From contig NZ_CP018799.1 in assembly GCF_002795805.1 (NCBI RefSeq), positions 1,109,001 to 1,173,000 of the forward strand: a stretch of DNA of 64,000 nt, written 5' to 3'. The first letter of the stretch is position 1. Each line of letters opens with the position of its first letter. The notes beneath the pieces were generated by a model, which saw only the letters and a list, made by a program, of their open reading frames with translations, was not told the origin of the DNA and searched no databases. The DNA is from Mariprofundus aestuarium. GTDB lineage: Bacteria; Pseudomonadota; Zetaproteobacteria; Mariprofundales; Mariprofundaceae. A program made the translations under genes and the position numbers. This document shows positions 1-64,000 of this stretch, one piece after another.

Positions 1-121
1 GCGATATGCGCGACATGTTGGTCTGTTTTTCATCATTTTTTTCTTGTCATAATTTCATTCTTCGAGTGTCGAGCTAAGTGATAAAGTCAATCGATGGGTA
101 CGGCTAATGCTAAAAGGGGGG

Positions 122-193
122 AGGCAGGCAGGAATGGGGACCTGCCTGCCTGATCTGCCGAGCCTTTGGGGAATTAGGGAGGGCCCGGCAGAT
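122..193 (-). terminator. Two tandem hairpins downstream of the receiver gene
   Basis: Arms AGGCAGGCAGG (122-132) and CCTGCCTGCCT (141-151) pair perfectly. Next to them ATCTGCCG (153-160) pairs with CGGCAGAT (186-193). Read on the minus strand they follow the stop codon of the receiver gene ending at 200, and the outer hairpin is followed by a C-run and TTTT, so termination is plausible. The same two-hairpin order recurs at 982-1054, so this may be a REP-like repeat rather than a plain terminator. Confidence 0.5.
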
Positions 194-199
194 TTTCGA

Positions 200-616
200 T
201 TACAATTTATCATTCTGCGCGACTGTTTTTGTTGCGGGCATGGCGGGTGTTGTTTTCAGCAGCTGCCTGATTTTTTTGATCATTCTTGTCGGATTTAATG
301 GTTTGTTGACATAGAGATCAGCGCCAGCCTCAACTGCGTATGCAACATGCTCCCGTTGGGTCAGCCCCGATAGCAGAATGATCTTGGTCTGGTGGAGCTT
401 GCTATGCTTGATCATTTTGCATACATCGAGCCCAGAGACGTTTCCCGGAAGTGTAATATCTAGGATAACCAGATCATGTTTGTGCAGTGCATAGCTATGC
501 ATGGCCTGAAATCCGTCAGTCGCATAATGCAGGCTATAGCTGAGCAGGCTCATCGATTTATGAAAGAGATCGCGTACTTCGTTGTTCTCATCAACTATCA
601 GTATTTTCTTCTGCAT
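200..616 (-). CDS. CheY-like single-domain response regulator
   Basis: A stand-alone receiver domain of 138 residues without an output domain. Phosphorylation is expected at D53 (ILDITLPG), with the acidic pair D9/E10 (IVDEN) and the conserved K105 (NKP). The ATG at 616 has CAGGA upstream and gives the usual receiver N-terminus MQKKILIVDE; an ATG at 640 preceded by AAAGGTGG is an equally good ribosome site and would add eight residues. It closely resembles the receiver at 1527-1907, which suggests duplication. Being cytosolic and without an effector, it probably relays phosphate or binds a partner protein in the phosphorelays of this island. The cognate kinase cannot be named from sequence. 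Confidence 0.85.
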   Translation of the reverse strand: MQKKILIVDENNEVRDLFHKSMSLLSYSLHYATDGFQAMHSYALHKHDLVILDITLPGNVSGLDVCKMIKHSKLHQTKIILLSGLTQREHVAYAVEAGADLYVNKPLNPTRMIKKIRQLLKTTPAMPATKTVAQNDKL

Positions 617-678
617 ATATAATTCCTGCCATAGTTCCACCTTTTCTCAGGCGGTACGTCCTTATTGATGTGAGGTAA

Positions 679-726
679 AGCTGCCTGCCTTCCCATTGAA
701 CTGTTATTTTTGTTCGGCAGGCAGCT
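679..726. repeat. GCAGGCAG-type hairpin
   Basis: Arms AGCTGCCTGCC (679-689) and GGCAGGCAGCT (716-726) pair perfectly around a 26-base loop. It lies between the small ORF ending at 745 and the receiver gene starting at 616, both on the minus strand. The core is shared with the hairpins at 122-151 and 982-1011. It could act as a terminator or belong to a REP-like family. Confidence 0.5.
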
Positions 727-744
727 AGCCGCTGTTACCGGTGA

Positions 745-966
745 TCAAACATAGATGCCCTCGGAGGCTTGCCTGTAAGCATAAATCGCTGTCCGGGTGA
801 TAATATAAGCTGCGGGTGCATTGATTTTCCGCCGGGAAGGCTTTGGCGTGATATCAATAATCTTGGCGTCAGATTCTACCCCTCTTTCAATGCACTCATT
901 AGTGACGATGCGACCGGTTTGACTGCTTCTTTTCAGCTTAAAACCAAACATGAATGTGATTTCCAT
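745..966 (-). CDS. Small hypothetical protein (73 aa)
   Basis: An open frame with no family I recognise. The product is basic in the middle (residues with PSRRK) and lacks a membrane segment or signal peptide. It sits between hairpins on both sides and has the same strand as the neighbouring receiver genes. The ribosome-binding site before the ATG at 966 is weak, and a similar-sized ORF overlaps on the other strand, so it may not be translated. Confidence 0.3.
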   Translation of the reverse strand: MEITFMFGFKLKRSSQTGRIVTNECIERGVESDAKIIDITPKPSRRKINAPAAYIITRTAIYAYRQASEGIYV

Positions 967-981
967 GCGTAACTCTGTTTA

Positions 982-1054
982 AGCAGGCAGGAACATCTGT
1001 TCCTGCCTGCTCCATATGCCGAGTCTGGGGGGGTGAGGTTTAGACCCGACATAT
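982..1054 (-). terminator. Second two-hairpin element, after the receiver operon
   Basis: AGCAGGCAGGAAC (982-994) pairs perfectly with GTTCCTGCCTGCT (999-1011) around a 4-base loop. Beside it ATATGCCGAGTCT (1014-1026) pairs with AGACCCGACATAT (1042-1054) with two mismatches. The second arm touches the stop codon of the minus-strand receiver gene. The arrangement matches the pair at 122-193 in order and in part of the sequence. Confidence 0.5.
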
Positions 1055-1527
1055 TATTGCTGTATGAGTCTGGAAAACATCATCTCGTCAATGAGCTTTT
1101 CCAGAATTTTTCTAAATCTTTTCAGGTCTATCGGCTTTTGCATGAGATAGGCATTTTGAGGCAGGTCGCCGATTGCATATACATCTGATTCGGATAGCCC
1201 GGTTACCACGATAAATGTTATTTCATTTCCCTGCTTTACAAGGCCTTGCATGATGCTGTAGCCATCAAGCTTGGGTAGCCTCAAATCCAGAATCATGACA
1301 TCTGGCTTATGTTTCATGACTGAGCGTATGGCGCTGTACCCGTCTTGAACGAATTCAACATCCAGAGGAAGTCCCCATGCATGGATGGCCATCTGGATCA
1401 GTGAGGATACATCCGGGTCATCTTCGACGACGAGCACATCCAGACACTCGTTCGAGATCGAACTTTTGATGGGGAAAAAACGCTGCTCGCCTGGCTGGCT
1501 TCCACGAAAGAATTTATCTTTTTTCAT
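1054..1527 (-). CDS. Response regulator receiver protein
   Basis: 157 residues: an unusual 28-residue basic N-terminus, then one receiver domain (about 29-150). D36/D37 form the acidic pocket, D81 (ILDLRLPKLDG) is the likely phosphorylation site and K131 the conserved lysine. The segment WGLPLDV is shared with the HTH-receiver protein at 3926-4519, so this looks like a relative of it without the DNA-binding part. The ATG shares one base with the stop of the upstream receiver (TAATG), so translation is probably coupled. It is the last gene of the EAL-receiver-receiver operon and is followed by paired hairpins. Confidence 0.85.
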   Translation of the reverse strand: MKKDKFFRGSQPGEQRFFPIKSSISNECLDVLVVEDDPDVSSLIQMAIHAWGLPLDVEFVQDGYSAIRSVMKHKPDVMILDLRLPKLDGYSIMQGLVKQGNEITFIVVTGLSESDVYAIGDLPQNAYLMQKPIDLKRFRKILEKLIDEMMFSRLIQQ

Positions 1528-1907
1528 TATCGTGCCAACTTATGTATTTCTCTGATCAGGGCCATCGGACTGAATGGTTTTGTGATATATGCATCTGCAC
1601 CGGCATCATAGCCTTTGGAGATATCAGCAGGTTGCGACATGGCTGAGAGAAGGATGATCTTGCAGTTGTGCTTGCCGTTCTTTTTAAACTCCGCGCAGAG
1701 ATCCAGTCCGCTTTTGTCACCGGGCAGCATGATGTCGAGGACCACCAGATCCGGCAGTTGCTTTTCAAATTGAGATGTTGCCTGATCAGAGTCGCCAGCC
1801 TGATAAAGATCATAGCTCATCATGTTCAGCGAAAGGAAAATAAGGTTCCTTACTTCTTCATTGTCATCCACGATGAGAATTTTTTTTGTAGCCATTTTTC
1901 CTATCAT
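1527..1907 (-). CDS. CheY-like single-domain response regulator
   Basis: A 126-residue receiver with D14/D15 (IVDDN), phospho-acceptor D58 (VVLDIMLPG) and K110 (TKP). The ATG at 1907 has AAAGGTGG eight bases upstream and overlaps the stop of the upstream EAL gene (ATGA); a second ATG at 1895 is possible. It ends in a one-base overlap with the next receiver gene. The three genes therefore form a tightly coupled minus-strand unit. The protein is closely similar to the receiver at 200-616, pointing to a paralogue pair. It has no output domain, so it may control the EAL enzyme or a phosphorelay by protein contact. Confidence 0.88.
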   Translation of the reverse strand: MIGKMATKKILIVDDNEEVRNLIFLSLNMMSYDLYQAGDSDQATSQFEKQLPDLVVLDIMLPGDKSGLDLCAEFKKNGKHNCKIILLSAMSQPADISKGYDAGADAYITKPFSPMALIREIHKLAR

Positions 1908-3814
1908 ATCACTGCCACCTTTGGATGCTCCTTATTGTTCAAGCAGGCAAATCGCGCCATTTCAACTGCGGATAGCGGCTTGCTGATCAGGTAACCCTGA
2001 ATCTGGTCGCAACCGTGCTGCTTCAGATAAAGCAGCTGCTCTTCGTTTTCCACGCCTTCAGCAATGGCTTTGAGGTTCAGTGATTTGGCCATACTGATAA
2101 TGGCGTTTGTGATAGCGGATTCTTTTCCTGTGCAGATCATATCTACGAATGCCTTGTCTATCTTCAGCTTATCCATCGTGCTGAAGCGTTCCAGATAAGC
2201 CAAGCTGGAGTAACCTGTGCCAAAGTCATCAATGGCTACTTTGACGCCGATTGCTGCAAGATCGCACATCAGGTCTTCTGCTGCCGATGGGTCCTCAATC
2301 ATACAGGATTCAGTTAGTTCCAGCTCCAGCAATTGGGGCGGAAAGTGTGTCTTGCTCAGTGTCTCCAGAATATCCCGGGGGAAATTCTCATTCAGTAGCT
2401 GCATTGCTGATACATTCACTGCGATATTAAACGGAGGAATTCCTTCGTCCAGCCATTGCTTGCCTTGCAAGCAGGACTCTCTGAGGACCCATAGGCCCAC
2501 TTCATAGATGACTCCCATTTTTTCCAGTAGCGGGACAAAGATGGCTGGTGATATATATGTGCCATCATCCTGCTTCCAGCGCAGGAGTGCTTCTACGCCG
2601 ACAAGGGAGTTGTCATGAATCGAATTCTGGGGTTGGTAGACTATTTCAAAGGCCATTTGGTCAACGGCAAGTTTCAGTATGGCTCTCAACCGTTCATGAC
2701 TGTCAGCATCCTCCATCATTGTATCGCTAAAGGCAGTGATTCTTGTGTTATTTTCATGGGTGCTGTTGTGGAGAGCAAGCATCGCCTTGTTCGTACTAAC
2801 GGTGTTTTCTTCAATGCCGTTAACGGTGTAATAGCCACAGCAGTAATCTGAACTTAATGTCCCGTTTTTAATCTCATATTCCGAGGAGATTATTTTGCCT
2901 ATTTTTACAAGCTTGTGGATGAGTTCATCCATGTCATAATATGTGAATGCAGCGGCGACTTCATGGTTTCCGAGGCAGGCAATTGACTTCTCGCCTATAT
3001 AGTTTCCAATATTGAGTCCCATCTCTGCGAGGATGGAATATATGGACTCCTTGCCGTAGAGGTCGCATAATCTGGAAAAGCCTACAATGCGGTAGATTGC
3101 AACCACATAACCATCAATCGCTCCTTCCTTTAGCCTGTCCTGAAGGCTATCCAGATGATGACTGAATGACAGTTGGTTAGGCAGGGAAGTTGCAGGATCA
3201 TAATTCATCAGGTATTCGATGTGATTGTTTCGTTGGATGGATGTGGTGATATCCACAATGTGAATGATGAAAAAGACAGTATCTGTTTCTAATGGTGAGC
3301 TTGCAGTAATGGATAGCCGGGCAGGAAACACGCGCCCTTTTAATGATATCAGGTCGAGCGCCCCCCCCCAGCTTTTTGATAAAGAGAGGTTCTCTTTTAT
3401 GTCCCGCAACACTGAGTGGGTTTTAAGCAGATCCTTGATTGAGAAGGTCGCGGTGTCATCGTTAATATCACACATGATATCAAAGGCAGAGTTGTGGAAT
3501 ACGGTGTTCCATTCATCGTCCACCACAATAAAAGCCTGTGAGCTGTGTTTATAAATATCCTGGCTGAGCATGTACTCTGGGCGTTCTGATATATACTTTT
3601 TACCGTACTCCTCAATTGGCTTTATGTAGTATTTTTTGATGATCATTGTGGCAAACAAGGAAATAATTAATGCATCAACCGCCGCCGCCCAGATTTCATT
3701 GTCGATGAATATGGCAATTTCGCTGAATTGCCACATGATCATCATCTCCATTGAGAATATGGCTGTGAATAGTGCGATTGCGCTATTTGTCGAGCTGAGA
3801 TATTTGGCCGCCAT
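1904..3814 (-). CDS. Membrane PAS-GGDEF(degenerate)-EAL protein, probable c-di-GMP phosphodiesterase
   Basis: 636 residues. Two hydrophobic segments (about 11-35 and 43-61) form a membrane hairpin, followed by a PAS-like domain (about 85-190), a GGDEF-like domain (about 195-350) and an EAL domain (about 375-630). The GGDEF signature is lost: the loop reads GNHEV, so cyclase activity is unlikely. The EAL domain keeps E408-A-L, NVSA, ELTES, DDFGTGYSSL, KIDKAFVD, AEGVE and QGY, the metal- and substrate-binding motifs of active phosphodiesterases, so c-di-GMP hydrolysis is expected. It is the first gene of an operon with two receivers and diverges from the HTH-receiver gene at 3926, which may control it. 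Confidence 0.9.
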   Translation of the reverse strand: MAAKYLSSTNSAIALFTAIFSMEMMIMWQFSEIAIFIDNEIWAAAVDALIISLFATMIIKKYYIKPIEEYGKKYISERPEYMLSQDIYKHSSQAFIVVDDEWNTVFHNSAFDIMCDINDDTATFSIKDLLKTHSVLRDIKENLSLSKSWGGALDLISLKGRVFPARLSITASSPLETDTVFFIIHIVDITTSIQRNNHIEYLMNYDPATSLPNQLSFSHHLDSLQDRLKEGAIDGYVVAIYRIVGFSRLCDLYGKESIYSILAEMGLNIGNYIGEKSIACLGNHEVAAAFTYYDMDELIHKLVKIGKIISSEYEIKNGTLSSDYCCGYYTVNGIEENTVSTNKAMLALHNSTHENNTRITAFSDTMMEDADSHERLRAILKLAVDQMAFEIVYQPQNSIHDNSLVGVEALLRWKQDDGTYISPAIFVPLLEKMGVIYEVGLWVLRESCLQGKQWLDEGIPPFNIAVNVSAMQLLNENFPRDILETLSKTHFPPQLLELELTESCMIEDPSAAEDLMCDLAAIGVKVAIDDFGTGYSSLAYLERFSTMDKLKIDKAFVDMICTGKESAITNAIISMAKSLNLKAIAEGVENEEQLLYLKQHGCDQIQGYLISKPLSAVEMARFACLNNKEHPKVAVI

Positions 3815-3833
3815 CTATAATAACCATCCATAT

Positions 3834-3878
3834 AGTGATAAAACTGATATCCGATTTGTAGGTATTGTTTTTATCACT
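3834..3878. promoter_or_regulatory. Inverted repeat in the divergent promoter region
   Basis: AGTGATAAAA (3834-3843) and TTTTATCACT (3869-3878) are a perfect 10-base inverted repeat with a 25-base spacer. A third partial half-site, TGATAAAA, lies at 3910-3917 just before the ATG of the HTH-receiver gene. The 111-base gap separates the divergent EAL and HTH-receiver genes, so this is a plausible operator, possibly autoregulatory. No clear -35/-10 pair stands out. Confidence 0.45.
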
Positions 3879-3925
3879 GTCAACAATATTCTTGATTACT
3901 GTGTTAAAATGATAAAAATAGCACC

Positions 3926-4519
3926 ATGAATAGAGATGAGTATTTAACAACCAAGCAGGTAGCCGAGATGATGGATGTCACCATCAGGACGGTTCAGCTC
4001 TGGGCGGATGCGGGTCAGCTGGAGTGCTGGGTCTCTCCCGGAGGGCATCGCCGGATCAGGCGGGACTCTGCGATGCAGATGCTTGAGCTTCGAGGCGTGG
4101 AAGGGGCCGGCATTGATCCCGGGATAAAGAGTGTGCTGATCGTCGAGGATGACCGCGACCTCATCCTGCTCTATCAGATGCATTTCAAACGATGGGGATT
4201 GCCATTGGATGTTCGTTATGCTGCCAATGGTTTTATTGGACTGATGGAAATTGGGCGGCGGCGGCCTGACCTGCTGGTAACAGATCTGTTTATGCCCTAT
4301 ATGGATGGTTTTCAGATGCTCAGGTCTCTTAATCAGGAGGGGCTTCATATTCCTACCATTGTGATTACTGGGGCTCCTGCAGGGAAGGTGGAGGCACTTC
4401 AGGCGGAGGATGAGGATGTGCTGGTGCTTTCGAAGCCGGTGGATTTTAACCTGTTGCGCCGACTTATCTCTGTTACGCTGGATGTTCGCAAGGCGGAGTA
4501 CGAAGAAGTCGTTAAGTGA
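3926..4519 (+). CDS. MerR/BldC-type HTH fused to a response-regulator receiver
   Basis: 197 residues. Residues about 6-60 form an excisionase/MerR-like winged helix (LTTKQVAEMM, VSPGGHRRIRR), the DNA-binding module seen in BldC and many phage regulators. Residues about 68-190 form a receiver with VEDD, phospho-acceptor D120 (VTDLFMPYMDG) and a KPVD lysine. The output domain comes before the receiver, the reverse of the usual order. It is followed with a TGATG overlap by a PAS-domain sensor kinase, its likely partner. No Shine-Dalgarno sequence is evident before the ATG at 3926. Likely a phosphorylation-controlled transcription factor; targets are unknown, but the inverted repeat upstream is a candidate. 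Confidence 0.88.
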   Translation: MNRDEYLTTKQVAEMMDVTIRTVQLWADAGQLECWVSPGGHRRIRRDSAMQMLELRGVEGAGIDPGIKSVLIVEDDRDLILLYQMHFKRWGLPLDVRYAANGFIGLMEIGRRRPDLLVTDLFMPYMDGFQMLRSLNQEGLHIPTIVITGAPAGKVEALQAEDEDVLVLSKPVDFNLLRRLISVTLDVRKAEYEEVVK

Positions 4520-5949
4520 TGAGTTCCATGAGAAAATTGCCTGAAGAGCAACTGATTCAGAAGCAGGTGGACCTGCTCGAGAAGGTCAATGCCAGCAGAA
4601 TGAGGCTGGATCGGATTCTTTCCAATCTTTCAAGCGTGGTGTTCGAAACAGATGCCGAAGGCCGTTGGACGTTTCTGAACGAGGCCTGGGAGGAATTTGT
4701 CGGATTTACGCGGGCTGAATCGATCGGGGAGAATTTTATCGACTATGTCCATCCGGATGACCGCGAAGAAAATTCAGCGCTGTTTGCTCCCCTGATTGAA
4801 CGCAAGAAAAGTGAATGTCGGCATCAGGTTCGCTATCTCTGCAAGGGAGGAGGCTTTGTCTGGGTTGAAGTACATGCGCAGCTTCTTCTGGATGGTGTTG
4901 ATCGTATTGTCGGTACGACTGGCACCCTGTCTAATGTGCATCAGGAACGATTGCTGATGGAGGAGAAGGAGCGGCAGGATCAGCTACTGGCGGTGACACA
5001 AAAGGCCGGAATAATGTTTGCGAATGGGCACGATTTGATCTCCAAGGAGGATGAGCTGCTCCAGGCGTTGATAGAACCGGCCCGATTGACTCGGGCTGCC
5101 ATTTGCAACTGCTCATCTGTTTCCGGAAGGGTGGTGCTCGACTCATGCAGGGAGATGTGGCTGGAACATGGAAATGGCTCTATTCTCATGCTTTCCCAGC
5201 AAGCTTTGTTGGATCGTTATCCAGCGTTTACATGTGTTTTGGATAGTCTGGATGTATTGCTACGGGCAAGGTTGGCCACCTGGGACTCTGGCGAGGAGTA
5301 TTTCCTGCTGCTTCCTGTTTTTGCAGGTGAAGTTGCTTGCAGGTTTATTCTGCTTGTCAGTGACTCTCCATGGACGGCTCATAACATCAATGCATTGACG
5401 CTTCTCGCTCAGGGTTATGGCCTCACTCTGCACAGGAATATGATGCTGCATGCGATCTCAGAGAGTGAATCCCGGATGAAGTCGGCTCTTGAGAACAGTA
5501 ATGAAGGCGTTTGGGACTGGAATATCCCTACGGGTTCCGTCTATTTCTCCCCCGTGTGGCTCGGGATGCTGGGTTATCATGAGGGCGATTTGAAGCCGGA
5601 TGTCAGCACATGGGAGGAGTTGCTTCATCCTGATGATTTGTCTGTCGTAATGGAGGCGCTGAATGAGCATCTGCTGGGAAGAGTGGCCCACTATCAAACA
5701 ACGCACCGGCTGAAACACAAGGATGGCTCCTGGCGGTGGATACTGGATCGCGGCAAGGTCGTCGAATGGGATGAGGGGGGGCAGCCATTGCGTGCAATTG
5801 GTACTCACCTTGATGTGACCGAGACCAAACTGATGGAAGAGAAATTGGCGCGGCGCAGTTTGGAGTTGGCCAGTGCCAACGATGAAATTGATGCGGTGCT
5901 GATGGTGAGTCCGGTTGGTTTTGTCGGTTTTGGCGATGATGGATGTTGA
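4519..5949 (+). CDS. PAS-GAF-PAS sensor, 5' part of a frame-split histidine kinase
   Basis: The ATG at 4519 overlaps the stop of the HTH-receiver gene (TGATG); a GTG at 4516 is also in frame. The product has a PAS domain (about 25-140, including HPDD), a GAF-like region (about 145-310), a second PAS domain (about 318-435, including HPDDL and a PAC motif DVTETK) and the start of a third PAS domain (MVSPVGFVGF). It then stops at a TGA (5947-5949) just where that domain should continue. The missing remainder and the kinase core lie directly downstream in the +1 frame. It is therefore probably half of one kinase gene that is frameshifted here, and it has no catalytic domain itself. Confidence 0.8.
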   Translation: MSSMRKLPEEQLIQKQVDLLEKVNASRMRLDRILSNLSSVVFETDAEGRWTFLNEAWEEFVGFTRAESIGENFIDYVHPDDREENSALFAPLIERKKSECRHQVRYLCKGGGFVWVEVHAQLLLDGVDRIVGTTGTLSNVHQERLLMEEKERQDQLLAVTQKAGIMFANGHDLISKEDELLQALIEPARLTRAAICNCSSVSGRVVLDSCREMWLEHGNGSILMLSQQALLDRYPAFTCVLDSLDVLLRARLATWDSGEEYFLLLPVFAGEVACRFILLVSDSPWTAHNINALTLLAQGYGLTLHRNMMLHAISESESRMKSALENSNEGVWDWNIPTGSVYFSPVWLGMLGYHEGDLKPDVSTWEELLHPDDLSVVMEALNEHLLGRVAHYQTTHRLKHKDGSWRWILDRGKVVEWDEGGQPLRAIGTHLDVTETKLMEEKLARRSLELASANDEIDAVLMVSPVGFVGFGDDGC

Positions 5950-6877
5950 CGATAAAATAATCGGTATGACTCTAGCAGGGCTCAAAGAGCATATGACCGA
6001 GCAGCATAAGGTGCTGGATGAAATTCATACTGAAGGGATTGATGAGTGCATTGTGGAGAATGCATCCAGAGAGTTGGTGATTAAGCTCCGCTTTATGCAG
6101 GAAGAATATTCCACTGTAGGGTTTCGTAAGCTTGTCTCTGCTATCGATATTACCCGTGAATACAATCTGGATAAGATGAAGAGCTACTTCATGTCTGTTG
6201 CCTCGCATGAGTTGAGGACACCGCTTTCCAGTATCTGTGGCTTCAGTGAACTACTGTTGGAATGCCCGGATAGCTTTACGGCTGATGAACAGAAGCAGAT
6301 GATGTTAAGTATTCACTCGCAATCAAATGTTTTGGCATCGATTGTATCCCAGCTTTTGGATGTTTCTCGAATTGAATCAGGTGAACCCATGCAATCAGAT
6401 ATGCAGGTGAGAAAGCTGGATCTCGCGCACTTTCTTGAGGGGGTTGTAAGCTGTTTACCTTCTGCTGAAAGAGAGGCGAGAGAAATCAATCTGGATGTCA
6501 TCGATAGCTGCGCTGTTCTGGGTGATGAAGGTTTTCTTACAAGGGTGTTTTCTAACCTGTTATCCAATGCCTGCAAATATTCATCCATTGATTCAGTTGT
6601 CTCAGTGCGGGTTTCTTCCGTTAGAAAAGGAGGGCGCAGTATGGGGCTGGTCGAAGTGATCGATCAAGGTATCGGGATGAGTCCAGGAGAGGTGGCCAAG
6701 GCATTCGAAAAATTCTATCGGGCGGATGCCTCTGGCAAAATAAAGGGGATGGGATTAGGGCTTCATATTGTAAAGGAACTGGTTCAGGCGATGGGAGGGA
6801 GTATTGAGATGTCTAGTCAGAAGCATATTGGAACAACTGTCAGGGTATACCTTCCTGATGGTAAGGGAGAGTTATAA
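5915..6877 (+). CDS. Histidine kinase core, 3' part of the frame-split gene
   Basis: The frame opens at a TTG (5915) but no convincing start exists; it overlaps the upstream frame by 35 bases. It holds the end of a PAS domain (AIDITREYNL), a HisKA domain with the phospho-acceptor in SVASHELRTPL (His codon 6206-6208) and an HATPase_c domain with N box (NLLSNACKYS), G1 (DQGIGM) and G2 (GMGLGLHI). Reading TGT then skipping one T at 5947 joins the two frames into one PAS-GAF-PAS-PAS-HisKA-HATPase protein. Whether this is a mutation, a sequencing error or programmed shifting is open. The gene ends in TAATG overlapping the hydrolase gene. Confidence 0.82.
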   Translation: MVLSVLAMMDVDDKIIGMTLAGLKEHMTEQHKVLDEIHTEGIDECIVENASRELVIKLRFMQEEYSTVGFRKLVSAIDITREYNLDKMKSYFMSVASHELRTPLSSICGFSELLLECPDSFTADEQKQMMLSIHSQSNVLASIVSQLLDVSRIESGEPMQSDMQVRKLDLAHFLEGVVSCLPSAEREAREINLDVIDSCAVLGDEGFLTRVFSNLLSNACKYSSIDSVVSVRVSSVRKGGRSMGLVEVIDQGIGMSPGEVAKAFEKFYRADASGKIKGMGLGLHIVKELVQAMGGSIEMSSQKHIGTTVRVYLPDGKGEL

Positions 6878-7497
6878 TGAGTAATCCGGGAGTGCAAGAT
6901 TCAGCAGTCATTTTGATTGGTTTTCAAAATGATTATTTTTCTTCAGACGGTATTCTACGTGGGGTTATTGAGGAGTCAGCGGTTGCGAATAATGTGTTGA
7001 ATCATACCCTGAAGTTCATCAAAACAGTGATAGATAGTGGCTTGCCGATAGTGCATACCCCTATCCGGTTTACCACCGAATATCGTGAGCTGGATAATCC
7101 CGTTGGCATTCTTGCGGCCATAAAGGAGAGCAAAGCGTTTCAGGCTGGAATGCCCGGGGCCGAGACGATTAATGAGATCAAGGCGTTCGGAGATCGGATT
7201 GTCGAGATTCCGGGGAAGCGGGGCTTGAATGCCTTTTCCAATACGGAGCTGGATCTTTTCCTGAGAAACAGAGAGGTGCGAAATATCATTCTTGCCGGCG
7301 CGGTTACTTCAGTCTGTATAGACTCAACTGGCAGGGCTGCTTTTGAAAAGGGTTATGATGTATTTGTTCTCGAGGATTGTACCTGTGGGCGTACCAATTT
7401 TGAGCAGAAGTTCTATTGCGATGAGGTCTTTCCAATTTACGCGCAGGTGATCAGCAGCGGGGTGTTATCCGAACAGTTGTTGAGTTCGGCTGCCTGA
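6877..7497 (+). CDS. Isochorismatase-family cysteine hydrolase
   Basis: 206 residues with the family triad D19 (QNDY), K114 (GKRG) and C147 (VTSVCID), in the Rossmann-like fold shared by nicotinamidases, isochorismatases and related amidases. The substrate cannot be deduced. The ATG overlaps the kinase stop by one base (TAATG), so it is co-translated with the sensor kinase and HTH-receiver gene. This may mean that its product or substrate is linked to the signal. It is cytosolic, with no signal peptide. A small hairpin follows at 7514. Confidence 0.85.
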   Translation: MSNPGVQDSAVILIGFQNDYFSSDGILRGVIEESAVANNVLNHTLKFIKTVIDSGLPIVHTPIRFTTEYRELDNPVGILAAIKESKAFQAGMPGAETINEIKAFGDRIVEIPGKRGLNAFSNTELDLFLRNREVRNIILAGAVTSVCIDSTGRAAFEKGYDVFVLEDCTCGRTNFEQKFYCDEVFPIYAQVISSGVLSEQLLSSAA

Positions 7498-7513
7498 TTT
7501 GAGTTATTAAGGA

Positions 7514-7526
7514 CGGGCAGAGCCCG
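7514..7526 (+). terminator. Weak terminator-like hairpin
   Basis: CGGGC (7514-7518) pairs with GCCCG (7522-7526) around AGA. Only a broken T-rich stretch follows. It lies between the convergent hydrolase gene and the hybrid kinase gene that ends at 7551. Confidence 0.3.
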
Positions 7527-7550
7527 GCTTTGCTGTTATTTCCATTTTGA

Positions 7551-10439
7551 TCAGGCATGTAGTTTTTGTGCGACTGCGATGTTTAGGTCCTTGGCACTAA
7601 ATGGCTTCCTTAACACCACTTCATCATTTTGTTCTAGAGCATTTGGTAAATCATAGCCACTGATATATAGGACCTTAACATCACTGCCTTGATCCGAACG
7701 GATGGATTTAATGGCATCAGGACCATTCATTTCCGGCATCACAATATCTGAAATGATAAGCTTAATCTCATCGCAATGGTCGTGATAAAGCTGAATGGCT
7801 TCTTTGCCTGATTTGGCTAACAATACATTATATCCAAAGACTTCTAACATCCCCTTAGTTGCTTCCCGAATGGCCTCATTGTCCTCAACTAATAGGATGA
7901 TTTCACCACTTCCATCGAGGAGGTTAGTTTGTTCTAAATCAATTTCGCTTATCTCCTCTGATAAAATTGGGAAATAGATCTTGAATGTGGTTCCATGGCC
8001 AAGCTTGCTGCTTACGCCTATGCAGCCCCCGTGAGATTTAATAGCACCATAGGCCATGGCTAGCCCAAGGCCTGTGCCATGTTCTGCGGGCTTAGTCGTA
8101 AAGAAGGGTTCAAAAATATGGTCAAGATGCTCTGGTTTAATGCCAGTGCCATTGTCAGAAATGCAAATGCAAACGGCACGCTTCAATGAGCATTGTTCAT
8201 TAACATATAGTTGAATTGAGACGTCAGGCTCAGCTGCCTCCAACCTAACTGTTATCTTTGGGTTTTCTACTGAAGACACAGCATCTCTGGCATTGTTTAA
8301 TAGGTTCATGAGAACCTGTTGAAGTAGATTAACATCTCCGTTGATGTTTAGTTCATCCGGAGAAATTTCTTGGATTAACTTGATGTTTTCAGTAAGAGCA
8401 ACCTCATAAAACTTGATGATCTCCTTAACAAAGGTGGACATTTTCAACGGATGCAATTCACCAGCATCAACTCGTGAAAAGGTCAGTAGCTGGCGTATCA
8501 TGCCAGATGCCTGATCTGACAGCTTTTGAATCATTGATGCTTTCTCTTTGACTTTTGGTAAGTCTTTAACAGCACGTTCAATCAAATAGGCATTACCCAT
8601 TATGCCAGCCAAAGTGTTGTTGAAATCATGGGCCACGCCTCCAACGAGGGTTCCTAAGGCTTCCATCTTTTGAGACTGTTGAAACATGCGTTCAATATCA
8701 TTGAACTCGGTAAGATCCTCCTGAACTCCAACATAATGCGTAATGTTTCTATCATTATCTATGATAGGGGATATCGTGAGTTTCGCGGGATAGAGAGTGC
8801 CGTCCTTTTTTTTGTCGATAATGCTTCCTTTCCACACTCTGCCACTGCTAATTGTGTTCCAAAGATGCTGGTAAAATGCTTTATCTTGCTTGCCGCTATT
8901 TAGGATTGCGGGCGATTTACCAATTAATTCAGCTTCCTTATAACCTGAGAGACGCTCAAGGGCAGGGTTGACATATTCAATGATGCCATGGTTATCCGTT
9001 AGGATAACTGCCTCGTTAGCGCTTTCTATAGCTTTAGATAACTTAACCTGCTCTTCCTCAAGTTTTTTTCGCGCACCAATGTTGTGTAGGAATACAGTGA
9101 ACCCATCAAAAATCGGGGTCTTGAAGTTAGATACGGATGCCTCAACAGCAAACGTTGAACCATCAAAACCTTTGGCTCTTAGCTCTTTGAATCGAATTGC
9201 CTCAAGGTAGTCAGTAGTAAACTCGGAAAGTTGAAGAATGTCTGTGATGTGCTTGCCCATCATGCCAACAGAGTTGGTGTTCCACTGATTTAACGCGGCT
9301 GGATTTGCATCGGTAATATATCCAGTTTTATTGCATGTGATAATGCTTTCAAGGGCGGAATTTTGAATCAACCCTTTTATATTTGCCTCGGATAGCTTTT
9401 GGTCCGCTTTATCGAATCGGGCTTTTATTATTAATAATCCACCAGCCAATAAAAGGGCAAAGAAATATTGTGCTAAAATTTTAGTGGCGAGCGTACTCTT
9501 TTCGGCTTGAAACTGACTCCGTGGAATATGGGCAACTGTAATCCAGTCAGCCCCCCCATGGCTTTCGTGCCTAAGCATAGAAGTTAGTTCATGAAATGGC
9601 TCAATATATTCATAAATAAACAATCCGTTTTCGGTTTCTAGTTGGGCATGAGCATCGGATGCATTCTTAATAATCAACCATTCATCTGGAAAGTCATTGG
9701 CAAAGTTGAACTCTTTACCTTCATCAAACATAAAGCCCCAAAGCTTTGCGCTGTCATTTTGATGGAGGTAAAATCCATCCTGATTCAGAATCATGATATT
9801 TCCAATCGATGCTTCATCAGAGGTCATATTATGAGCCTGCTCATAAGCGTTCAGTAGCTCTTGTGCTAGATAGTTGATGACCAGAACACTAGAAATTTTT
9901 CCTCTTGAATTGAAAATTGGCGTGGAAAACCTGATCATAGGCTTAAGAGGATATTCAACCTCTCCATGTTCAATATTGAGATCTAAAGGGGAGATATAAA
10001 ATTCATTCTTGGCGAGTTTCAGGGCTTCAGAAAAGTAGTATCTGTCTCTCTTGTTTTGGAGTTCATGCGTCGGGACGATCACAGCACCATCTTCCGTCTT
10101 GTTGATGCGAACGATTTCCTGACCAGATAAATCAATTAGCCTGATTTGGTCATAGCGTGATTTCTCGGTTAAAATGATTTTAAATTGCTGGGCGATGGTG
10201 GGGATATCTCTTCCCTTATTGACTTCGTATAGAGAGGAGAGGATTTTCAAATCGCTGATAATAGATTGGAATCGTCCAGATATCGTGAATTCGCTGCGTT
10301 CCATGTTCAACAGCTCATCGTCAAGCATCACGGTTTTATGGGCTTCATATTCTGATCTGTAATACTCGTAAAAGGCCCAGCCCATAACTGAGGCCATGGC
10401 TAGGAAAATTAATACGGCTTTCTTATATGATTTGCCCAT
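7551..10439 (-). CDS. Cache-PAS-PAS hybrid histidine kinase with C-terminal receiver
   Basis: 962 residues. A membrane segment (about 8-27) is followed by a periplasmic double-Cache-like sensor (about 45-310), a second membrane segment (about 318-342), two PAS domains (about 350-465 and 470-590), a HisKA domain with H604 in GGVAHDFNN, an HATPase_c domain (N box NLLNNARDAV, G boxes DNGTGI and GTGLGLAMAYG) and a receiver with acceptor D898 (IISDIVMPEMNG) and a KPF lysine. The H-box is of the AHDFNN type, common in hybrid kinases of this class. A small ligand outside the cell is probably sensed. The gene is complete, and it is a paralogue of the truncated kinase at 17.5 kb and of the kinase at 45.0 kb. 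Confidence 0.92.
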   Translation of the reverse strand: MGKSYKKAVLIFLAMASVMGWAFYEYYRSEYEAHKTVMLDDELLNMERSEFTISGRFQSIISDLKILSSLYEVNKGRDIPTIAQQFKIILTEKSRYDQIRLIDLSGQEIVRINKTEDGAVIVPTHELQNKRDRYYFSEALKLAKNEFYISPLDLNIEHGEVEYPLKPMIRFSTPIFNSRGKISSVLVINYLAQELLNAYEQAHNMTSDEASIGNIMILNQDGFYLHQNDSAKLWGFMFDEGKEFNFANDFPDEWLIIKNASDAHAQLETENGLFIYEYIEPFHELTSMLRHESHGGADWITVAHIPRSQFQAEKSTLATKILAQYFFALLLAGGLLIIKARFDKADQKLSEANIKGLIQNSALESIITCNKTGYITDANPAALNQWNTNSVGMMGKHITDILQLSEFTTDYLEAIRFKELRAKGFDGSTFAVEASVSNFKTPIFDGFTVFLHNIGARKKLEEEQVKLSKAIESANEAVILTDNHGIIEYVNPALERLSGYKEAELIGKSPAILNSGKQDKAFYQHLWNTISSGRVWKGSIIDKKKDGTLYPAKLTISPIIDNDRNITHYVGVQEDLTEFNDIERMFQQSQKMEALGTLVGGVAHDFNNTLAGIMGNAYLIERAVKDLPKVKEKASMIQKLSDQASGMIRQLLTFSRVDAGELHPLKMSTFVKEIIKFYEVALTENIKLIQEISPDELNINGDVNLLQQVLMNLLNNARDAVSSVENPKITVRLEAAEPDVSIQLYVNEQCSLKRAVCICISDNGTGIKPEHLDHIFEPFFTTKPAEHGTGLGLAMAYGAIKSHGGCIGVSSKLGHGTTFKIYFPILSEEISEIDLEQTNLLDGSGEIILLVEDNEAIREATKGMLEVFGYNVLLAKSGKEAIQLYHDHCDEIKLIISDIVMPEMNGPDAIKSIRSDQGSDVKVLYISGYDLPNALEQNDEVVLRKPFSAKDLNIAVAQKLHA

Positions 10440-10492
10440 TCACTTAAATGCCTTCAAATTAGATGGATTAGATTCCCTTCGAGCTTATTGGG

Positions 10493-10738
10493 AAGGTACT
10501 TTGGGGGAGATTCGTTGTCTAGTACACTTGATGGATAAGCCATATCTCAAAACATACCGTATATGGCGAGGCCCCTCTGATTTATCCAACGCCAGGAAGT
10601 ATTTCTATGGATGTGAAGGCACTTTGGGGGAGATTCATTGTCTAGTACACTTGATAGATAAGCCTATCTCAAAACATACTATATATGGCGAGGTTTCTCT
10701 GATTTATCCAACGCTAGGAAGTAGTTCTATGGATGGAA
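10493..10738. repeat. Tandem duplication of a 123-base unit
   Basis: Two adjacent copies (10493-10615 and 10616-10738) share most positions, for example TTTGGGGGAGATTC at 10500-10513 and 10623-10636, and CTCTGATTTATCCAACG in both. Small indels break the reading frame between copies, so a 165-residue open frame across them is unlikely to be a gene. The unit lies upstream of the 962-residue kinase and at the left edge of the mobile element. Its function is not recognisable. Confidence 0.75.
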
Positions 10739-10887
10739 AAGAGCACCTTCGACATACTTCAAATTCCTTATTGATATTGATGGTTTTCAATCTTCAATAT
10801 TTGTTGGTACATATGCTTTTCTTACGAATTACTTGTGTCGAATTTCAGGACTCCCTTATAATTAGGCCCCTCTGGCCAGAAGAGCGC

Positions 10888-10940
10888 GCTTAGGCGTTTC
10901 TCTGTCGAGAAACGCTCGCTTGCGTCAGGGGATGACCCCT
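10888..10940. other. Putative origin of transfer (IncQ/MobQ-type oriT)
   Basis: GCGTTTCTC (10894-10902) and GAGAAACGC (10907-10915) form a perfect inverted repeat with a 4-base loop, followed by a CTTGCGTCA stretch. Known IncQ oriTs (RSF1010/R1162) have an inverted repeat with arms GTTTCTC and GAGAAAC followed by a TGCG-containing nick region, so the match is specific. A further small repeat, AGGGG and CCCCT, lies at 10927-10940. The nearby relaxase is a MobA homologue, which supports the call. The exact nick base is inferred, not shown. Confidence 0.75.
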
Positions 10941-11122
10941 GAACCCCATTACCCACGATAGTTCAGAATACTCATTTCCTCTTTTGCTCTGCCAACTCTC
11001 ATCTGGCTGGCGAACATTATCTGAATTCATTTCTCATTTTTCGTTGTGAAATATGAATATTCTTGGCATCGCTTGCTTATTTTTTCTGCTATATCGTATA
11101 ATTACCCGCTGATTTATTGATT

Positions 11123-11171
11123 GGGGCTCTTGTAGGTTTTAGCCCCATGACTTCCGCCTTCGGGCGGCTTT
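11123..11171 (+). terminator. Two hairpins in the relaxase leader
   Basis: GGGGCT (11123-11128) pairs with AGCCCC (11141-11146). Next, CCGCC (11154-11158) pairs with GGCGG (11163-11167) around a TTCG tetraloop and is followed by CTTTT, a compact intrinsic-terminator shape. It lies 49 bases before the relaxase ATG, so it could end transcripts coming from upstream or attenuate relaxase expression. Confidence 0.5.
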
Positions 11172-11219
11172 TATGACGTTACTTATTTTTATTCTGGAAA
11201 CAGAAGGAGTAAGTACGCC

Positions 11220-12599
11220 ATGTCTGAATTTCATCTGTCGCTCAATATCGGAGCAAAAGGCAAGGCCGGCCCACACTTTCATTATATCAGTGCGTCGGAG
11301 AAATATGCGAAGAAGCACGGTGTTGTTCATATTGAGAGTGGTAACATGCCGATTTGGGCAACGGCAGAGCCAGCTCTGTTCTGGGAAGCATCTGATAAGT
11401 TTGAGAGAGCTAACGGCACGACATACCGAGAATTGGAAGTTGCCCTTCCCAGAGAGTTGCCATTCTCAATACAGCTCGACCTTGCCCGTCAGCTTGCTGA
11501 AGAGGTGTGCGACACTCGACACGCCTACAGCTTTGCTATCCATCACACCAAGGCCAGTGATGGCGGCTTGAATCCACATGTGCACCTGCAATTCTCCGAA
11601 CGCATTCAGGACGGCATTGAGCGTGATGCGGCCACATTCTTCAAGCGGGCAAATAAAGCAGCTCCCGAAAAAGGGGGATGCGTCAAAGACAGAAGCTGGC
11701 AAGCCAGCAAGCGAGGGAAGCAGAAACATGCTGAATCCAGCACTCGCCTACTGGAAATCAGAGAACAGTGGGCAGATATGTGTAATCAGGCACTTTCCTC
11801 GCATGGCTCAGATGCCCGAGTTGACCACCGTAGTAATGTAGCCCGAGGTATTTATCTGCTTCCACAACCTAAAGTAGGGGCGAAATCGTGGCATTTGCAA
11901 AGGCGAACTGAAAAACGGGAGCTCGACCCAGTCACCAATAAAATGGGCCCTATGCCATTTACTGGAGTTAAAAATGAGAGGTTTAAACATTGGGAAGAAG
12001 TAATTTCCTGTAACAAGGCTATTATAGCTGAGCAATCAAATCATGCCCCAGAAATACAGCGACGTTTGGCTGATGCTGAACGAGAACTGGCTGCTTTGGT
12101 ACCTATAAATCGTCCTGACAGACAAGAAATCTTGCGAAATATCGCCGAAGGTCAACAGTCTGCTCGCCGACTTGCGCAAGAGATATGGAAACTTGAACAT
12201 GTCACTCGCCGTTCAATTTATAATTCCATGATGCGAGTCAAACAGAAGTATGATGCTGGTGGAAATTGGCTGGTACGTGCCTTCAACCAATTCCGCCACC
12301 GCAGCACTCTGAATCAACTTAAGAAAAAGCATGATGCAGTTTTATTCGCCAAGTCCTCGAAAATAAAAAAACGAGAGCGATTCATAGAGCGCCTTTGCCT
12401 GCACCCTTATGCCATTAAGGAAGCCTCTGAAATGTACACAAAACAAGCAGTGCAACATAGTAACTACCTAGCCAGCAAAAGAGACCTAGAGCTGGAAATT
12501 GAGTCAATTAAGGCTTCACTTTCATGCCAGAAGTCAACATCGCAGCCATTGGTTTATCACTGCATTAGGCCTATTGGCTCCAATTCTGTCATTAACTAA
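11220..12599 (+). CDS. mobA: MobA/MobL-family relaxase
   Basis: 459 residues. The first 260 match the IncQ plasmid MobA relaxase: a candidate catalytic tyrosine Y22 in HFHYISASEKY, the ESGNMP and FERANG motifs, ALPREL, metal-binding histidines H120/H122 in NPHVHLQFSERI, and EKGG. It should nick the oriT and lead single-stranded DNA transfer. The C-terminal part (about 270-450) is rich in charged helices, probably coiled coil, and lacks the primase domain of RSF1010 MobA. A GGAG lies before the ATG. The oriT-like hairpin lies 300 bases upstream; accessory MobB/MobC genes are not visible. The product acts in the cytoplasm and needs a type IV secretion helper. Confidence 0.9.
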   Translation: MSEFHLSLNIGAKGKAGPHFHYISASEKYAKKHGVVHIESGNMPIWATAEPALFWEASDKFERANGTTYRELEVALPRELPFSIQLDLARQLAEEVCDTRHAYSFAIHHTKASDGGLNPHVHLQFSERIQDGIERDAATFFKRANKAAPEKGGCVKDRSWQASKRGKQKHAESSTRLLEIREQWADMCNQALSSHGSDARVDHRSNVARGIYLLPQPKVGAKSWHLQRRTEKRELDPVTNKMGPMPFTGVKNERFKHWEEVISCNKAIIAEQSNHAPEIQRRLADAERELAALVPINRPDRQEILRNIAEGQQSARRLAQEIWKLEHVTRRSIYNSMMRVKQKYDAGGNWLVRAFNQFRHRSTLNQLKKKHDAVLFAKSSKIKKRERFIERLCLHPYAIKEASEMYTKQAVQHSNYLASKRDLELEIESIKASLSCQKSTSQPLVYHCIRPIGSNSVIN

Positions 12600-12801
12600 A
12601 AATGGTTCTGGAACAGCATGATATTGTACAGATTAATTACAATAAGGATTACCTACGGTGTCACCTTTTCAGTGCCATTTTATGGACTGTAAAAAGTATA
12701 ATCGGGTCAGGTTATTACGAGTGTTTCTCAGCTATCCCGATGATACTTTTTACCGCCATGGCATGGACACAGAAAAGTCGACTGAAAGTCGTGACAAATC
12801 C

Positions 12802-12830
12802 ACTTTTTCCTGTCGGAGACAAGAAAAAGT
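12802..12830. terminator. Bidirectional terminator-like hairpin
   Basis: ACTTTTTCCTGTC (12802-12814) pairs with GACAAGAAAAAGT (12818-12830) with one mismatch and a GGA loop. The A/T ends give T-runs on both strands. It lies between the converging relaxase gene and the gene ending at 12844. The stretch 12600-12801 holds no gene I can support. Confidence 0.6.
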
Positions 12831-12843
12831 AGATTTCAACTAC

Positions 12844-13170
12844 TTATCCATCAAGACCATCTACCCAGTCTGAAAAATCTACATCAAGCCAGGCATCAGA
12901 ATCAGCGAAATTCTCAGAGAGTTTCAGATGTGCTTCATGTAAGTCGCTTCGTGCTCTTTCTAATCGAGCCTCCATGATAGGGTCAACCAAATCTATAAGG
13001 GCAAGCTCAATCATTACTATAACATTTTCGATGCCTTCGATAACAGTCGTATTATCAGCCTGCACTTGCATATAGTCCTGATCTAGAAAACCTCTTTTTT
13101 TGCTTGGGTCATCATAAAGTTCTTCTGCTAATGGCTCCATTACATCTTCAACAGTTAAATTCAAACTCAT
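12844..13170 (-). CDS. Small acidic protein of the mobile element (108 aa)
   Basis: No family recognised. The ATG at 13170 has a strong AGGAG eight bases upstream, which decides the start over a longer open frame reaching 13377. The protein is strongly acidic and helical, with a hydrophobic middle (VIVMIELALIDLV) and a Trp/Asp-rich tail (WLDVDFSDWVDG). It is the third gene of a minus-strand unit after the AAA+ ATPase and the phosphoesterase, but it is separated from the latter by a 157-base gap with a large hairpin. Such an acidic partner could be an adaptor or inhibitor; that is speculation. Confidence 0.7.
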   Translation of the reverse strand: MSLNLTVEDVMEPLAEELYDDPSKKRGFLDQDYMQVQADNTTVIEGIENVIVMIELALIDLVDPIMEARLERARSDLHEAHLKLSENFADSDAWLDVDFSDWVDGLDG

Positions 13171-13218
13171 GCTTTTACTCCTGATATGCTCTACACCCAC
13201 CACTGAACGGGCAGGTAT

Positions 13219-13288
13219 CCTGCCGCTCTGCAAACCCGCGCATCGCCCTTGCTGGTGAAGGCGATGCGCGGCTCCGCAGAACGGCAGG
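13219..13288. repeat. Nested long inverted repeat
   Basis: An inner stem CCGCGCATCGCC (13236-13247) pairs perfectly with GGCGATGCGCGG (13260-13271). An outer stem CCTGCCG-CTCTGC (13219-13231) pairs with GCAGAACGGCAGG (13276-13288) with mismatches. It lies between the phosphoesterase stop and the small acidic gene. It may be a terminator, an mRNA-processing site or a protein-binding site. A further CCGCA/TGCGG repeat sits just beyond, near 13312-13326. Confidence 0.65.
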
Positions 13289-13327
13289 TTTAATCGCACT
13301 GTTTTACAAAATCCGCAATTCATGCGG

Positions 13328-14068
13328 TTAAACCTCAACAACCAGCATTGAATCAAATGCTGGATTCTCCCAGCCACCCAGTGGGAGAGGATATCCTCTG
13401 GGGTTGCATATCACTCTTGTTGAGCCGAGTTGGTAATCAAAACTGCTATGTGTGTGGCCATGCACCCAGAGATTGACCCCCGGCATTAGTGACTGCAAAT
13501 TACTCATGAAACAAGGGTTCCAGGGGTTGCCGACATACTGAGGGTGTAAACTCTTCAGGCTGGGAGCATGATGTGTCACTACTACTGTTTTGCCTTGAAA
13601 TGGTTTGCTCAACTCGGTGCACAACCATTTTAGATTACGATCAAACCGCATCTGTTGTTGCTCAACTGAGAAATGAATCGGTGCTCTACCGTGCTCATGC
13701 TCAACGACAATATTGTCGTAGTCACAATAAAGAACCGCCCCAAAGTTACTCAAATCCGTCCACATGGTGCTGCCCAAAAAACGAACGCCTCCAATCACTG
13801 TGGTCTCGTTATCCAACAGAATTACATTCGATCCTGCAGTAGCATTCCTCATGGCTTCCATATGCCCTGCCATTGAAAAACTGGGATCGTGATATTCGTG
13901 GTTGCCGGAGACATAAATCACCGGTGATTGAAAAGTATCTCTGGCCCATAAAATCCCTTCAGCACTTTCTGAGATATCACCAGCCAATATCACGACATCC
14001 GCACTCCCTTGGATTACATGACAGGGAGCATGCTCAATATGAAGGTCAGATAAAATTTGCAGCCTCAT
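13328..14068 (-). CDS. Calcineurin-like metallophosphoesterase
   Basis: 246 residues carrying all metal-ligand motifs of the family: D8-L-H10, G30-D31, G-N56-H57-E58, THHAPS and HGHTHS near the end. Two divalent metals and hydrolysis of a phosphoester are expected; the substrate (nucleotide, nucleic acid or protein phosphate) is unknown. The ATG at 14068 overlaps the stop of the AAA+ gene by one base (TGATG), so the two are almost certainly translated together and may act as one complex. It is cytosolic, without a signal peptide. The pairing with a AAA+ ATPase inside a mobile element recalls host-conflict modules, but no known system is matched with confidence. Confidence 0.88.
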   Translation of the reverse strand: MRLQILSDLHIEHAPCHVIQGSADVVILAGDISESAEGILWARDTFQSPVIYVSGNHEYHDPSFSMAGHMEAMRNATAGSNVILLDNETTVIGGVRFLGSTMWTDLSNFGAVLYCDYDNIVVEHEHGRAPIHFSVEQQQMRFDRNLKWLCTELSKPFQGKTVVVTHHAPSLKSLHPQYVGNPWNPCFMSNLQSLMPGVNLWVHGHTHSSFDYQLGSTRVICNPRGYPLPLGGWENPAFDSMLVVEV

Positions 14069-15282
14069 CAATGGATGAACCCGATTTTCCGGCTATTCGT
14101 TTGATCCTGATTATCCACTGGCACATCTTCCGGCGTAAGCAACAGCGGTGCAGGTGAGTGATCAGCTCGAATGGAAGCATGGGCCATGGCACTTTCAAGC
14201 TGCGCCTTGAGCCGCCTAATAGACAGGTCACTCTGTAGCATTTTCTCAATCACCTCCGATGGCAATTTGTTGGAAAAGACATCCTGTAGGCCATGGTTGT
14301 CCACTTGCTGTTCATAGATTTGTGGCAGAATCTGGCGTAGTTCATCCTTGCTTGGCGGATTGACCGAGATCACTTCGAAGCGATCTCGAATTGGTGCACT
14401 GAGTGAAGATATTTCATTTGCGCTGGCAAACCAGTTGATTCGACTGGCATCAATGGAGACGGCAACAAACTCATCCTTGAATTCACGAGCATTGTTTTTC
14501 TCCAATAAGGTATACAGAGCTGAGACGAACAAGTGTGAGCCTTCAGACTGGCTCTTATCCACCTCATCAAGCAATATGATCGGGTTTGCGCACCCCTGTT
14601 GTACCAGTTCATCGAAGATCATGCCTGGATGGCCGGTACTCCAGCCGACTGATAAACCTGTAAGATCACCCGCCATCGACATTGATGCACATGAGATAGA
14701 AGAGAATCTTGTATCGAGTGATTCTCCCAATTCATACAGGAAAGAGCTCTTACCACACCCCGGTGCTCCAAGCAGCAGAATGTTCGCCCCAAAATCGACA
14801 ACAGGATATTTCTTCAAGGCGTTCAATCGCATACGGGCACGCAGTGTTTCTATCACAGCATGGAAATGTGGGTAGCGCTTGCTGAGTCCATCGAGAATGT
14901 CATTGTAATTTTTCGGTTGGGGAGTCAATGCTCGCCAAGACTGAGCAGCACGCATACGGTGCAGAACTGATCTCAGTAGCTCCATATCTTTTTGTCGCTC
15001 TGCAAACTTTGATCGCTCAGAAACTTCTGAAAGACTGTACATATCCAACATGTACGCACGCGCTTCCTTAGTAGCTTCATCCTGTGCTGACTTGAGCTCA
15101 TTAAATCGTCTTTTAATGTTACGCTCCTGCTCTGGCGTCATGGGGGAAAACGGATCAAAAGAAGAATCGTTAGTAGCTTGATCTTCTTTAGAGGGGGGCG
15201 AATGTATCTCATCATCCGAGATGATCTCGATCGGATATGTATCTGATATATTTTGCTTATGTGCTTCCAGCTTACAGTCCAT
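14068..15282 (-). CDS. Lon-like AAA+ ATPase without protease domain
   Basis: 404 residues from the ATG at 15282, chosen because a perfect AGGAGG lies just upstream; a longer frame to 15351 lacks this. The N-terminal 150 residues are charged and helical. The AAA+ core has Walker A GAPGCGKS (about 172-179), Walker B ILLDEVDK (about 236-243), a sensor-1 region (FASANE), an arginine-finger-like RDRFE and a C-terminal lid. The core resembles the ATPase of Lon, but no Ser-Lys protease domain follows. It probably remodels a protein or nucleoprotein. It is first in the unit with the phosphoesterase and the acidic protein and is preceded by a 535-base gap with repeated palindromes. Confidence 0.85.
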   Translation of the reverse strand: MDCKLEAHKQNISDTYPIEIISDDEIHSPPSKEDQATNDSSFDPFSPMTPEQERNIKRRFNELKSAQDEATKEARAYMLDMYSLSEVSERSKFAERQKDMELLRSVLHRMRAAQSWRALTPQPKNYNDILDGLSKRYPHFHAVIETLRARMRLNALKKYPVVDFGANILLLGAPGCGKSSFLYELGESLDTRFSSISCASMSMAGDLTGLSVGWSTGHPGMIFDELVQQGCANPIILLDEVDKSQSEGSHLFVSALYTLLEKNNAREFKDEFVAVSIDASRINWFASANEISSLSAPIRDRFEVISVNPPSKDELRQILPQIYEQQVDNHGLQDVFSNKLPSEVIEKMLQSDLSIRRLKAQLESAMAHASIRADHSPAPLLLTPEDVPVDNQDQTNSRKIGFIH

Positions 15283-15632
15283 TAAGCCTCCTGTTAGGCA
15301 ATAGATAGCTGTACCGCGGTGTTGCGGCACAATCAGTAGTTCTGTTTTCATCAGGCAGCAGCCCGATTTACGTTACATTCGTAAATTTATGTGATTTCCA
15401 TGCAGATTCTGAATTCTGCAGGAATAGCTCTACAGAAAGTTATGTCAGTCCAAGCATGATTCCACTCCTGCGTCATCCCATAATAAAAAAGCAATTACCG
15501 CGAAAATATCCGCAGATTCAAAGTTGTTGTGAGAAAGTAAAATCGGATTGAACGTTAATTGTGAGTTTTCATGAATTTGCCACCTCGAAGTCGGAGCTTG
15601 CATTCTTAATAGAATGGCTCTGTAGATAGCTA

Positions 15633-15772
15633 TTGCACTATAGCAAATATTTTCACTTTGTCAACAACTGATTGATTTAAAAGGAGAATTGTTGCATATA
15701 AGCAACAAAATAAGCCATTGAGCGGAAATCGGCATGAGATGACCGCTCTTATTGTTGTGTATATGCAACAAT
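15633..15772. promoter_or_regulatory. Three TTGC-N6-GCAA palindromes (operator cluster)
   Basis: TTGCACTATAGCAA (15633-15646), TTGTTGC/GCAACAA arms around ATATAA (15689-15708) and TTGTTG/CAACAA arms around TGTATATG (15752-15771) share one design. A GAGCGG/CCGCTC repeat lies between the last two. They sit in the gap between the recombinase stop and the AAA+ operon start. Repeated palindromes of this spacing suggest a dimeric HTH repressor, but no such gene lies in the element. The rest of the 15283-15817 gap shows no supported gene. Confidence 0.6.
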
Positions 15773-15817
15773 AAGAGGAATCATAGCAATTTTACCATCC
15801 ACGATAGCCCGCACGCC

Positions 15818-17446
15818 CTATTGATCTTGCATTGATTGAACGTGAAGAAGTTTCTCTTTCAATCCCTTCAAGCCAAGGTTGGCAATCTCAGCTCTGGCTA
15901 GCAGTGCCAGCTCAGTTCTTTGCGCTTCGGTGATCACCACACCGGCTTCGCCGGTGCCGGTGATTTCATAGATAACCCCAAGATCAAAAAAGTGCAGCAC
16001 CAGACCAGCTTCCCGCATAGTGCTATTGATATGGGCGCGGAGTTGATACAGTTCATCGGCGGGCAACTTACTGAACCTGAGATCAAAGATTGCACTGGAT
16101 AGGCGATCAACCTTCTCCTGCACTGGAGAGAAAATTTTCAGTTCCGCCTCTTTCTCATCAATTTCCTGCTGGATTTCATCGGCTTGATGCATAGCCTTGG
16201 TGTACCTCGCCCGAGCATCGGCAAACATAGAGCCTTCGGCAGTTGCCACCAATTCACCAAATCTCTCAACCTGTTTCATGCACTCGGCAAGTTTTCCGCT
16301 CAGAGACTTGATCTCAGATTCCAGCTTTTGGCGACTGGAAACATGGCCGCCAAGGGCTGAATACCAATCCACCTTTTCACTGAGCGCGACAAGGGCAGCA
16401 TCCTCAACTTCACGGTATGGCCAACGCTTGGTGCAGTCACAGCCGCTGGCCATATAGTTGCTGTTACAGCGAAACTGATGCGTATGCCCATTCTTGATCA
16501 TTCGGAAAGTTGAACCACAAGACATACACTTACACATGCCGGTAAACAGGTTGCTGTAGCTTTCACCCTTCCTCCCTGCCGACGATGAATCGGTGCGCCT
16601 CTGCTTCTGGGCTGCCTTGGCCTTGTAATAAAGCTCTTCAGATATGATAGGCGGATAGTAATCAGGAATAGGATCACCAATCTGTTCTTTATCCTTCATT
16701 GGCTGAAATTCGCCTAGAACCACTTTGCTGTTCAGTACCTTGCGGATATAGGAGGCATGCCACATGTCGCCCCTGGCAAAAGGCTTAATGCCTTCCTTGT
16801 TGAATTGCTCTGCAATCTTGCGCTGGCCGGTTCCGGCAATGCTCATATCAAAGATGCGTCGGATTATCGAAGCTCTTTCTTCGATCACCTCGAATCGCTG
16901 CCTGTCTTCCGACACCGCCAACCATTTTGGACATTGCTTCGTCATGGGCTTGCCTGACTCGACAGCATTCTGGCGCTTGTTTTCCCATGAGGCAGAGAGT
17001 CTCTTTGATTTCATTGCCGATTCTTCATGGGAGCGGGAAAGCGACATCAGCGAATACATCAGTTGACCGACCTCATTGATGGAGTCGGCAGTGTAATGTT
17101 GGCCATCGGCAAGGGTAACAATCTCGACTCCTGCCGAGAGAATGGATGAAAATAATCCGAGGGCTGCAAATACCTGCTGCCGTGAAAGTCTGTCCAGACT
17201 CTCAAGAATCAGAATCGAGCCTTTCTCAATGCGTCCAGCCTCGACCAATTCAATGAAACGCCTAAGTGCCCCTTCGGTGGCGTTCTTACCTTTGAACGCC
17301 GACACGCCAATATCCCGAAGTGACTCATCCAGCACTAGATTATATTGTTTCGCATAGGCACGGCTTGCCTCCAACTGTCTTCGCAAACTATCCCCCTTCA
17401 ACTGTTGCGGGGTGGAAAATCGAACATATGAATAGGCTTTCTGCAT
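15818..17446 (-). CDS. Large serine recombinase (integrase of the element)
   Basis: 542 residues. An N-terminal resolvase domain (about 3-150) has catalytic S11 in YVRFSTPQQ and the conserved arginines (LRRQ, DRLSR). A recombinase domain (about 165-280), a zinc-ribbon region with a CxxC pair and later cysteines (about 310-345) and a coiled coil (about 370-450) follow, the order found in large serine integrases such as phiC31-type enzymes. It should join attP and attB without a long homology. Its start lies 67 bases from the right edge of the element, the usual position beside an att site. No excision factor is recognisable. Confidence 0.92.
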   Translation of the reverse strand: MQKAYSYVRFSTPQQLKGDSLRRQLEASRAYAKQYNLVLDESLRDIGVSAFKGKNATEGALRRFIELVEAGRIEKGSILILESLDRLSRQQVFAALGLFSSILSAGVEIVTLADGQHYTADSINEVGQLMYSLMSLSRSHEESAMKSKRLSASWENKRQNAVESGKPMTKQCPKWLAVSEDRQRFEVIEERASIIRRIFDMSIAGTGQRKIAEQFNKEGIKPFARGDMWHASYIRKVLNSKVVLGEFQPMKDKEQIGDPIPDYYPPIISEELYYKAKAAQKQRRTDSSSAGRKGESYSNLFTGMCKCMSCGSTFRMIKNGHTHQFRCNSNYMASGCDCTKRWPYREVEDAALVALSEKVDWYSALGGHVSSRQKLESEIKSLSGKLAECMKQVERFGELVATAEGSMFADARARYTKAMHQADEIQQEIDEKEAELKIFSPVQEKVDRLSSAIFDLRFSKLPADELYQLRAHINSTMREAGLVLHFFDLGVIYEITGTGEAGVVITEAQRTELALLARAEIANLGLKGLKEKLLHVQSMQDQ

Positions 17447-17513
17447 GGCTACGGCTCCTCAATCATCGAATTATACATATCGCGGAAAATAAATACTAAT
17501 GTAGCCGAAAACT

Positions 17514-18590
17514 AACAACAAGCTGGCGGGTATGACAGGCAACCTTTATCTGGCTAAGAGAAAAGCTGCAGCGCTCCCCGATGTGGTGAGTAACCTGGAG
17601 GTGGTGGAGACACTGAGTTTCCGAGCTGCAGAGATCATTAAACACCTGTTGGTTTTTGCCCGCAGGGATATCGTTCAGAAGGAACCTTTCGGGCTGGTTT
17701 CATATATTAAGGAGATCACCAAGCTTAATAGAGCAGCAATTCCTTCAAGTATCACTTTCAATCAACAGTTCTGTGAGCAGGAACTGGTAATCAATGGAGA
17801 TGCCCCACAGTTGCAGCAGGTTTTATTAAACCTTTTGAGCAATGCACGTGATGCGGTTGCTATGGTTGAAGAGCCTGAGATCAGACTGACAGTGGAACTA
17901 TTCAGTGCCGATGCCGCTTTTTCAGAGCAGTACCCTGATCAGGAGGCGAAAGCCTTTGCTCACCTCATAGTAGAAGATAACGGTTGCGGTATTAGCAACG
18001 AAGCTAGAACTCATATTTTTGAACCTTTCTTCACAACCAAGAAGGTAGGAGTAGGTACAGGCCTGGGGCTGGCGATGGCCTATGGGGCCATTCAGCAGCA
18101 TGACGGAATGATTGAGGTTGATAACAATACCGGGCCGGGGGTTTCAGTTCACATCTATCTGCCAATTGTTGCCGAGGAAGCCTCACCTATAGATGAGAAG
18201 CCAGAGCCCGTAGCCGCAGGGAAAGGGGAGACGATCCTTATCGCAGATGATGATGCTGATGTCCGATCTGCCTCGAAAAAAGTTCTGGAAAGCCTGGGTT
18301 ATAAGGTGCTGGAGGCTGTAGACGGAATTGACGCTTTTGATAAGTTCAATGAAAATTGTGAGGCCATCTCCCTGATCATCATGGATATAGTGATGCCAAG
18401 GCTTAGTGGAGTGAAAGTTGCTGAGCGGATAAGGGCTGCTCATCCAGAGGTGAAAATCATTTTCGCATCAGGCTATGACCGTGATGAACTTAACAAGGGG
18501 GCGATGCCTCCGGCTGAATATATTATCCTGAGCAAACCCTACCCGGTTGAGGCGGTTAACAGCCTGATTCGAGAGCTGCTGGACTCCTGA
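17514..18590 (+). pseudogene. 3' remnant of a hybrid histidine kinase, cut at the H-box
   Basis: In-frame coding starts at 17514 with NNKLAGMTGN; an ATG at 17532 could start a 352-residue protein. It keeps the second half of HisKA, an HATPase_c domain (NLLSNARDAV, DNGCGI, GTGLGLAMAYG) and a receiver (IADDDADVR, IIMDIVMPRLSG, SKPYP). It lacks the phospho-acceptor histidine and all sensor domains. The sequence closely follows the kinase at 45000-47297 (GMTGNLYLAK shared). The break coincides with the right end of the mobile element, so insertion or a linked deletion destroyed the gene. A residual phosphatase or receiver role is possible but unproven. Confidence 0.85.
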
Positions 18591-18647
18591 GTCAGGGATC
18601 AGATGGTCAAGGACTGGAGTACCAGATTCGAGTCCAATAAGACCGGG

Positions 18648-19064
18648 TTATTCGACCACCTTTTTTCTCAGTGATTTCAGCTTTCCACGGTCAGTTTTAC
18701 TGTTCAAACGTCGTTTCACCGAGTTGAGCGATTTTCGCGTCGGTCGCCTCTTTTTCTGCACGACGATGGCACCTTTGATCAACTCCTGTAACCGGCTGAG
18801 TGCATCACCCCGGTTTTTCTCCTGACTTCGGAACTGTTGTGCCTTGATGATGATCACGCCATCACTGCTTATGCGCCTATCCCTCAGTTGCAGGAGGCGC
18901 TGCTTGTAAGAATCCGGAAGCGAGGATGAATTGATATCGAAGCGCAGGTGAACTGCAGTTGAGACCTTGTTGACGTTCTGTCCGCCTGCCCCCTGGGCAC
19001 GGATGGCAGACATTTCTATCTCATTATCGGGGATGGAGACCGAAGCCGAAATCTCCAGCATCAC
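18648..19064 (-). CDS. arfB: Ribosome rescue factor ArfB (peptidyl-tRNA hydrolase)
   Basis: 138 residues, the normal size of ArfB/YaeJ. It has the class-I release factor GGQ motif in RAQGAGGQNVNKVSTAV and a basic C-terminal tail (about 105-138, rich in K and R) that enters the mRNA channel of stalled ribosomes. It hydrolyses peptidyl-tRNA on ribosomes lacking a stop codon. The start overlaps the end of the upstream exonuclease gene by four bases, so they are cotranscribed. Confidence 0.93.
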   Translation of the reverse strand: MMLEISASVSIPDNEIEMSAIRAQGAGGQNVNKVSTAVHLRFDINSSSLPDSYKQRLLQLRDRRISSDGVIIIKAQQFRSQEKNRGDALSRLQELIKGAIVVQKKRRPTRKSLNSVKRRLNSKTDRGKLKSLRKKVVE

Positions 19065-19978
19065 TCTGTCTTGAACTCCCTGACTGAGTAGCGGTCTTTT
19101 GCAGTGATATCCTTAAAGGTGAATCCCGCTATTTTGCCGTTATAGACCGTTTCAGTCAGCCACTGCTGTTCTACTTCAATATCCGCTTCAGCAACAGATC
19201 TGCTCCAGACACCCTTCTTCTGTTTGCCGTGATCACTATAAACGAAATCAGCCATCCAGCGGTAACCGCGAGCCTTCAGATCATCCTTTCTGTCAAACGG
19301 GGCAGCTACAGCAAAGAAGCGCCGGCTTTTCTCGCGTGCATGGCTAAGCAGGGCGCTCATCGCCAGCTTGCCGGAGCAGGGCAGGGGTTTGGTCAGCAGG
19401 TGCAGTGTCGCCTGGGCATCATTCACAGCCCGGTGCCCGTCGAAGAAATAACCCATCTTATAGGCGATGTAATCAAGCTTGAGACTGGCGATATCTTCAT
19501 CCTGCCAGTCGATATCATTGAACGTGCAGGCCCAGTTGGCCTTGGAAGTAATAGGCAACCGGCGCTCAAGCATCTGGCGGTCAAAGGCTGAGTTGTGGGC
19601 AATGATCAGATCCGCTTTTTCCAGCCACGGGTTGATCTCATCATCAGCAAGTTCCTGGCCTTTTAACATCTCATCGTTGATACCGGTGATCTTTATGATG
19701 ATATCCTGCAACGGTTCACAGGGGTCTTCAAAGCCGCCATAGCTGTGCAGGACACGGTAAATCAGGCCGCTGTGAGCATCATATTCAAAGACGATAAAGC
19801 CCAGCTCGATGATTTTATCATTGGCGGTATCCAGTCCTGTTGCCTCCACATCGATCACGATGCCGATCCGTGGTGTGGTTGGATTTCCCTGCGCATAGGC
19901 GTTGGGAGCATTCAGTCTTTCAATGACCCTGTACTGGCCAGATTTTTCCAGCTGCTCAATTGCCTCGTGCTCATTCAT
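19061..19978 (-). CDS. DEDDh 3'-5' exonuclease (DnaQ-like)
   Basis: 305 residues. The exonuclease domain (about 36-205) has motif I VIDVEATG, motif II IAHNSAFDRQ and motif III HRAVNDAQ, the DEDDh metal-binding set of the DNA polymerase III epsilon family. The C-terminal 100 residues form an extra region seen in stand-alone homologues (RGYRW, KKGVWSR). It is not the replicative epsilon subunit by context, as no polymerase gene is near. It overlaps arfB by four bases, an operon of two quality-control genes. Exact substrate unknown. Confidence 0.85.
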   Translation of the reverse strand: MNEHEAIEQLEKSGQYRVIERLNAPNAYAQGNPTTPRIGIVIDVEATGLDTANDKIIELGFIVFEYDAHSGLIYRVLHSYGGFEDPCEPLQDIIIKITGINDEMLKGQELADDEINPWLEKADLIIAHNSAFDRQMLERRLPITSKANWACTFNDIDWQDEDIASLKLDYIAYKMGYFFDGHRAVNDAQATLHLLTKPLPCSGKLAMSALLSHAREKSRRFFAVAAPFDRKDDLKARGYRWMADFVYSDHGKQKKGVWSRSVAEADIEVEQQWLTETVYNGKIAGFTFKDITAKDRYSVREFKTE

Positions 19979-20120
19979 TTGTTCGCCCCATTAACCTCTG
20001 AATATATGCAGAACACTGCACGCGGCATGGTAAAAATAAAACGTTGCGGGAGAGTTGGTGGTCACAATGGTAGAGATCAGTGTTACACTTCTATGACTGG
20101 CTATGACAACGGGAGAGGGA

Positions 20121-20900
20121 ATGAAACTACCTATTTATCAGATTGATGCATTCGCTTCAAAACCATTTGGTGGGAACCCTGCTGCGGTTTGTCCTCTGGA
20201 TGAGTGGCTTCCCGATGCTTTGATGCAGTTGATTGCAGAGGAGAACAACCTCTCGGAAACAGCCTTTTTTGTCGCAACAGATGAGGGATTTCATATCCGC
20301 TGGTTTACCCCAACCAGTGAGGTTGATCTCTGCGGGCATGCCACGCTGGCAGCAGCCTATGTACTGTTTGAGTGTCTCGGTTCTGAACTGGATAACATTA
20401 TCTTTGATTCACGATCCGGTTATCTGCAGGTAACAAAAGAAGGGGAGTTGCTGGTGCTCGATTTCCCGGCTCAGCCAGCTGTGCCTTGTGAAACACCCAT
20501 CCAGATTCAACACGCCTTTGGCATCGAGCCTGTTGAGTGCCTTAAAGCTGAAGATTATCTGGTGGTCTTTGAGCTGGAGGAGGATCTTCTTTTAGCTGAT
20601 CCGAATCTGGAACTGCTCAGGGAGCTTGATGGGCGAGGGGTGATTCTCACTGCGCCATCAGACGCCTATGACTTTGTGTCACGCTTTTTTGCACCCAAGT
20701 TTGGTATCGATGAAGACCCGGTCACAGGCTCCTCCTTTACTCAGCTGGCTCCCTATTGGGCTGCCCGTTTGGGGCGCTCAAAGCTTCTTGCCAAACAGCT
20801 CTCCAGTCGTGGCGGGGAGGTGATCTGTGAGCTCAAAGGCGAGCGTGTGGCCATAGCCGGATCAGCCGTTAAATATCTGCAGGGTGAGATCGAGGTTTAA
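20121..20900 (+). CDS. PhzF-family isomerase
   Basis: The ATG at 20121 has GGGAGAGGGA directly upstream and gives the family start MKLPIYQIDAFA. About 259 residues with the catalytic glutamate in NNLSETAFF and the conserved DPVTGSSF loop. Members fold like diaminopimelate epimerase but lack its cysteines; only some act on trans-2,3-dihydro-3-hydroxyanthranilate, and no other phenazine genes are here, so the substrate is unknown. The stop is followed at once by the GTG of the DsbA-like gene, so they form an operon. Confidence 0.87.
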   Translation: MKLPIYQIDAFASKPFGGNPAAVCPLDEWLPDALMQLIAEENNLSETAFFVATDEGFHIRWFTPTSEVDLCGHATLAAAYVLFECLGSELDNIIFDSRSGYLQVTKEGELLVLDFPAQPAVPCETPIQIQHAFGIEPVECLKAEDYLVVFELEEDLLLADPNLELLRELDGRGVILTAPSDAYDFVSRFFAPKFGIDEDPVTGSSFTQLAPYWAARLGRSKLLAKQLSSRGGEVICELKGERVAIAGSAVKYLQGEIEV

Positions 20901-21515
20901 GTGGTAAGCCTCTACTATGTGCATGACCCGATGTGCAGCTGGTGTTGGGCGTTTCGCCCTGTCTGGCAGATAGTAAAGGAACAACTTCCAGAGCATGTGA
21001 GTGTGAAGTGCTTGTTGGGAGGGCTAGCCCCCGACTCTCTGCGACCTATGGAGCCCGAGCTTCAGCAGCATATTCAGAAGAACTGGCGCACGATTCAGAA
21101 ACGAGTTCCCGGCACTCCGTTTAATTTTGAATTCTGGCAGGTTTGCGCTCCCAGACGTTCAACCTATCCGGCCTGCAGGGCCGTGATTGCTGCCAGAGCT
21201 CAGGATGCCTTAAGAGAGGATGCCATGATCCTGGCTATTCAGCAGGCCTACTATCTACAGGCCCGTAACCCATCAGATTATGAAGTTCTCATAGCTTGTG
21301 CCCAATCTCTAGACCTGGATCTGAAGCGATTCGCCTCTGATTATAATGGTTCTGATACTGAGCGGCAGTTGATGCACGAGATTAGGCTGAGTCAAAACAT
21401 CGGGGTGCATGGTTTCCCCAGTCTTGTCTTGGAAGTTGATGGGAGCTTTCACTCTGTGGCCGTGGATTACAGGGATGCTGAGAGAATGTTGAGCCGGATT
21501 CATCATCTGCTTTAG
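20901..21515 (+). CDS. DsbA-family thioredoxin-fold protein
   Basis: 204 residues from a GTG start adjoining the phzF-like stop. The N-terminal thioredoxin strand is followed by CSWCW, a CxxC redox site, then a helical insert (about 60-150) and the cis-proline region GVHGFPSLVL. This fits the FrnE/HCCA-isomerase-like branch of the DsbA family. There is no signal peptide, so it acts in the cytoplasm, perhaps as a thiol-disulfide oxidoreductase. Partner unknown. Confidence 0.85.
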   Translation: MVSLYYVHDPMCSWCWAFRPVWQIVKEQLPEHVSVKCLLGGLAPDSLRPMEPELQQHIQKNWRTIQKRVPGTPFNFEFWQVCAPRRSTYPACRAVIAARAQDALREDAMILAIQQAYYLQARNPSDYEVLIACAQSLDLDLKRFASDYNGSDTERQLMHEIRLSQNIGVHGFPSLVLEVDGSFHSVAVDYRDAERMLSRIHHLL

Positions 21516-21604
21516 AAGGTTAATAGGCCCTAATTTATAAAGGGGTATGCTCAATCTCACCACTGTTATCGTTAGCGTCGTTTTTAAATGATAGGAGTGT
21601 TCTG

Positions 21605-22015
21605 ATGATCAAAGCTGTGCTGTTAAAGATTTTCCGTGAAGGTGTGGGTGGCTTGATGGCGTTTGTCAGCTTTTTAACCAGTCCCCGCAAAATCAAACGG
21701 ACGCCTGAAACACAGCTGCTAGCAGACAAAAAAGTGGAGTCCATGTCACTTTATCAATATTTTGCCTGCCCGTTTTGTATCAAAACCCGTCGTGCTGTTC
21801 ATCGTCTGAATATTCCGATGGAGTATCGTGACGCACAGCATCGTGATAGCGAACATCGCAACACACTTGAGCAGGAAGGTGGCCAGATTAAAGTGCCATG
21901 CCTGCGCATTGATCATGGCGATGAGACGACCTGGCTCTATGAATCCAATGATATTATTGCCTATCTGAACCAGCAGTTTGACCCCTCACTGGAGGCTGCA
22001 CTGCAGCAGTCATAA
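21605..22015 (+). CDS. Glutaredoxin-like / GST N-terminal domain protein
   Basis: 136 residues. The first 45 contain an amphipathic or weakly hydrophobic stretch (GLMAFVSFL) that may anchor it, followed by a glutaredoxin fold (about 46-128) with the dithiol site CPFC and the cis-proline region VPCLRID, ending in a helix with ESNDIIAYL. The combination is typical of small glutaredoxins related to GST N-terminal domains. It follows the DsbA-like gene after 89 bases, which keeps thiol-redox genes together. Confidence 0.88.
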   Translation: MIKAVLLKIFREGVGGLMAFVSFLTSPRKIKRTPETQLLADKKVESMSLYQYFACPFCIKTRRAVHRLNIPMEYRDAQHRDSEHRNTLEQEGGQIKVPCLRIDHGDETTWLYESNDIIAYLNQQFDPSLEAALQQS

Positions 22016-22103
22016 TACCCGAAGGCTGAAGAAACTGCCCTAAAATCACCTTGCTGAAACAGTCATAAAACCTCACACTGTGTTTGCTTATCCGGGAGGG
22101 GTT

Positions 22104-23003
22104 ATGAATGCAAAGGGAACTACACTGAACGATGATTTTGGCATAGAGGGGCAGCTTGCTTTTCGCGATGCCGGCGATGGCTTCATCGTTATCGATATCG
22201 ATAACAGCCACTGTACAGCCAGTATCGCCATGCAGGGGGCGCATCTGATGACCTGGACACCGAAAGGTGAGCAGCCGGTGATCTGGATGTCACCTGTGGC
22301 CAAGCTGGGGCATGGCAACTCCATCCGTGGCGGAGTGCCGATCTGCTGGCCCTGGTTTGGTGCCCATGCCACAGAACCTTCTTTCTCCGGTCACGGATTT
22401 GCCCGTACGGTTCCATGGGAGGTTACCAGTACTTCCGCTCTTGAAGACGGTTGTACCTTGATCAGTTTCCGTATCGGGGATGTGAAAAAGGATCAATGGC
22501 CGCATCAGGCTCCCGCCGAAATGCAGATGATTATCGGCCACTACCTTGAGATGCAGCTATCCACGGAAAACCAGGGTGACGAAACGATCACCGTTGGCGA
22601 TGCACTGCATACCTATTTCAGCGTCAGTGATGTGAGCAAGATTGCCATCAATGGCCTGGATGGTTGCGATTACCTAGACAAGGTGGGTCCTGCTGCCCGC
22701 AGGAACCAGCAGGGTGATATCACCATAGGCTCCGAGGTTGATCGCATCTATTTCGACCAGGGACAGGATGTGGTGATTAAAGATCCGGGCCTGGATCGTG
22801 AAATCCGCATCGAAAAACTGGGCAGTCACTCAACCATTGTTTGGAATCCGTGGATTGAGAAGTGTCTGAAGATGGGCGATTTCGGTTCGGATGACGGCTA
22901 CCTCGGCATGGTCTGCGTTGAAAGCGCCAATGCCGCTGAAGATGTGGTGCAACTGGCCCCTGGCCAAACCCATAATTTGTGGGTGCGCTACACCGTTGAG
23001 TAG
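22104..23003 (+). CDS. yeaD: D-hexose-6-phosphate mutarotase (aldose 1-epimerase family)
   Basis: The ATG at 22104 follows GGGAGGGG and gives 299 residues, the usual size of YeaD-type mutarotases. Recognisable segments are MQGAHLMTW, the GVPICWPWFG signature, SGHGFARTVPWEV and the C-terminal VWNPW. It interconverts the anomers of hexose-6-phosphates in the cytoplasm. It ends 7 bases before the dienelactone hydrolase start, so they may share a transcript. Confidence 0.9.
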   Translation: MNAKGTTLNDDFGIEGQLAFRDAGDGFIVIDIDNSHCTASIAMQGAHLMTWTPKGEQPVIWMSPVAKLGHGNSIRGGVPICWPWFGAHATEPSFSGHGFARTVPWEVTSTSALEDGCTLISFRIGDVKKDQWPHQAPAEMQMIIGHYLEMQLSTENQGDETITVGDALHTYFSVSDVSKIAINGLDGCDYLDKVGPAARRNQQGDITIGSEVDRIYFDQGQDVVIKDPGLDREIRIEKLGSHSTIVWNPWIEKCLKMGDFGSDDGYLGMVCVESANAAEDVVQLAPGQTHNLWVRYTVE

Positions 23004-23010
23004 TCTCAAC

Positions 23011-23796
23011 ATGCTCAGGTTTCTTCTGCCCCTGCTGTTATCGCTGATCACCCTGACTGCGCATGCTGAGGTGCAGACCAGAGAGATAACCTACCGTGTC
23101 GACAGCACAGAGTTCACCGGTTACCTGGCTTTTGATGACGCCATATCCGGCAAACGACCGGGTGTTCTTGTGGTGCATGAGTGGTGGGGACACAACGCTT
23201 ATGCGCGCAAGCGGGCTGAGATGCTGGCAGCTTTAGGGTACACGGCATTTGCACTGGATATGTATGGCACAGGCAAGCTGGCTGATCACCCTGAGGATGC
23301 GAAAGCCTTCATGATGGCTGTTACCGGCGATATGCCTGAAATGAAAAAGCGGTTTCAGGCCGGCTTGAATATGCTGATAAACCATCCGAGTGTGAGTCCC
23401 GGCAAGACAGCTGCTATCGGTTACTGCATGGGTGGCGGCATTTCGCTGAATATGGCCCGAGCCGGGGCTGACCTGGATGGGGTGGTGGTCTTTCACGGCT
23501 CTCTGGGAACCAGTGAACCGGTGAAGCCAGGCGCGGTTAAAGCCGAGATTATGGTATTCACCGGTGCTGCAGATCCATTTGTTCCACAAGAGCAGGTGCT
23601 GGCCTTTGAGCAGGAGATGGAATCAGCAGGCGTGAGCTACACGCTGACAAGTTATCCGGGCGCCAAACACAGCTTCACCAACCCTGATGCCGACGGTTTT
23701 GCCCAGCGGTTTAATATGCCACTGGCTTACAACGAGGCCGCTGATGATGACTCATGGCGGCAGATGCAGAAGTTTTTCATAAGGATTTTCAGATAA
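23011..23796 (+). CDS. Exported dienelactone hydrolase family protein
   Basis: The ATG at 23011 gives a clear signal peptide (MLRFLLPLLLSL...AHA) on a 261-residue alpha/beta hydrolase. The nucleophile lies in IGYCMGGG (cysteine, as in dienelactone hydrolases), with the acid in GAADPFVP and the histidine in GAKHSFTNP. It should act in the periplasm on an ester or lactone not known here. No aromatic degradation genes are nearby. A longer frame upstream is discarded because it overlaps the mutarotase gene. Confidence 0.88.
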   Translation: MLRFLLPLLLSLITLTAHAEVQTREITYRVDSTEFTGYLAFDDAISGKRPGVLVVHEWWGHNAYARKRAEMLAALGYTAFALDMYGTGKLADHPEDAKAFMMAVTGDMPEMKKRFQAGLNMLINHPSVSPGKTAAIGYCMGGGISLNMARAGADLDGVVVFHGSLGTSEPVKPGAVKAEIMVFTGAADPFVPQEQVLAFEQEMESAGVSYTLTSYPGAKHSFTNPDADGFAQRFNMPLAYNEAADDDSWRQMQKFFIRIFR

Positions 23797-23840
23797 GCTG
23801 GAAGGCTGCTGGTGGATTTAACTCTCTCCAGATTATCATT

Positions 23841-23874
23841 AAAAAAGGTGCCTCCCAACATTGGGAGACACCTT
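23841..23874 (-). terminator. Rho-independent terminator
   Basis: A 14-base stem, AAGGTGCCTCCCAA (23845-23858) with TTGGGAGACACCTT (23861-23874), one mismatch and a 2-base loop. On the minus strand it is followed by TTTTTT, a standard terminator for the glycine-zipper gene that ends at 23907. It may also stop the converging hydrolase transcript. Confidence 0.85.
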
Positions 23875-23906
23875 CCGGACTGATCAGCTATATGGAGCTG
23901 TAGCTC

Positions 23907-24350
23907 TCAGTGCCTGTCACCACGGTCGTGGCGATAGCTGCGAGAATCGACATGGCGGTTATGACCATAACTGCGTGAATCAGCATAACGGTAATGGTTG
24001 CGGCTGTTGGAACGGGAGTAAGCTACCTTCTGCGTACGATGCTCATATTTATGGGCGACCGGCTTGTAATGTGGACGAGGCTGATGCTGAATAACATGAA
24101 CAGGCTGATGCTGAATAACATGAACAGGCTGATGCTGGCTGGTGATGACTGCTCCGGCAATTGTGCCCAGAACCGCTCCAAAGATGGCGCCTTGAACTGC
24201 TTGGTTGTGGCTTGAGCCTACAACGGCACCCGTTGTTGCGCCGACTACAGCACCGGTAGCCATGGAGCGATCCTGATATGATGCGGCCTGTGCAACAGGT
24301 GCGGCAAGCAGGGCTGAGGTCAGTAGTGCTGTGGTAATAATTCGTTTCAT
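23907..24350 (-). CDS. Exported glycine-zipper protein with His-rich tail
   Basis: 147 residues. A signal peptide ends at AQA (about residue 22). A glycine-zipper region (about 31-68: GAVVGATTGAVVG, GAIFGAVLGTIAGAV) should pack as two membrane-inserted helices in the envelope. The tail holds two copies of HQPVHVIQ and many His, Arg, Tyr and Ser residues, possibly metal-binding. Related glycine-zipper 2TM proteins are outer-membrane or envelope-associated. It is followed by a strong terminator and transcribed alone. Confidence 0.82.
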   Translation of the reverse strand: MKRIITTALLTSALLAAPVAQAASYQDRSMATGAVVGATTGAVVGSSHNQAVQGAIFGAVLGTIAGAVITSQHQPVHVIQHQPVHVIQHQPRPHYKPVAHKYEHRTQKVAYSRSNSRNHYRYADSRSYGHNRHVDSRSYRHDRGDRH

Positions 24351-24536
24351 GATTCTTCTCCTGTGGGGTGGTCTCCCTCATGTGGAGAACGCTAGCTGTG
24401 TAAATGTGTGTGAGTGCATCTGTTGTGTAAAATGAGTGCAAAGAAATTGTAAAATCCCAAAACAGGAATTCACGGGTTTACGAAGTGGCTGCTATTCAGC
24501 AGCGTTAAGCATTCAGGTGGAAAGAGGGGTTGCTCA

Positions 24537-25169
24537 GTGAATAGATTAATCACATTTGAGGGTGTTGATGGTTGCGGTAAAAGTACGCAGCTGAAACTTG
24601 CTGCGCAGTGGCTTCAAGCGCGGGGTGAAGAGGTGGTCACTACTTTCGAGCCGGGTGATACGTCGCTGGGCAAAGAGATTCGCAAGCTGCTTCTGACTGG
24701 CGAATTCGTGCCGGTTCCTGAGGCTGAGTTGCTGCTGTTTCTGGCAGATCGTGCCCAGCATGTGTGCGAGGTGATTCAGCCAGCTCTTGCCTCTGGTGCA
24801 TGGGTACTTTGCGACCGCTACTCCGACTCTACGCTGGCCTACCAGTTGGCGGCACGGAAACTTGGTGCCAGAACTGTCAATATTATAGAGATGCTCACCT
24901 TTGCCGAATGCAGGGTAATCCCTGCCATGACCCTCTGGTTTGATGTGCCGGTCTCTGTGGCTGCGGAGCGAATGAAAAAACGCATGCAAGCGGGCGAGAA
25001 GAGTACGCGCTTGGATGATGAGGCTATCTCTTTTCACGAGCGGGTCGCAGCAGCATTTACCAGCCAGTTTGAGAAAGATGACGGGCGAATCGTTCGTATC
25101 GATGCGAGCCTGAATATTGAAGGCGTGCAGGCAGAGGTGGAATCTGCATTGCAGAAGCGGTTCTCTTGA
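24537..25169 (+). CDS. tmk: Thymidylate kinase
   Basis: 210 residues from a GTG start with GAGGGG upstream. It has the P-loop FEGVDGCGKST, the DRY motif (CDRYSDSTLAYQ) and the LID arginine region. It phosphorylates dTMP to dTDP for DNA synthesis. Its stop overlaps the start of holB (TTGA), the classic tmk-holB order found in many proteobacteria. Confidence 0.96.
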   Translation: MNRLITFEGVDGCGKSTQLKLAAQWLQARGEEVVTTFEPGDTSLGKEIRKLLLTGEFVPVPEAELLLFLADRAQHVCEVIQPALASGAWVLCDRYSDSTLAYQLAARKLGARTVNIIEMLTFAECRVIPAMTLWFDVPVSVAAERMKKRMQAGEKSTRLDDEAISFHERVAAAFTSQFEKDDGRIVRIDASLNIEGVQAEVESALQKRFS

Positions 25170-26092
25170 AACAGTTATTAGGCCACCAGCCCATTGAAGG
25201 GCGTTTCCGCGATGCCATGCAGCGAGGGCGCATGCATCACGCGTGGCTGCTGCATGGGGTTCGCGGTATCGGCAAGTTTGCACTGGCTGAGAAGCTGGCT
25301 GGCATGCTGCTGTGTGAATCGGGTTCGGCATGCGGTGAATGCCACGCCTGCCAGATGTTGAAAGCAGAATCGCATCCCGATGTTCACAGGGTGGGTTTGC
25401 TGGAGAAAAAGCGCGATATCAGTATTGACCAGGTGAGGGAGGTGCTCGACTTTCTCTCCCTGAGTGGAGCTGAGGGTGAGCGGCGCGTGGTGATTCTAGA
25501 TCAGGCTGAGCGGCTTAATAATCAGGCGGCCAATGCGCTGCTGAAAGGGCTGGAAGAGCCATCAGCGGGCAGTGTGCTGATCATGGTCTGTGCCGATGCG
25601 ATGAAACTTCCGGCGACGGTGCGTTCACGCTGCCTGATGCAGCACTGCTCGCCGCTCACGGAAAACGATGTGCGCACGGTGCTGGAGTCGAAACTGGACG
25701 CCAATATAATTGATCTGGCTGTGAAGCTGGCGGATGGCTGTCCGGGAAGTGTGAGCTGCCTTGAGGATGATTCCGTAGCAAAGGCACTGGCAGAGTGGCA
25801 GAGGCTGGTTGAGGATGTGACCAGGGCTGATATCGGCAAGGTCGAGAACTGGTGCAGGGCTCACGTGGTTTCAGTGCCGCATGAGCTGATTGTCCGGGCG
25901 CTGCTGCAGCCGGTTTATCCAAGGTTGCAAGATTATCAGGGAACAGGTTTTGAGGCTCTGGAGGCGACACACAAAGCAGTGAAGGATTGCCTGCGCTGGC
26001 CGGGTGAAGTGATACGCCAGAGCCTGCGCGCATCACCGACGCTTCTCTCCTGTGTGCTCGAGCTCAGAACAGCGCTGAAAAGTACGGACTAG
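25166..26092 (+). CDS. holB: DNA polymerase III delta' subunit
   Basis: 308 residues from a TTG overlapping the tmk stop. The AAA+ clamp-loader fold has the GVRGIGK P-loop region, a zinc-binding set of four cysteines (CESGSACGECHAC), VILDQAERLNNQAANALLKGLEEPS and the SRC motif (VRSRC). It is part of the clamp loader that puts the beta clamp on DNA. It lies 58 bases before metG, and is most likely in the same operon. Confidence 0.93.
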   Translation: MKQLLGHQPIEGRFRDAMQRGRMHHAWLLHGVRGIGKFALAEKLAGMLLCESGSACGECHACQMLKAESHPDVHRVGLLEKKRDISIDQVREVLDFLSLSGAEGERRVVILDQAERLNNQAANALLKGLEEPSAGSVLIMVCADAMKLPATVRSRCLMQHCSPLTENDVRTVLESKLDANIIDLAVKLADGCPGSVSCLEDDSVAKALAEWQRLVEDVTRADIGKVENWCRAHVVSVPHELIVRALLQPVYPRLQDYQGTGFEALEATHKAVKDCLRWPGEVIRQSLRASPTLLSCVLELRTALKSTD

Positions 26093-26150
26093 GATTCACC
26101 GCCAAGCAAGTTAGAGTGCGGCTGAACCAGTCAGGAGAGCTATCCACAGT

Positions 26151-27689
26151 ATGGGCAAATACTACGTCACCACCCCGATCTATTATGTGAATGATGAGCC
26201 GCATCTCGGCCATATCTATACCACGATTGCAGCCGATGTGCTTGCCCGTAATAAGCGGCTCTGCGGTGAGGATGTCTTCTTTTTGACCGGTGTGGATGAA
26301 CATGGTCAGAAGGTAGAGCAGGCGGCACAGGCACGTGGTATAGAGCCGATCGAGCTGGCCAACCAGGTAGTAGCGCGTTACGAGAGCCTCTGGCCTGAAC
26401 TCTCCATCTCCAATAATGATTTCATCCGTACCAGTTCCGAGCGCCATAAGAAGGGTGTGCAGGCGATGTGGCGCCGCTTGGAAAATGCAGGTTCGATCTA
26501 CAAGGATTTCTACGAAGATTGGTACTGCGTACCGTGCGAAAGCTACTGGACTGAGACGCAGCTGAAGGATGCAGAGTGCTGGGATGACAAACATTGTCCC
26601 GACTGCAAACGTGCTGTTGAGAAGATTCAGGAGGAGTCCTATTTCTTCCGCCTGAGCGCCTTCCAGGATCTCCTGGCTGAACATATCAAAGCCAACCCCG
26701 ACTTCATCATGCCTGCCTCGCGCCGTAATGAGGTACTGAGTTTTGTGGAGGGTGGGTTAAGAGACCTCTCTGTTTCCCGTACCACCTTTTCATGGGGTGT
26801 ACCGGTGCCGGGTGATGAGAAGCATGTGATCTATGTCTGGATCGATGCATTGACCAACTACCTCTCTGGCCTTGGCTTCCCTGACCAGGAGCTGCCGGAG
26901 CATTGGCCTGCTGATGTTCATCTGATTGGTAAGGATATTCTCCGCTTCCATGCCGTTTACTGGCCTGCCATGCTGATGGCAGCCAACCTGCCACTGCCTA
27001 AACGGATCTATGCACATGGCTGGTGGACTGTTGAAGGCGAGAAGATGAGTAAGTCCAAGGGCAATGCCCTGCGTCCTGCCGATCTTCTGGCTGAGTATGA
27101 TGCTGATGTGCTGCGCTACTTCCTGTTGCGTGAAGTACCCTTTGGTCACGATGGTGATTTCTCATTTACTGCCCTTAAGCAGCGCTACAACTCTGAACTG
27201 GCCAATGATGTCGGCAACCTGCTAAACCGCTCGCTGGCGATGCTCAACAAATACCGTGACGGTGTGCTGGGTGAAATGGGCGAGGAGACGGAATCCGATC
27301 GCGCCCTGATTGCTGACGTAAAAGCGATGCAGTCCGAGGTGGCTGAAGCGCTGGATAGACAGGCATTCCATCTGGCTATTGAGCGGATCAGTGTTGTGGT
27401 GCGGCATGGCAACCGCTATGTGGAAGAGAACGCACCCTGGGCACTGGCCAAGCAGGGTGATGACGCGCGTCTGAACTCGGTTCTCTATCACCTTGTGGAG
27501 ACGCTGCGTCTGGTGGCGCTGCAGTTGCTGCCTTTCATGCCGACCAAGATGCAGCAGATGCTCTCACAGATTTATAACCAAGAGGTTGCCACCGAAAACT
27601 TCCTGTATGCAGAACAGGGCGGCTGGGGGCTGCTCAAGACTGGACATCAGTGTGCCAAGCCGACTCCGATTTTTCCACGCATGGAGTAG
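26151..27689 (+). CDS. metG: Methionyl-tRNA synthetase
   Basis: 512 residues. The Rossmann catalytic domain has the HIGH-like sequence HLGHIYTT and the KMSKS motif (EKMSKSKGN); a knuckle with CVPC and CPDC cysteines suggests one or two bound zincs. The anticodon-binding helical domain follows, but the C-terminal tRNA-binding (dimerisation) domain of longer MetG is absent. It charges tRNA-Met in the cytoplasm. Confidence 0.96.
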   Translation: MGKYYVTTPIYYVNDEPHLGHIYTTIAADVLARNKRLCGEDVFFLTGVDEHGQKVEQAAQARGIEPIELANQVVARYESLWPELSISNNDFIRTSSERHKKGVQAMWRRLENAGSIYKDFYEDWYCVPCESYWTETQLKDAECWDDKHCPDCKRAVEKIQEESYFFRLSAFQDLLAEHIKANPDFIMPASRRNEVLSFVEGGLRDLSVSRTTFSWGVPVPGDEKHVIYVWIDALTNYLSGLGFPDQELPEHWPADVHLIGKDILRFHAVYWPAMLMAANLPLPKRIYAHGWWTVEGEKMSKSKGNALRPADLLAEYDADVLRYFLLREVPFGHDGDFSFTALKQRYNSELANDVGNLLNRSLAMLNKYRDGVLGEMGEETESDRALIADVKAMQSEVAEALDRQAFHLAIERISVVVRHGNRYVEENAPWALAKQGDDARLNSVLYHLVETLRLVALQLLPFMPTKMQQMLSQIYNQEVATENFLYAEQGGWGLLKTGHQCAKPTPIFPRME

Positions 27690-27763
27690 TAAGCAGGGGC
27701 TCTTATGGATAATCTGACCTGTTCAGAGCATCCTTAACCCCAATATTGGCGAAGGAGGATAGG

Positions 27764-28288
27764 GTGCCAAGAAGGTTACTGAAAAAGATTATGCCGGATC
27801 ACAATACGATCCGAAATCATAAGCATCTACGTTTTTTCGGTACACTTCTGCATAACCGGGCCCTGTGGCACATGAATCACGACTCCGTCGCCAAAGCTTT
27901 TGCCGTCGGGCTCTTCTTTGCCTGGGTTCCGGTCCCATTCCAGATGGTGTTGGCTGCTGGCGGTGCCATCCTTTTCAATGCCAACCTGCCGCTCTCCGTG
28001 GCGCTGGTCTGGCTTACCAACCCGCTCACCATGCCGCCGATGTTCTACGGCGCTTACAAGCTGGGTGCATTCGTGCTCGGGGAAGAGCTACAGCACTTCG
28101 AGATGGAACTCTCTTATGAGTGGATTGAGCACGAGATGTCCCTGATCTGGGAGCCTTTCCTGCTCGGCTGTTTTATTATCGGGGTGTCCAGCTCTCTACT
28201 CGGCTACATTGGCATTAAGCTTCTGTGGCGAAGGACGGTGATCAAACGCTGGCGTAAAAGGCATATTCGGCGTGACCGGCTCACCTGA
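27764..28288 (+). CDS. DUF2062 membrane protein
   Basis: About 174 residues from the GTG at 27764, which has GGAGGATAGG directly upstream; a TTG at 27746 is less likely. A basic N-terminus (RRLLKK) precedes two to three hydrophobic segments (AFAVGLFFAWVPVPFQMVLAAGG, the NPLTMPPMFYGAYKLG motif and a C-terminal segment ending in LLW), then a very basic tail. The NPLT-P motif is typical of DUF2062 proteins of the inner membrane, whose role is unknown. It overlaps the next gene by 17 bases. Confidence 0.85.
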   Translation: MPRRLLKKIMPDHNTIRNHKHLRFFGTLLHNRALWHMNHDSVAKAFAVGLFFAWVPVPFQMVLAAGGAILFNANLPLSVALVWLTNPLTMPPMFYGAYKLGAFVLGEELQHFEMELSYEWIEHEMSLIWEPFLLGCFIIGVSSSLLGYIGIKLLWRRTVIKRWRKRHIRRDRLT

Positions 28289-29165
28289 GGTCTGGAGTCT
28301 GATCTCCAAATCACTCGACGGTGCTGTCGGTTGCGGAAAAATCACAACTTCTCACTCACTTTCAGGTGGTAGTATCAATTCGGCTTACCGGGTTACCACG
28401 GAATCCGAAGTCTCCTTTTTTGTCAAACTTAACAGGGAGTCAGGCCTTGAGATGTTTGAGGCCGAGTGTGATGGACTTTATGAACTGATCGCTGCCAATG
28501 CGATTCGTGTGCCGTTAGCGGTGACCACCGGAAGCGGGGCAGGGCACGCGTGGCTGGTTACAGAATATATCAATCTTGGACGGGGAAGCGGCGATTCGGA
28601 TCGTCTGCTCGGCATGCAACTGGCCGCACTTCACAGGCAAGCTGAAGAGAGTTATGGCTGGTTTCGCGATAACACCATCGGTTCGACGGTTCAGCACAAC
28701 AGGCGGTCGGGAAACTGGATCGATTTTTATCGACATCAGCGGCTGAAATTTCAGCTCGATCTTGCTGCCAGCAACGGATTCAGAGGTTCACTGCAGGAGA
28801 AGGGGGAGCGGTTGCTTGCTGACCTCGGCACTTTTTTTGTTGGTTATACACCGCAGCCATCACTGTTGCATGGCGATCTATGGGGCGGCAACTGCGCCTT
28901 TGATGAAAAGGGGCAGCCAGTCATGTTTGATCCGGCCGTCTATTACGGTGACCGCGAGGCCGATATCGCCATGACCGAACTCTTCGGTGGTTTTGGCGCC
29001 GATTTTTACGACGCCTACAACGAGGAATGGCCTTTGGATAGTGGCTACGCAGTGCGCAAAACACTCTACAACCTCTATCACATCCTCAACCACGCCAACC
29101 TCTTCGGCGGCGGTTACGCCTCGCAGGCCGAAGCCATGGTCGACAGGCTTCTCTCAGAAATTTGA
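28272..29165 (+). CDS. Fructosamine kinase family protein
   Basis: 297 residues from a GTG inside the end of the DUF2062 gene. Kinase-like fold: GGSINSAYRV nucleotide loop, the lysine in FFVKLN, the catalytic HGDLWGGN and the metal site MFDPAVYYGDREADIAM. Bacterial members phosphorylate ribulosamines or fructosamines and are thought to deglycate proteins. No glycation genes lie beside it. A 118-base gap without a gene follows before the converging ORF. Confidence 0.9.
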   Translation: MTGSPEVWSLISKSLDGAVGCGKITTSHSLSGGSINSAYRVTTESEVSFFVKLNRESGLEMFEAECDGLYELIAANAIRVPLAVTTGSGAGHAWLVTEYINLGRGSGDSDRLLGMQLAALHRQAEESYGWFRDNTIGSTVQHNRRSGNWIDFYRHQRLKFQLDLAASNGFRGSLQEKGERLLADLGTFFVGYTPQPSLLHGDLWGGNCAFDEKGQPVMFDPAVYYGDREADIAMTELFGGFGADFYDAYNEEWPLDSGYAVRKTLYNLYHILNHANLFGGGYASQAEAMVDRLLSEI

Positions 29166-29283
29166 TACCAGCGGACTCAACTACCTTCAGAGCACTTGTT
29201 CGAGTCCTGTGCAGGGCTCGATATCAACTCGAATTGATTTAGACGAATGATACTTTCGGCAAAAGTGGACATTCAGTAAACAA

Positions 29284-29658
29284 TCAGGTTTTGCTGCCAA
29301 CCCAATTCCGAGCACCATCAATTGTCTGGAAGGTGGCATATTCAAACAACTTGTTTTTCGTTAGTTCACATAGACTGTTTGCGAGGCCAACATAGGCATC
29401 CTGAGGTACAATCAGGGCGATTTTAAATTCGTGCTTCAGCTGAGAAATCATTTCATCTGTTGATGCAAATATTGGCAAATGAGAGGCCTCTATTGCGTGG
29501 CCTGATATTTCTGTGAAATCATTAATAATATATCTGGCGCTTTTGAAGCGAACATCATCATACAAATCAATATTAGATTCCAAAACTTCCTCTCCGTTGA
29601 CCATGCCTGAGAATATTCTATATATACCTTCAGACTCCCAAATTATTGAATACGGCAC
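29284..29658 (-). CDS. Hypothetical protein (124 aa)
   Basis: Begins at a GTG with AGGAG eight bases upstream, which supports translation. The product is soluble, acidic and mixed alpha/beta (YRIFSGMVNGEE; YIINDFTEISG; FKIALIVPQD). The pattern, a strand-rich start and a helix-strand end, recalls STAS/SpoIIAA-like proteins, but this is a shape resemblance only. No cysteine cluster or signal peptide. It lies alone, converging on the kinase gene and following pmbA-side genes after a short gap. Confidence 0.7.
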   Translation of the reverse strand: MPYSIIWESEGIYRIFSGMVNGEEVLESNIDLYDDVRFKSARYIINDFTEISGHAIEASHLPIFASTDEMISQLKHEFKIALIVPQDAYVGLANSLCELTKNKLFEYATFQTIDGARNWVGSKT

Positions 29659-29692
29659 GAAACACTCCTCATGGAATTAATAAAAATGCCCT

Positions 29693-31087
29693 CTATTGCC
29701 CGGCGACCGTCATGCCGGAGATGGCAATGCTTGGCACGGCACTGGAGCCAAACCATGTGAGGTCGGAGCCGACCATCTTAATGCTGGCGAACATCTCTTT
29801 CAGGTTGCCGGCAATGGTGATGCCCTGCACCGGACGCACAATTTTACCGTTCTTGATCAGGAAGCCGGCCGCGCCGCGCGAGTAGTCGCCGGTAACACCG
29901 TTGACACCAAAACCGATCATCTCAGTCACCAGCAGGCCGTTGCCGATCTCTGCGATCATCTTCTCCTGGGTTTGAGATCCCGGATGCCAGATCAGGTTGG
30001 AGGAGCCGATGCCGATATCCCCGGTAAGGCCACGCACGGCACTGCCGGTCTCCGGTTGTTTCAACCGTTTGGCCGTGTACCGGTCGGTTAAAAAGCAGTT
30101 CAGCCTGCCGCTATCAATAATGTTACGACCCACGCAGCGGGTGCCCTCTCCATCGAACAGACGATTGCCCATGCCGTCGGGGTGGTCGGGATTATCCTCA
30201 ATGGTTATAAACTCGGGGAAGATCTCCGCGTTGAGTGAGTCGGCAAGAAAGGTGCGCTCCTGCAGTACCGCACGCCCATTAATGCCACCGATCAGGTGAC
30301 CTAGCAAAGAGGAGGCAGTGCGCGGTTCGAAAACCACCGTGGTCCGTCCACTCTCCATGCTGCCGGGATTGAGCATGGCTATGGCACGCTTGGCTGCTTC
30401 ATGAGCGATGGTCTCTGGTGTTCTCAGGTCGGAGGCGTGAAAGGCACGATGCCATGCGTAATCGCGCTGCATACCTTCACCCGTTCCGGCAATGACTGAA
30501 ACACTGAGCGAGGCTGATGATTTGGCATATTCAGCGGAGAAGCCATCACTGGAAGCGTAGGCAATATGGCTGCTGCCGAAGCTTGCATCTGCGCCCTCTG
30601 AGTTGCTGATCTCAGGCGAATAGTTGCGGGCAATCTCTTCGCACTGCATCGCTGCATCACGGGCTTTTTCGATGTTCCAGCCATGATCCCGGTCGGGATA
30701 ACGCGCATTCCATGCGGCCAGCTCATTGCTGCTCGGATGTATTGCACCTGTTGGCGGTACGGCATCGGGATCGGGCTCCGATATTCTGGCCATGGCTACG
30801 ACCTGTGCGGCAAGCTGATTCAGCCCTGATTCAGAGAGATCGGAGCTAGAGGCGGTGGCAAAGGCCAGTCCGCGACCGGTATCGAAAAAAGCGCGCAGAC
30901 CCATTCCCTGCGCATCCTCGCGCTCAACCGATTCAATGGCGCCGTTACGGACAGTGATTGAGTCGCCGGTATTGCTGATAGCCATCGCATCGACATGGAT
31001 CGCGCCGGCTTTTTTGGCAGAGTCGATTAACCGTTCAGCATGGCCGCTGATACTATCTTTTTGTGGTTTGATGTTGGAGTGGCTCAT
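29693..31087 (-). CDS. pmbA: TldE/PmbA metalloprotease-family subunit
   Basis: 464 residues, the usual PmbA size. Conserved parts include SITVRNGAIESVE near the start, GRTTVVFEPR, and the C-terminal GVNGVTGDYSRGAAGFLIKNG and MFASIKMVG segments. PmbA pairs with TldD in a protease that processes small peptides such as microcins and degrades CcdA; TldE lacks the zinc site. It overlaps tldD by four bases, so both are made together. Confidence 0.95.
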   Translation of the reverse strand: MSHSNIKPQKDSISGHAERLIDSAKKAGAIHVDAMAISNTGDSITVRNGAIESVEREDAQGMGLRAFFDTGRGLAFATASSSDLSESGLNQLAAQVVAMARISEPDPDAVPPTGAIHPSSNELAAWNARYPDRDHGWNIEKARDAAMQCEEIARNYSPEISNSEGADASFGSSHIAYASSDGFSAEYAKSSASLSVSVIAGTGEGMQRDYAWHRAFHASDLRTPETIAHEAAKRAIAMLNPGSMESGRTTVVFEPRTASSLLGHLIGGINGRAVLQERTFLADSLNAEIFPEFITIEDNPDHPDGMGNRLFDGEGTRCVGRNIIDSGRLNCFLTDRYTAKRLKQPETGSAVRGLTGDIGIGSSNLIWHPGSQTQEKMIAEIGNGLLVTEMIGFGVNGVTGDYSRGAAGFLIKNGKIVRPVQGITIAGNLKEMFASIKMVGSDLTWFGSSAVPSIAISGMTVAGQ

Positions 31088-32523
31088 GCTTCGGTTCCTC
31101 CGACGGTCAATTCATCAATGCGCAGGGTGGGTAACCCGACACCGACTGGCACGGACTGCCCGCCTTTGCCGCAGGTGCCAACACCGGGGTCAAGCTCAAG
31201 ATCATTACCGATCATCGATACCTTCTGCAGTACCTCGTGCCCCACACCGATCAGGGTTGCTCCCTTGACCGGATACTGAATTTTACCGTTCTCCACGTAG
31301 TAGGCTTCGGAGGTAGTGAAAACAAACTTGCCTGAGGTGATATCGACCTGTCCGCCACCAAAATTGACTGCGTAGATACCGCGATCAAGAGAGGCGAGGA
31401 TATCATCCGGCGAATCGTTACCCGGTAGCATGAATGTGTTGGTCATGCGAGGCAGAACCTGATGGGCATAGGACTCACGCCTGCCGTTTCCGGTTGATTC
31501 CTTGCCCATCAAGCGGGCATTCTGGCGATCCAGCAGGTAGCCGGTGAGGATGCCGTCTTCGATCACTGTATTGCGCTTGGTTGCCATGCCTTCATCGTCG
31601 ACATTAAGTGAGCCGCGCCGCTCGGCGATGGTGCCGTCATCAACCACTGTAATGCCCTTGGCAGCCACCCGTTCGCCCAGTTTATTCGAAAACACAGAGG
31701 TTCCCTTGCGGTTGAAGTCGCCTTCAAGCCCGTGACCAATCGCTTCGTGCAGTAGAATGCCGGGCCAGCCGGGTCCAAGCACAACCGGCATGGTGCCAGC
31801 CGGGGCATCATGGGCATCGAGATTTAAGAGTGCGAGGCGGACTGCTGTGCGCACCAGCTCCTCAGCCTTGTCCTGTTCAGCAAATCTGAGCAGCGAAAAT
31901 CGGCCACCACCACCGGCGCTGCCGGTTTCGCGTTTGCCATTTTGCTCGACCACCACAGATACATTCAGCCGGACAAGTGGTCGGGCATCGTGAATGAAAG
32001 CGCCATCCATGCGTACGATATGAATGTCGGAGAAAGAGGATGATACATTGGCAAAGACCTGCTTGACGCGTGGATCAAGACTGCGGGCAAGCCGGTCTAG
32101 TCGCTCAAGCAGCTCTTTACGCATGGTGAAATCCAGTCCCAGGGCCGGGTTGCTGCCACTGTAGAGTGTTGGTGCAGTGGCTTGGCTGTGAATGGCGACT
32201 GGGGGGCGATCTTGGTGGCTAGTGGCGATGGCCCGAGCTGAACCAGCCGCCTGCATCAGGGATGCCGTGTCGAGCCGATCGGTAAAGGCATGGCCAGCTG
32301 ATTCCCCCTTGATAACGCGCGCACCAAGCCCCTGATGGGTTGATGCGGAAACATGTTTGACGCGACCCTCTTCAAGGGCGATCGACTCCATGCTGCTGTG
32401 CTCAAGGTAGAGGTCACCATCATCAGCACCGGCAGGAAGCATGTGCGAGAGCACGGACTGGAGGGTTTCGATAGAAACTGGGGGGGTATCTGGCAGTTTA
32501 AGGGTCATGGTGGCAATCGTCAT
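31084..32523 (-). CDS. tldD: TldD metalloprotease subunit
   Basis: About 479 residues from the ATG at 32523 (32508 is also possible; neither has a strong ribosome site); the open frame runs further upstream but without homology and over a plus-strand gene. The zinc-binding HEAIGHGLE (HExxxH) and the conserved GRRESYAHQVLPRMTNTF and VNFGGGQVDITSGKF stretches identify TldD. Together with PmbA it forms the heteromeric protease. The upstream DUF2007-like gene diverges. Confidence 0.95.
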   Translation of the reverse strand: MTIATMTLKLPDTPPVSIETLQSVLSHMLPAGADDGDLYLEHSSMESIALEEGRVKHVSASTHQGLGARVIKGESAGHAFTDRLDTASLMQAAGSARAIATSHQDRPPVAIHSQATAPTLYSGSNPALGLDFTMRKELLERLDRLARSLDPRVKQVFANVSSSFSDIHIVRMDGAFIHDARPLVRLNVSVVVEQNGKRETGSAGGGGRFSLLRFAEQDKAEELVRTAVRLALLNLDAHDAPAGTMPVVLGPGWPGILLHEAIGHGLEGDFNRKGTSVFSNKLGERVAAKGITVVDDGTIAERRGSLNVDDEGMATKRNTVIEDGILTGYLLDRQNARLMGKESTGNGRRESYAHQVLPRMTNTFMLPGNDSPDDILASLDRGIYAVNFGGGQVDITSGKFVFTTSEAYYVENGKIQYPVKGATLIGVGHEVLQKVSMIGNDLELDPGVGTCGKGGQSVPVGVGLPTLRIDELTVGGTEA

Positions 32524-32581
32524 GGCTGGCTTGCATCTGGTCAAGCGTGACGGACGAGCATGATGCACATAGGTTGCTGGC

Positions 32582-32785
32582 ATGGTTGAGTTGATAAAGA
32601 TTTCCGATCTGGTGCTGCTGCAGGTGATTATCGATGCGCTGGAATCCAGGGCGATCCGTTTCAGGGTCGATAATGCCGGCATGCATGCGCTGATGCCGCT
32701 GCCGGGTTTGATGGATTCACGAATCCTCGTTGATGAGGATGATCTCCCCGCTGCCAGAATGATTCTGAATGATTTGGAGCTTTGA
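32582..32785 (+). CDS. DUF2007-like small protein
   Basis: 67 residues matching the shape of DUF2007 'putative signal transducing' proteins: VLLQVIIDALESRAIRFRVDN, a DSRILVDEDDLPAARMIL end. A ferredoxin-like beta-alpha-beta fold is expected; function unknown. It stops three bases before the start of the membrane protein gene, so the two form an operon diverging from tldD-pmbA. Confidence 0.8.
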   Translation: MVELIKISDLVLLQVIIDALESRAIRFRVDNAGMHALMPLPGLMDSRILVDEDDLPAARMILNDLEL

Positions 32786-32788
32786 GGG

Positions 32789-33493
32789 ATGATTAAAGGT
32801 GCACTGGCGTTTCTGGCGGGGTTGAAGCTGCTGTTTGTCCGCACTGAGTTGCGCAGCCTTTTGTGGCGTATGCTTGGCCTGCTGCTGCTTCTGATGGTTG
32901 TTCTTTCCACAGCTGCTTACTGGCTCGTTGATTATGTTGCCGCTCTCTGGATTCCTGAAGGGGATGCCTGGTACTGGCAAATAGTATCATGGATCGTGTG
33001 GCTGCTGGCGCTGTTGTTGGCGCTGATCACGGCTGCAGTTGCTTATGTGGCGCTTGGTTCAGCCGCTGTGGCACCATGGCTTGATCAGCTGGCAGAGCGT
33101 GCGGAAACCCTCTCTGGGAAGTCTGTTGAGCCTACATCCCAGTCATCGATGGCACTGATACTGCAGAGCCTCTCCCATTCACTGCGCCCGCTACTTGGTT
33201 TGATGGTGTGGGGTGGGGCGGCACTGCTCTTCTTCTGGTTGCCTCCAGTTGCCGCAGCGATATGGACGTACGGCAGTATTCGTTTTCTGACGTTTGAACT
33301 GATTGATACATCGGCATCACGGCGTGGCTGGAATTTCAGCCAGCGCAAACAGAAACTAAATGAAAACCGCTGGTTTTTTCTCGGTTTTTCTGCCCTGGCT
33401 GCAGTGATGATCATGGTTCCAGTTCTTAATCTGGCCGTTATTCCAGCGGCTGTGGTCGGATTATCGGTTCACTTCATGCAAGATCAGGCCTGA
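32789..33493 (+). CDS. EI24/CysZ-like membrane protein
   Basis: 234 residues with about four to five membrane segments (about 25-50, 65-92, 130-160, 195-230) and the typical loop ending in RRGWNFSQRKQKLNENR, as in EI24-domain proteins that include the sulfate transporter CysZ. No sulfate genes are near, so transport of sulfate is not assumed. Confidence 0.8.
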   Translation: MIKGALAFLAGLKLLFVRTELRSLLWRMLGLLLLLMVVLSTAAYWLVDYVAALWIPEGDAWYWQIVSWIVWLLALLLALITAAVAYVALGSAAVAPWLDQLAERAETLSGKSVEPTSQSSMALILQSLSHSLRPLLGLMVWGGAALLFFWLPPVAAAIWTYGSIRFLTFELIDTSASRRGWNFSQRKQKLNENRWFFLGFSALAAVMIMVPVLNLAVIPAAVVGLSVHFMQDQA

Positions 33494-33613
33494 ATCTATT
33501 AATGAATTATCATGGCTAATTATATTCGCGGATAAAAACCTGGAAAACGTAGGGGATGCAATGGCCGAACCAGTTGGCTACACTGCTGCGCTCTACGTCC
33601 TTGGAGGTCAGGC

Positions 33614-34723
33614 ATGCCCTGGAGCAACAACGATAATAATCAGAATCAGAACCCGTGGGGCCAGCGTCCCGGTGGTGGAGGTGGAAACCAAACCCCTCCC
33701 GATCTCGATGAGGTGATTCGTCGCCTGCAGGAGCGCTTTGGCGGCTTCTTCGGTGGTGGCAGTGGTGGAGCCGGTGGAACCGCTGGTCCAGGTCTAAGCA
33801 AAGGCATGCTCTCCGGTGTGCTGGCAGCAATTCTTCTGTTCTGGGGGCTGACCGGTTTTTATATGGTGGCTGCCGATGAGGAGGCCGTAGTTCTCCGTTT
33901 TGGTAAACATGTGGCGACCAAAGGCCCTGGCCTGAACTGGGCGATCCCATATCCGGTTGAAACCGTTGAAAAACTTCCGGTGACGCGTGTTCAGCGTCTG
34001 GAGATCGGTTTCCGTCAGTTCGCTGATGGCGCGATCCGCAAGCGTGCCAATGAGTCACTGATGCTGACCAAGGACGAAAACATCGTCGATATCTCTTTCA
34101 TTATTCAATATAAGATTAAGAGTGTTGAGGATTTCCTCTTCAATATCGACAGCGCTACCAAAACTGTGCGCGATGTGGGTGAGTCCGCAATTCGTGAAGT
34201 GATCGGTCGCACCTTGATTGATGATGTGCTGACTACCAAGAAAGCGGAAGTTGAAGTCGAGACCCAGACTCTGATTCAGCAGATTCTCGATGGTTATCAG
34301 GCCGGTATCTCGGTTAGCACAGTGAAGCTGCAGGATGTGCAGCCACCTGAACGTGTGATCAAAGAGTTCAAGGACGTGGCTTCTGCACGTGAGGATCGCG
34401 AGCGTGCCAAGAATGAGGCTCAGGCCTATGCCAACGATATTATTCCTAACGCCCGTGGTGAAGGTAAGAAGATGGTTCTTGATGCCGAAGCCTATGGCAA
34501 GGCTGTGGTTGAGCGTGCCAAGGGTGAAGCTGATCGTTTTGAAAGCATCCTGACTGCATACAAGCTGGCACCTGAAGTGACCCGCAAACGTCTCTACATG
34601 GATACCATGGAAGATGTGTTGAGCCGTGCTGACAAAATCATTATTGATGGCGCTGTAGCAGGCAAGGTGTTGCCGTATCTTCCACTCGACCGAGTGAGTA
34701 ACAAGGTGGAGGTGAAGAAATGA
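33614..34723 (+). CDS. hflK: HflK, membrane protease regulator
   Basis: 369 residues. A Gly/Asn/Pro-rich cytoplasmic N-terminus (about 1-50) precedes one membrane helix (about 60-80), the SPFH/band-7 domain (ADEEAVVLRFGK onward) and a coiled-coil region (ASAREDRERAKNEAQAYAND). The start has GGAGG upstream. HflK and HflC form a cage around the FtsH protease. It overlaps hflC by four bases. Confidence 0.96.
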   Translation: MPWSNNDNNQNQNPWGQRPGGGGGNQTPPDLDEVIRRLQERFGGFFGGGSGGAGGTAGPGLSKGMLSGVLAAILLFWGLTGFYMVAADEEAVVLRFGKHVATKGPGLNWAIPYPVETVEKLPVTRVQRLEIGFRQFADGAIRKRANESLMLTKDENIVDISFIIQYKIKSVEDFLFNIDSATKTVRDVGESAIREVIGRTLIDDVLTTKKAEVEVETQTLIQQILDGYQAGISVSTVKLQDVQPPERVIKEFKDVASAREDRERAKNEAQAYANDIIPNARGEGKKMVLDAEAYGKAVVERAKGEADRFESILTAYKLAPEVTRKRLYMDTMEDVLSRADKIIIDGAVAGKVLPYLPLDRVSNKVEVKK

Positions 34724-35592
34724 GCCCGAAACAGACCCTGATTGCAATTGTAGCGGTGGCAGTGGCCACCATCATCGGCATGAGTGCATTTGTTGTGGAT
34801 CAGCGTGAACAGGCGCTGGTGCTGCAGTTTGGTAACCCCAAGGATGTTGTGAAGGAAGCAGGCCTGCATTTCAAACTGCCATGGCAGAGTGTGGAGACTT
34901 TCGATTCCCGCCTGCTGGAAAGCGATGTGCCGCCCAACGAAGTGATCACCAAGGATAAGAAATCGATCCTAGTGGATAACTATGCCCGCTGGCGCATTAC
35001 CGATCCGCTGAAGGTTTATCAGGTAGCGCGTACCCAGACAGGCGTAGCTGCCCGTATGGATGACGTGGTTCGTGGTAAGGTGCGTGAGGTGCTGGGCCAG
35101 CATACGCTGCATGAGATTGTTTCAGGTGGTGATAAAGAGAACCTTCGTGTTGAGCTGATGCAGTCGATTCGAGATCGTGCCGATGAGGGCGTGAAAGATT
35201 ACGGCATTACCATTATCGATGTGCGCATCAAACGCGCTGATCTGCCGCAGGAGAACTCGGAAGCTGTATTCCAGCGTATGAAGGCTGAGCGTAACCGTAT
35301 TGCCAAGGAGTATCGCTCCGAGGGTGAAGAGGCTGCCAAAGAGATTCGTGCAACGGCTGAAAAGACTCAGAAGACTATTCTGGCTGAGGCCTATAAGCAG
35401 TCCGAAATTCTCCGTGGTAAAGCCGATGCTCTGACTACGGCGATCTATGCGAAGGCTTATAACAGGGATCCTAAGTTCTACGCATTTACCCGTTCGCTTG
35501 AGGGGTATCGCAACTCCATTGATGAGAATACGCGTCTGGTGATTTCACCTGACTCCGAGTTCTTCAACTTCTTCCAGCAGTCACGACAGTAA
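34720..35592 (+). CDS. hflC: HflC, membrane protease regulator
   Basis: 290 residues. An N-terminal membrane helix (about 7-25), the SPFH domain (VDQREQALVLQFGNP) and a long coiled coil (RNRIAKEYRSEGEEAAKEIR). The ATG overlaps the hflK stop and has GGAGGTGAAG before it. It partners HflK in controlling FtsH. A small DUF2065 gene follows 28 bases later. Confidence 0.96.
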   Translation: MSPKQTLIAIVAVAVATIIGMSAFVVDQREQALVLQFGNPKDVVKEAGLHFKLPWQSVETFDSRLLESDVPPNEVITKDKKSILVDNYARWRITDPLKVYQVARTQTGVAARMDDVVRGKVREVLGQHTLHEIVSGGDKENLRVELMQSIRDRADEGVKDYGITIIDVRIKRADLPQENSEAVFQRMKAERNRIAKEYRSEGEEAAKEIRATAEKTQKTILAEAYKQSEILRGKADALTTAIYAKAYNRDPKFYAFTRSLEGYRNSIDENTRLVISPDSEFFNFFQQSRQ

Positions 35593-35620
35593 ATAGATTC
35601 GGATAGCAGGAGCCTGCTTC

Positions 35621-35806
35621 ATGGATGATCTCTGGGCCGCTTTAGGTCTGGTGCTGGTGATAGAGGGGGCGTTTTACGCCCTCTTTCCTCAGGGTATGAT
35701 CGATATGATGCGCCGGCTTCCAGAGATCTCACCGCGTACACTTCGCGTTACAGGTCTCATTGCCATTACCATCGGATGGCTGGTGGTTCGCCTCGTTCGG
35801 AGTTGA
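35621..35806 (+). CDS. DUF2065 membrane protein
   Basis: 61 residues with two hydrophobic segments (about 6-24 and 42-60) and the MMRRLPEISPRTLRVTGL loop of DUF2065 proteins. The ATG follows AGGAGCC. These small proteins commonly lie just after hflC in proteobacteria, as here; the function is unknown. Confidence 0.88.
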   Translation: MDDLWAALGLVLVIEGAFYALFPQGMIDMMRRLPEISPRTLRVTGLIAITIGWLVVRLVRS

Positions 35807-35860
35807 GGGTGCCACCTCTGCTGGTGTTGTCATCGACAAGGCTATGCCTGATTGATAGAC

Positions 35861-36904
35861 CTATAACTCGTTTAGTTTACTCATGATCTGCAGCTGGTTC
35901 TTCTCAGCATAGGCGATAAGGGTGTTGCGCAGTGGGGGATGGGCCTCAACAACATTCCTGAATGCGTTATAGGGGATTCTGACGACAGTAACGTTGCTAT
36001 TGGCAATCATGTCGGCTGGGCAGCCCTGTATATGGACAGCTTCGGATTCGCCGATCAGGGAGCCCGGACCCAAGGTCTTCAACTCCTTAAATATTCCCTT
36101 TCCCAGCAGCTGGAAATGGGCACTCCCTTTTGCCACGAGATCGACGTGATCAAGCTTTTCACCCGCCTTGTGAATCGTCTCACCAGCGGCGTATTGCCGG
36201 GTGTGACTCTGTTCAGCCAGATCTTTGCGCATATTCAGCGGCACATTCTGGAGCAGAGGTGATGATGATATTCTGGCATTGATAAGGCGCGAAGCGGACT
36301 TTTGCTGCAGGGCAATTTTCAGGCTCGGGTTTTTCTCCAGTGCGGCCAGTATTTTTTTGCGCGGCAGCTTGGCAACTATGGAGTCCTTGTTGGCAACGAT
36401 ATCCGACTTGTGAGGCCCGGGATTGAAGAGATAGCTCTCACCGACCACGTTACCTAAGGTGATAAGATTCAGCAGTACGGGTTTGCCATCGCTACTCCAG
36501 ATGAACTCGGCAAGCTCGCCTTCACAAACGAGGTAAATGGTCTCCTCATGCTCTCCGCGTTGAATCAGGTGGTGCCCCTCTTTGACCTTGTGCTGGTGCA
36601 GGCGCAACCACAGGCTGTTTTGCATCGTGGTCGGCAGCAGTTTGTCAATCCTGTCATCATTAGGATCAATGCCGTTGCGAATACGTCCGATTTGCGGGAA
36701 TGTAGTGGCCAGGGTGTTGGCCTGTTTGTGTTCCCCCCTGTTAACCAGAAGGGTATGCAGGTGGCGTAGAACCTCGGCAGCAGTTGTCTGCTTGTTCTCT
36801 ATAAGCAGCAGTTCTGCATATTTCCTCAGATATGCCTCATTATCCGGGTAGAGTTTTACCAGATCGGCATATGCGTTGAGTTGATTGTTCTGATCGATAG
36901 ACAT
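35861..36904 (-). CDS. Protein with two cyclic-nucleotide-binding-like domains
   Basis: 347 residues. An N-terminal helical region (about 1-85, TPR-like) precedes two CNB-type beta-roll domains (about 95-205 and 215-325). The first has GEHEETIYLVCEGE and VVGESYLF, the second AAGETIHKAGE and LIGESEAV. The phosphate-binding arginine typical of cAMP sites is not clearly present, so another ligand or none may bind. There is no HTH domain, so it is not a CRP-type regulator. Transcribed alone. Confidence 0.82.
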   Translation of the reverse strand: MSIDQNNQLNAYADLVKLYPDNEAYLRKYAELLLIENKQTTAAEVLRHLHTLLVNRGEHKQANTLATTFPQIGRIRNGIDPNDDRIDKLLPTTMQNSLWLRLHQHKVKEGHHLIQRGEHEETIYLVCEGELAEFIWSSDGKPVLLNLITLGNVVGESYLFNPGPHKSDIVANKDSIVAKLPRKKILAALEKNPSLKIALQQKSASRLINARISSSPLLQNVPLNMRKDLAEQSHTRQYAAGETIHKAGEKLDHVDLVAKGSAHFQLLGKGIFKELKTLGPGSLIGESEAVHIQGCPADMIANSNVTVVRIPYNAFRNVVEAHPPLRNTLIAYAEKNQLQIMSKLNEL

Positions 36905-37042
36905 CTCTGGCTGACACTCCCTGAACTGCCTTTATTCTAGCTCGTATTTTTCATGAGATCACGGCCGGATTACAAATCTGAGGAAAAGGCTTCGCATTTG
37001 GGAGGCTGGATAATTAGTGTTACGAGCCTGTGGAGGATTTGC

Positions 37043-37297
37043 ATGGCCCTGATGATTACCGATGACTGTATCAACTGTGCGGTTTGCGAGCCGGAGTGCC
37101 CAAATCTGGCTATTTTTGAAGGTGAGGAGATTTTCGAGATCGATCCGGATCGCTGCACCGAGTGTGTGGGCCATTTCAATGAGCCGCAGTGCCAGCTCGT
37201 CTGTCCTGTCGACTGCATTCCAGAGGATCCGGACCGTGTCGAATCACAGGAGGCTTTGCAGGTGAAATACGAGAAATGGATCGGAGAGAGTGCGTGA
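37043..37297 (+). CDS. YfhL-type 2[4Fe-4S] ferredoxin
   Basis: The ATG at 37043 has GGAGG before it and gives 84 residues. Two clusters are expected: CINCAVCEPECP and CTECVGHFNEPQCQLVCPVDC, with the longer loop between the first and third cysteine of the second set that is typical of YfhL/Allochromatium-type ferredoxins. It carries low-potential electrons; partner unknown. It overlaps gmk by four bases (GTGA). Confidence 0.9.
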   Translation: MALMITDDCINCAVCEPECPNLAIFEGEEIFEIDPDRCTECVGHFNEPQCQLVCPVDCIPEDPDRVESQEALQVKYEKWIGESA

Positions 37298-37842
37298 GCG
37301 GCCGTCTGTTTATTGTTTCGGGACCATCGGGTGCAGGAAAATCGAGCCTTTGCGCAGCTCTACTGGAGCGCTGCCCGCAACTCCAGCTCTCAATATCTTG
37401 CACGACAAGGAGTCCGCGCCCGGGCGAAGAGAATGGACGCGAATACCACTTCCTCTCCACATCTGAGTTTAAGGTGCAGTGTGATGCGGAAGGATTCCTG
37501 GAGTGGGCAAATGTGCATGGCAATATGTACGGAACTCGCCAGTCCGATGTTGAGGCCATCATGCAGGCAGGTCGTGATGTGCTGCTTGAGATAGATTGGC
37601 AAGGGGCGGCACAGGTGGCCAAAAAGATACCTTCCGCCATTCGCGTGTTTATTTTACCACCTTCTCTGGAGGCGCTGAGAAATCGCCTGACCTCGCGTGG
37701 GCAGGATGATATGGCAATCATAGAGCGCCGCATTGCAGCTGCAGAAGAGGAGATGGAGCATGCGCCAGAAGCGCAATTCCAGGTCGTCAATGATGATTTC
37801 GACCTTTCGTTGCAGCGTTTGCAGGAAATTTTTCAGGACTGA
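37294..37842 (+). CDS. gmk: Guanylate kinase
   Basis: About 182 residues from the GTG at 37294, placed by a GGAGAGAG site and the normal N-terminus before the P-loop SGPSGAGKSS; longer frames overlap the ferredoxin. The GMP-binding region SCTTRSPRPGEENGREYHF and LLEIDWQGA are present. It converts GMP to GDP. It lies upstream of rpoZ-spoT in a common proteobacterial order. Confidence 0.95.
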   Translation: MSGRLFIVSGPSGAGKSSLCAALLERCPQLQLSISCTTRSPRPGEENGREYHFLSTSEFKVQCDAEGFLEWANVHGNMYGTRQSDVEAIMQAGRDVLLEIDWQGAAQVAKKIPSAIRVFILPPSLEALRNRLTSRGQDDMAIIERRIAAAEEEMEHAPEAQFQVVNDDFDLSLQRLQEIFQD

Positions 37843-37989
37843 TTACTGCTGTCAGCGGCACTGCATGCGGAATATTGCATCACACTAGTCAAGGATTCAT
37901 AAAGCTGTCTCAATTTAAACAGACCGCGATGGTTGCAATTTGTGCGGTCACTTCTAGGTTTGTGACATTGTTTGTTTGGAGGTAGCCGT

Positions 37990-38247
37990 ATGGCCCGCGT
38001 AACAGTAGAAGATTGCATTCGTTATTATCCGAATCGCTTTGAAATGGTTCATCTTGCAGGTAGGCGCGCAAGGCAGTTGCTTAACGGTATGCCTTCAATG
38101 CTGGAGGTTGAAGAGAACGACAAACCTTCCGTCCAGGCGCTGCGCGAGATGGGTGATGGTTATGTCTCCTGGGAAGTTCTCTTTGAACAGGATGATGTGG
38201 AACGTCGTCGTCTGGATCAGTTTGACGATGAAGAGGTTGAAGGCTGA
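37990..38247 (+). CDS. rpoZ: RNA polymerase omega subunit
   Basis: The ATG at 37990 has TTGGAGG before it and gives 85 residues starting MARVTVEDCI, the omega signature, with the PNRFEMVHLAGRRARQL helix. It stabilises RNA polymerase and forms part of the ppGpp site. The 147 bases before it have no gene and may hold a promoter. spoT follows. Confidence 0.95.
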   Translation: MARVTVEDCIRYYPNRFEMVHLAGRRARQLLNGMPSMLEVEENDKPSVQALREMGDGYVSWEVLFEQDDVERRRLDQFDDEEVEG

Positions 38248-38294
38248 TTTATGCTTCGGTTTGCGATCTCCTGAACTCTTTTCATCATTAAGTT

Positions 38295-40439
38295 GTGAGT
38301 CGCATATTTGAAATTACAGAACAAGTTGCATCGTATGCTCCGAAGGCCGATCTTGATCTAATCAATCGCGCCTATGTTTTTGCTGCCCATGCCCATGCCG
38401 GGCAGGTGCGCAATTCCGGTGAACCATATATTGTCCACCCACTTGCCGTAGCCGATATTCTTGCCAGCCTTGGCATGGATGAATCGACTATAATCACAGC
38501 ACTGCTTCATGATACCGTCGAGGATACCAGTGTATCGCTGGAGGAGGTGGCACATCATTTCGGTGAGGATGTGGCACGGCTGGTTGATGGTGTCACCAAG
38601 ATCGGCCAGATCCACTTCAACTCAAAGGAACACAAGCAGGCTGAAAATTTCCGTAAAATGATCCTGGCTACGGCCAAGGATCTACGTGTGCTGATCGTGA
38701 AGCTTGCCGACCGGTTGCACAACATGCGCACGCTTGGCTTTATGCGTGATGAGAAACGCAAGGCGATTGCTGCGGAGACGATCGAGATTTATGCGCCGCT
38801 GGCACACCGTCTCGGTATCCACTGGATCAAGCAGGAGATGGAAGACCTCGGTTTCTCCTACCTTGAGAGCGATGCCTATAAGTCACTGCTAGGTGAGATG
38901 GCTGGGCGACTTGAGGGACTCAACCATACCCGTGAAAGGCTTGAGAGCATTATTCAGGAGGCGTTGCAACGGCAGGGGTTAAAAGCCCGTGTTCAGGGCC
39001 GTATGAAACATCTCTACAGCATCTATGAGAAGATGCAGCGCAAGCATGTTGATTTTGATGAGATTTTCGATCTGGTGGCGTTCCGCGTCATTGTGGATGA
39101 TATGCAGACCTGTTATCAGGCGCTGGGCGTTGTGCACAGCCTCTATCGCCCGGTTCCGGGCCGCTTCAAGGATTACATCGCTCTGCCCAAACCCAATGGT
39201 TATCAGTCACTGCATACGACCGTGATCGGGCCTGAGAATTTTCGTATTGAGGTGCAGGTTCGCACCGAGGCGATGCACTCCTATGCCGAGGATGGCGTTG
39301 CCGCTCACTGGGCCTATAAAGAGGGGGCTAATAAGGCAAGCGGAGAGGGCGAGAGCTTCAAGTGGCTCAAGCAGTTGACCGAGCTGTTGCAGGATGCTGA
39401 GAACCCGAGTGAATTTCTGGAGAATGTGCGCCTCGACCTGTTTGTGCAGGAGGTGTACGTATTCAGTCGCGATGGCGATATCTTCCCGTTGCCGCGTGGG
39501 GCAAGGCCGCTCGACTTCGCCTATTCGGTACATACCGATATTGGTCACCACTGCATCGGCGTACGCATTAACGGTGAAATGGCAGATTTCTCGACCCGCC
39601 TTAGAAATGGCGATTCGATCGAGATTATGACCAGCCCTGACCAGACTCCAAGCCGACAGTGGCTACAGTATGTCAAAACGCCACGTGCGCGCCATTCGAT
39701 CCGGCAGTGGTTCAGAAGGCAGGAGCGTGGAACCTGCATCCGCATGGGCGAAAAGATTCTTAAGGAGTCGATTGGCAAAAAAGATTTAGGCAAGGATGTT
39801 CTGAAACGTCTGGAATGTGCTGATATGGAGGTCTTGAAAGTTCATCTTGGCCGTGGCGATATTCCGATTCATACACTGCTGGATGCAGTGGATCAGGAGC
39901 AACGCAAGCTTCCATTAAAGTTGAAGGGCTTCAAGCGTTCACAGATGCAGCCTGCCGAATGCTGTCATCCAATTCCAGGCGATCCGGTACTCGGGCAGTT
40001 CAGCTCTGGTTCAGGTATGATTCTGCATCATCGGAAGTGCACTGAAGTTTCCGATATGGAAAACAAGGACTGGCTCGAAGTGGAGTGGGCGGCACAACCG
40101 GGCCAGCTGTTTCAGACTGGCATAGAGGTGCGTGCCCATAATGAACGCGGCATGCTGGCAATGGTGACCAAGAGTATTGCTGATGCCTCCTCGGGTATTG
40201 AAGACATGAGGTTGAAACAGCGCGGCGGTGAGATGACGGAGCTCCTGCTTCTTGTTGAGGTGGAGGACCGTAAGCATCTGGCAGCAGTGCTGCGCTCACT
40301 CCGATCGATAGAAGGGGTCGCTAGCGTAAGTCGTCGCAATCAGGTGGGGCTGGGTGAAAATAAGAAGAGTTCATCACGTGCCCTTGGTGAAACGCTGCGT
40401 GACTTCTTCAGCAGAAAATCATCTACAACAAACAGATAA
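38295..40439 (+). CDS. spoT: Bifunctional (p)ppGpp synthetase/hydrolase
   Basis: 714 residues from a GTG with a poor ribosome site. The HD hydrolase domain has HPLAVADIL and LLHDTVEDT. The synthetase domain has GRMKHLYSIYEKM and KPNGYQSLHTTV. A TGS domain (IFPLPRGARPLDFAYSVHTD), a conserved zinc-finger-like region (PAECCHPIPGD) and a C-terminal ACT domain follow. It makes and degrades the stringent alarmone. It sits between rpoZ and ridA, as in many proteobacteria. Confidence 0.96.
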   Translation: MSRIFEITEQVASYAPKADLDLINRAYVFAAHAHAGQVRNSGEPYIVHPLAVADILASLGMDESTIITALLHDTVEDTSVSLEEVAHHFGEDVARLVDGVTKIGQIHFNSKEHKQAENFRKMILATAKDLRVLIVKLADRLHNMRTLGFMRDEKRKAIAAETIEIYAPLAHRLGIHWIKQEMEDLGFSYLESDAYKSLLGEMAGRLEGLNHTRERLESIIQEALQRQGLKARVQGRMKHLYSIYEKMQRKHVDFDEIFDLVAFRVIVDDMQTCYQALGVVHSLYRPVPGRFKDYIALPKPNGYQSLHTTVIGPENFRIEVQVRTEAMHSYAEDGVAAHWAYKEGANKASGEGESFKWLKQLTELLQDAENPSEFLENVRLDLFVQEVYVFSRDGDIFPLPRGARPLDFAYSVHTDIGHHCIGVRINGEMADFSTRLRNGDSIEIMTSPDQTPSRQWLQYVKTPRARHSIRQWFRRQERGTCIRMGEKILKESIGKKDLGKDVLKRLECADMEVLKVHLGRGDIPIHTLLDAVDQEQRKLPLKLKGFKRSQMQPAECCHPIPGDPVLGQFSSGSGMILHHRKCTEVSDMENKDWLEVEWAAQPGQLFQTGIEVRAHNERGMLAMVTKSIADASSGIEDMRLKQRGGEMTELLLLVEVEDRKHLAAVLRSLRSIEGVASVSRRNQVGLGENKKSSSRALGETLRDFFSRKSSTTNR

Positions 40440-40454
40440 AAAGGAAAATTAGAT

Positions 40455-40841
40455 ATGAGTTCAATCGAAATTATCCAATCGGACAGCGCTCCAAAAGCAG
40501 TGGGCCCTTATTCACAGGCTGTACTCTTCGGTGGGGTGCTCTATGCATCAGGCCAGATCGGGCTTGATCCTGAGGCAGGAAAACTGGTGAGTGACGATGT
40601 CGAGTCACAGGCGAGACAGGTAACTAAAAACCTGTCTGCAGTGTTGAGTGAGGCGGGAGCATCACTCAGTGATATTCTCAAGGTGAATATCTTCCTTACC
40701 GATATGGGAGATTTCCCGAGGGTAAATGAGATTTATGCAGCTTGGCTTGGTGAGCATCGTCCGGCCCGGGCTACTGTGGCGGTTGCTGCATTGCCGCTGG
40801 GGGCGAAAGTGGAGATGGATCTGATTGCTAGAATCGGTTGA
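40455..40841 (+). CDS. ridA: RidA, enamine/imine deaminase
   Basis: 128 residues, full length. It has the GPYSQAV segment, the substrate arginine in RPARATVAVAALP and the EMDLIA end. It clears reactive 2-aminoacrylate from PLP enzymes. AAGGAAAA lies before the ATG, and a strong terminator follows at 40881. Confidence 0.95.
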   Translation: MSSIEIIQSDSAPKAVGPYSQAVLFGGVLYASGQIGLDPEAGKLVSDDVESQARQVTKNLSAVLSEAGASLSDILKVNIFLTDMGDFPRVNEIYAAWLGEHRPARATVAVAALPLGAKVEMDLIARIG

Positions 40842-40880
40842 GAAGCCGGATCTGCCGATTTAACGCGCAATAACAAAACA

Positions 40881-40908
40881 AAAAGGGCGCCCATTCGGGC
40901 GCCCTTTT
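40881..40908. terminator. Bidirectional rho-independent terminator
   Basis: AAAAGGGCGCCC (40881-40892) pairs perfectly with GGGCGCCCTTTT (40897-40908) around ATTC, with A and T runs on the two sides. It separates the converging ridA and rpmB genes and can serve both. Confidence 0.93.
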
Positions 40909-40929
40909 TATAATTGAAAGAGTGGTAAA

Positions 40930-41121
40930 TCAGGCGGCTTTTTCGATCTTGCCGGAGCGCAGGCAGCTTGCGCAAACCTTAACCCTGCGGGGCTGACCTT
41001 CTACAACAGCACGTACCTGCATCAGGTTAGGCAGAAAACGACGACGAGTCGCATTATGCGCATGACTGACATTATTGCCGGCCATTGGACCTTTTCCACA
41101 TACTTCACAACGCTTTGCCAT
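40930..41121 (-). CDS. rpmB: 50S ribosomal protein L28
   Basis: 63 residues from the ATG at 41121 with GGAGG upstream; the longer open frame has no ribosome site. [12 protein letters not shown] and VCASCLRSG give two CxxC pairs, the zinc-containing form of L28. rpmG (L33) is not next to it. The 244 bases between it and recG are described with the hairpin at 41252. Confidence 0.95.
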
Positions 41122-41251
41122 AACTAATACCTCCGAAAACGGGGCGCACTTTAGGTGAATGCATCCCGGCATTCAAGTAAAAAATGGAAGTTTTTTCAAA
41201 GCATTGAAATATCCCGCTATTTACCGTCCAGAACGCCAATCCTATAGCACA

Positions 41252-41276
41252 CCGACAGCGTAAGCGAGACTGTCGG
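41252..41276. repeat. Hairpin in the rpmB-recG gap
   Basis: CCGACAG (41252-41258) pairs with CTGTCGG (41270-41276) around an 11-base loop. It lies between the divergent rpmB and recG genes and is not followed by a T-run, so it is not a clear terminator. The rest of this gap shows no gene. Confidence 0.4.
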
Positions 41277-41365
41277 CGTAAGAGTGCCAACACCTTCAGC
41301 AGTGTGACTGTTTTCAATGAAGCCTTCCGGTTGAGCTAACCTCTTTGATCGTTCAAGATAAGGGC

Positions 41366-43384
41366 ATGTACGAAATTCTGGCCCAGCCGCTGACGCGCAT
41401 CAATGGTGTAGGTGCCACACTTGAAAAGCGCCTAATGGCTCGTGGCATCACCTGTCTTGGCGATCTGCTACTGCATCTGCCCAAGGAGTATGTCGATGAT
41501 CGCCATGTCGCTCTCATTGCCCAGTTGCAGGAGGGGGTGAGTTCGCGAATTGTCGGTCGTGTTGTCAGTAAACAGGCGCGTGGGTTTGGTCGCAACCGGC
41601 AGGTAATCATCAGGCTGGCGGATGAATCCGGCCAGATTTCCCTGAACTATTTCCATTCCGGTTATATGATGACCGATGCTCGCCTCTCTGAAGGGCGTGA
41701 GATATCCGTGCGCGGTGTGGCTGAGCGCTGGAATGGCTATTGGCAGATGAGTCATCCCGAATGGTGTGTGAGCGAATCATTTCATCCGGGCTTTCAGCCG
41801 GTTTATGCGAGCCTTGCAGGACTTGGTGGCAAACGGCTCGGCACCATGATCCGGCAGCTGCTCTCGATATTGCCTGCTTCGGCATGCAGTCCACTTGATG
41901 GACTTCTATCTGAGCAGTTTCATCTCCCCTCACTTTTGCAGGTATTCAAGCAGATTCACCATCCGGACGAACTCGGGCGCGACGCCCTGGAGCAGGCGGT
42001 GGGGCGGCTGAAGAGCGAAGAGATTATTGTTTACCTGCATCTGATGCGGCAGAAGAAACAGGCTGCGGTCTGTCCGGCTGTTGCCTTGGACAACGAGGAT
42101 AAGAGCAGGGCGCTGCTGAACGCTTTGCCTTTTCCGCTTACCGATGCGCAAACCTCCGCCTGCCACGATATCGCTATCGATCTTGAGTCTGGAAACCGCA
42201 TGCACCGCCTGTTGCAGGGTGATGTGGGGTCGGGAAAGACCTGGGTTGCGGCACTTGCCATGGCTAGGGCCGCAGGAAACGGGGCACAGGCTGCACTTCT
42301 GGCCCCAACTGAGGTGTTGGCCAATCAGCATGCCGAAACGCTGCAGGAGCTGTTTGAGCCGCTTGGGCTGGAGGTCGCGCTGCTTACCGGCAGCACCAGA
42401 GCCAAAGCACGCCGGGAGATGCTCAAGAGGCTGGCAAGTGGAGAGCTGAAGCTGATTGTCGGCACCCATGCGCTGCTGACTGAGGATGTGCAGTTTGAAC
42501 ATCTGGCGCTGGCGCTGGTGGATGAACAGCACCGCTTCGGTGTGCGTCAGCGTTGGGCTCTGACCGAAAAGAAGAATGAGAACAATGGTGCAGTTCACCT
42601 GCTTGGTATGACTGCTACACCGATTCCACGCTCCCTTGCATTGGCGCTCTACGGCGATATGGACCTCTCCATCATGCGTGGTATGCCGCCGGGCAGACTT
42701 CCTGTTGAGACGCGTGTGATCTCAGCAGAGAAGATGAAGCCGCTGGCTGATGGCATGCAGCGCATTCTCGATGTCGAGGGGCGCATCTACTGGATTGTAC
42801 CACGTATCGATGAAGATGAAGATGGTGTGTCGGTTGATCAGCGTGTTGAGCTGCTAAAAGGGTATTTCCCCGCAGCCAATGTAATCGGCTTGCATGGCCG
42901 GATGAAATCAAAAGATAAAAACAGTGCACTGGATGCATTTAGTTCGGGAGCATGCAAAATACTTGTCTCCACCACCGTGGTGGAGGTGGGTGTGAATGTG
43001 CCTGAAGCGCGCCTGATCGTGATCGAGCAGTCCGAATCCTACGGACTGGCGCAGCTGCATCAGCTCAGGGGGCGGGTAGGGCGCTCTGAGAAGCAGGGTT
43101 ACTGCATGCTGGTTGCAGGGGAGAAGGCTAGCGAGGCCTCGATGGTGCGATTGAAGAAGATGGTGAACACCCACGATGGTCTGGAGCTGGCAGAGGCCGA
43201 CCTGGCTATTCGTGGTGGTGGAGATGCAGTTGGTACCCGCCAACACGGTGAAGCCGGCTTCCGTCTTCTGGATATCTCCGAAGATGCAGTGCTGATTCGC
43301 CAGTGGCATGAGAGCCTGCCCGATTTCACCCCGGATGAAGCCATGCAACGCTTCTGGCGACCCTTCGCAGAATCAACTGATTAA
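41366..43384 (+). CDS. recG: ATP-dependent DNA helicase RecG
   Basis: About 672 residues from the ATG at 41366 (AAGG just upstream); a TTG at 41345 is in frame but less likely. The OB-fold wedge domain is followed by a superfamily-2 helicase with GDVGSGKT, DEQHRFG (DEAH variant), GMTATPIPRS and QLHQLRGRVGRS. RecG remodels stalled replication forks and branched DNA. It is transcribed alone and is followed by a 600-base gap. Confidence 0.96.
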   Translation: MYEILAQPLTRINGVGATLEKRLMARGITCLGDLLLHLPKEYVDDRHVALIAQLQEGVSSRIVGRVVSKQARGFGRNRQVIIRLADESGQISLNYFHSGYMMTDARLSEGREISVRGVAERWNGYWQMSHPEWCVSESFHPGFQPVYASLAGLGGKRLGTMIRQLLSILPASACSPLDGLLSEQFHLPSLLQVFKQIHHPDELGRDALEQAVGRLKSEEIIVYLHLMRQKKQAAVCPAVALDNEDKSRALLNALPFPLTDAQTSACHDIAIDLESGNRMHRLLQGDVGSGKTWVAALAMARAAGNGAQAALLAPTEVLANQHAETLQELFEPLGLEVALLTGSTRAKARREMLKRLASGELKLIVGTHALLTEDVQFEHLALALVDEQHRFGVRQRWALTEKKNENNGAVHLLGMTATPIPRSLALALYGDMDLSIMRGMPPGRLPVETRVISAEKMKPLADGMQRILDVEGRIYWIVPRIDEDEDGVSVDQRVELLKGYFPAANVIGLHGRMKSKDKNSALDAFSSGACKILVSTTVVEVGVNVPEARLIVIEQSESYGLAQLHQLRGRVGRSEKQGYCMLVAGEKASEASMVRLKKMVNTHDGLELAEADLAIRGGGDAVGTRQHGEAGFRLLDISEDAVLIRQWHESLPDFTPDEAMQRFWRPFAESTD

Positions 43385-43465
43385 GATCTTTTCTGTAGTC
43401 CTGAATTCGGGTTTATTCACACCCTTGTTTTGCTGTATCTGTTGAAACAGAAGGGATTGTAGTAG

Positions 43466-43500
43466 CTATCCACAATTTCTGTGGATAACTTTGTGGATGA
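43466..43500. promoter_or_regulatory. Cluster of DnaA-box-like 9-mers
   Basis: TGTGGATAA (43480-43488) is the exact complement of the consensus DnaA box TTATCCACA. CTATCCACA (43466-43474) and TGTGGATGA (43492-43500) each differ by one base. All three lie within 35 bases in the gene-free stretch 43385-43985. The surrounding DNA is moderately AT-rich. A full origin is not shown, as no dnaA or dnaN lies here; a DnaA-titration or control site is possible. Confidence 0.45.
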
Positions 43501-43985
43501 AATAGTGCATGGTGCTGTATTTCAATGATGATGGCTTCCGTGCGCCTTGTGCCTGAATTTTACGCACTTAATTAAATCGTTTTATTTCAATGTCTTATGA
43601 AGATCATGAGAGAAAAAGGTTTGTTGGCGCAATGCCTTCTAATAATACTGATGAGAATATCCTGTCGGTGGATAATAAGTTGTTAATTCACTGGTTTTAC
43701 CGGCTTCAGGGCATAAATGAGAGCAATCGAACATACCGATGAGTAGATCACCAACACTATCCTGGTATTGGCTCTCCCAGCGCGGTTTTGCTTTCTATGA
43801 ATTTGGGTGATCACCTCGAGCAGCGGACATTTGTGCGTGCCCAGTGATGTTGGTGGTGTGAATTCCTGCCTTCAGCTAAAAGTGAACATTTAGCACCATA
43901 CTTTGCTATACTAATGTATAAGGAACGTAGAATGCCTTAATCGCTGGCTTGCCCCCTGATGATCGGGAGCAATTAGAGGTATGCC
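43501..43985. other. Gene-free stretch before the substrate-binding protein
   Basis: No gene can be supported. A perfect GGTGATCACC palindrome lies at 43806-43815. A TGCTATACT extended -10-like element lies near 43907-43915, a plausible promoter for the gene at 43986, with no good -35. AT-rich DNA fills 43560-43620. Confidence 0.4.
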
Positions 43986-44990
43986 ATGAATATGAAACCA
44001 GTTCAGATTGGTCTGTTCGTTGTTGCGCTTGTGATAGCAGCCTATGCACTGTTATCAGGAGACATGCTTGAAAAGGAAAAAGCTGCAGAAAGAACACCGC
44101 TGTCGATTGGAACCAATATCTGGCCCGGTTATGAACCCCTCTATCTGGCCCGCGAGCTTGGTTATTATGATAATAAGGGCATTCATCTGGTTGAATTTGC
44201 ATCAGCGACCCAGGTTGTACATGCCTTTCGCAACCGAGTGATTTTAGCAGCGGCACTGACGCTGGATGAGGTGCTTTTGCTGAAGGATTATGGACTCGAC
44301 CCTAAGCTCATTCTTGTTTTTGATATCTCAGAAGGGGCTGATGTAATTATGGCCAAAAAAGAGATCACCAGTATGGCTGCGCTTAAAGGTAAACGCATTG
44401 GCGTTGAAAACACGGCCCTGGGTGCTTTTGTTCTCATGCGGGCGCTTCAACTCAACGGCCTGAACATTTCTGATATCACCATCGTCTCTCTTCCAGTCAA
44501 TGAACATGACAGCGCATTCGATGCAGGCAAGGTCGATGCACTGATTACATTTGAACCGGTTCGCAGCCGGTTGCTGAGCAAGGGGTATCATGAAATCTTC
44601 ACCAGCAAAGATATGCCGGGTGAAGTCGTCGATGTTCTGGTGGTTAATAAAGAGGCCTTGATATCACATGAAACTCAAATTGATTCACTGCTGCAAGGGT
44701 GGTTTGACGCTGTCAGGTACTTCGAAGTGAGACCGGATAAGGCCGCCAGGGTTATGGCTGGACGTCAGAAAATATCAGTTGACGAGGTTCTGGATTCTTT
44801 TAACGGACTGCACATCCCTGATATAAGTGACAACATGAAGATGATGGGTAGACCTGACGCACTACTGTTGGGCACTGCAGAGCGTATGGCTGAGGTGATG
44901 CTTGAGTCGAAATTACTAAAGAACAAGCTAGATCTGGAGTCAATGATTGTCCCAGATCCACTTAAACGCGCAGAGAATCCAAAGCAATAA
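43986..44990 (+). CDS. ABC-type substrate-binding protein (NMT1/SsuA-like)
   Basis: 334 residues. An N-terminal hydrophobic segment (about 7-24) serves as signal or anchor. The type-II binding-protein fold has SIGTNIWPGYEPLYLA, the LKGKRIGVEN motif and VDALITFEP, as in nitrate/sulfonate/taurine and thiamine-precursor binding proteins. No permease or ATPase gene follows; instead a hybrid kinase starts 9 bases later. It therefore probably delivers a ligand signal to that kinase instead of a transporter. Confidence 0.87.
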   Translation: MNMKPVQIGLFVVALVIAAYALLSGDMLEKEKAAERTPLSIGTNIWPGYEPLYLARELGYYDNKGIHLVEFASATQVVHAFRNRVILAAALTLDEVLLLKDYGLDPKLILVFDISEGADVIMAKKEITSMAALKGKRIGVENTALGAFVLMRALQLNGLNISDITIVSLPVNEHDSAFDAGKVDALITFEPVRSRLLSKGYHEIFTSKDMPGEVVDVLVVNKEALISHETQIDSLLQGWFDAVRYFEVRPDKAARVMAGRQKISVDEVLDSFNGLHIPDISDNMKMMGRPDALLLGTAERMAEVMLESKLLKNKLDLESMIVPDPLKRAENPKQ

Positions 44991-44999
44991 CTGGTTCTG

Positions 45000-47297
45000 A
45001 TGCGCTACTCATTACGCTGGCTTCTGCCCCTTGTTCTCATCACTTTTACAGTGGCTGTGGCTGCATGGAGCTACCAGACCAATGGTAAGATTGCAGAAGA
45101 TGAGGTGGAGCAAGATCAACTCCTACATATGTCTCTGGAGATGGACCAGCTGCAACGGCACATCGAACTTGAACTAAGGGAAGGGATGATGGCATCGGTA
45201 CAGGAGGAGATCAGCACCCTAGGTGTTAATCCGGAGGTTGAAATCGCCTTTCTCAGTGATCATCACGATATTGTCATCGCTTCCATTTTCTTCGCCTCTG
45301 TCGGCAATTCAGTCGAAGGTATGATCGACAAATACCTCAGCAACAGCTCCGGGATAAGGCTTGAGCAGTTCCAGCAGGTCAAGCAGTCCTTAAGTAGCAG
45401 GGTTTTTTTGGAGGGTGAAGGAGAAAATCAAAAGGTGATTGGTATCTACCCTGTGGTTACCGGACGTCAGGTCGGTGAGTTGAGGCCTACCCTCATCGGT
45501 CTGTTGTATGCACAGCGTAGCCTGGCAAAGCTCAAAGCAGTTGCACTGCAAAATGTAGTCCGTCAAATCAGCCAGTTTTCCCTTGTATTGGCTCTACTGA
45601 CGGTCTTTCTCTGCATGTTTTTACATTTTCAGGTCACCGAAAGAATTCGGAAAATAGTATCGGCAGCCCGCTTGGTTTCAGAGGGTGATTTGAGCGTCAG
45701 AACAGGCATTTCTGGCAACGATGAGTTGGGAGAGGTTGCATCGACCATGGATCAGATGGTATCGCGCTGGGCTGAAGCTGAAGCCAAGCTCACCAAGCTC
45801 TCGCAAGGGGTTGAGCAGTCCGGAGAGTCCATGGTCATCATGGATTTTCAGGGGGTCGTAGAGTATGTGAATCCTGCATTCAGCCGTCTTTCGGGATACT
45901 CAATTGATGAAGTGATAGGAAATTTAGCCCTCTGGTTTAAAAACAGCAATGACCCGGTCGGTAGAGATCTGTGGGGCTCAATGATACTTGGCAATCCCTG
46001 GCATGGGCGGATCATTAACGAGAAGAAGGATGGCTCCACTTATCCATCCATGCTGACCGTATCACCCATAAGAAACGATGCCGGCGACCTCATCAACTAT
46101 GTTGCGGTTCAGCAGGATCTGAGCGAACACGAAAATCTTGAAGAGCAGTTTCGGCAAGCACAGAAGATGGAGGCGCTGGGCACACTGGTCGGAGGTATTG
46201 CCCATGAATTTAATAACTCACTGGCAGGCATGACCGGCAATCTTTACCTAGCCAAACAAGGTGCATCACAACTCCCTGAGGTGGTTGCAAGGCTGGAGGT
46301 AGTGGAAAAACTCTCATTCAGAAGTGCCGAGCTAATCAAAAACCTACTCTCCTTTGCTCGCAAAGGGATCATTCAGAAAACAGACATTGTGCTCAGCACT
46401 CTTTTAAAAGAGGTCATTAAAATTTATCAGGCTTCACTGCCGGAACACATCAAGCTGAATACGGATATTGAAGCAACCTCGGTGGTGGTTCATGGGGATC
46501 AGAACCTTCTCCAGCAGTCACTGATGAATATCATCAACAATGCATGCGATGCACTGCACGGGGTTGATGACCCTTCAATCTCTATAAAGTTGGATGTTTT
46601 TGCCGCCGATGGCGATTTCCGCGTGGCTCACCCTGAATGCAAGCCTGGCAATTACGCATCTATCTCCATACGTGACAATGGTGTTGGCATCAAAGCAGAT
46701 GATCTTCCACATATTTTCGAGCCATTCTATACAACCAAAACGGTGGAGCAGGGGGCGGGGCTCGGCTTATCCATGGTGTATGGCGCACTGCAGTCGCATG
46801 GGGGAGCCATAGAGATCGACTCTGCGAAAGATGTTGGAAGCCTTGTTCGGATTTATCTGCCGCTTGTTGACGTGAGTGCTGAAGAAGGCGCTGGTAGTGA
46901 GTCGAGCATAGTCACTCAGGGTCAAGGCGAACGCATTTTACTGGTTGATGACAACATCACTCTTCTCTCTTCTGAAAAGGCTATTCTGGAGAGCCTTAAC
47001 TACAAAGTTTTGACTGCATCAAACGGCCAGGAGGCCATCGACCTGTTTAATGCCAATATGAACAGTGTGGATCTGGTTCTCATGGACGTGGTTATGCCGG
47101 TCATGGGTGGTGTCGAGGCTGTGCGGAAACTCCGCGAACTAAAACCTGAACTAAAAGTAGTATTTAGTTCTGGTTATGACCGTGAGAATATACATAAATC
47201 AGATGGACTAGGTTCAGAAACCATTATCTCCAAACCGTTCAAGGTAGAGGCGTTGAGTGCTGCTCTGAGAACAGAACTGGATGGGCATTTAAATTGA
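45000..47297 (+). CDS. Hybrid histidine kinase with HAMP, PAS and receiver
   Basis: 765 residues. Membrane helices (about 5-23 and 192-214) enclose a periplasmic sensor region, followed by HAMP (about 215-265), a PAS domain (about 275-385), a HisKA domain with H402 in GGIAHEFNNSL, an HATPase_c domain (N box NIINNACDAL, G boxes) and a receiver with D696 (VLMDVVMPVMGG) and a SKPF lysine. It follows a substrate-binding protein by 9 bases, so both probably form one sensory unit. Its HisKA part is very similar to the truncated kinase at 17.5 kb. No separate output regulator is next to it; the MEDS protein follows. Confidence 0.93.
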   Translation: MRYSLRWLLPLVLITFTVAVAAWSYQTNGKIAEDEVEQDQLLHMSLEMDQLQRHIELELREGMMASVQEEISTLGVNPEVEIAFLSDHHDIVIASIFFASVGNSVEGMIDKYLSNSSGIRLEQFQQVKQSLSSRVFLEGEGENQKVIGIYPVVTGRQVGELRPTLIGLLYAQRSLAKLKAVALQNVVRQISQFSLVLALLTVFLCMFLHFQVTERIRKIVSAARLVSEGDLSVRTGISGNDELGEVASTMDQMVSRWAEAEAKLTKLSQGVEQSGESMVIMDFQGVVEYVNPAFSRLSGYSIDEVIGNLALWFKNSNDPVGRDLWGSMILGNPWHGRIINEKKDGSTYPSMLTVSPIRNDAGDLINYVAVQQDLSEHENLEEQFRQAQKMEALGTLVGGIAHEFNNSLAGMTGNLYLAKQGASQLPEVVARLEVVEKLSFRSAELIKNLLSFARKGIIQKTDIVLSTLLKEVIKIYQASLPEHIKLNTDIEATSVVVHGDQNLLQQSLMNIINNACDALHGVDDPSISIKLDVFAADGDFRVAHPECKPGNYASISIRDNGVGIKADDLPHIFEPFYTTKTVEQGAGLGLSMVYGALQSHGGAIEIDSAKDVGSLVRIYLPLVDVSAEEGAGSESSIVTQGQGERILLVDDNITLLSSEKAILESLNYKVLTASNGQEAIDLFNANMNSVDLVLMDVVMPVMGGVEAVRKLRELKPELKVVFSSGYDRENIHKSDGLGSETIISKPFKVEALSAALRTELDGHLN

Positions 47298-47453
47298 CCC
47301 ACTTTTTGTGGTTTGTCTCGTTCACAAAAAGAGGGCTAAAGCGGCAATCGGATACGGATCAATGAGCAAGGGGCGGTTTAATGTAGTGGTAGAACAACAG
47401 CTGTAAAAATGGTCTATAATTCAAGTGGTAGCTTAGCTTGAAGGAGGGTTCAG

Positions 47454-48080
47454 ATGTGTGGCGAACAACTCAAGGTTAATCTCGGCTTTACAAGTGAAGG
47501 CTTTCCTGCGGGAACGCATATGTGCCTGATCTATAGTAGCGAAGAGGAGCGGCGTGAGGTGGTTTCACAGTTTCTCGACAGTGGGCTGACCGGCGGTGAA
47601 CAGGTCGGATATTTTGCCGATGAAATGACTCCTGATGAGGTGCGGGAGTGGCTTGCAAGCATTGATCTGGACCTGGAGGATCAGGAGAAGCGCGGCCAGT
47701 TCATCTGCACGAAGGCACTGGATATCTACTGCCCGAAAGGCGAATTCGAGCCGGATGATATGATTCATACGCTAAAAACCAGTTACAGTTCATCACAAGA
47801 CGATGGTTATCCGGGTCTAAGGGTAAGTGGTGAGATGAGTTGGGCGCTGAGAGGGGTGCCAGGCTCCGATCGATTGATGGAGTATGAGGCTAAGGTAAAC
47901 ATAGCCTTTCGGACCCACCCTGTGATTGCGATCTGCCAATACGACGCACGCAAGTTTGACGGCTCAATGATTCTGGATGTGCTCAGGGTGCATCCGATGA
48001 TGGTCGTGCGGGGACGAGTAGTGCGCAACCCATACTATATCCAACCGGAGGAGTTCCTCGCATCCATTGCTAAAGCCTGA
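47454..48080 (+). CDS. MEDS/DcmR-sensor domain protein
   Basis: 208 residues matching the MEDS (DcmR sensory) domain: GTHMCLIYSSEEER, VVSQFLDSGLTGGEQVGYFADE, and the SGEMSWALRG and AICQYDARKFDG motifs. The domain, with a RecA-like core, is found in regulators and phosphorelay proteins of methylotrophs and sulfur- or metal-related bacteria. No kinase or DNA-binding domain is attached. GGAGG lies before the ATG. It may act downstream of the kinase 157 bases upstream. Confidence 0.85.
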   Translation: MCGEQLKVNLGFTSEGFPAGTHMCLIYSSEEERREVVSQFLDSGLTGGEQVGYFADEMTPDEVREWLASIDLDLEDQEKRGQFICTKALDIYCPKGEFEPDDMIHTLKTSYSSSQDDGYPGLRVSGEMSWALRGVPGSDRLMEYEAKVNIAFRTHPVIAICQYDARKFDGSMILDVLRVHPMMVVRGRVVRNPYYIQPEEFLASIAKA

Positions 48081-48236
48081 GAGAGCAGCAATTCCTTAAT
48101 TCAATAGTCATGCATCTCTCAAGATGCTCTTAGTGGGAGTATGCGTGATTCCACATAAATACCATTTGTTTGTAATGAAATCGATTTCAGTTCGACCTAT
48201 GATCCGTTCGTGATATTAAGCCGAAGGAAGAAATGA

Positions 48237-49202
48237 ATGCATGCAACGCTGCCATTGTTGAAAGAGAGCGACTTTCCGGCGCTCAGCCGGGGCAGGGTGG
48301 AAACCCTGCAGGTGAACCTTGGCTATCTCTGTAATCAGACCTGCCTGCACTGCCATGTGAATGCTGGGCCAAAGCGTACGGAGCTGATGGACGAGGCAAC
48401 GGTGCAGACCGTGCTCGATTACCTTAAAGTACATAAAATAAAAACACTCGACCTTACCGGTGGTGCACCGGAGATGAATCAGCACTTTCGTCATCTTGTT
48501 AATGAGGCGAGGGCGCTGAGTGTCCGGATTATCAATCGCTGCAACCTGACCATCCTCGAAGAGGAAGGGTACACATGGCTGGGAGAGTTCCTGGCTGATA
48601 ACGGGGTTGAGGTGGTGGCATCTCTTCCCTGCTACCTGAGTGACAATGTCGATGCCCAGCGCGGTAAGGGTGTATTTGAAAAAAGTATCCGGGCGCTGAA
48701 ACGGCTCAATGAACTGGGTTACGGTTTCGAGGGTTCGGGGCTGACTTTAACGTTGGTTTATAATCCGCAGGGGGCAAACCTACCGCCATCACAAGTTGAG
48801 CTTGAAGCAGCCTACAAACGCGAGTTGCATATCCGTTATGGCATACTGTTTAACCAGTTGTTCACGATCACCAATATGCCGATTCATAGATTTGGAAGCA
48901 CACTTATTTCTCAAGGTAAATTCGCTAGTTACATGCAGATTCTTAAAGAGGCTTATAGTGAAAATAACCTTGCCGGTGTGATGTGCAGAAGTCTGGTCAG
49001 TATCGACTGGCAGGGTTATGTTTACGATTGCGATTTTAATCAGATGCTGGATCTGCCAATGCGTGATAATGATGGAGAGCGAACTCACCTTTCCGAGTTG
49101 ATGCAGAAGGATATTAGCGGCCTTCCCATCGTTGTGATGGACCACTGCTACGGCTGTACTGCTGGGCAGGGATCCAGCTGCGGCGGGGCGTTGGATGAAT
49201 AA
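48237..49202 (+). CDS. arsS: Arsenosugar biosynthesis radical SAM protein
   Basis: 321 residues. The radical-SAM motif is CNQTCLHCHV (CxxxCxxC), followed by a TIM-barrel with GGAPEMN and a C-terminal DUF3641-like region with cysteine clusters (VMCRSLVSIDWQGYVYDCDFNQML; HCYGCTAGQGSSCGG) for an extra cluster. ArsS makes 5'-deoxyadenosyl-dimethylarsenic acid from the product of ArsM. arsM follows 18 bases later, which strongly supports the call. Confidence 0.92.
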   Translation: MHATLPLLKESDFPALSRGRVETLQVNLGYLCNQTCLHCHVNAGPKRTELMDEATVQTVLDYLKVHKIKTLDLTGGAPEMNQHFRHLVNEARALSVRIINRCNLTILEEEGYTWLGEFLADNGVEVVASLPCYLSDNVDAQRGKGVFEKSIRALKRLNELGYGFEGSGLTLTLVYNPQGANLPPSQVELEAAYKRELHIRYGILFNQLFTITNMPIHRFGSTLISQGKFASYMQILKEAYSENNLAGVMCRSLVSIDWQGYVYDCDFNQMLDLPMRDNDGERTHLSELMQKDISGLPIVVMDHCYGCTAGQGSSCGGALDE

Positions 49203-49220
49203 ATTAATGGAGACAGTTCA

Positions 49221-50042
49221 ATGAGTGTAAAGGCCGATAGCGTGCGTCAGCATGTTCGAAAATCCTATGCGGAGGTGGCGGAAGCCAGTAATGATGGCGG
49301 TTGCTGTGGTGAAGCATCAAGCTGCTGCGGCGTATCCGATGATGCAGCGATCAATACGCTGATCTCAACACGTCTTGGTTACTCCGAGGATGATCTGGCT
49401 AAGGTTCCTGATGGTGCTGACATGGGATTAGGTTGCGGTAACCCGCGAGCGATTGCCAGCCTTAAAGCGGGTGAAGTGGTGGTTGACCTGGGGAGCGGTG
49501 GTGGATTTGATGCCTTTCTGGCCGCCCACGAGGTCGGTGAGGGCGGTCATGTGATCGGGATAGATATGACCCCCACGATGCTCTCCAAAGCGCGTCAAAA
49601 TGCCGAGAAAGGTGAATTCACGAATGTAGAGTTCAGGCTTGGTGAGATTGAGTTTCTGCCCATTGCCGATAACACTGCCGACATCATTATCTCCAACTGC
49701 GTGATCAACCTCTCTCCGCATAAGGAGCTGGTGTTTGCCGATGCCTTCCGGGTGCTTAAACCGGGCGGCCGCCTGGCGATCTCTGATGTGGTGGCAACAG
49801 CTGAGATGCCGGAGGAGATGAAAAATGATCCGATGCTGCATGCCGGCTGCATGGCCGGAGCATCTATGATTGATGAACTCGAAGGTATGATGGTGGATGC
49901 TGGCTTTGAGATGATTCGCATTGTACCCAAGGATGAGTCGCGGGAATTTATTCGTGACTGGGCACCGGGTCGTGGAGTGGAGGCGTACGTGGTCTCTGCT
50001 TATATTGAAGCGGTAAAGCCGGGTGGTTGCTGCTCTGGTTGA
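49221..50042 (+). CDS. arsM: Arsenite S-adenosylmethionine methyltransferase
   Basis: 273 residues with the SAM motif [29 protein letters not shown] (substrate cysteine) and a MHAGCMAGA cysteine. The N-terminal [12 protein letters not shown] and C-terminal GGCCSG tails are cysteine-rich, as in ArsM proteins. It methylates arsenite. GGAGAC lies before the ATG. No arsR or arsenite pump is next to it, so regulation is unknown. Confidence 0.94.
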
Positions 50043-50099
50043 TTGCATGCTTTGACTTCTCAGGTAGCAAATCCAGCTGCCGGATGTAGCTTGTCGATC

Positions 50100-51305
50100 A
50101 TGTCCGTACGCCAAGCTGCCATCGAAATTCTCAACAAGGTTTTTGCCACACAGGCCAAGGCAGGTGAGGCACTTGAAATTGCCAGCGCTTCCTTTGACGA
50201 TCGTGATCGCAGATTGCTGCATGAATTAGTTTATGGTGTGTTGCGCCGTTTCTATTCGCTGGAGGCCGATTTCTCCCGCTTCTGCAAGATCAAACCTGAT
50301 CCGGTTGCACATATAGCGTTGTTGATTGCGACCTATCAGATACGCCATATGCGTGTTCCAGCCCATGCCGCCGTTTCAGAAACGGTTACGGCAGTTTATA
50401 AGTTGAGCCCGAAAGCCGTGGGTTTTGTCAATGCGGTACTGCGCAGGGTGGCTGAGAGAGCGCCACCTAAAAAATTAAAGCCGCATCAGCGCGCCGAGCT
50501 TCCGAAATGGATCTATGCCTCATGGCGCGATGCCTTTGGTGCTGATGTCGTGCACCAGTTCTGCCAAACGCTGAAAAGCCCACCGAAACTGGCGCTGGCT
50601 CTGTTTGTCGATCGCAATAGCTGGATTGAAGAAGCGCACGCCATGGGTGTTGAAGCGATCCCCGGAGCGCTTTCGCCCTGTGCCGTGCTGCTGGATTCTG
50701 GAACTGATGTGACGGCTCTGCCCGGTTTTGAAGCAGGGCAGTTCACTGTTATGGATCAGGCAGCACAGGCAGCTGTATGGGCACTTGAGCCCACAAAGAG
50801 CGATGGTCTGATTCTTGATCTCTGCGCCGCCCCCGGTGGCAAGACGGCGCTGCTGTCCCACCGTTTTCCTAAAGCGAGGATTCTTGCAGTAGAGTTCAAT
50901 GCACGGCGTATTCCGCGCCTGTCTGAAAACCTGAGCCGTTTGAGGTGCGGGAATGTCACAATTCTTCAGGCTGACGGTCTTGACCTGCCACTGGAAAAGA
51001 GCAGTGCTGATGCGATTATGCTTGATGCCCCCTGTTCGGCCTCCGGCATATTGCGGCGCCATCCCGATGCCAAATTCCTGCACGATAGTCAGGAAGTTGA
51101 AAAGCTGGCAGAACTACAGCAGGCACTGTTGGGCGAAGCACTCAGGGTGCTCAAGGTAGATGGTGAGATGGTCTATGCCGTCTGTTCAATTCATGCGCAG
51201 GAGAATGAGTGCGTGGTTGATTCAGCTCCCGGTTTGAAGTCCAGGCAGCGCCTTTTGCCCTCAGAGGATCATGACGGCTTTTTCTTTGCCCGCATAGGTA
51301 AGTGA
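50100..51305 (+). CDS. rsmB: 16S rRNA m5C967 methyltransferase
   Basis: About 401 residues from the ATG at 50100, which fits the domain start (MSVRQAAIEILNKV); a TTG at 50043 is possible. The NusB-like RNA-binding domain (about 1-130) is followed by a Rossmann methyltransferase with LDLCAAPGGKTALLSH, the catalytic cysteine region DAPCSASGILRRHPDAKF and YAVCSI. It methylates C967 of 16S rRNA. Confidence 0.93.
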   Translation: MSVRQAAIEILNKVFATQAKAGEALEIASASFDDRDRRLLHELVYGVLRRFYSLEADFSRFCKIKPDPVAHIALLIATYQIRHMRVPAHAAVSETVTAVYKLSPKAVGFVNAVLRRVAERAPPKKLKPHQRAELPKWIYASWRDAFGADVVHQFCQTLKSPPKLALALFVDRNSWIEEAHAMGVEAIPGALSPCAVLLDSGTDVTALPGFEAGQFTVMDQAAQAAVWALEPTKSDGLILDLCAAPGGKTALLSHRFPKARILAVEFNARRIPRLSENLSRLRCGNVTILQADGLDLPLEKSSADAIMLDAPCSASGILRRHPDAKFLHDSQEVEKLAELQQALLGEALRVLKVDGEMVYAVCSIHAQENECVVDSAPGLKSRQRLLPSEDHDGFFFARIGK

Positions 51306-51339
51306 GAGAAGACCAACAAGAGTCGGAGTGTAAACGATC

Positions 51340-52269
51340 ATGAGCGAGAATGAGTTCTCGATAATCAATAACTACTTCAAGGGAAAAGGTGGCCATTCAA
51401 GCACCTTTACCCGTTTCGCCATCGGCGATGATGCTTCAATTCATTGCCCCCGTACCGGCATGGATCTGGTCGTCAGCAGTGATACATCAGTGGAGAATGT
51501 CCACTGGCCTGATGATTTTTCACGCGTTAAGGCGGCGGACCGGGCGATATGTTCGGCACTCTCCGATCTTGCAGCCATGGGGGCGAATCCTGTTGCAGTC
51601 TGGGCCAATGTAATGGCCCGGGATGAGAAGTCAGTCAAGAAGATGGCCAAAGGGGTGAGCAATGCCTTAAGGCGATATAATGTGGAGTTGGTGGGCGGTG
51701 ATACCTGTCGATCTGCAGTGAATGCACTTGCTGTCACCGTTGCAGGTGAATTGCCGGAAGGTAGCGCCATGCGCCGGGATCTGGCCAAATCAACAGACAA
51801 TGTCTGGCTTGCCGGAAGATTGGGGTTCCATGCATTAGGGTTGCAGCAGTGGATGCGTTACCAGCGGGATGGAGAGTATATCCACTGCATGGAGGAAATT
51901 ACGCCTCTGCTTTCAGCAGGGATGCACCTGCGAGAAATGGGCGTTAAATGCTGCATCGATGTCAGTGACGGCCTGCTACAGGATGCCGGACATCTGGCTG
52001 TTGCGTCGCGGATCGGAATCGATATCGAGGTGACACATGTGCCGAATTGGCTGCATATGTGTCGTTCGGTGGGAGCGGAGAACTTTTTCGATGCAGTCCT
52101 GCATGGTGGAGAGGATTACGCGCTACTTTTTACCGCACCTGCTGAAATTAAGATTCCCAATGCCCTTGCAGTGCAAATTGGCTGTTGCCGCGTGGGTGAA
52201 GGGGTGAACCTCTATCGCAACGGCAAGCTCTGCGAGGTTGAGAGTAAAGGGTTTCTTCATTTTGGCTGA
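51340..52269 (+). CDS. thiL: Thiamine-monophosphate kinase
   Basis: 309 residues with FAIGDDASI, SSDTSVENVHWPDDFS, LVGGDTCRS and a C-terminal GGEDYALLFTAP, all hallmarks of the ThiL/PurM-like fold. It phosphorylates thiamine monophosphate to the diphosphate. Its end overlaps pgpA, a frequent gene pair. Confidence 0.94.
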   Translation: MSENEFSIINNYFKGKGGHSSTFTRFAIGDDASIHCPRTGMDLVVSSDTSVENVHWPDDFSRVKAADRAICSALSDLAAMGANPVAVWANVMARDEKSVKKMAKGVSNALRRYNVELVGGDTCRSAVNALAVTVAGELPEGSAMRRDLAKSTDNVWLAGRLGFHALGLQQWMRYQRDGEYIHCMEEITPLLSAGMHLREMGVKCCIDVSDGLLQDAGHLAVASRIGIDIEVTHVPNWLHMCRSVGAENFFDAVLHGGEDYALLFTAPAEIKIPNALAVQIGCCRVGEGVNLYRNGKLCEVESKGFLHFG

Positions 52270-52747
52270 GACACGAACCATCCACCACTGGCTGGCAGCC
52301 GGTTTGGGAAGTGGCTGGCTGCCTAAAGCCCCAGGCACATGGGGAAGCCTCGCTTCACTGCTGCCGGCGTGGCTCATTATCGAACAGGCCGGTGTTTTGG
52401 CCCTGCTGCTGGGATCGCTGCTGCTACTGCTGATCGGCTGCTGGAACTGTTATGTCGTCCTTCCTACGCTTAAAGATAAGGACCCGGGATGGATCGTGAT
52501 CGATGAGTGGGCAGGCCAGTGGCTCTGTCTGGGGCTGATCCTCCTTGTTCTCGATGATTCAGTAATGGTTGCGATTGCTCTCTCATTTATTGGCTTCAGG
52601 GGCTTTGACATCCTTAAGCCGTGGCCGATCTCCCGAATTGAAACGATGGGGCCTCCCTGGTGGTCAATCATGGCCGATGATATCGCTGCTGGCTTGATGG
52701 GAGCAGCCGTAGTAATCGGCGGCAGCCTGCTGCTGGGGCTGTCGTGA
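52238..52747 (+). CDS. pgpA: Phosphatidylglycerophosphatase A
   Basis: About 169 residues if the TTG at 52238 is used, about 161 from the TTG at 52262; both overlap thiL and neither has an ATG. GSGWLPKAPGTWGSLA, DPGWIVIDEWAGQW and RGFDILKPWPI are the conserved PgpA segments, and several hydrophobic helices place it in the inner membrane. It removes phosphate from phosphatidylglycerophosphate. The stop overlaps the next GTG. Confidence 0.92.
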   Translation: MRVKGFFILAETRTIHHWLAAGLGSGWLPKAPGTWGSLASLLPAWLIIEQAGVLALLLGSLLLLLIGCWNCYVVLPTLKDKDPGWIVIDEWAGQWLCLGLILLVLDDSVMVAIALSFIGFRGFDILKPWPISRIETMGPPWWSIMADDIAAGLMGAAVVIGGSLLLGLS

Positions 52748-53745
52748 TCCGGGCGCAGTGGATCATCAGTGAGGCGGGGCTGCAGAGCCTGAATGGTGCA
52801 GGTGTATCGACCGGCTGGTTGAAGGCGTGGGTTCGTTCGGCAGGGGCGGATAGTGTTTCGATTCATCTGCTGGAGTCACATGGCTGGCAACATGAAGATG
52901 CCGAGTGGCGCATCTTTTTTGCCGATGAATCCGAACTGTTAAAGGCTGCCGTCGCGCTTGGGCTAAAGGCCGAATCCGATCAATCCGGTCACTTTGAGAT
53001 TCCAGACGCCTCCAGATTTATGCTCGATAATCCGCAGCGCACCTGCTGGAGTTTCCAGAAAGATGGTTCATTAATAATCTTTATATCTCAAGGTGATATA
53101 GCCTATCAACGATGGTTATACCTTAATGTAATTAATGGAGGAAAGTCGCTGATTCCTCTCGCGATCTATCCCGATAACAGTGGAGCGTTTGAGTTGGAGT
53201 CGGGTTTAAGCGGATCGCTGCTTTCCAGAGGAGAGTCGCTTCCCGGACATGCATTAAACGGTAACGGCATGCTGATCGAAGAGCAGGTGGTTGAAGTGCT
53301 GCGCGATCGTGGATTGACCTTGCGGACCGTAGAGTCCTGTACGGCAGGTGCGATTGCCGGGCGAATAGGGCGGGTGCCGGGAGCATCAGATGTGTTGGAT
53401 AGGTCTTGGGTGACTTACAGTAATGCGGCAAAATCGGAAGAGGTTGGAGTGGCGTTCAAGACCATCGAATCATTCGGTGCTGTGAGCAGAGAGGTGGTTT
53501 CGGCGATGGCCGAGGGTGGGTGTGATGGACACTCCGCCTGCATCGCTGTCAGTGGTATTGCAGGCCCTGGTGGCGGTTCTTATGATAAGCCGGTCGGAAC
53601 GGTGTGGATTGCCGTAGCCATACCCGGAGAAAACGCAGAGGCGCGTCTTTTGAACCTTTCCGGAAGTCGTCACGAAATACAGTGGCGTACAGTCAATGCT
53701 GCGCTGAGCCTGTTACTTGTAGCGTTGGAAAATAGACGCAGCTAA
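52744..53745 (+). CDS. CinA C-terminal (nicotinamide-nucleotide amidase) domain with novel N-terminal region
   Basis: 333 residues from a GTG overlapping the pgpA stop (GTGA). The C-terminal part (about 180-330) is a CinA/PncC domain: EEQVVEVLRDRGLTLRTVESCTAG (catalytic serine), GAVSREVVSAMAEG and VSGIAGPGGGSYDKPVGTVWIA. The first 175 residues are not the usual MoaB-like part of CinA; I recognise no family there, though the stretch is globular with Trp-rich strands. It overlaps the next gene, on the opposite strand, by four bases at their 3' ends. Confidence 0.82.
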   Translation: MIRAQWIISEAGLQSLNGAGVSTGWLKAWVRSAGADSVSIHLLESHGWQHEDAEWRIFFADESELLKAAVALGLKAESDQSGHFEIPDASRFMLDNPQRTCWSFQKDGSLIIFISQGDIAYQRWLYLNVINGGKSLIPLAIYPDNSGAFELESGLSGSLLSRGESLPGHALNGNGMLIEEQVVEVLRDRGLTLRTVESCTAGAIAGRIGRVPGASDVLDRSWVTYSNAAKSEEVGVAFKTIESFGAVSREVVSAMAEGGCDGHSACIAVSGIAGPGGGSYDKPVGTVWIAVAIPGENAEARLLNLSGSRHEIQWRTVNAALSLLLVALENRRS

Positions 53746-54509
53746 AGAAGCTTCAGGCCATCATACAGGTCGGCAATTGAGGGAAGAAGAAGATCGGCCT
53801 TGATGCCAGTGGTTTTTACGAATTCGGCCCGATATTTTCCTGTCTGTACCAGTGCGGTTTTCAGTCCGGCCTGCTGTGCACCGCCGATATCCGATTCGAT
53901 ATCATCACCAATCATTAAGGCGTTTTCAGGTTCAATGCTCAGTGATCGGCAGACACCGTTAAAAAAGTCCTTTGATGGTTTACCCAGAATCACTGCATTC
54001 TTGCCGGTCGCATATTCAATGGCAGCCACAAATGGTCCGATATCAAGGTGCAGGCCGTCCGGCTTCTGCCAGAATCGGTTTTTGTGCAGTGCCAGAACCT
54101 TTGTACCGTTCATCACGTGGGTAAATATCTCAAGCAGTGAGTCAGGGGAGTAGCCTTCACCGCCAACATCGCCCATGACAATATAGTCAGGGTTGGCATT
54201 ACAGACTCGAATACCCTGAAACTCCTCAAGCAGTGATTCCCGCACATAAAGTTTGGCACTGCCTGTGGCTACGGCCTGTACGGCTAACGCAGTCGGTGTA
54301 TAGATCTCGGATTCATAAATCGGGATGCCGAAGGTGGCCAGTTTTTCGGCGATGATACGTTTTGGCTGGGTCGTGGTGTTGGTGACTCCAGCAATAGCGA
54401 GGCCTGTTGCGCGAATGGAACGTATGCACTCCTCAGCTCCGTCAATCTTTCGGTCACCTACATAGAGTACGCCATCCAGATCGAACAGCACCGCCTTGAT
54501 ATATCCCAT
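53742..54509 (-). CDS. HAD-superfamily IIA hydrolase
   Basis: About 255 residues from the ATG at 54509, which has AAGG eight bases upstream; an ATG at 54524 has no ribosome site. FDLDGVLY (nucleophile Asp), TNTTTQPK, LGKPSKDFF and GDDIESDIGGAQQAG form the HAD motifs with the class-IIA cap, as in NagD, LHPP and phosphoglycolate phosphatases. The substrate is a small phosphate ester not identified here. Confidence 0.88.
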   Translation of the reverse strand: MGYIKAVLFDLDGVLYVGDRKIDGAEECIRSIRATGLAIAGVTNTTTQPKRIIAEKLATFGIPIYESEIYTPTALAVQAVATGSAKLYVRESLLEEFQGIRVCNANPDYIVMGDVGGEGYSPDSLLEIFTHVMNGTKVLALHKNRFWQKPDGLHLDIGPFVAAIEYATGKNAVILGKPSKDFFNGVCRSLSIEPENALMIGDDIESDIGGAQQAGLKTALVQTGKYRAEFVKTTGIKADLLLPSIADLYDGLKLL

Positions 54510-54620
54510 TCTTCGAACCTTCATATGGTAAGTTTAGCACTGTTACAGGCACCATGCTTAATATGGCCGATGAGGGGGCAGCAGCACGCATTGGCTGGAG
54601 TTGGCTTTATTCAAATGAGA

Positions 54621-55241
54621 TTAAAATGCCTGCCTCTGGTTCTCCTCTTCCCGACGGGGTTCAATCAGGATCGGTGTGCCGTAGGTGATAGGCCCGAAAA
54701 TCGTATCGATAGTAGGGCGGATCTTCAGCGCCACGCCTTTTGGAACAGCACCATTTTCACCTGCAAAGGCGAGCGCCAGATCGAGCATGTCCATGGCATT
54801 TTTTTCATTGAAGAATTCGAACATGTTAAGGCTGAGTTTGAGTGGAATATCGCGCGCCTCGCCTGCAGGCAGGGTGACATCCTCTTCCAGCGTACCACTT
54901 ACCGTTTCGCGCCCATCTAGCATCAGCGTCCACTCCATGCGAATAAGCGTTGCAGCAACCTGGTTGACCAGCGGATTTTCGGTTTTCATGTGCAGGGTGA
55001 TGTCGAGAGGAAGGTTTTCTCGAGACATGGCCAGCGTTACGCGACCAACCTGGAACATGTTGAGTTGATCCAGTGCTTCGATGTTCATCAGGTCGATACC
55101 AGCAACCCGGACTGCGGATACGCGATCAAGCGTAAACTTCACCTTTGATAACTCCGAGACCTGTTGCAATGTTGCGCAGGCTCCCAGGAACAGTGCAGCA
55201 GCCATAGCTATAATCAATGAAAGTCGACGATGTGGGTTCAT
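54621..55241 (-). CDS. LEA14/WHy-like lipoprotein
   Basis: 206 residues with a lipobox (FLGAC) after a hydrophobic signal, so it should be lipidated at Cys21. The rest is beta-rich with alternating strands (VGRVTLAMSREN, LPLDITLHMKTENPLVNQVA) like LEA14-type immunoglobulin-fold proteins; this is a pattern-based call. GAGGAGGG lies before the ATG. The 55242-55557 gap upstream is AT-rich and holds no gene I can support. Confidence 0.78.
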   Translation of the reverse strand: MNPHRRLSLIIAMAAALFLGACATLQQVSELSKVKFTLDRVSAVRVAGIDLMNIEALDQLNMFQVGRVTLAMSRENLPLDITLHMKTENPLVNQVAATLIRMEWTLMLDGRETVSGTLEEDVTLPAGEARDIPLKLSLNMFEFFNEKNAMDMLDLALAFAGENGAVPKGVALKIRPTIDTIFGPITYGTPILIEPRREEENQRQAF

Positions 55242-55557
55242 TTCAAGCCCTCCTCAGGATGAGACAAAGCTGAGTATAGTGGCAAGGCGAGAAAAAGGTG
55301 TGTTATAAATTACATCTTATGGCGTAATGTCAGGAGCCAGTGAACAGGCGTATTGTAACTGTGTGAAGTATCATCCGAGAAACTTTTCTTTGTCGGATTG
55401 CTTCGGTAGGGGATGTATTTATAGTTGCGATGTTTTCATTGAGTTTGAGTCAGGGTGGTGAAAATGAGCAGTCTTTTTTATACAGTAATATTTTCTACTT
55501 TGCTCATGTAACCAATGTATTGAACTCTGAAATTGGTTTGGAAATGGTGATAATATA

Positions 55558-56268
55558 GTGGAAGATCAATCAACAACATCTTGGCCTGCCCATGCTGCAG
55601 CAGTAGGAACACATGATGCTGTTATGAAGGTCATTGACCTGCACACTGCCTCCTTGAAAGGTAAGCGTGTTTGCGACCTGCCTTGTGGAGCTGGCTTGTT
55701 TTCCAAACAACTTCAAGATAGAGGTGCTGAAGTCTATGCGTTCGACATAGAGAATGTTCAGCCCTATTGCGGCCCGAAGGAAAAGAGGGTACTTGCTGAC
55801 GCCAATGACTCCTTACCTGTTGCCTCTAATACTTTTGACCTGATTGTTAGTATTGAGGGTATAGAACATGTGGAAAATGGCTCCCATCTATTACGGGAGA
55901 TGTCCCGTTGCCTGCGTGATAATAACAGCACCATCGTTATAAGCACCCCCAATGTCGATAGTTTTCGTTCGCGCATCGTCACCATTTGGAAAGGATACCC
56001 GAAATACTTCAATCCGGTTGATATGGAAAATAAAACGTCGGGGCATTTACAGCCTGTTGACATGGTTTTTATGCATGGTGCAGCAAAACGTGCCGGGCTT
56101 GAAATCGTTGATATTCAAACTGTTCCGAATAACCGGGACAAGGGATTGATGCTCTGGTTTCAAGAGCTTGTACGCCCATGGGTAACGAAGTCATTGCCAG
56201 GTAAAATGCAGGATAAAATACCGTTTTATGGCGATGTGATTATCTACGTCTTGAAAAAAAGCGGATGA
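55558..56268 (+). CDS. Class I SAM-dependent methyltransferase
   Basis: 236 residues from a GTG. Motif I VCDLPCGAGLFSKQL, motif II YAFDIEN, and SIEGIEHVENGSHLLREM identify the UbiE/COQ5-like fold; the end has a hydrophobic YGDVIIYVL strand. Substrate unknown, but the proximity to the envelope operon makes a glycolipid plausible. The upstream DNA is AT-rich and the codon choice is less GC-rich than its neighbours, which hints at recent acquisition. Confidence 0.82.
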   Translation: MEDQSTTSWPAHAAAVGTHDAVMKVIDLHTASLKGKRVCDLPCGAGLFSKQLQDRGAEVYAFDIENVQPYCGPKEKRVLADANDSLPVASNTFDLIVSIEGIEHVENGSHLLREMSRCLRDNNSTIVISTPNVDSFRSRIVTIWKGYPKYFNPVDMENKTSGHLQPVDMVFMHGAAKRAGLEIVDIQTVPNNRDKGLMLWFQELVRPWVTKSLPGKMQDKIPFYGDVIIYVLKKSG

Positions 56269-56409
56269 ATGATTGTGAAGCACCGCTGAAATTGAGCAGT
56301 AGCTGTTTTTGATATAGGTTATAGAGATATTCACCAATGTTTATCGTTGAAATTTTCACATTAGATGCGGATATTAATCACACCAGATCTCGGAATCTTC
56401 TCAGGAATA

Positions 56410-57129
56410 TCAGCCTTTTAGCAGTAATTTTTCAGCCTTGATGAGATCCATGGGCGTATCCACACCGATACAGTGAAAGTCACCAACAGTAACGGCAATA
56501 TCGTAACCGTGGTGAAGCACACGTAGCTGCTCAAGCTGCTCACTCTCTTCGGCCGCGCATGCTTCAAGCGATGGATAGATCAGCAGGAACTCCTTGCGAT
56601 AGGCATAGAGGCCAACGTGCTGCAATGCATTTGATGCTCCTGAACGCGGGAAGGGGATCGGAGCGCGGCTGAAGTAGAGGGCGCGTCCTTTGGCATTACA
56701 TACCACTTTAACCACATTGGCATCATGCAGATCGGTCTCTTCCCTGACCGGGTGAGCCAGTGTTGCCATGGGCAGATATGCATCATCATGAAATGGTTCT
56801 ATCACAGCGCGAATGGCAAGCGGGTCGATCAGCGGCTCATCTCCCTGAACATTAACGACTACATCACAGTCTATATCACGAACTGCTTCGGCAAGGCGGT
56901 TGCTGCCGTTAGGGTGGTCAGGACTGGTAATGCAGGCGATAACACCAGCGTTTCGAGCAACCTCTGCAATAGCATCATCATCAGTGGCTACAAAGACAGG
57001 GCCAAGATCGGCAGCCAGAGCCTTTTCGATTACATGCTGAATCATCGGTTTTCCAGCAAGCTGTGCCAGCGGTTTTCCGGGGAAACGGGTGGAGCCCATG
57101 CGGGCGGGAATACCAATGGCGATTTTCAT
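56410..57129 (-). CDS. kdsB: 3-deoxy-manno-octulosonate cytidylyltransferase
   Basis: 239 residues from the ATG at 57129, two bases after the rfaE1 stop. IPARMGSTRFPGKPLAQLAGKPMI is the KdsB signature, with VNVQGDEPLID and the RAPIPFPRSG and HVGLYAYRKEFL segments. It activates KDO as CMP-KDO for LPS. The usual SGTDR/SGTER stretch reads NGSNR here, a small change in the substrate region that could affect sugar choice. It is the last gene of the operon. Confidence 0.9.
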   Translation of the reverse strand: MKIAIGIPARMGSTRFPGKPLAQLAGKPMIQHVIEKALAADLGPVFVATDDDAIAEVARNAGVIACITSPDHPNGSNRLAEAVRDIDCDVVVNVQGDEPLIDPLAIRAVIEPFHDDAYLPMATLAHPVREETDLHDANVVKVVCNAKGRALYFSRAPIPFPRSGASNALQHVGLYAYRKEFLLIYPSLEACAAEESEQLEQLRVLHHGYDIAVTVGDFHCIGVDTPMDLIKAEKLLLKG

Positions 57130-57130
57130 A

Positions 57131-58051
57131 TTAATGCGTCTCGATTTCGGCCCAGTCTGCCGTTGCCGTGCCGACCTTGCCGACCACAACTCCAGCGGCA
57201 CGGTTGGCGATTTTCGCAGCTGTCAGGGCATCATCGCCGCGGGCCAGGCATGCAGTGAACACAGCAATGACCGTGTCGCCTGCACCGGTTACATCAAACA
57301 CATCACGTGCTGCAGTTGGGATATGGTGATTCTGTTTTCCATCAAAAAGGGTCATGCCGCGCTCGGAACGGGTGAGCAGTACATATTCGAGGTCAAGATC
57401 AGCATGTAGCTTTTCTGCAATCGCCTCGGCGTTGGCATCCTCGTTGATTGCTTTCATGCCTGCCATGGCGGCGGCTTCGGAGAGGTTCGGGGTGATGAAG
57501 GTTGCACCGCGATAGGCGTCGGTATGCTCAGGCTTTGGATCGACACCGATAATGCTACCTTGAAGCTGCTGAATCAGCTGTCGGATAAAGTCTGGGGTGA
57601 GCACGCCTTTACCGTAGTCGGAGAGAATGGCTGCTGTTGATTGTGACTGCAGCTTCTGCAGGGAATCCAGCAGTCGCTGCTGGCTATCCGGCCGCGCAGC
57701 TTGTGTCCATTCACGGTCATAACGCACCACCTGCTGGTGGCGGGCAATAATGCGGGTTTTGATGGCGGTAGGTCGATCATTAAGTTTCTTTGTGATGACA
57801 CCGCTGTTATCCGAATGCAGCTCTGCCAACCGGAGCTTTACCCAGTAGCCAGCCTCATCATCGCCGACCAGGCCAAGCATGGCAGATGGCGTGTTCAAAG
57901 AATGCAGGTTGCGTACAACGTTTGCTGATCCGCCAAGGCGTCGATCGATGCGATCTACATTTACTACCGGAACAGGTGCTTCTGGTGAGATGCGTGATAC
58001 ATCACCCCAGATAAATTCATCAACAATGATATCGCCGATAACCAGAATCAA
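57131..58051 (-). CDS. rfaE1: D-glycero-beta-D-manno-heptose-7-phosphate kinase
   Basis: 306 residues from a TTG with AGGAGTAGC-like sequence upstream. The ribokinase fold has ILVIGDIIVDEFIWGDVSRISPEAP, GGSANVVRNL, and the anion-hole/catalytic DVTGAGDTVIAVF. It corresponds to the kinase half of HldE; the adenylyltransferase half is absent. It makes heptose bisphosphate for LPS core. It sits between the aminotransferase and kdsB in the operon. Confidence 0.92.
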   Translation of the reverse strand: MILVIGDIIVDEFIWGDVSRISPEAPVPVVNVDRIDRRLGGSANVVRNLHSLNTPSAMLGLVGDDEAGYWVKLRLAELHSDNSGVITKKLNDRPTAIKTRIIARHQQVVRYDREWTQAARPDSQQRLLDSLQKLQSQSTAAILSDYGKGVLTPDFIRQLIQQLQGSIIGVDPKPEHTDAYRGATFITPNLSEAAAMAGMKAINEDANAEAIAEKLHADLDLEYVLLTRSERGMTLFDGKQNHHIPTAARDVFDVTGAGDTVIAVFTACLARGDDALTAAKIANRAAGVVVGKVGTATADWAEIETH

Positions 58052-58138
58052 AATGCTACTCCTAACCCTATTTACTCAATACGTAAGCGCCAGTATAGGT
58101 GCTTTAGCAGCTGCTGGGTAGTTGCGTAAGTTGTTGTT

Positions 58139-59284
58139 TTAACGCTCAAGGTGGAAGCTGACGCGGTCAATGATGTGCTTCTGCTGCTCTTCCATGCCGG
58201 GCCAGAGAGGCAAGCGGAGAAGGCGATCGGACAGTGTCTCAGTCACTGACATCGAACCAGAAGTACGACAATGTTTTTCTCCAGCCGGAGCCATATGCAG
58301 GGGTACATAGTGAAACACGCTCATGATACCGTCATTTTTCAGGTTTGAGATGAGCTCAGAGCGCTCCTCAATTGAGTCGAGCAGAAGATAGTACATATGC
58401 GCATTGTGTGTGCATTCATCCGGAATGATCGGTCTTCTCACTATGCCTGCAGCCTCTAGGGCGGCAAAAGCATGGTGGTATGTTTCCCAGATTTGCAGGC
58501 GGCGGTCGGTGATGTCATCGGCATGTTCCAGCTGTGCCCAGAGGAATGCTGCGATCAGTTCACCCGGTAGGAATGAAGAACCGACATCCACCCATGTGTA
58601 CTTGTCGACCTCACCTCTGAAAAAGCTGCTGCGGTTGGTTCCTTTCTCCCAGATGATCTCGGCGCGTTCTGCAAAGCGATCGTCATTCACCAGCAGAGCG
58701 CCGCCTTCACCTGAAATGACATTTTTCGTCTCATGGAAGCTGTAGGCGGCCAGATGACCAATGCCACCCAATGGCCTTCCTTTGTATTCAGACATGACTC
58801 CCTGTGCTGCATCCTCAATGACAAAAAGACCGTGTTTTTCTGCAAGCGCCATAATGGCATCCATCTCACAGGCTACACCGGCATAGTGAACCACTGCGAT
58901 GGCTTTAGTGTGCGCTGTAATGGCATTCTCAATCAGGGTTTCATCAATATTGAGCGTATCCTCACGAATATCGATAAATACTGGAACTGCACCGCGAAGC
59001 ACGAATGCGTTGGCGGTAGAGACGAAGGTGTAGGAGGGCATGATCACTTCATCACCGGGTTTCAGGTCGATGAGCAGTGCAGCCATCTCAAGAGCTGCAG
59101 TGCAGGAGTGGGTGAGCAGTGCTTTTTTGCAGCCTGTTTTTTGTTCCAGCCAACCTTGGCATCGCTGCGTGAACGGGCCGTTTCCAGCCAGCTGTCCATT
59201 GCTATGGGCTTCCAGAATATAGGTAACTTCGTCACCGGCCATAAATGGCTTGTTAAACGGAATAATCACTTTGTTTTCACACAT
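58139..59284 (-). CDS. wecE: dTDP-4-amino-4,6-dideoxygalactose transaminase (WecE/RffA-like)
   Basis: 381 residues of the DegT/DnrJ/EryC1 PLP family. FNKPFMAGDEVTYILEA, the AGNGPFTQRC stretch, EVIMPSYTFVSTANAF, IEDAAQGV and the PLP-lysine region SFHETKNVISGEGG match the WecE type most closely. It transfers an amino group to dTDP-4-keto-6-deoxyglucose. The acetyltransferase next to it fits the following step. dTDP-glucose synthesis genes are not in the window. Confidence 0.87.
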   Translation of the reverse strand: MCENKVIIPFNKPFMAGDEVTYILEAHSNGQLAGNGPFTQRCQGWLEQKTGCKKALLTHSCTAALEMAALLIDLKPGDEVIMPSYTFVSTANAFVLRGAVPVFIDIREDTLNIDETLIENAITAHTKAIAVVHYAGVACEMDAIMALAEKHGLFVIEDAAQGVMSEYKGRPLGGIGHLAAYSFHETKNVISGEGGALLVNDDRFAERAEIIWEKGTNRSSFFRGEVDKYTWVDVGSSFLPGELIAAFLWAQLEHADDITDRRLQIWETYHHAFAALEAAGIVRRPIIPDECTHNAHMYYLLLDSIEERSELISNLKNDGIMSVFHYVPLHMAPAGEKHCRTSGSMSVTETLSDRLLRLPLWPGMEEQQKHIIDRVSFHLER

Positions 59285-59289
59285 ATTTA

Positions 59290-60678
59290 TTAATCCGCTT
59301 TCCAGTAGAGGTAGACGTAGTCACCGCGCAGTCTCCATGTTTTTATCAGCTGGCCGAGAGAGGGGGCTTCAACCTCTGTGAGGATATAGACGCCGCGCTC
59401 TTTGTTACGGTACCAGGTGACCGGTGGTCGATCCTGTCTCCAGATATCAATATAGGCGGCAATGGCCAGACCTGTTGATACATCGTTTTGGCTTCGCAGA
59501 GGCGCATTTTCGGTGAGTTTCATGACCTCTTCAGCGACGACTTTAACATCCCGTTCCGGGCGCCAGTCTTTGATATAGGGAAGGACAACAACGCTGTAGG
59601 GGATTTTAAGAAGAATAAACAGCGCAATCAGGGTGATGCCCTGACGAAGATGCTGAGGGTTTAATTGCAGCGTAAGACCTGTCAGAAGTAAGGCAATAAG
59701 GCCATAGAAGGGAACGAGGTAGCGGGGGCTTGCATGGGCTGAGATCCAGAACGGAAGCAGGCAGACGAGAATAATTAGTATCAGTGTGGTCAGATTATGA
59801 TCAAGATGAAACTGATGTTTGCGACGCAACCATAACCAGATAATAAAGAGGCTTACCGGCAGTGCCCGTAAGGCAAACAGCAATGGATAGGTCGTCCAGT
59901 GCTTAAGGTAGTCGAGCATGCCATAACCTACAAAGTTACGAAGAACATCATTTACGGTTGTAGTAGCTGTATTTGCCTGTGGGGGAACTACAAACGTTTG
60001 CCAGAGCAATGGCAGTGATAGTGCAGTAATGCCCATCAGCAGAAACAATGGTGATTTCAGAATGTGCCAGCATTTATGACGCCAGAGCACCACAAATCCG
60101 ACCAGACCGAACAGAACATAGGCAGTAATGTTTTTGGTCAGAAATGCAAGGGAAACAAAGAGCAGGGAGATGAAAAACCACTTCAGGTTCTCATTGGCTA
60201 TCGCTCTCCAGAGAATGATAATGGAGGAGAAGAGGAACAGGCCGAAGGTAGCATCGAGATAACCCAGCCAGCCATACCAGAATGCAACCTCTCCCATGCT
60301 CAGGTAGATCAGGGCTCCAAGCCAGCCAGCTTGTGGTTTGTCCTTAAAAATCCAGTTGGCACTGAATGCAACGACACATGCACTTAGCCATGATGCGATA
60401 ACGGAGACCAGCCGAATGGCGATATCGATATGTTCCCAGCCGATCAGGGTGCTGATGCCGATCACCGGCCAGTGCCAGAGCGGGGAGTGTGGCCAAATAA
60501 TGCCTAGGATGGAGGGGTGCATGAGGTCACCGCGCACAAACATCTCATAGGACTTGATGGCCATCAGCCCCTCTTCACCGACGTATTGCATAATCGGCAG
60601 TGGCAACAGCATGAGTAGCCCTGCAACAATCGTCAGGAATTTATAAAGTTTGAGTGATGGTTCGATAGAAAAGGACAT
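59290..60678 (-). CDS. GT39-family (ArnT-like) membrane glycosyltransferase
   Basis: 462 residues with about 10-11 membrane segments and an early acidic site typical of GT39/ArnT enzymes (MQYVGEEGLMAIKSYEMF). ArnT-type enzymes use polyprenyl-phosphate sugars and modify lipid A or proteins in the periplasm. It lies 6 bases before the aminotransferase and after the acetyltransferase; a GT2 of the polyprenyl-phosphate synthase type is in the same operon, supplying the donor. Confidence 0.82.
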   Translation of the reverse strand: MSFSIEPSLKLYKFLTIVAGLLMLLPLPIMQYVGEEGLMAIKSYEMFVRGDLMHPSILGIIWPHSPLWHWPVIGISTLIGWEHIDIAIRLVSVIASWLSACVVAFSANWIFKDKPQAGWLGALIYLSMGEVAFWYGWLGYLDATFGLFLFSSIIILWRAIANENLKWFFISLLFVSLAFLTKNITAYVLFGLVGFVVLWRHKCWHILKSPLFLLMGITALSLPLLWQTFVVPPQANTATTTVNDVLRNFVGYGMLDYLKHWTTYPLLFALRALPVSLFIIWLWLRRKHQFHLDHNLTTLILIILVCLLPFWISAHASPRYLVPFYGLIALLLTGLTLQLNPQHLRQGITLIALFILLKIPYSVVVLPYIKDWRPERDVKVVAEEVMKLTENAPLRSQNDVSTGLAIAAYIDIWRQDRPPVTWYRNKERGVYILTEVEAPSLGQLIKTWRLRGDYVYLYWKAD

Positions 60679-60684
60679 ATGAAG

Positions 60685-61356
60685 TTATTCGGTCACTCTG
60701 TGATAGATGTCCACGGCTTTTCTGAAGCGAAAACCCAGTGAACAGTAGAGGTTGAGAACGGGTAGGTTACCTGCTGATATCGAACTTCGAATCTCCTGAA
60801 CACCATCATCGGCCAGCTTTTTGCAGGTCGTTGACCAGAAATATTTGGCAAGCCCCTGACCACGAAACTTTGCATCAATGGCGTGCAGTAGCAAACTGCC
60901 TTTGTTATGGGCAATAAAACCTGCCAATTCATCGCGATAAAACAGTCCCAGCACGTTACATTCACTTGACAGCTGTTTCAGCCACTGCTTGTAGCGCAGG
61001 TCGGCTTTGCTACTTGTCAGATTGAAATCGCGGTGAAAGCGGCCATGCAGAAAACTTTCGTCACACATAGGCAGCAACAGGTCGATATCCACTGAGCTGT
61101 TGATAGTGATATCCGGGTTTTTGAATTCAACCACATCACTGCTCTTGCAGAATGGCTCAATCAGGGTGTCGGTGTAGTAGAAGCCGTATTTGTGCAGTAG
61201 TGCCTTAGAGGTAAGCGGATCGACTTTGACGCTGTAGTGACCGGGAGTGGTTGCTGCATGCGCAAGAACAGCCTCACTGGCTTCAATAATATCAAAGCAG
61301 CTCATGCCAAAGGCTGCTGTATCCCAGGGGGTAGGGCGTATAGCAGAATTATTCAT
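60685..61356 (-). CDS. GNAT acetyltransferase (WecD-like)
   Basis: About 223 residues from the ATG at 61356; the open frame goes on to 61410, inside the GT2 gene. The N-terminal WDTAAFGM is like the start of WecD enzymes, and the C-terminal half has the acetyl-CoA loop AIDAKFRGQGLAKYFW and ISAGNLPVLNLYCSLGFRF. It probably acetylates the 4-amino sugar made by the WecE-like transaminase. Confidence 0.82.
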   Translation of the reverse strand: MNNSAIRPTPWDTAAFGMSCFDIIEASEAVLAHAATTPGHYSVKVDPLTSKALLHKYGFYYTDTLIEPFCKSSDVVEFKNPDITINSSVDIDLLLPMCDESFLHGRFHRDFNLTSSKADLRYKQWLKQLSSECNVLGLFYRDELAGFIAHNKGSLLLHAIDAKFRGQGLAKYFWSTTCKKLADDGVQEIRSSISAGNLPVLNLYCSLGFRFRKAVDIYHRVTE

Positions 61357-62278
61357 TGTTGAAGGTGGTGTGATTGATGATATAGAGCGGCCTTTTCTTC
61401 GTTTCATCAAAGGTTTTGCCGAGATAAATGCCGATAATGCCGAGGTTGGCGATGATAATGCCGCCCAGGAAGTAGAGTGATATAATCAGGCTGCTCCAGC
61501 CCGATACCGCAAGATCGTTGAACATTGAATAGGTTAGCAGTGAGAGACCCGCGATCATGGAGATGGTGGCAATACTGAATCCGAATCGGACCGACATGCG
61601 CAGCGGTTTGTCGGAGTAGGCGATGATGGTATCGGTAGCCAGACTCAGTAGCTTGCGGAATGTGTAAGAGGACTCGCCAGCAAAGCGGCTGCAGTGTTCA
61701 ACCTCAATCTTGGCCGCCGGAAACCCCATCCAGTCAATCATGCCGGGGAGAAAACGAAGCCCCTCGCGCATATTCCTGCAGTTCTCCACTACCTTGGCCG
61801 ACATGATGCGGAAGTTGCCTACCGAAGGGTCGTAATCCATGCCAGTCAGATAATTGAAAAGCTTGTAGAACAGTTTGGATGAGAGCGTCTTTGTTGAGTC
61901 GTCTTTGCGGTTCAAGCGCTGAGCAAGTACGACATCGAAACCCTCATTCGCTTTGGCATAGAGGTTGGGGATCTCTTCCGGAGCATCCTGGAGGTCGCAG
62001 TCCATCACCACTACCCAGTCCCCACTGCAGTGGTCCAACCCAGCTGTAATGCCGTAGTGCTGACCGAAATTTCGGCTGAACTGCATGCCTTTGATGCGAG
62101 AGTCAGATGCGGCAAGTTCTTGAATAATCCCCCATGAGCGATCACCACCACAGTCTTCGACCAGAATGCATTCAAAATCTGCGGTGATTTTCTCAAGTGA
62201 AGAGACAAGTCTGCTGTATAACTCGTGCAAGCAGCCTTCAGCTTTATAGACCGGGATAACGATGGATAGATGAGCCAT
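61349..62278 (-). CDS. GT2 polyprenyl-phosphate glycosyltransferase (ArnC/DPM1-like)
   Basis: 309 residues. The GT-A domain has SIVIPVYKAEG, the acidic VVMDCDLQDAPE and a C-terminal pair of membrane helices (about 228-250 and 262-285), as in ArnC and dolichol-phosphate mannose synthase relatives. It should load a nucleotide sugar on undecaprenyl phosphate at the inner membrane. AAGG lies before the ATG. It precedes the acetyltransferase with an 8-base overlap. Confidence 0.88.
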   Translation of the reverse strand: MAHLSIVIPVYKAEGCLHELYSRLVSSLEKITADFECILVEDCGGDRSWGIIQELAASDSRIKGMQFSRNFGQHYGITAGLDHCSGDWVVVMDCDLQDAPEEIPNLYAKANEGFDVVLAQRLNRKDDSTKTLSSKLFYKLFNYLTGMDYDPSVGNFRIMSAKVVENCRNMREGLRFLPGMIDWMGFPAAKIEVEHCSRFAGESSYTFRKLLSLATDTIIAYSDKPLRMSVRFGFSIATISMIAGLSLLTYSMFNDLAVSGWSSLIISLYFLGGIIIANLGIIGIYLGKTFDETKKRPLYIINHTTFNNE

Positions 62279-62325
62279 GTAGCAACCTTATCACATGAGC
62301 TGTTGATATCTAAAAGAATTAGATA

Positions 62326-62949
62326 TCACTGTTTTTTGCACGTCATAATCAGGTGGGAGTAGGGTATATGTAGCATATCATGGCGTACGATTGCCGTGAT
62401 GTCGGTAAACTGTGCTGAGGCAAGCTCTCGATACCCCTCGGGGACACGGATATTCTGCCCGCGATCCTTGCTGATCATCCAGTGCGCCAAAGCCGACTGT
62501 TCGGGCACATAAACAGGATCGATCGTAATCACCAGTCCACCGGGCTTAAGGGCCTTTCGGGCCAGTGCAAACAATGTTTTTCCTTCATCGTCATCGAGAT
62601 GATGCAGCAGGCCGAAGGCGAGCACCAGATCAAATGGCTCCATATCTTCCAGGGTAGCCTCCCTGACTAACTCCGCTTTGAAGGTGCCGCGTGTTGAAAA
62701 CCTGTTACGCGCTTCGGCGATGTAGGGGTCGGATGCATCAAAGCCGAAATAATCAATGTCATCAGGCAGGTGGCGAAGGATCTCTGCCGTTCCGCAGCCG
62801 ATGTCGAGCATGCGATAGCCGCCGGTTTCGGGGAAATAGTCCTGCACCAGTGCACGGCGTGCCTTTTCAGCGCCCACCAGGCGCTGGGCCAGATTGTAGA
62901 TCGAGGGGTGTGAGAAGACGGCGCGAAAGCCGCTTACGATCTGTGCCAT
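62326..62949 (-). CDS. Class I SAM-dependent methyltransferase
   Basis: 207 residues with MLDIGCGTAEILRHLP, the YFGFDASDPYIAEA motif and LVLAFGLLHHLDDDEG. The start overlaps the stop of the upstream methyltransferase gene by one base (TGATG). It probably methylates a sugar or lipid of this operon; specificity is unknown. Confidence 0.84.
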   Translation of the reverse strand: MAQIVSGFRAVFSHPSIYNLAQRLVGAEKARRALVQDYFPETGGYRMLDIGCGTAEILRHLPDDIDYFGFDASDPYIAEARNRFSTRGTFKAELVREATLEDMEPFDLVLAFGLLHHLDDDEGKTLFALARKALKPGGLVITIDPVYVPEQSALAHWMISKDRGQNIRVPEGYRELASAQFTDITAIVRHDMLHIPYSHLIMTCKKQ

Positions 62950-63872
62950 CAGTTCTTTCCTCTGTCGTGGCTGATTTCGACAATCATCGGCGTGGAAAGC
63001 GTGGGCGGGATGCGTCTGATTAGAGCCCCGAGCCCTGATTTCATGATGAAGGATGCAAGTGTCGCAACCATACCCTGATGGCGTTTCTTGAATACCTCAT
63101 CATCATTGATTCGCTTGATTGCGCTGTAAAGCAATTCACTTCTAAATCGGCAATTTAGGGTTCTTCTGTTACAGTGATTTTTAATCTCTTTGCAGGTGAT
63201 GAAATTGAGAGAGTCCCAGATTTCCGCATCGCTTCCAGCAGGCAAAAACAGTTTGCGGCTTAGTTCTGGAAAATGACGGAAGACCGGCACACCATAATGC
63301 GGTTCATAGGGGATCGTATAGTTGGGGCAGGCGTGAACCATCAAGCCCTTCAGGCTCAATACCGCTGTCATTGCCTCCAGCGCGACAGGCCACTGAGGAA
63401 TGTGCTCAATGACATTGTTGCTGAAGATGAGATCAAAGGGACCGTCTATTGAGGCGTCCAGTGCTTGTGCTGGTTTGTCGAGCACAGGTAGGTCAATCTG
63501 GCTAAAGTGCTTCAGTATCGCTGTTTTTAGCTGCTCAAACAGGCCGAAGCCCCCCAGCGCAGGCTCCAGTGCAATATTCCTGAAGCCCTCTTGTCTGAGA
63601 AACAGGCTCAGAAGGCAGAGACCGGCACCGACCTCAAGTATCTGTTGCTCACGATCGAGTTGTTTGATGATCAGTTTAAGGGTTACACGACTCTCATTGG
63701 CAAATGTTTGAATCAAGTTAAGCACTTCGGATTCTGGTTTGCCCGACTGCACAGTTACCGATTCAGCAATTCTGACAATGGGGAGTTGCTCGAGAAAGTT
63801 CTCAAGTGATGCTTCCAGTGCCGATTGTTCTTTTACGTTAAGAATTGTTTTCACCCCTGAAGTTTTATGCAC
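62949..63872 (-). CDS. SAM-dependent methyltransferase
   Basis: 307 residues. A helical N-terminus (about 1-75) is followed by ILEVGAGLCLLSLFL and the IFSNNVIEHIPQW motif, with a C-terminal region that ends in a short hydrophobic stretch (TLASFIMKSGLGALI). It is first in the eight-gene minus-strand envelope operon (63872 down to 56410) and diverges from the lptF/lptG-type gene. Substrate unknown. Confidence 0.82.
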   Translation of the reverse strand: MHKTSGVKTILNVKEQSALEASLENFLEQLPIVRIAESVTVQSGKPESEVLNLIQTFANESRVTLKLIIKQLDREQQILEVGAGLCLLSLFLRQEGFRNIALEPALGGFGLFEQLKTAILKHFSQIDLPVLDKPAQALDASIDGPFDLIFSNNVIEHIPQWPVALEAMTAVLSLKGLMVHACPNYTIPYEPHYGVPVFRHFPELSRKLFLPAGSDAEIWDSLNFITCKEIKNHCNRRTLNCRFRSELLYSAIKRINDDEVFKKRHQGMVATLASFIMKSGLGALIRRIPPTLSTPMIVEISHDRGKN

Positions 63873-63949
63873 TGAATGTTACTCTTATCAAATGTGGTGC
63901 GGATGCTATCATCGCACATGTTCCAAATCCAAAGCAATGACGGATAGAT

Positions 63950-64000
63950 ATGATACTTGACCGTTACATCCTGCGCCTGTGGCTGGGCCCATTTATGGGT
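63950..64000 (+). CDS. LptF/LptG-family permease, partial 5' end
   Basis: Only 17 codons are inside the window, starting ATG at 63950 with GACGGA upstream. The product begins MILDRYILRLWLGPFMG, the typical start of LptF/LptG (YjgP/YjgQ) permeases that move LPS to the outer membrane with LptB. LptF and LptG cannot be told apart from this piece. The 77 bases to the divergent operon must hold both promoters. Confidence 0.6.
   Translation, partial: MILDRYILRLWLGPFMG

Follow-up and report, generated by a model that had tools for sequence, protein, structure and literature searches.

The window analysed here, a stretch of 64 000 nucleotides from the complete 2.54 Mb genome of the iron-oxidising marine zetaproteobacterium Mariprofundus aestuarium, carries two adjacent genes, encoding a Lon-type AAA+ ATPase without a protease domain and a predicted calcineurin-like metallophosphoesterase (MPE), that constitute a real, recurring and unnamed two-gene module. 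None of the profile libraries searched names this pair and no publication describing such a pair was found (subscription literature lay outside the search), in agreement with the initial annotation, which knew of no named system of this kind. Our preferred reading, which ranks as the most likely of several and to which we give slightly less than an even chance, is that the pair would serve in host conflict, probably against invaders, as an exchangeable module that travels as cargo on an integrative mobilizable element.

The AAA+ gene (positions 14068–15282 of the window, minus strand; 404 amino acids; assigned from Pfam, NCBIfam and the predicted structure) starts with an ATG at 15282 with AGGAGG in front and stops with a TGA at 14070–14068. 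The MPE gene (13328–14068, minus strand; 246 amino acids; assigned from Pfam, the predicted structure and conserved ligands) starts with an ATG at 14068, giving a one-base overlap with this TGA, and its last codon ends at 13331 and its stop at 13328; an alternative TTG start at 14071 would give a four-base overlap. Further downstream lies an orphan open reading frame (ORF) for an acidic protein of 108 amino acids (12844–13170, minus strand), with an ATG at 13170, a ribosome-binding site (AGGAG) in front and a stop ending at 12844. All three ORFs, with the one-base overlap, had been placed in this part of the window by the initial annotation and were confirmed there on the minus strand, as was its description of the Walker motifs and phosphoesterase metal ligands as intact.

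The AAA+ protein matched the Pfam AAA family (E = 1e-12) and, more strongly, the NCBIfam Lon model TIGR00763 (E = 2.4e-26), over profile positions 353–560 of 795, i.e. the Lon ATPase region only. Walker A, Walker B, sensor 1, the arginine finger and sensor 2 are all kept. Its structure model (mean pLDDT 84) is matched by Lon structures across the helical and AAA+ parts (TM about 0.65 with the LONP1 fold) and stops where the Lon protease domain would start; the C-terminal Ser/Lys protease domain is absent, and the protein has 404 amino acids versus about 800 for Lon. The partial profile match and the fold match together bear out the earlier designation of a Lon-like ATPase without protease. In the alignment, residue W214 stands opposite the tyrosine in the TYIG pore loop of Lon, and W, F or Y occupies this position in 12 of 12 paired relatives. 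As the aromatic pore-loop residue is kept, the protein is probably an unfoldase that threads or remodels its substrate. It thus resembles Lon protease (LonA), its best fold match, in the helical and AAA+ modules, the Walker motifs, the sensors and the aromatic pore loop, but differs in having neither the N-domain nor the protease domain and in being followed by a separate MPE gene.

The second protein matched Pfam Metallophos_2 (E = 5.5e-10) and contains the metal-ligand motifs DxH, GD, GNH, H and GHxH, with every ligand invariant in 26 relatives, which by sequence assigns it to the calcineurin-like metallophosphoesterase family. Among PDB structures, its model (pLDDT 94.7) comes closest to PptH, a phosphopantetheinyl hydrolase from Mycobacterium (6unc; TM 0.64, 20% identity), which is also the sole PDB sequence match (E = 0.0018). 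Behind PptH, the cyclic-nucleotide phosphodiesterase Rv0805, MPPED2, Dbr1 and Mre11 match as well, and the fold therefore leaves the substrate class unfixed. The protein falls in the phage family phrog_1649 (E = 4.7e-47), with relatives in 152 phage records. These phage metallo-phosphoesterases belong to the same subfamily but are phage-borne, and none of the phage AAA+ matches was of the short paired form; the AAA-centred viral scan returned mostly full-length Lon genes. The PADLOC candidate PDC-S10 also matched the N-terminal half of the MPE (7e-11), but this is a half-length superfamily match only and PDC-S10 is no AAA+ pair.

A second AAA+/MPE pair is encoded in the same genome, its aligned AAA+ and MPE proteins being 54% and 58% identical, respectively, to those of the window. 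It follows a complete type III restriction-modification (R-M) system, from which three ORFs separate it. Across 74 genomes of the family we found ten AAA+ loci, about thirteen MPE loci and eight adjacent pairs, the latter distributed over six genomes. The MPE gene hence adjoins the AAA+ gene in eight of the ten AAA+ loci, the chance of which is ~1e-18 if loci are assumed independent, shared descent lowering the number of independent events. Gene order and strand are identical in all eight pairs, seven of which are spaced by 0–560 bp and one by 710 bp with a second MPE gene between. Pairs recur outside the family, among betaproteobacteria: one Rhodocyclaceae genome has a pair with Wadjet next to it, and further pairs come from Methylotenera and from a plasmid of Sphaerotilus. 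On Rhizobium plasmids, the same MPE subfamily is encoded directly 3' of an FtsH-type AAA+/M41 gene, in the gene order of the Lon-type pairs (NZ_CP125638, with a four-base overlap and CBASS adjoining; NZ_CP022999, by coordinates; and CP090109), and a Bosea plasmid likewise has an MPE gene close behind an FtsH-type AAA+/M41 gene. That Lon-type and FtsH-type unfoldases occupy the same position is the strongest indication that the two proteins are functionally linked.

Members of each family are also encoded without the other, in the case of the MPE widely. Among 80 genomic MPE relatives only 7 have this type of AAA+ gene nearby, as do 2 among 80 viral ones; stand-alone MPE relatives are common in Burkholderiales genomes, and some MPE genes of the zetaproteobacterial family are solitary among housekeeping genes. 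Relatives of the AAA+ gene occur elsewhere in the phylum sample without an MPE gene and, in other proteobacteria, alone among ordinary genes. The finding of homologues as unlinked housekeeping genes, which would speak against a dedicated unit, therefore applies in part, to many MPE and some AAA+ relatives, while the pair still recurs. It does so on mobile or defence-rich DNA, whereas the trio that the initial annotation had described as a three-gene unit does not: the acidic ORF had no Pfam match and no relatives in the Mariprofundus genomes or plasmids searched, and the third genes differ at other pair loci, on which grounds the three-gene unit was rejected. Genes for NIF/FCP1-type HAD phosphatases lie near the pair in L027, L028 and L044, those for HAD_SAK_2, a dual-specificity phosphatase (DSPc) and a cpYpsA SLOG protein in L285, L118 and L031, respectively, and a second MPE gene at L285, L104 and L035.

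Several other neighbours were noted. A divergent HTH-type gene (~250–330 amino acids) stands next to the AAA+ gene in L005, L009, L101, L118, L295 and L296, and the one tested gave no Pfam match. In two Ghiorsea genomes (L029, 6538–8411; L030, 11421–13300) short methyltransferase (MTase) and S-subunit genes are divergent from the pair and an MkoC homologue is nearby, possibly as a four-gene arrangement. More distant Lon-type AAA+ genes in L300 and L303 lie near ORFs resembling Tn7-like TnsA/TnsB by eye. Two near-identical loci of genome G001 (L032 and L033) have an ORF resembling a DEDDh exonuclease (by eye, no Pfam match) followed by the AAA+ gene, without MPE, which suggests that the partner enzymes of this AAA+ family are exchangeable.

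The acidic ORF had also been reported to stand behind a large hairpin, and RNA folding confirmed this structure (13185–13295, minus strand; stem arms 13219–13247 and 13260–13288; minimum free energy -91 kcal/mol, z = -8.7, with 0 of 200 shuffles equally stable). The hairpin is a dispersed element of ~110 nt, with the conserved sequence CTGCGGAGCC...TTTGCAG...GTGGTGRGYGTRGAGC, found 3' of unrelated genes on zetaproteobacterial mobile DNA, and its stem covaries among three copies. Besides that in the window, its locations include G000:C1:701370-701482, 6331–6445 of L312 and contigs of G059, and the family is also represented 3' of the paralogous AAA+/MPE pair. A covariance model detected a copy 3' of an IS256-type transposase gene in G013 and about seven copies within an ISL3-like terminal-inverted-repeat element in G059, and none at the other AAA+/MPE loci. 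On the grounds of this distribution, neither a dedicated role in regulating the acidic gene nor a link specific to the AAA+/MPE pair was accepted for the hairpin. Rfam holds no family for it (the E-value matches are chance matches to microRNA hairpins far under the gathering score), and inspection by eye for an integron attC site showed no matching core sites. The acidic protein and the hairpin are thus neighbours and not conserved parts of the module.

The element carrying the pair is located at ~10.8 to ~17.5 kb of the window, with the AAA+, MPE and acidic ORFs between the genes for a MobA/MobL (MobQ-like) relaxase (11220–12599, plus strand) and a large serine recombinase (15818–17446, minus strand), both identified by profile match. 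No type IV secretion genes were seen between these two, and the combination of an integrase and a relaxase without conjugation machinery of its own identifies an integrative mobilizable element. According to the initial annotation, these three ORFs are all that the element carries besides genes for its transfer and integration, which is correct save for some small unassigned ORFs. A putative oriT-like block with a GTTTCTC...GAGAAAC inverted repeat (10860–10950), assigned by inspection, lies next to the relaxase gene. Between it and a kinase gene, an imperfect tandem duplication of ~122 bp (10489–10735; 90–92% identity) was noticed. At the recombinase side, the element ends in an AACAAC junction (17514–17519) with what is left, at the 3' side, of a gene for a hybrid histidine kinase (17532–18590), the end falling within the H-box codons (HDFNN). 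Another Mariprofundus genome, G003, has a related element (in L027; recombinase 62% and relaxase 45% identical) that keeps the oriT-like block beside its relaxase gene and also ends in a kinase-gene H-box, near 6930 and in the opposite orientation. The other kinase half was looked for beyond the relaxase side of both elements and found at neither.

The G003 element also carries an AAA+/MPE pair, but the AAA+ tree and the MPE tree agree in placing the copy from the window as sister to the one on the chromosome of the same genome and not to that of the G003 element. The pair was for this reason rejected as part of the backbone of the element family and, judged from these trees, looks like exchangeable cargo. 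The AAA+ and MPE distance matrices were correlated across 12 loci (r = 0.70, p = 0.0008) but uncorrelated within the family (r about 0), and partners may therefore have been swapped in some cases.

Known defence genes were present within 6.5 kb of five of nine pair loci, comprising type III R-M, type I MTase and S genes, MkoC homologues, AbiEii and Wadjet; HipA was also noted among the neighbours of pairs. Control loci (eleven with a solo MPE gene and ten random regions) had fewer defence matches, but not zero, and in this small test the Fisher p-value was about 0.01–0.2 depending on how control matches are counted. An enrichment of pairs near defence genes is thus no more than suggestive, and the proposal that the genes are defence or host-conflict cargo stands as far as their location on mobile or defence-rich DNA is concerned, a defence function itself being plausible.

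Named systems with a comparable logic were considered. RADAR combines the RdrA ATPase with the RdrB deaminase and thus shares the two-gene logic of an ATPase and an enzyme acting on nucleotides or nucleic acids, but the fold of its partner enzyme differs from that of the MPE, and the RdrA and RdrB models matched none of the AAA+, MPE and acidic proteins. The likeness to Dodola is a weak AAA match to DolB (3.1e-6) confined to the common AAA core, with no DolA match among the three proteins; that to IetAS is an IetA match (E = 0.0048) across 38 residues of the same core, with no protease gene (IetS) beside the AAA+ gene. BREX also pairs an AAA+ motor (BrxL, Lon-like/MCM) with a phosphatase-type enzyme (PglZ), together with the MTase PglX, and an MTase and an S subunit adjoin the pair, divergently, at the two Ghiorsea loci; however, BrxL is of the MCM type and PglZ of the alkaline-phosphatase type (PMC12839542). 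The defence profile search found no BrxL, PglZ, BrxC or PglX homologue among the three proteins. Membership in BREX, RADAR, IetAS or Dodola was rejected, as required components were unmatched in this search.

In the mechanism that we propose, the AAA+ gene encodes the ring module of the Lon ATPase, lacking N-domain and protease, whose ATPase site is intact and whose pore loop keeps its aromatic residue, as sequence and predicted structure show. It may assemble into a hexamer that recognises, and threads or remodels, a protein or nucleoprotein associated with the invader, and so serve both as the sensor and as the motor. The co-translated MPE, whose co-occurrence with the AAA+ gene is described above, would replace the protease as partner enzyme and, recruited or activated by the ring, might cleave a phosphodiester bond, either in a nucleic acid or nucleotide or in a group attached to a protein, so that the invader or the infected cell would be stopped. 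The acidic protein and the hairpin would have no place in this core.

Several other functions can be envisaged. The pair might shield the element rather than the host, through removal of phosphate marks, repair of cleaved RNA or degradation of a host nucleotide alarm signal. Such a role in element maintenance or counter-defence would agree with the phrog_1649 match, with the abundance of MPE relatives in large phages and with the phosphatase or RNA-repair-type genes accompanying some pairs, but we consider it rather unlikely, given that the paralogous pair is chromosomal, beside the type III R-M system and with no relaxase or recombinase gene in the 19 kb read, and that the element family does not retain one pair lineage. 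A general stress or housekeeping pair, serving protein or RNA quality control and captured by the mobile element by chance, would fit the frequent stand-alone MPE relatives of Burkholderiales and the AAA+ relatives among ordinary proteobacterial genes. The restriction of the pair to 6 of 74 family genomes and the R-M, Mokosh-like, AbiE and HipA genes near several copies argue against this, and we regard it as unlikely.

The rank of PptH as both the best structural and the only sequence match in the PDB raises a further possibility, that the MPE removes a phosphopantetheinyl or other protein-linked phosphodiester from modified carrier proteins delivered by the AAA+ unfoldase. This appears highly improbable, since identity to PptH is low, Rv0805, MPPED2, Dbr1 and Mre11 match too, and no carrier-protein gene was noticed near the pair.

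Returning to the host-conflict reading, a broader and more doubtful extension, which we would place well below an even chance, is that the pair belongs to a hitherto undescribed type of defence that couples an AAA+ ring of the unfoldase type to an MPE acting in trans in place of a protease. This type would have originated at least twice (Lon-type and FtsH-type) and would be disseminated by mobilizable elements, plasmids and defence islands, which carry it as exchangeable cargo. Should the pair indeed serve defence, the known designs would gain one whose phosphoesterase is driven by a Lon ring lacking the protease, and the recurrence of one MPE subfamily directly behind two types of AAA+ unfoldase would be accounted for. 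The pair is a small unit (~2 kb), present as two natural copies in one genome and amenable to experiment, and it suggests what some members of a large and so far uncharacterised family of phage and plasmid MPEs may do.
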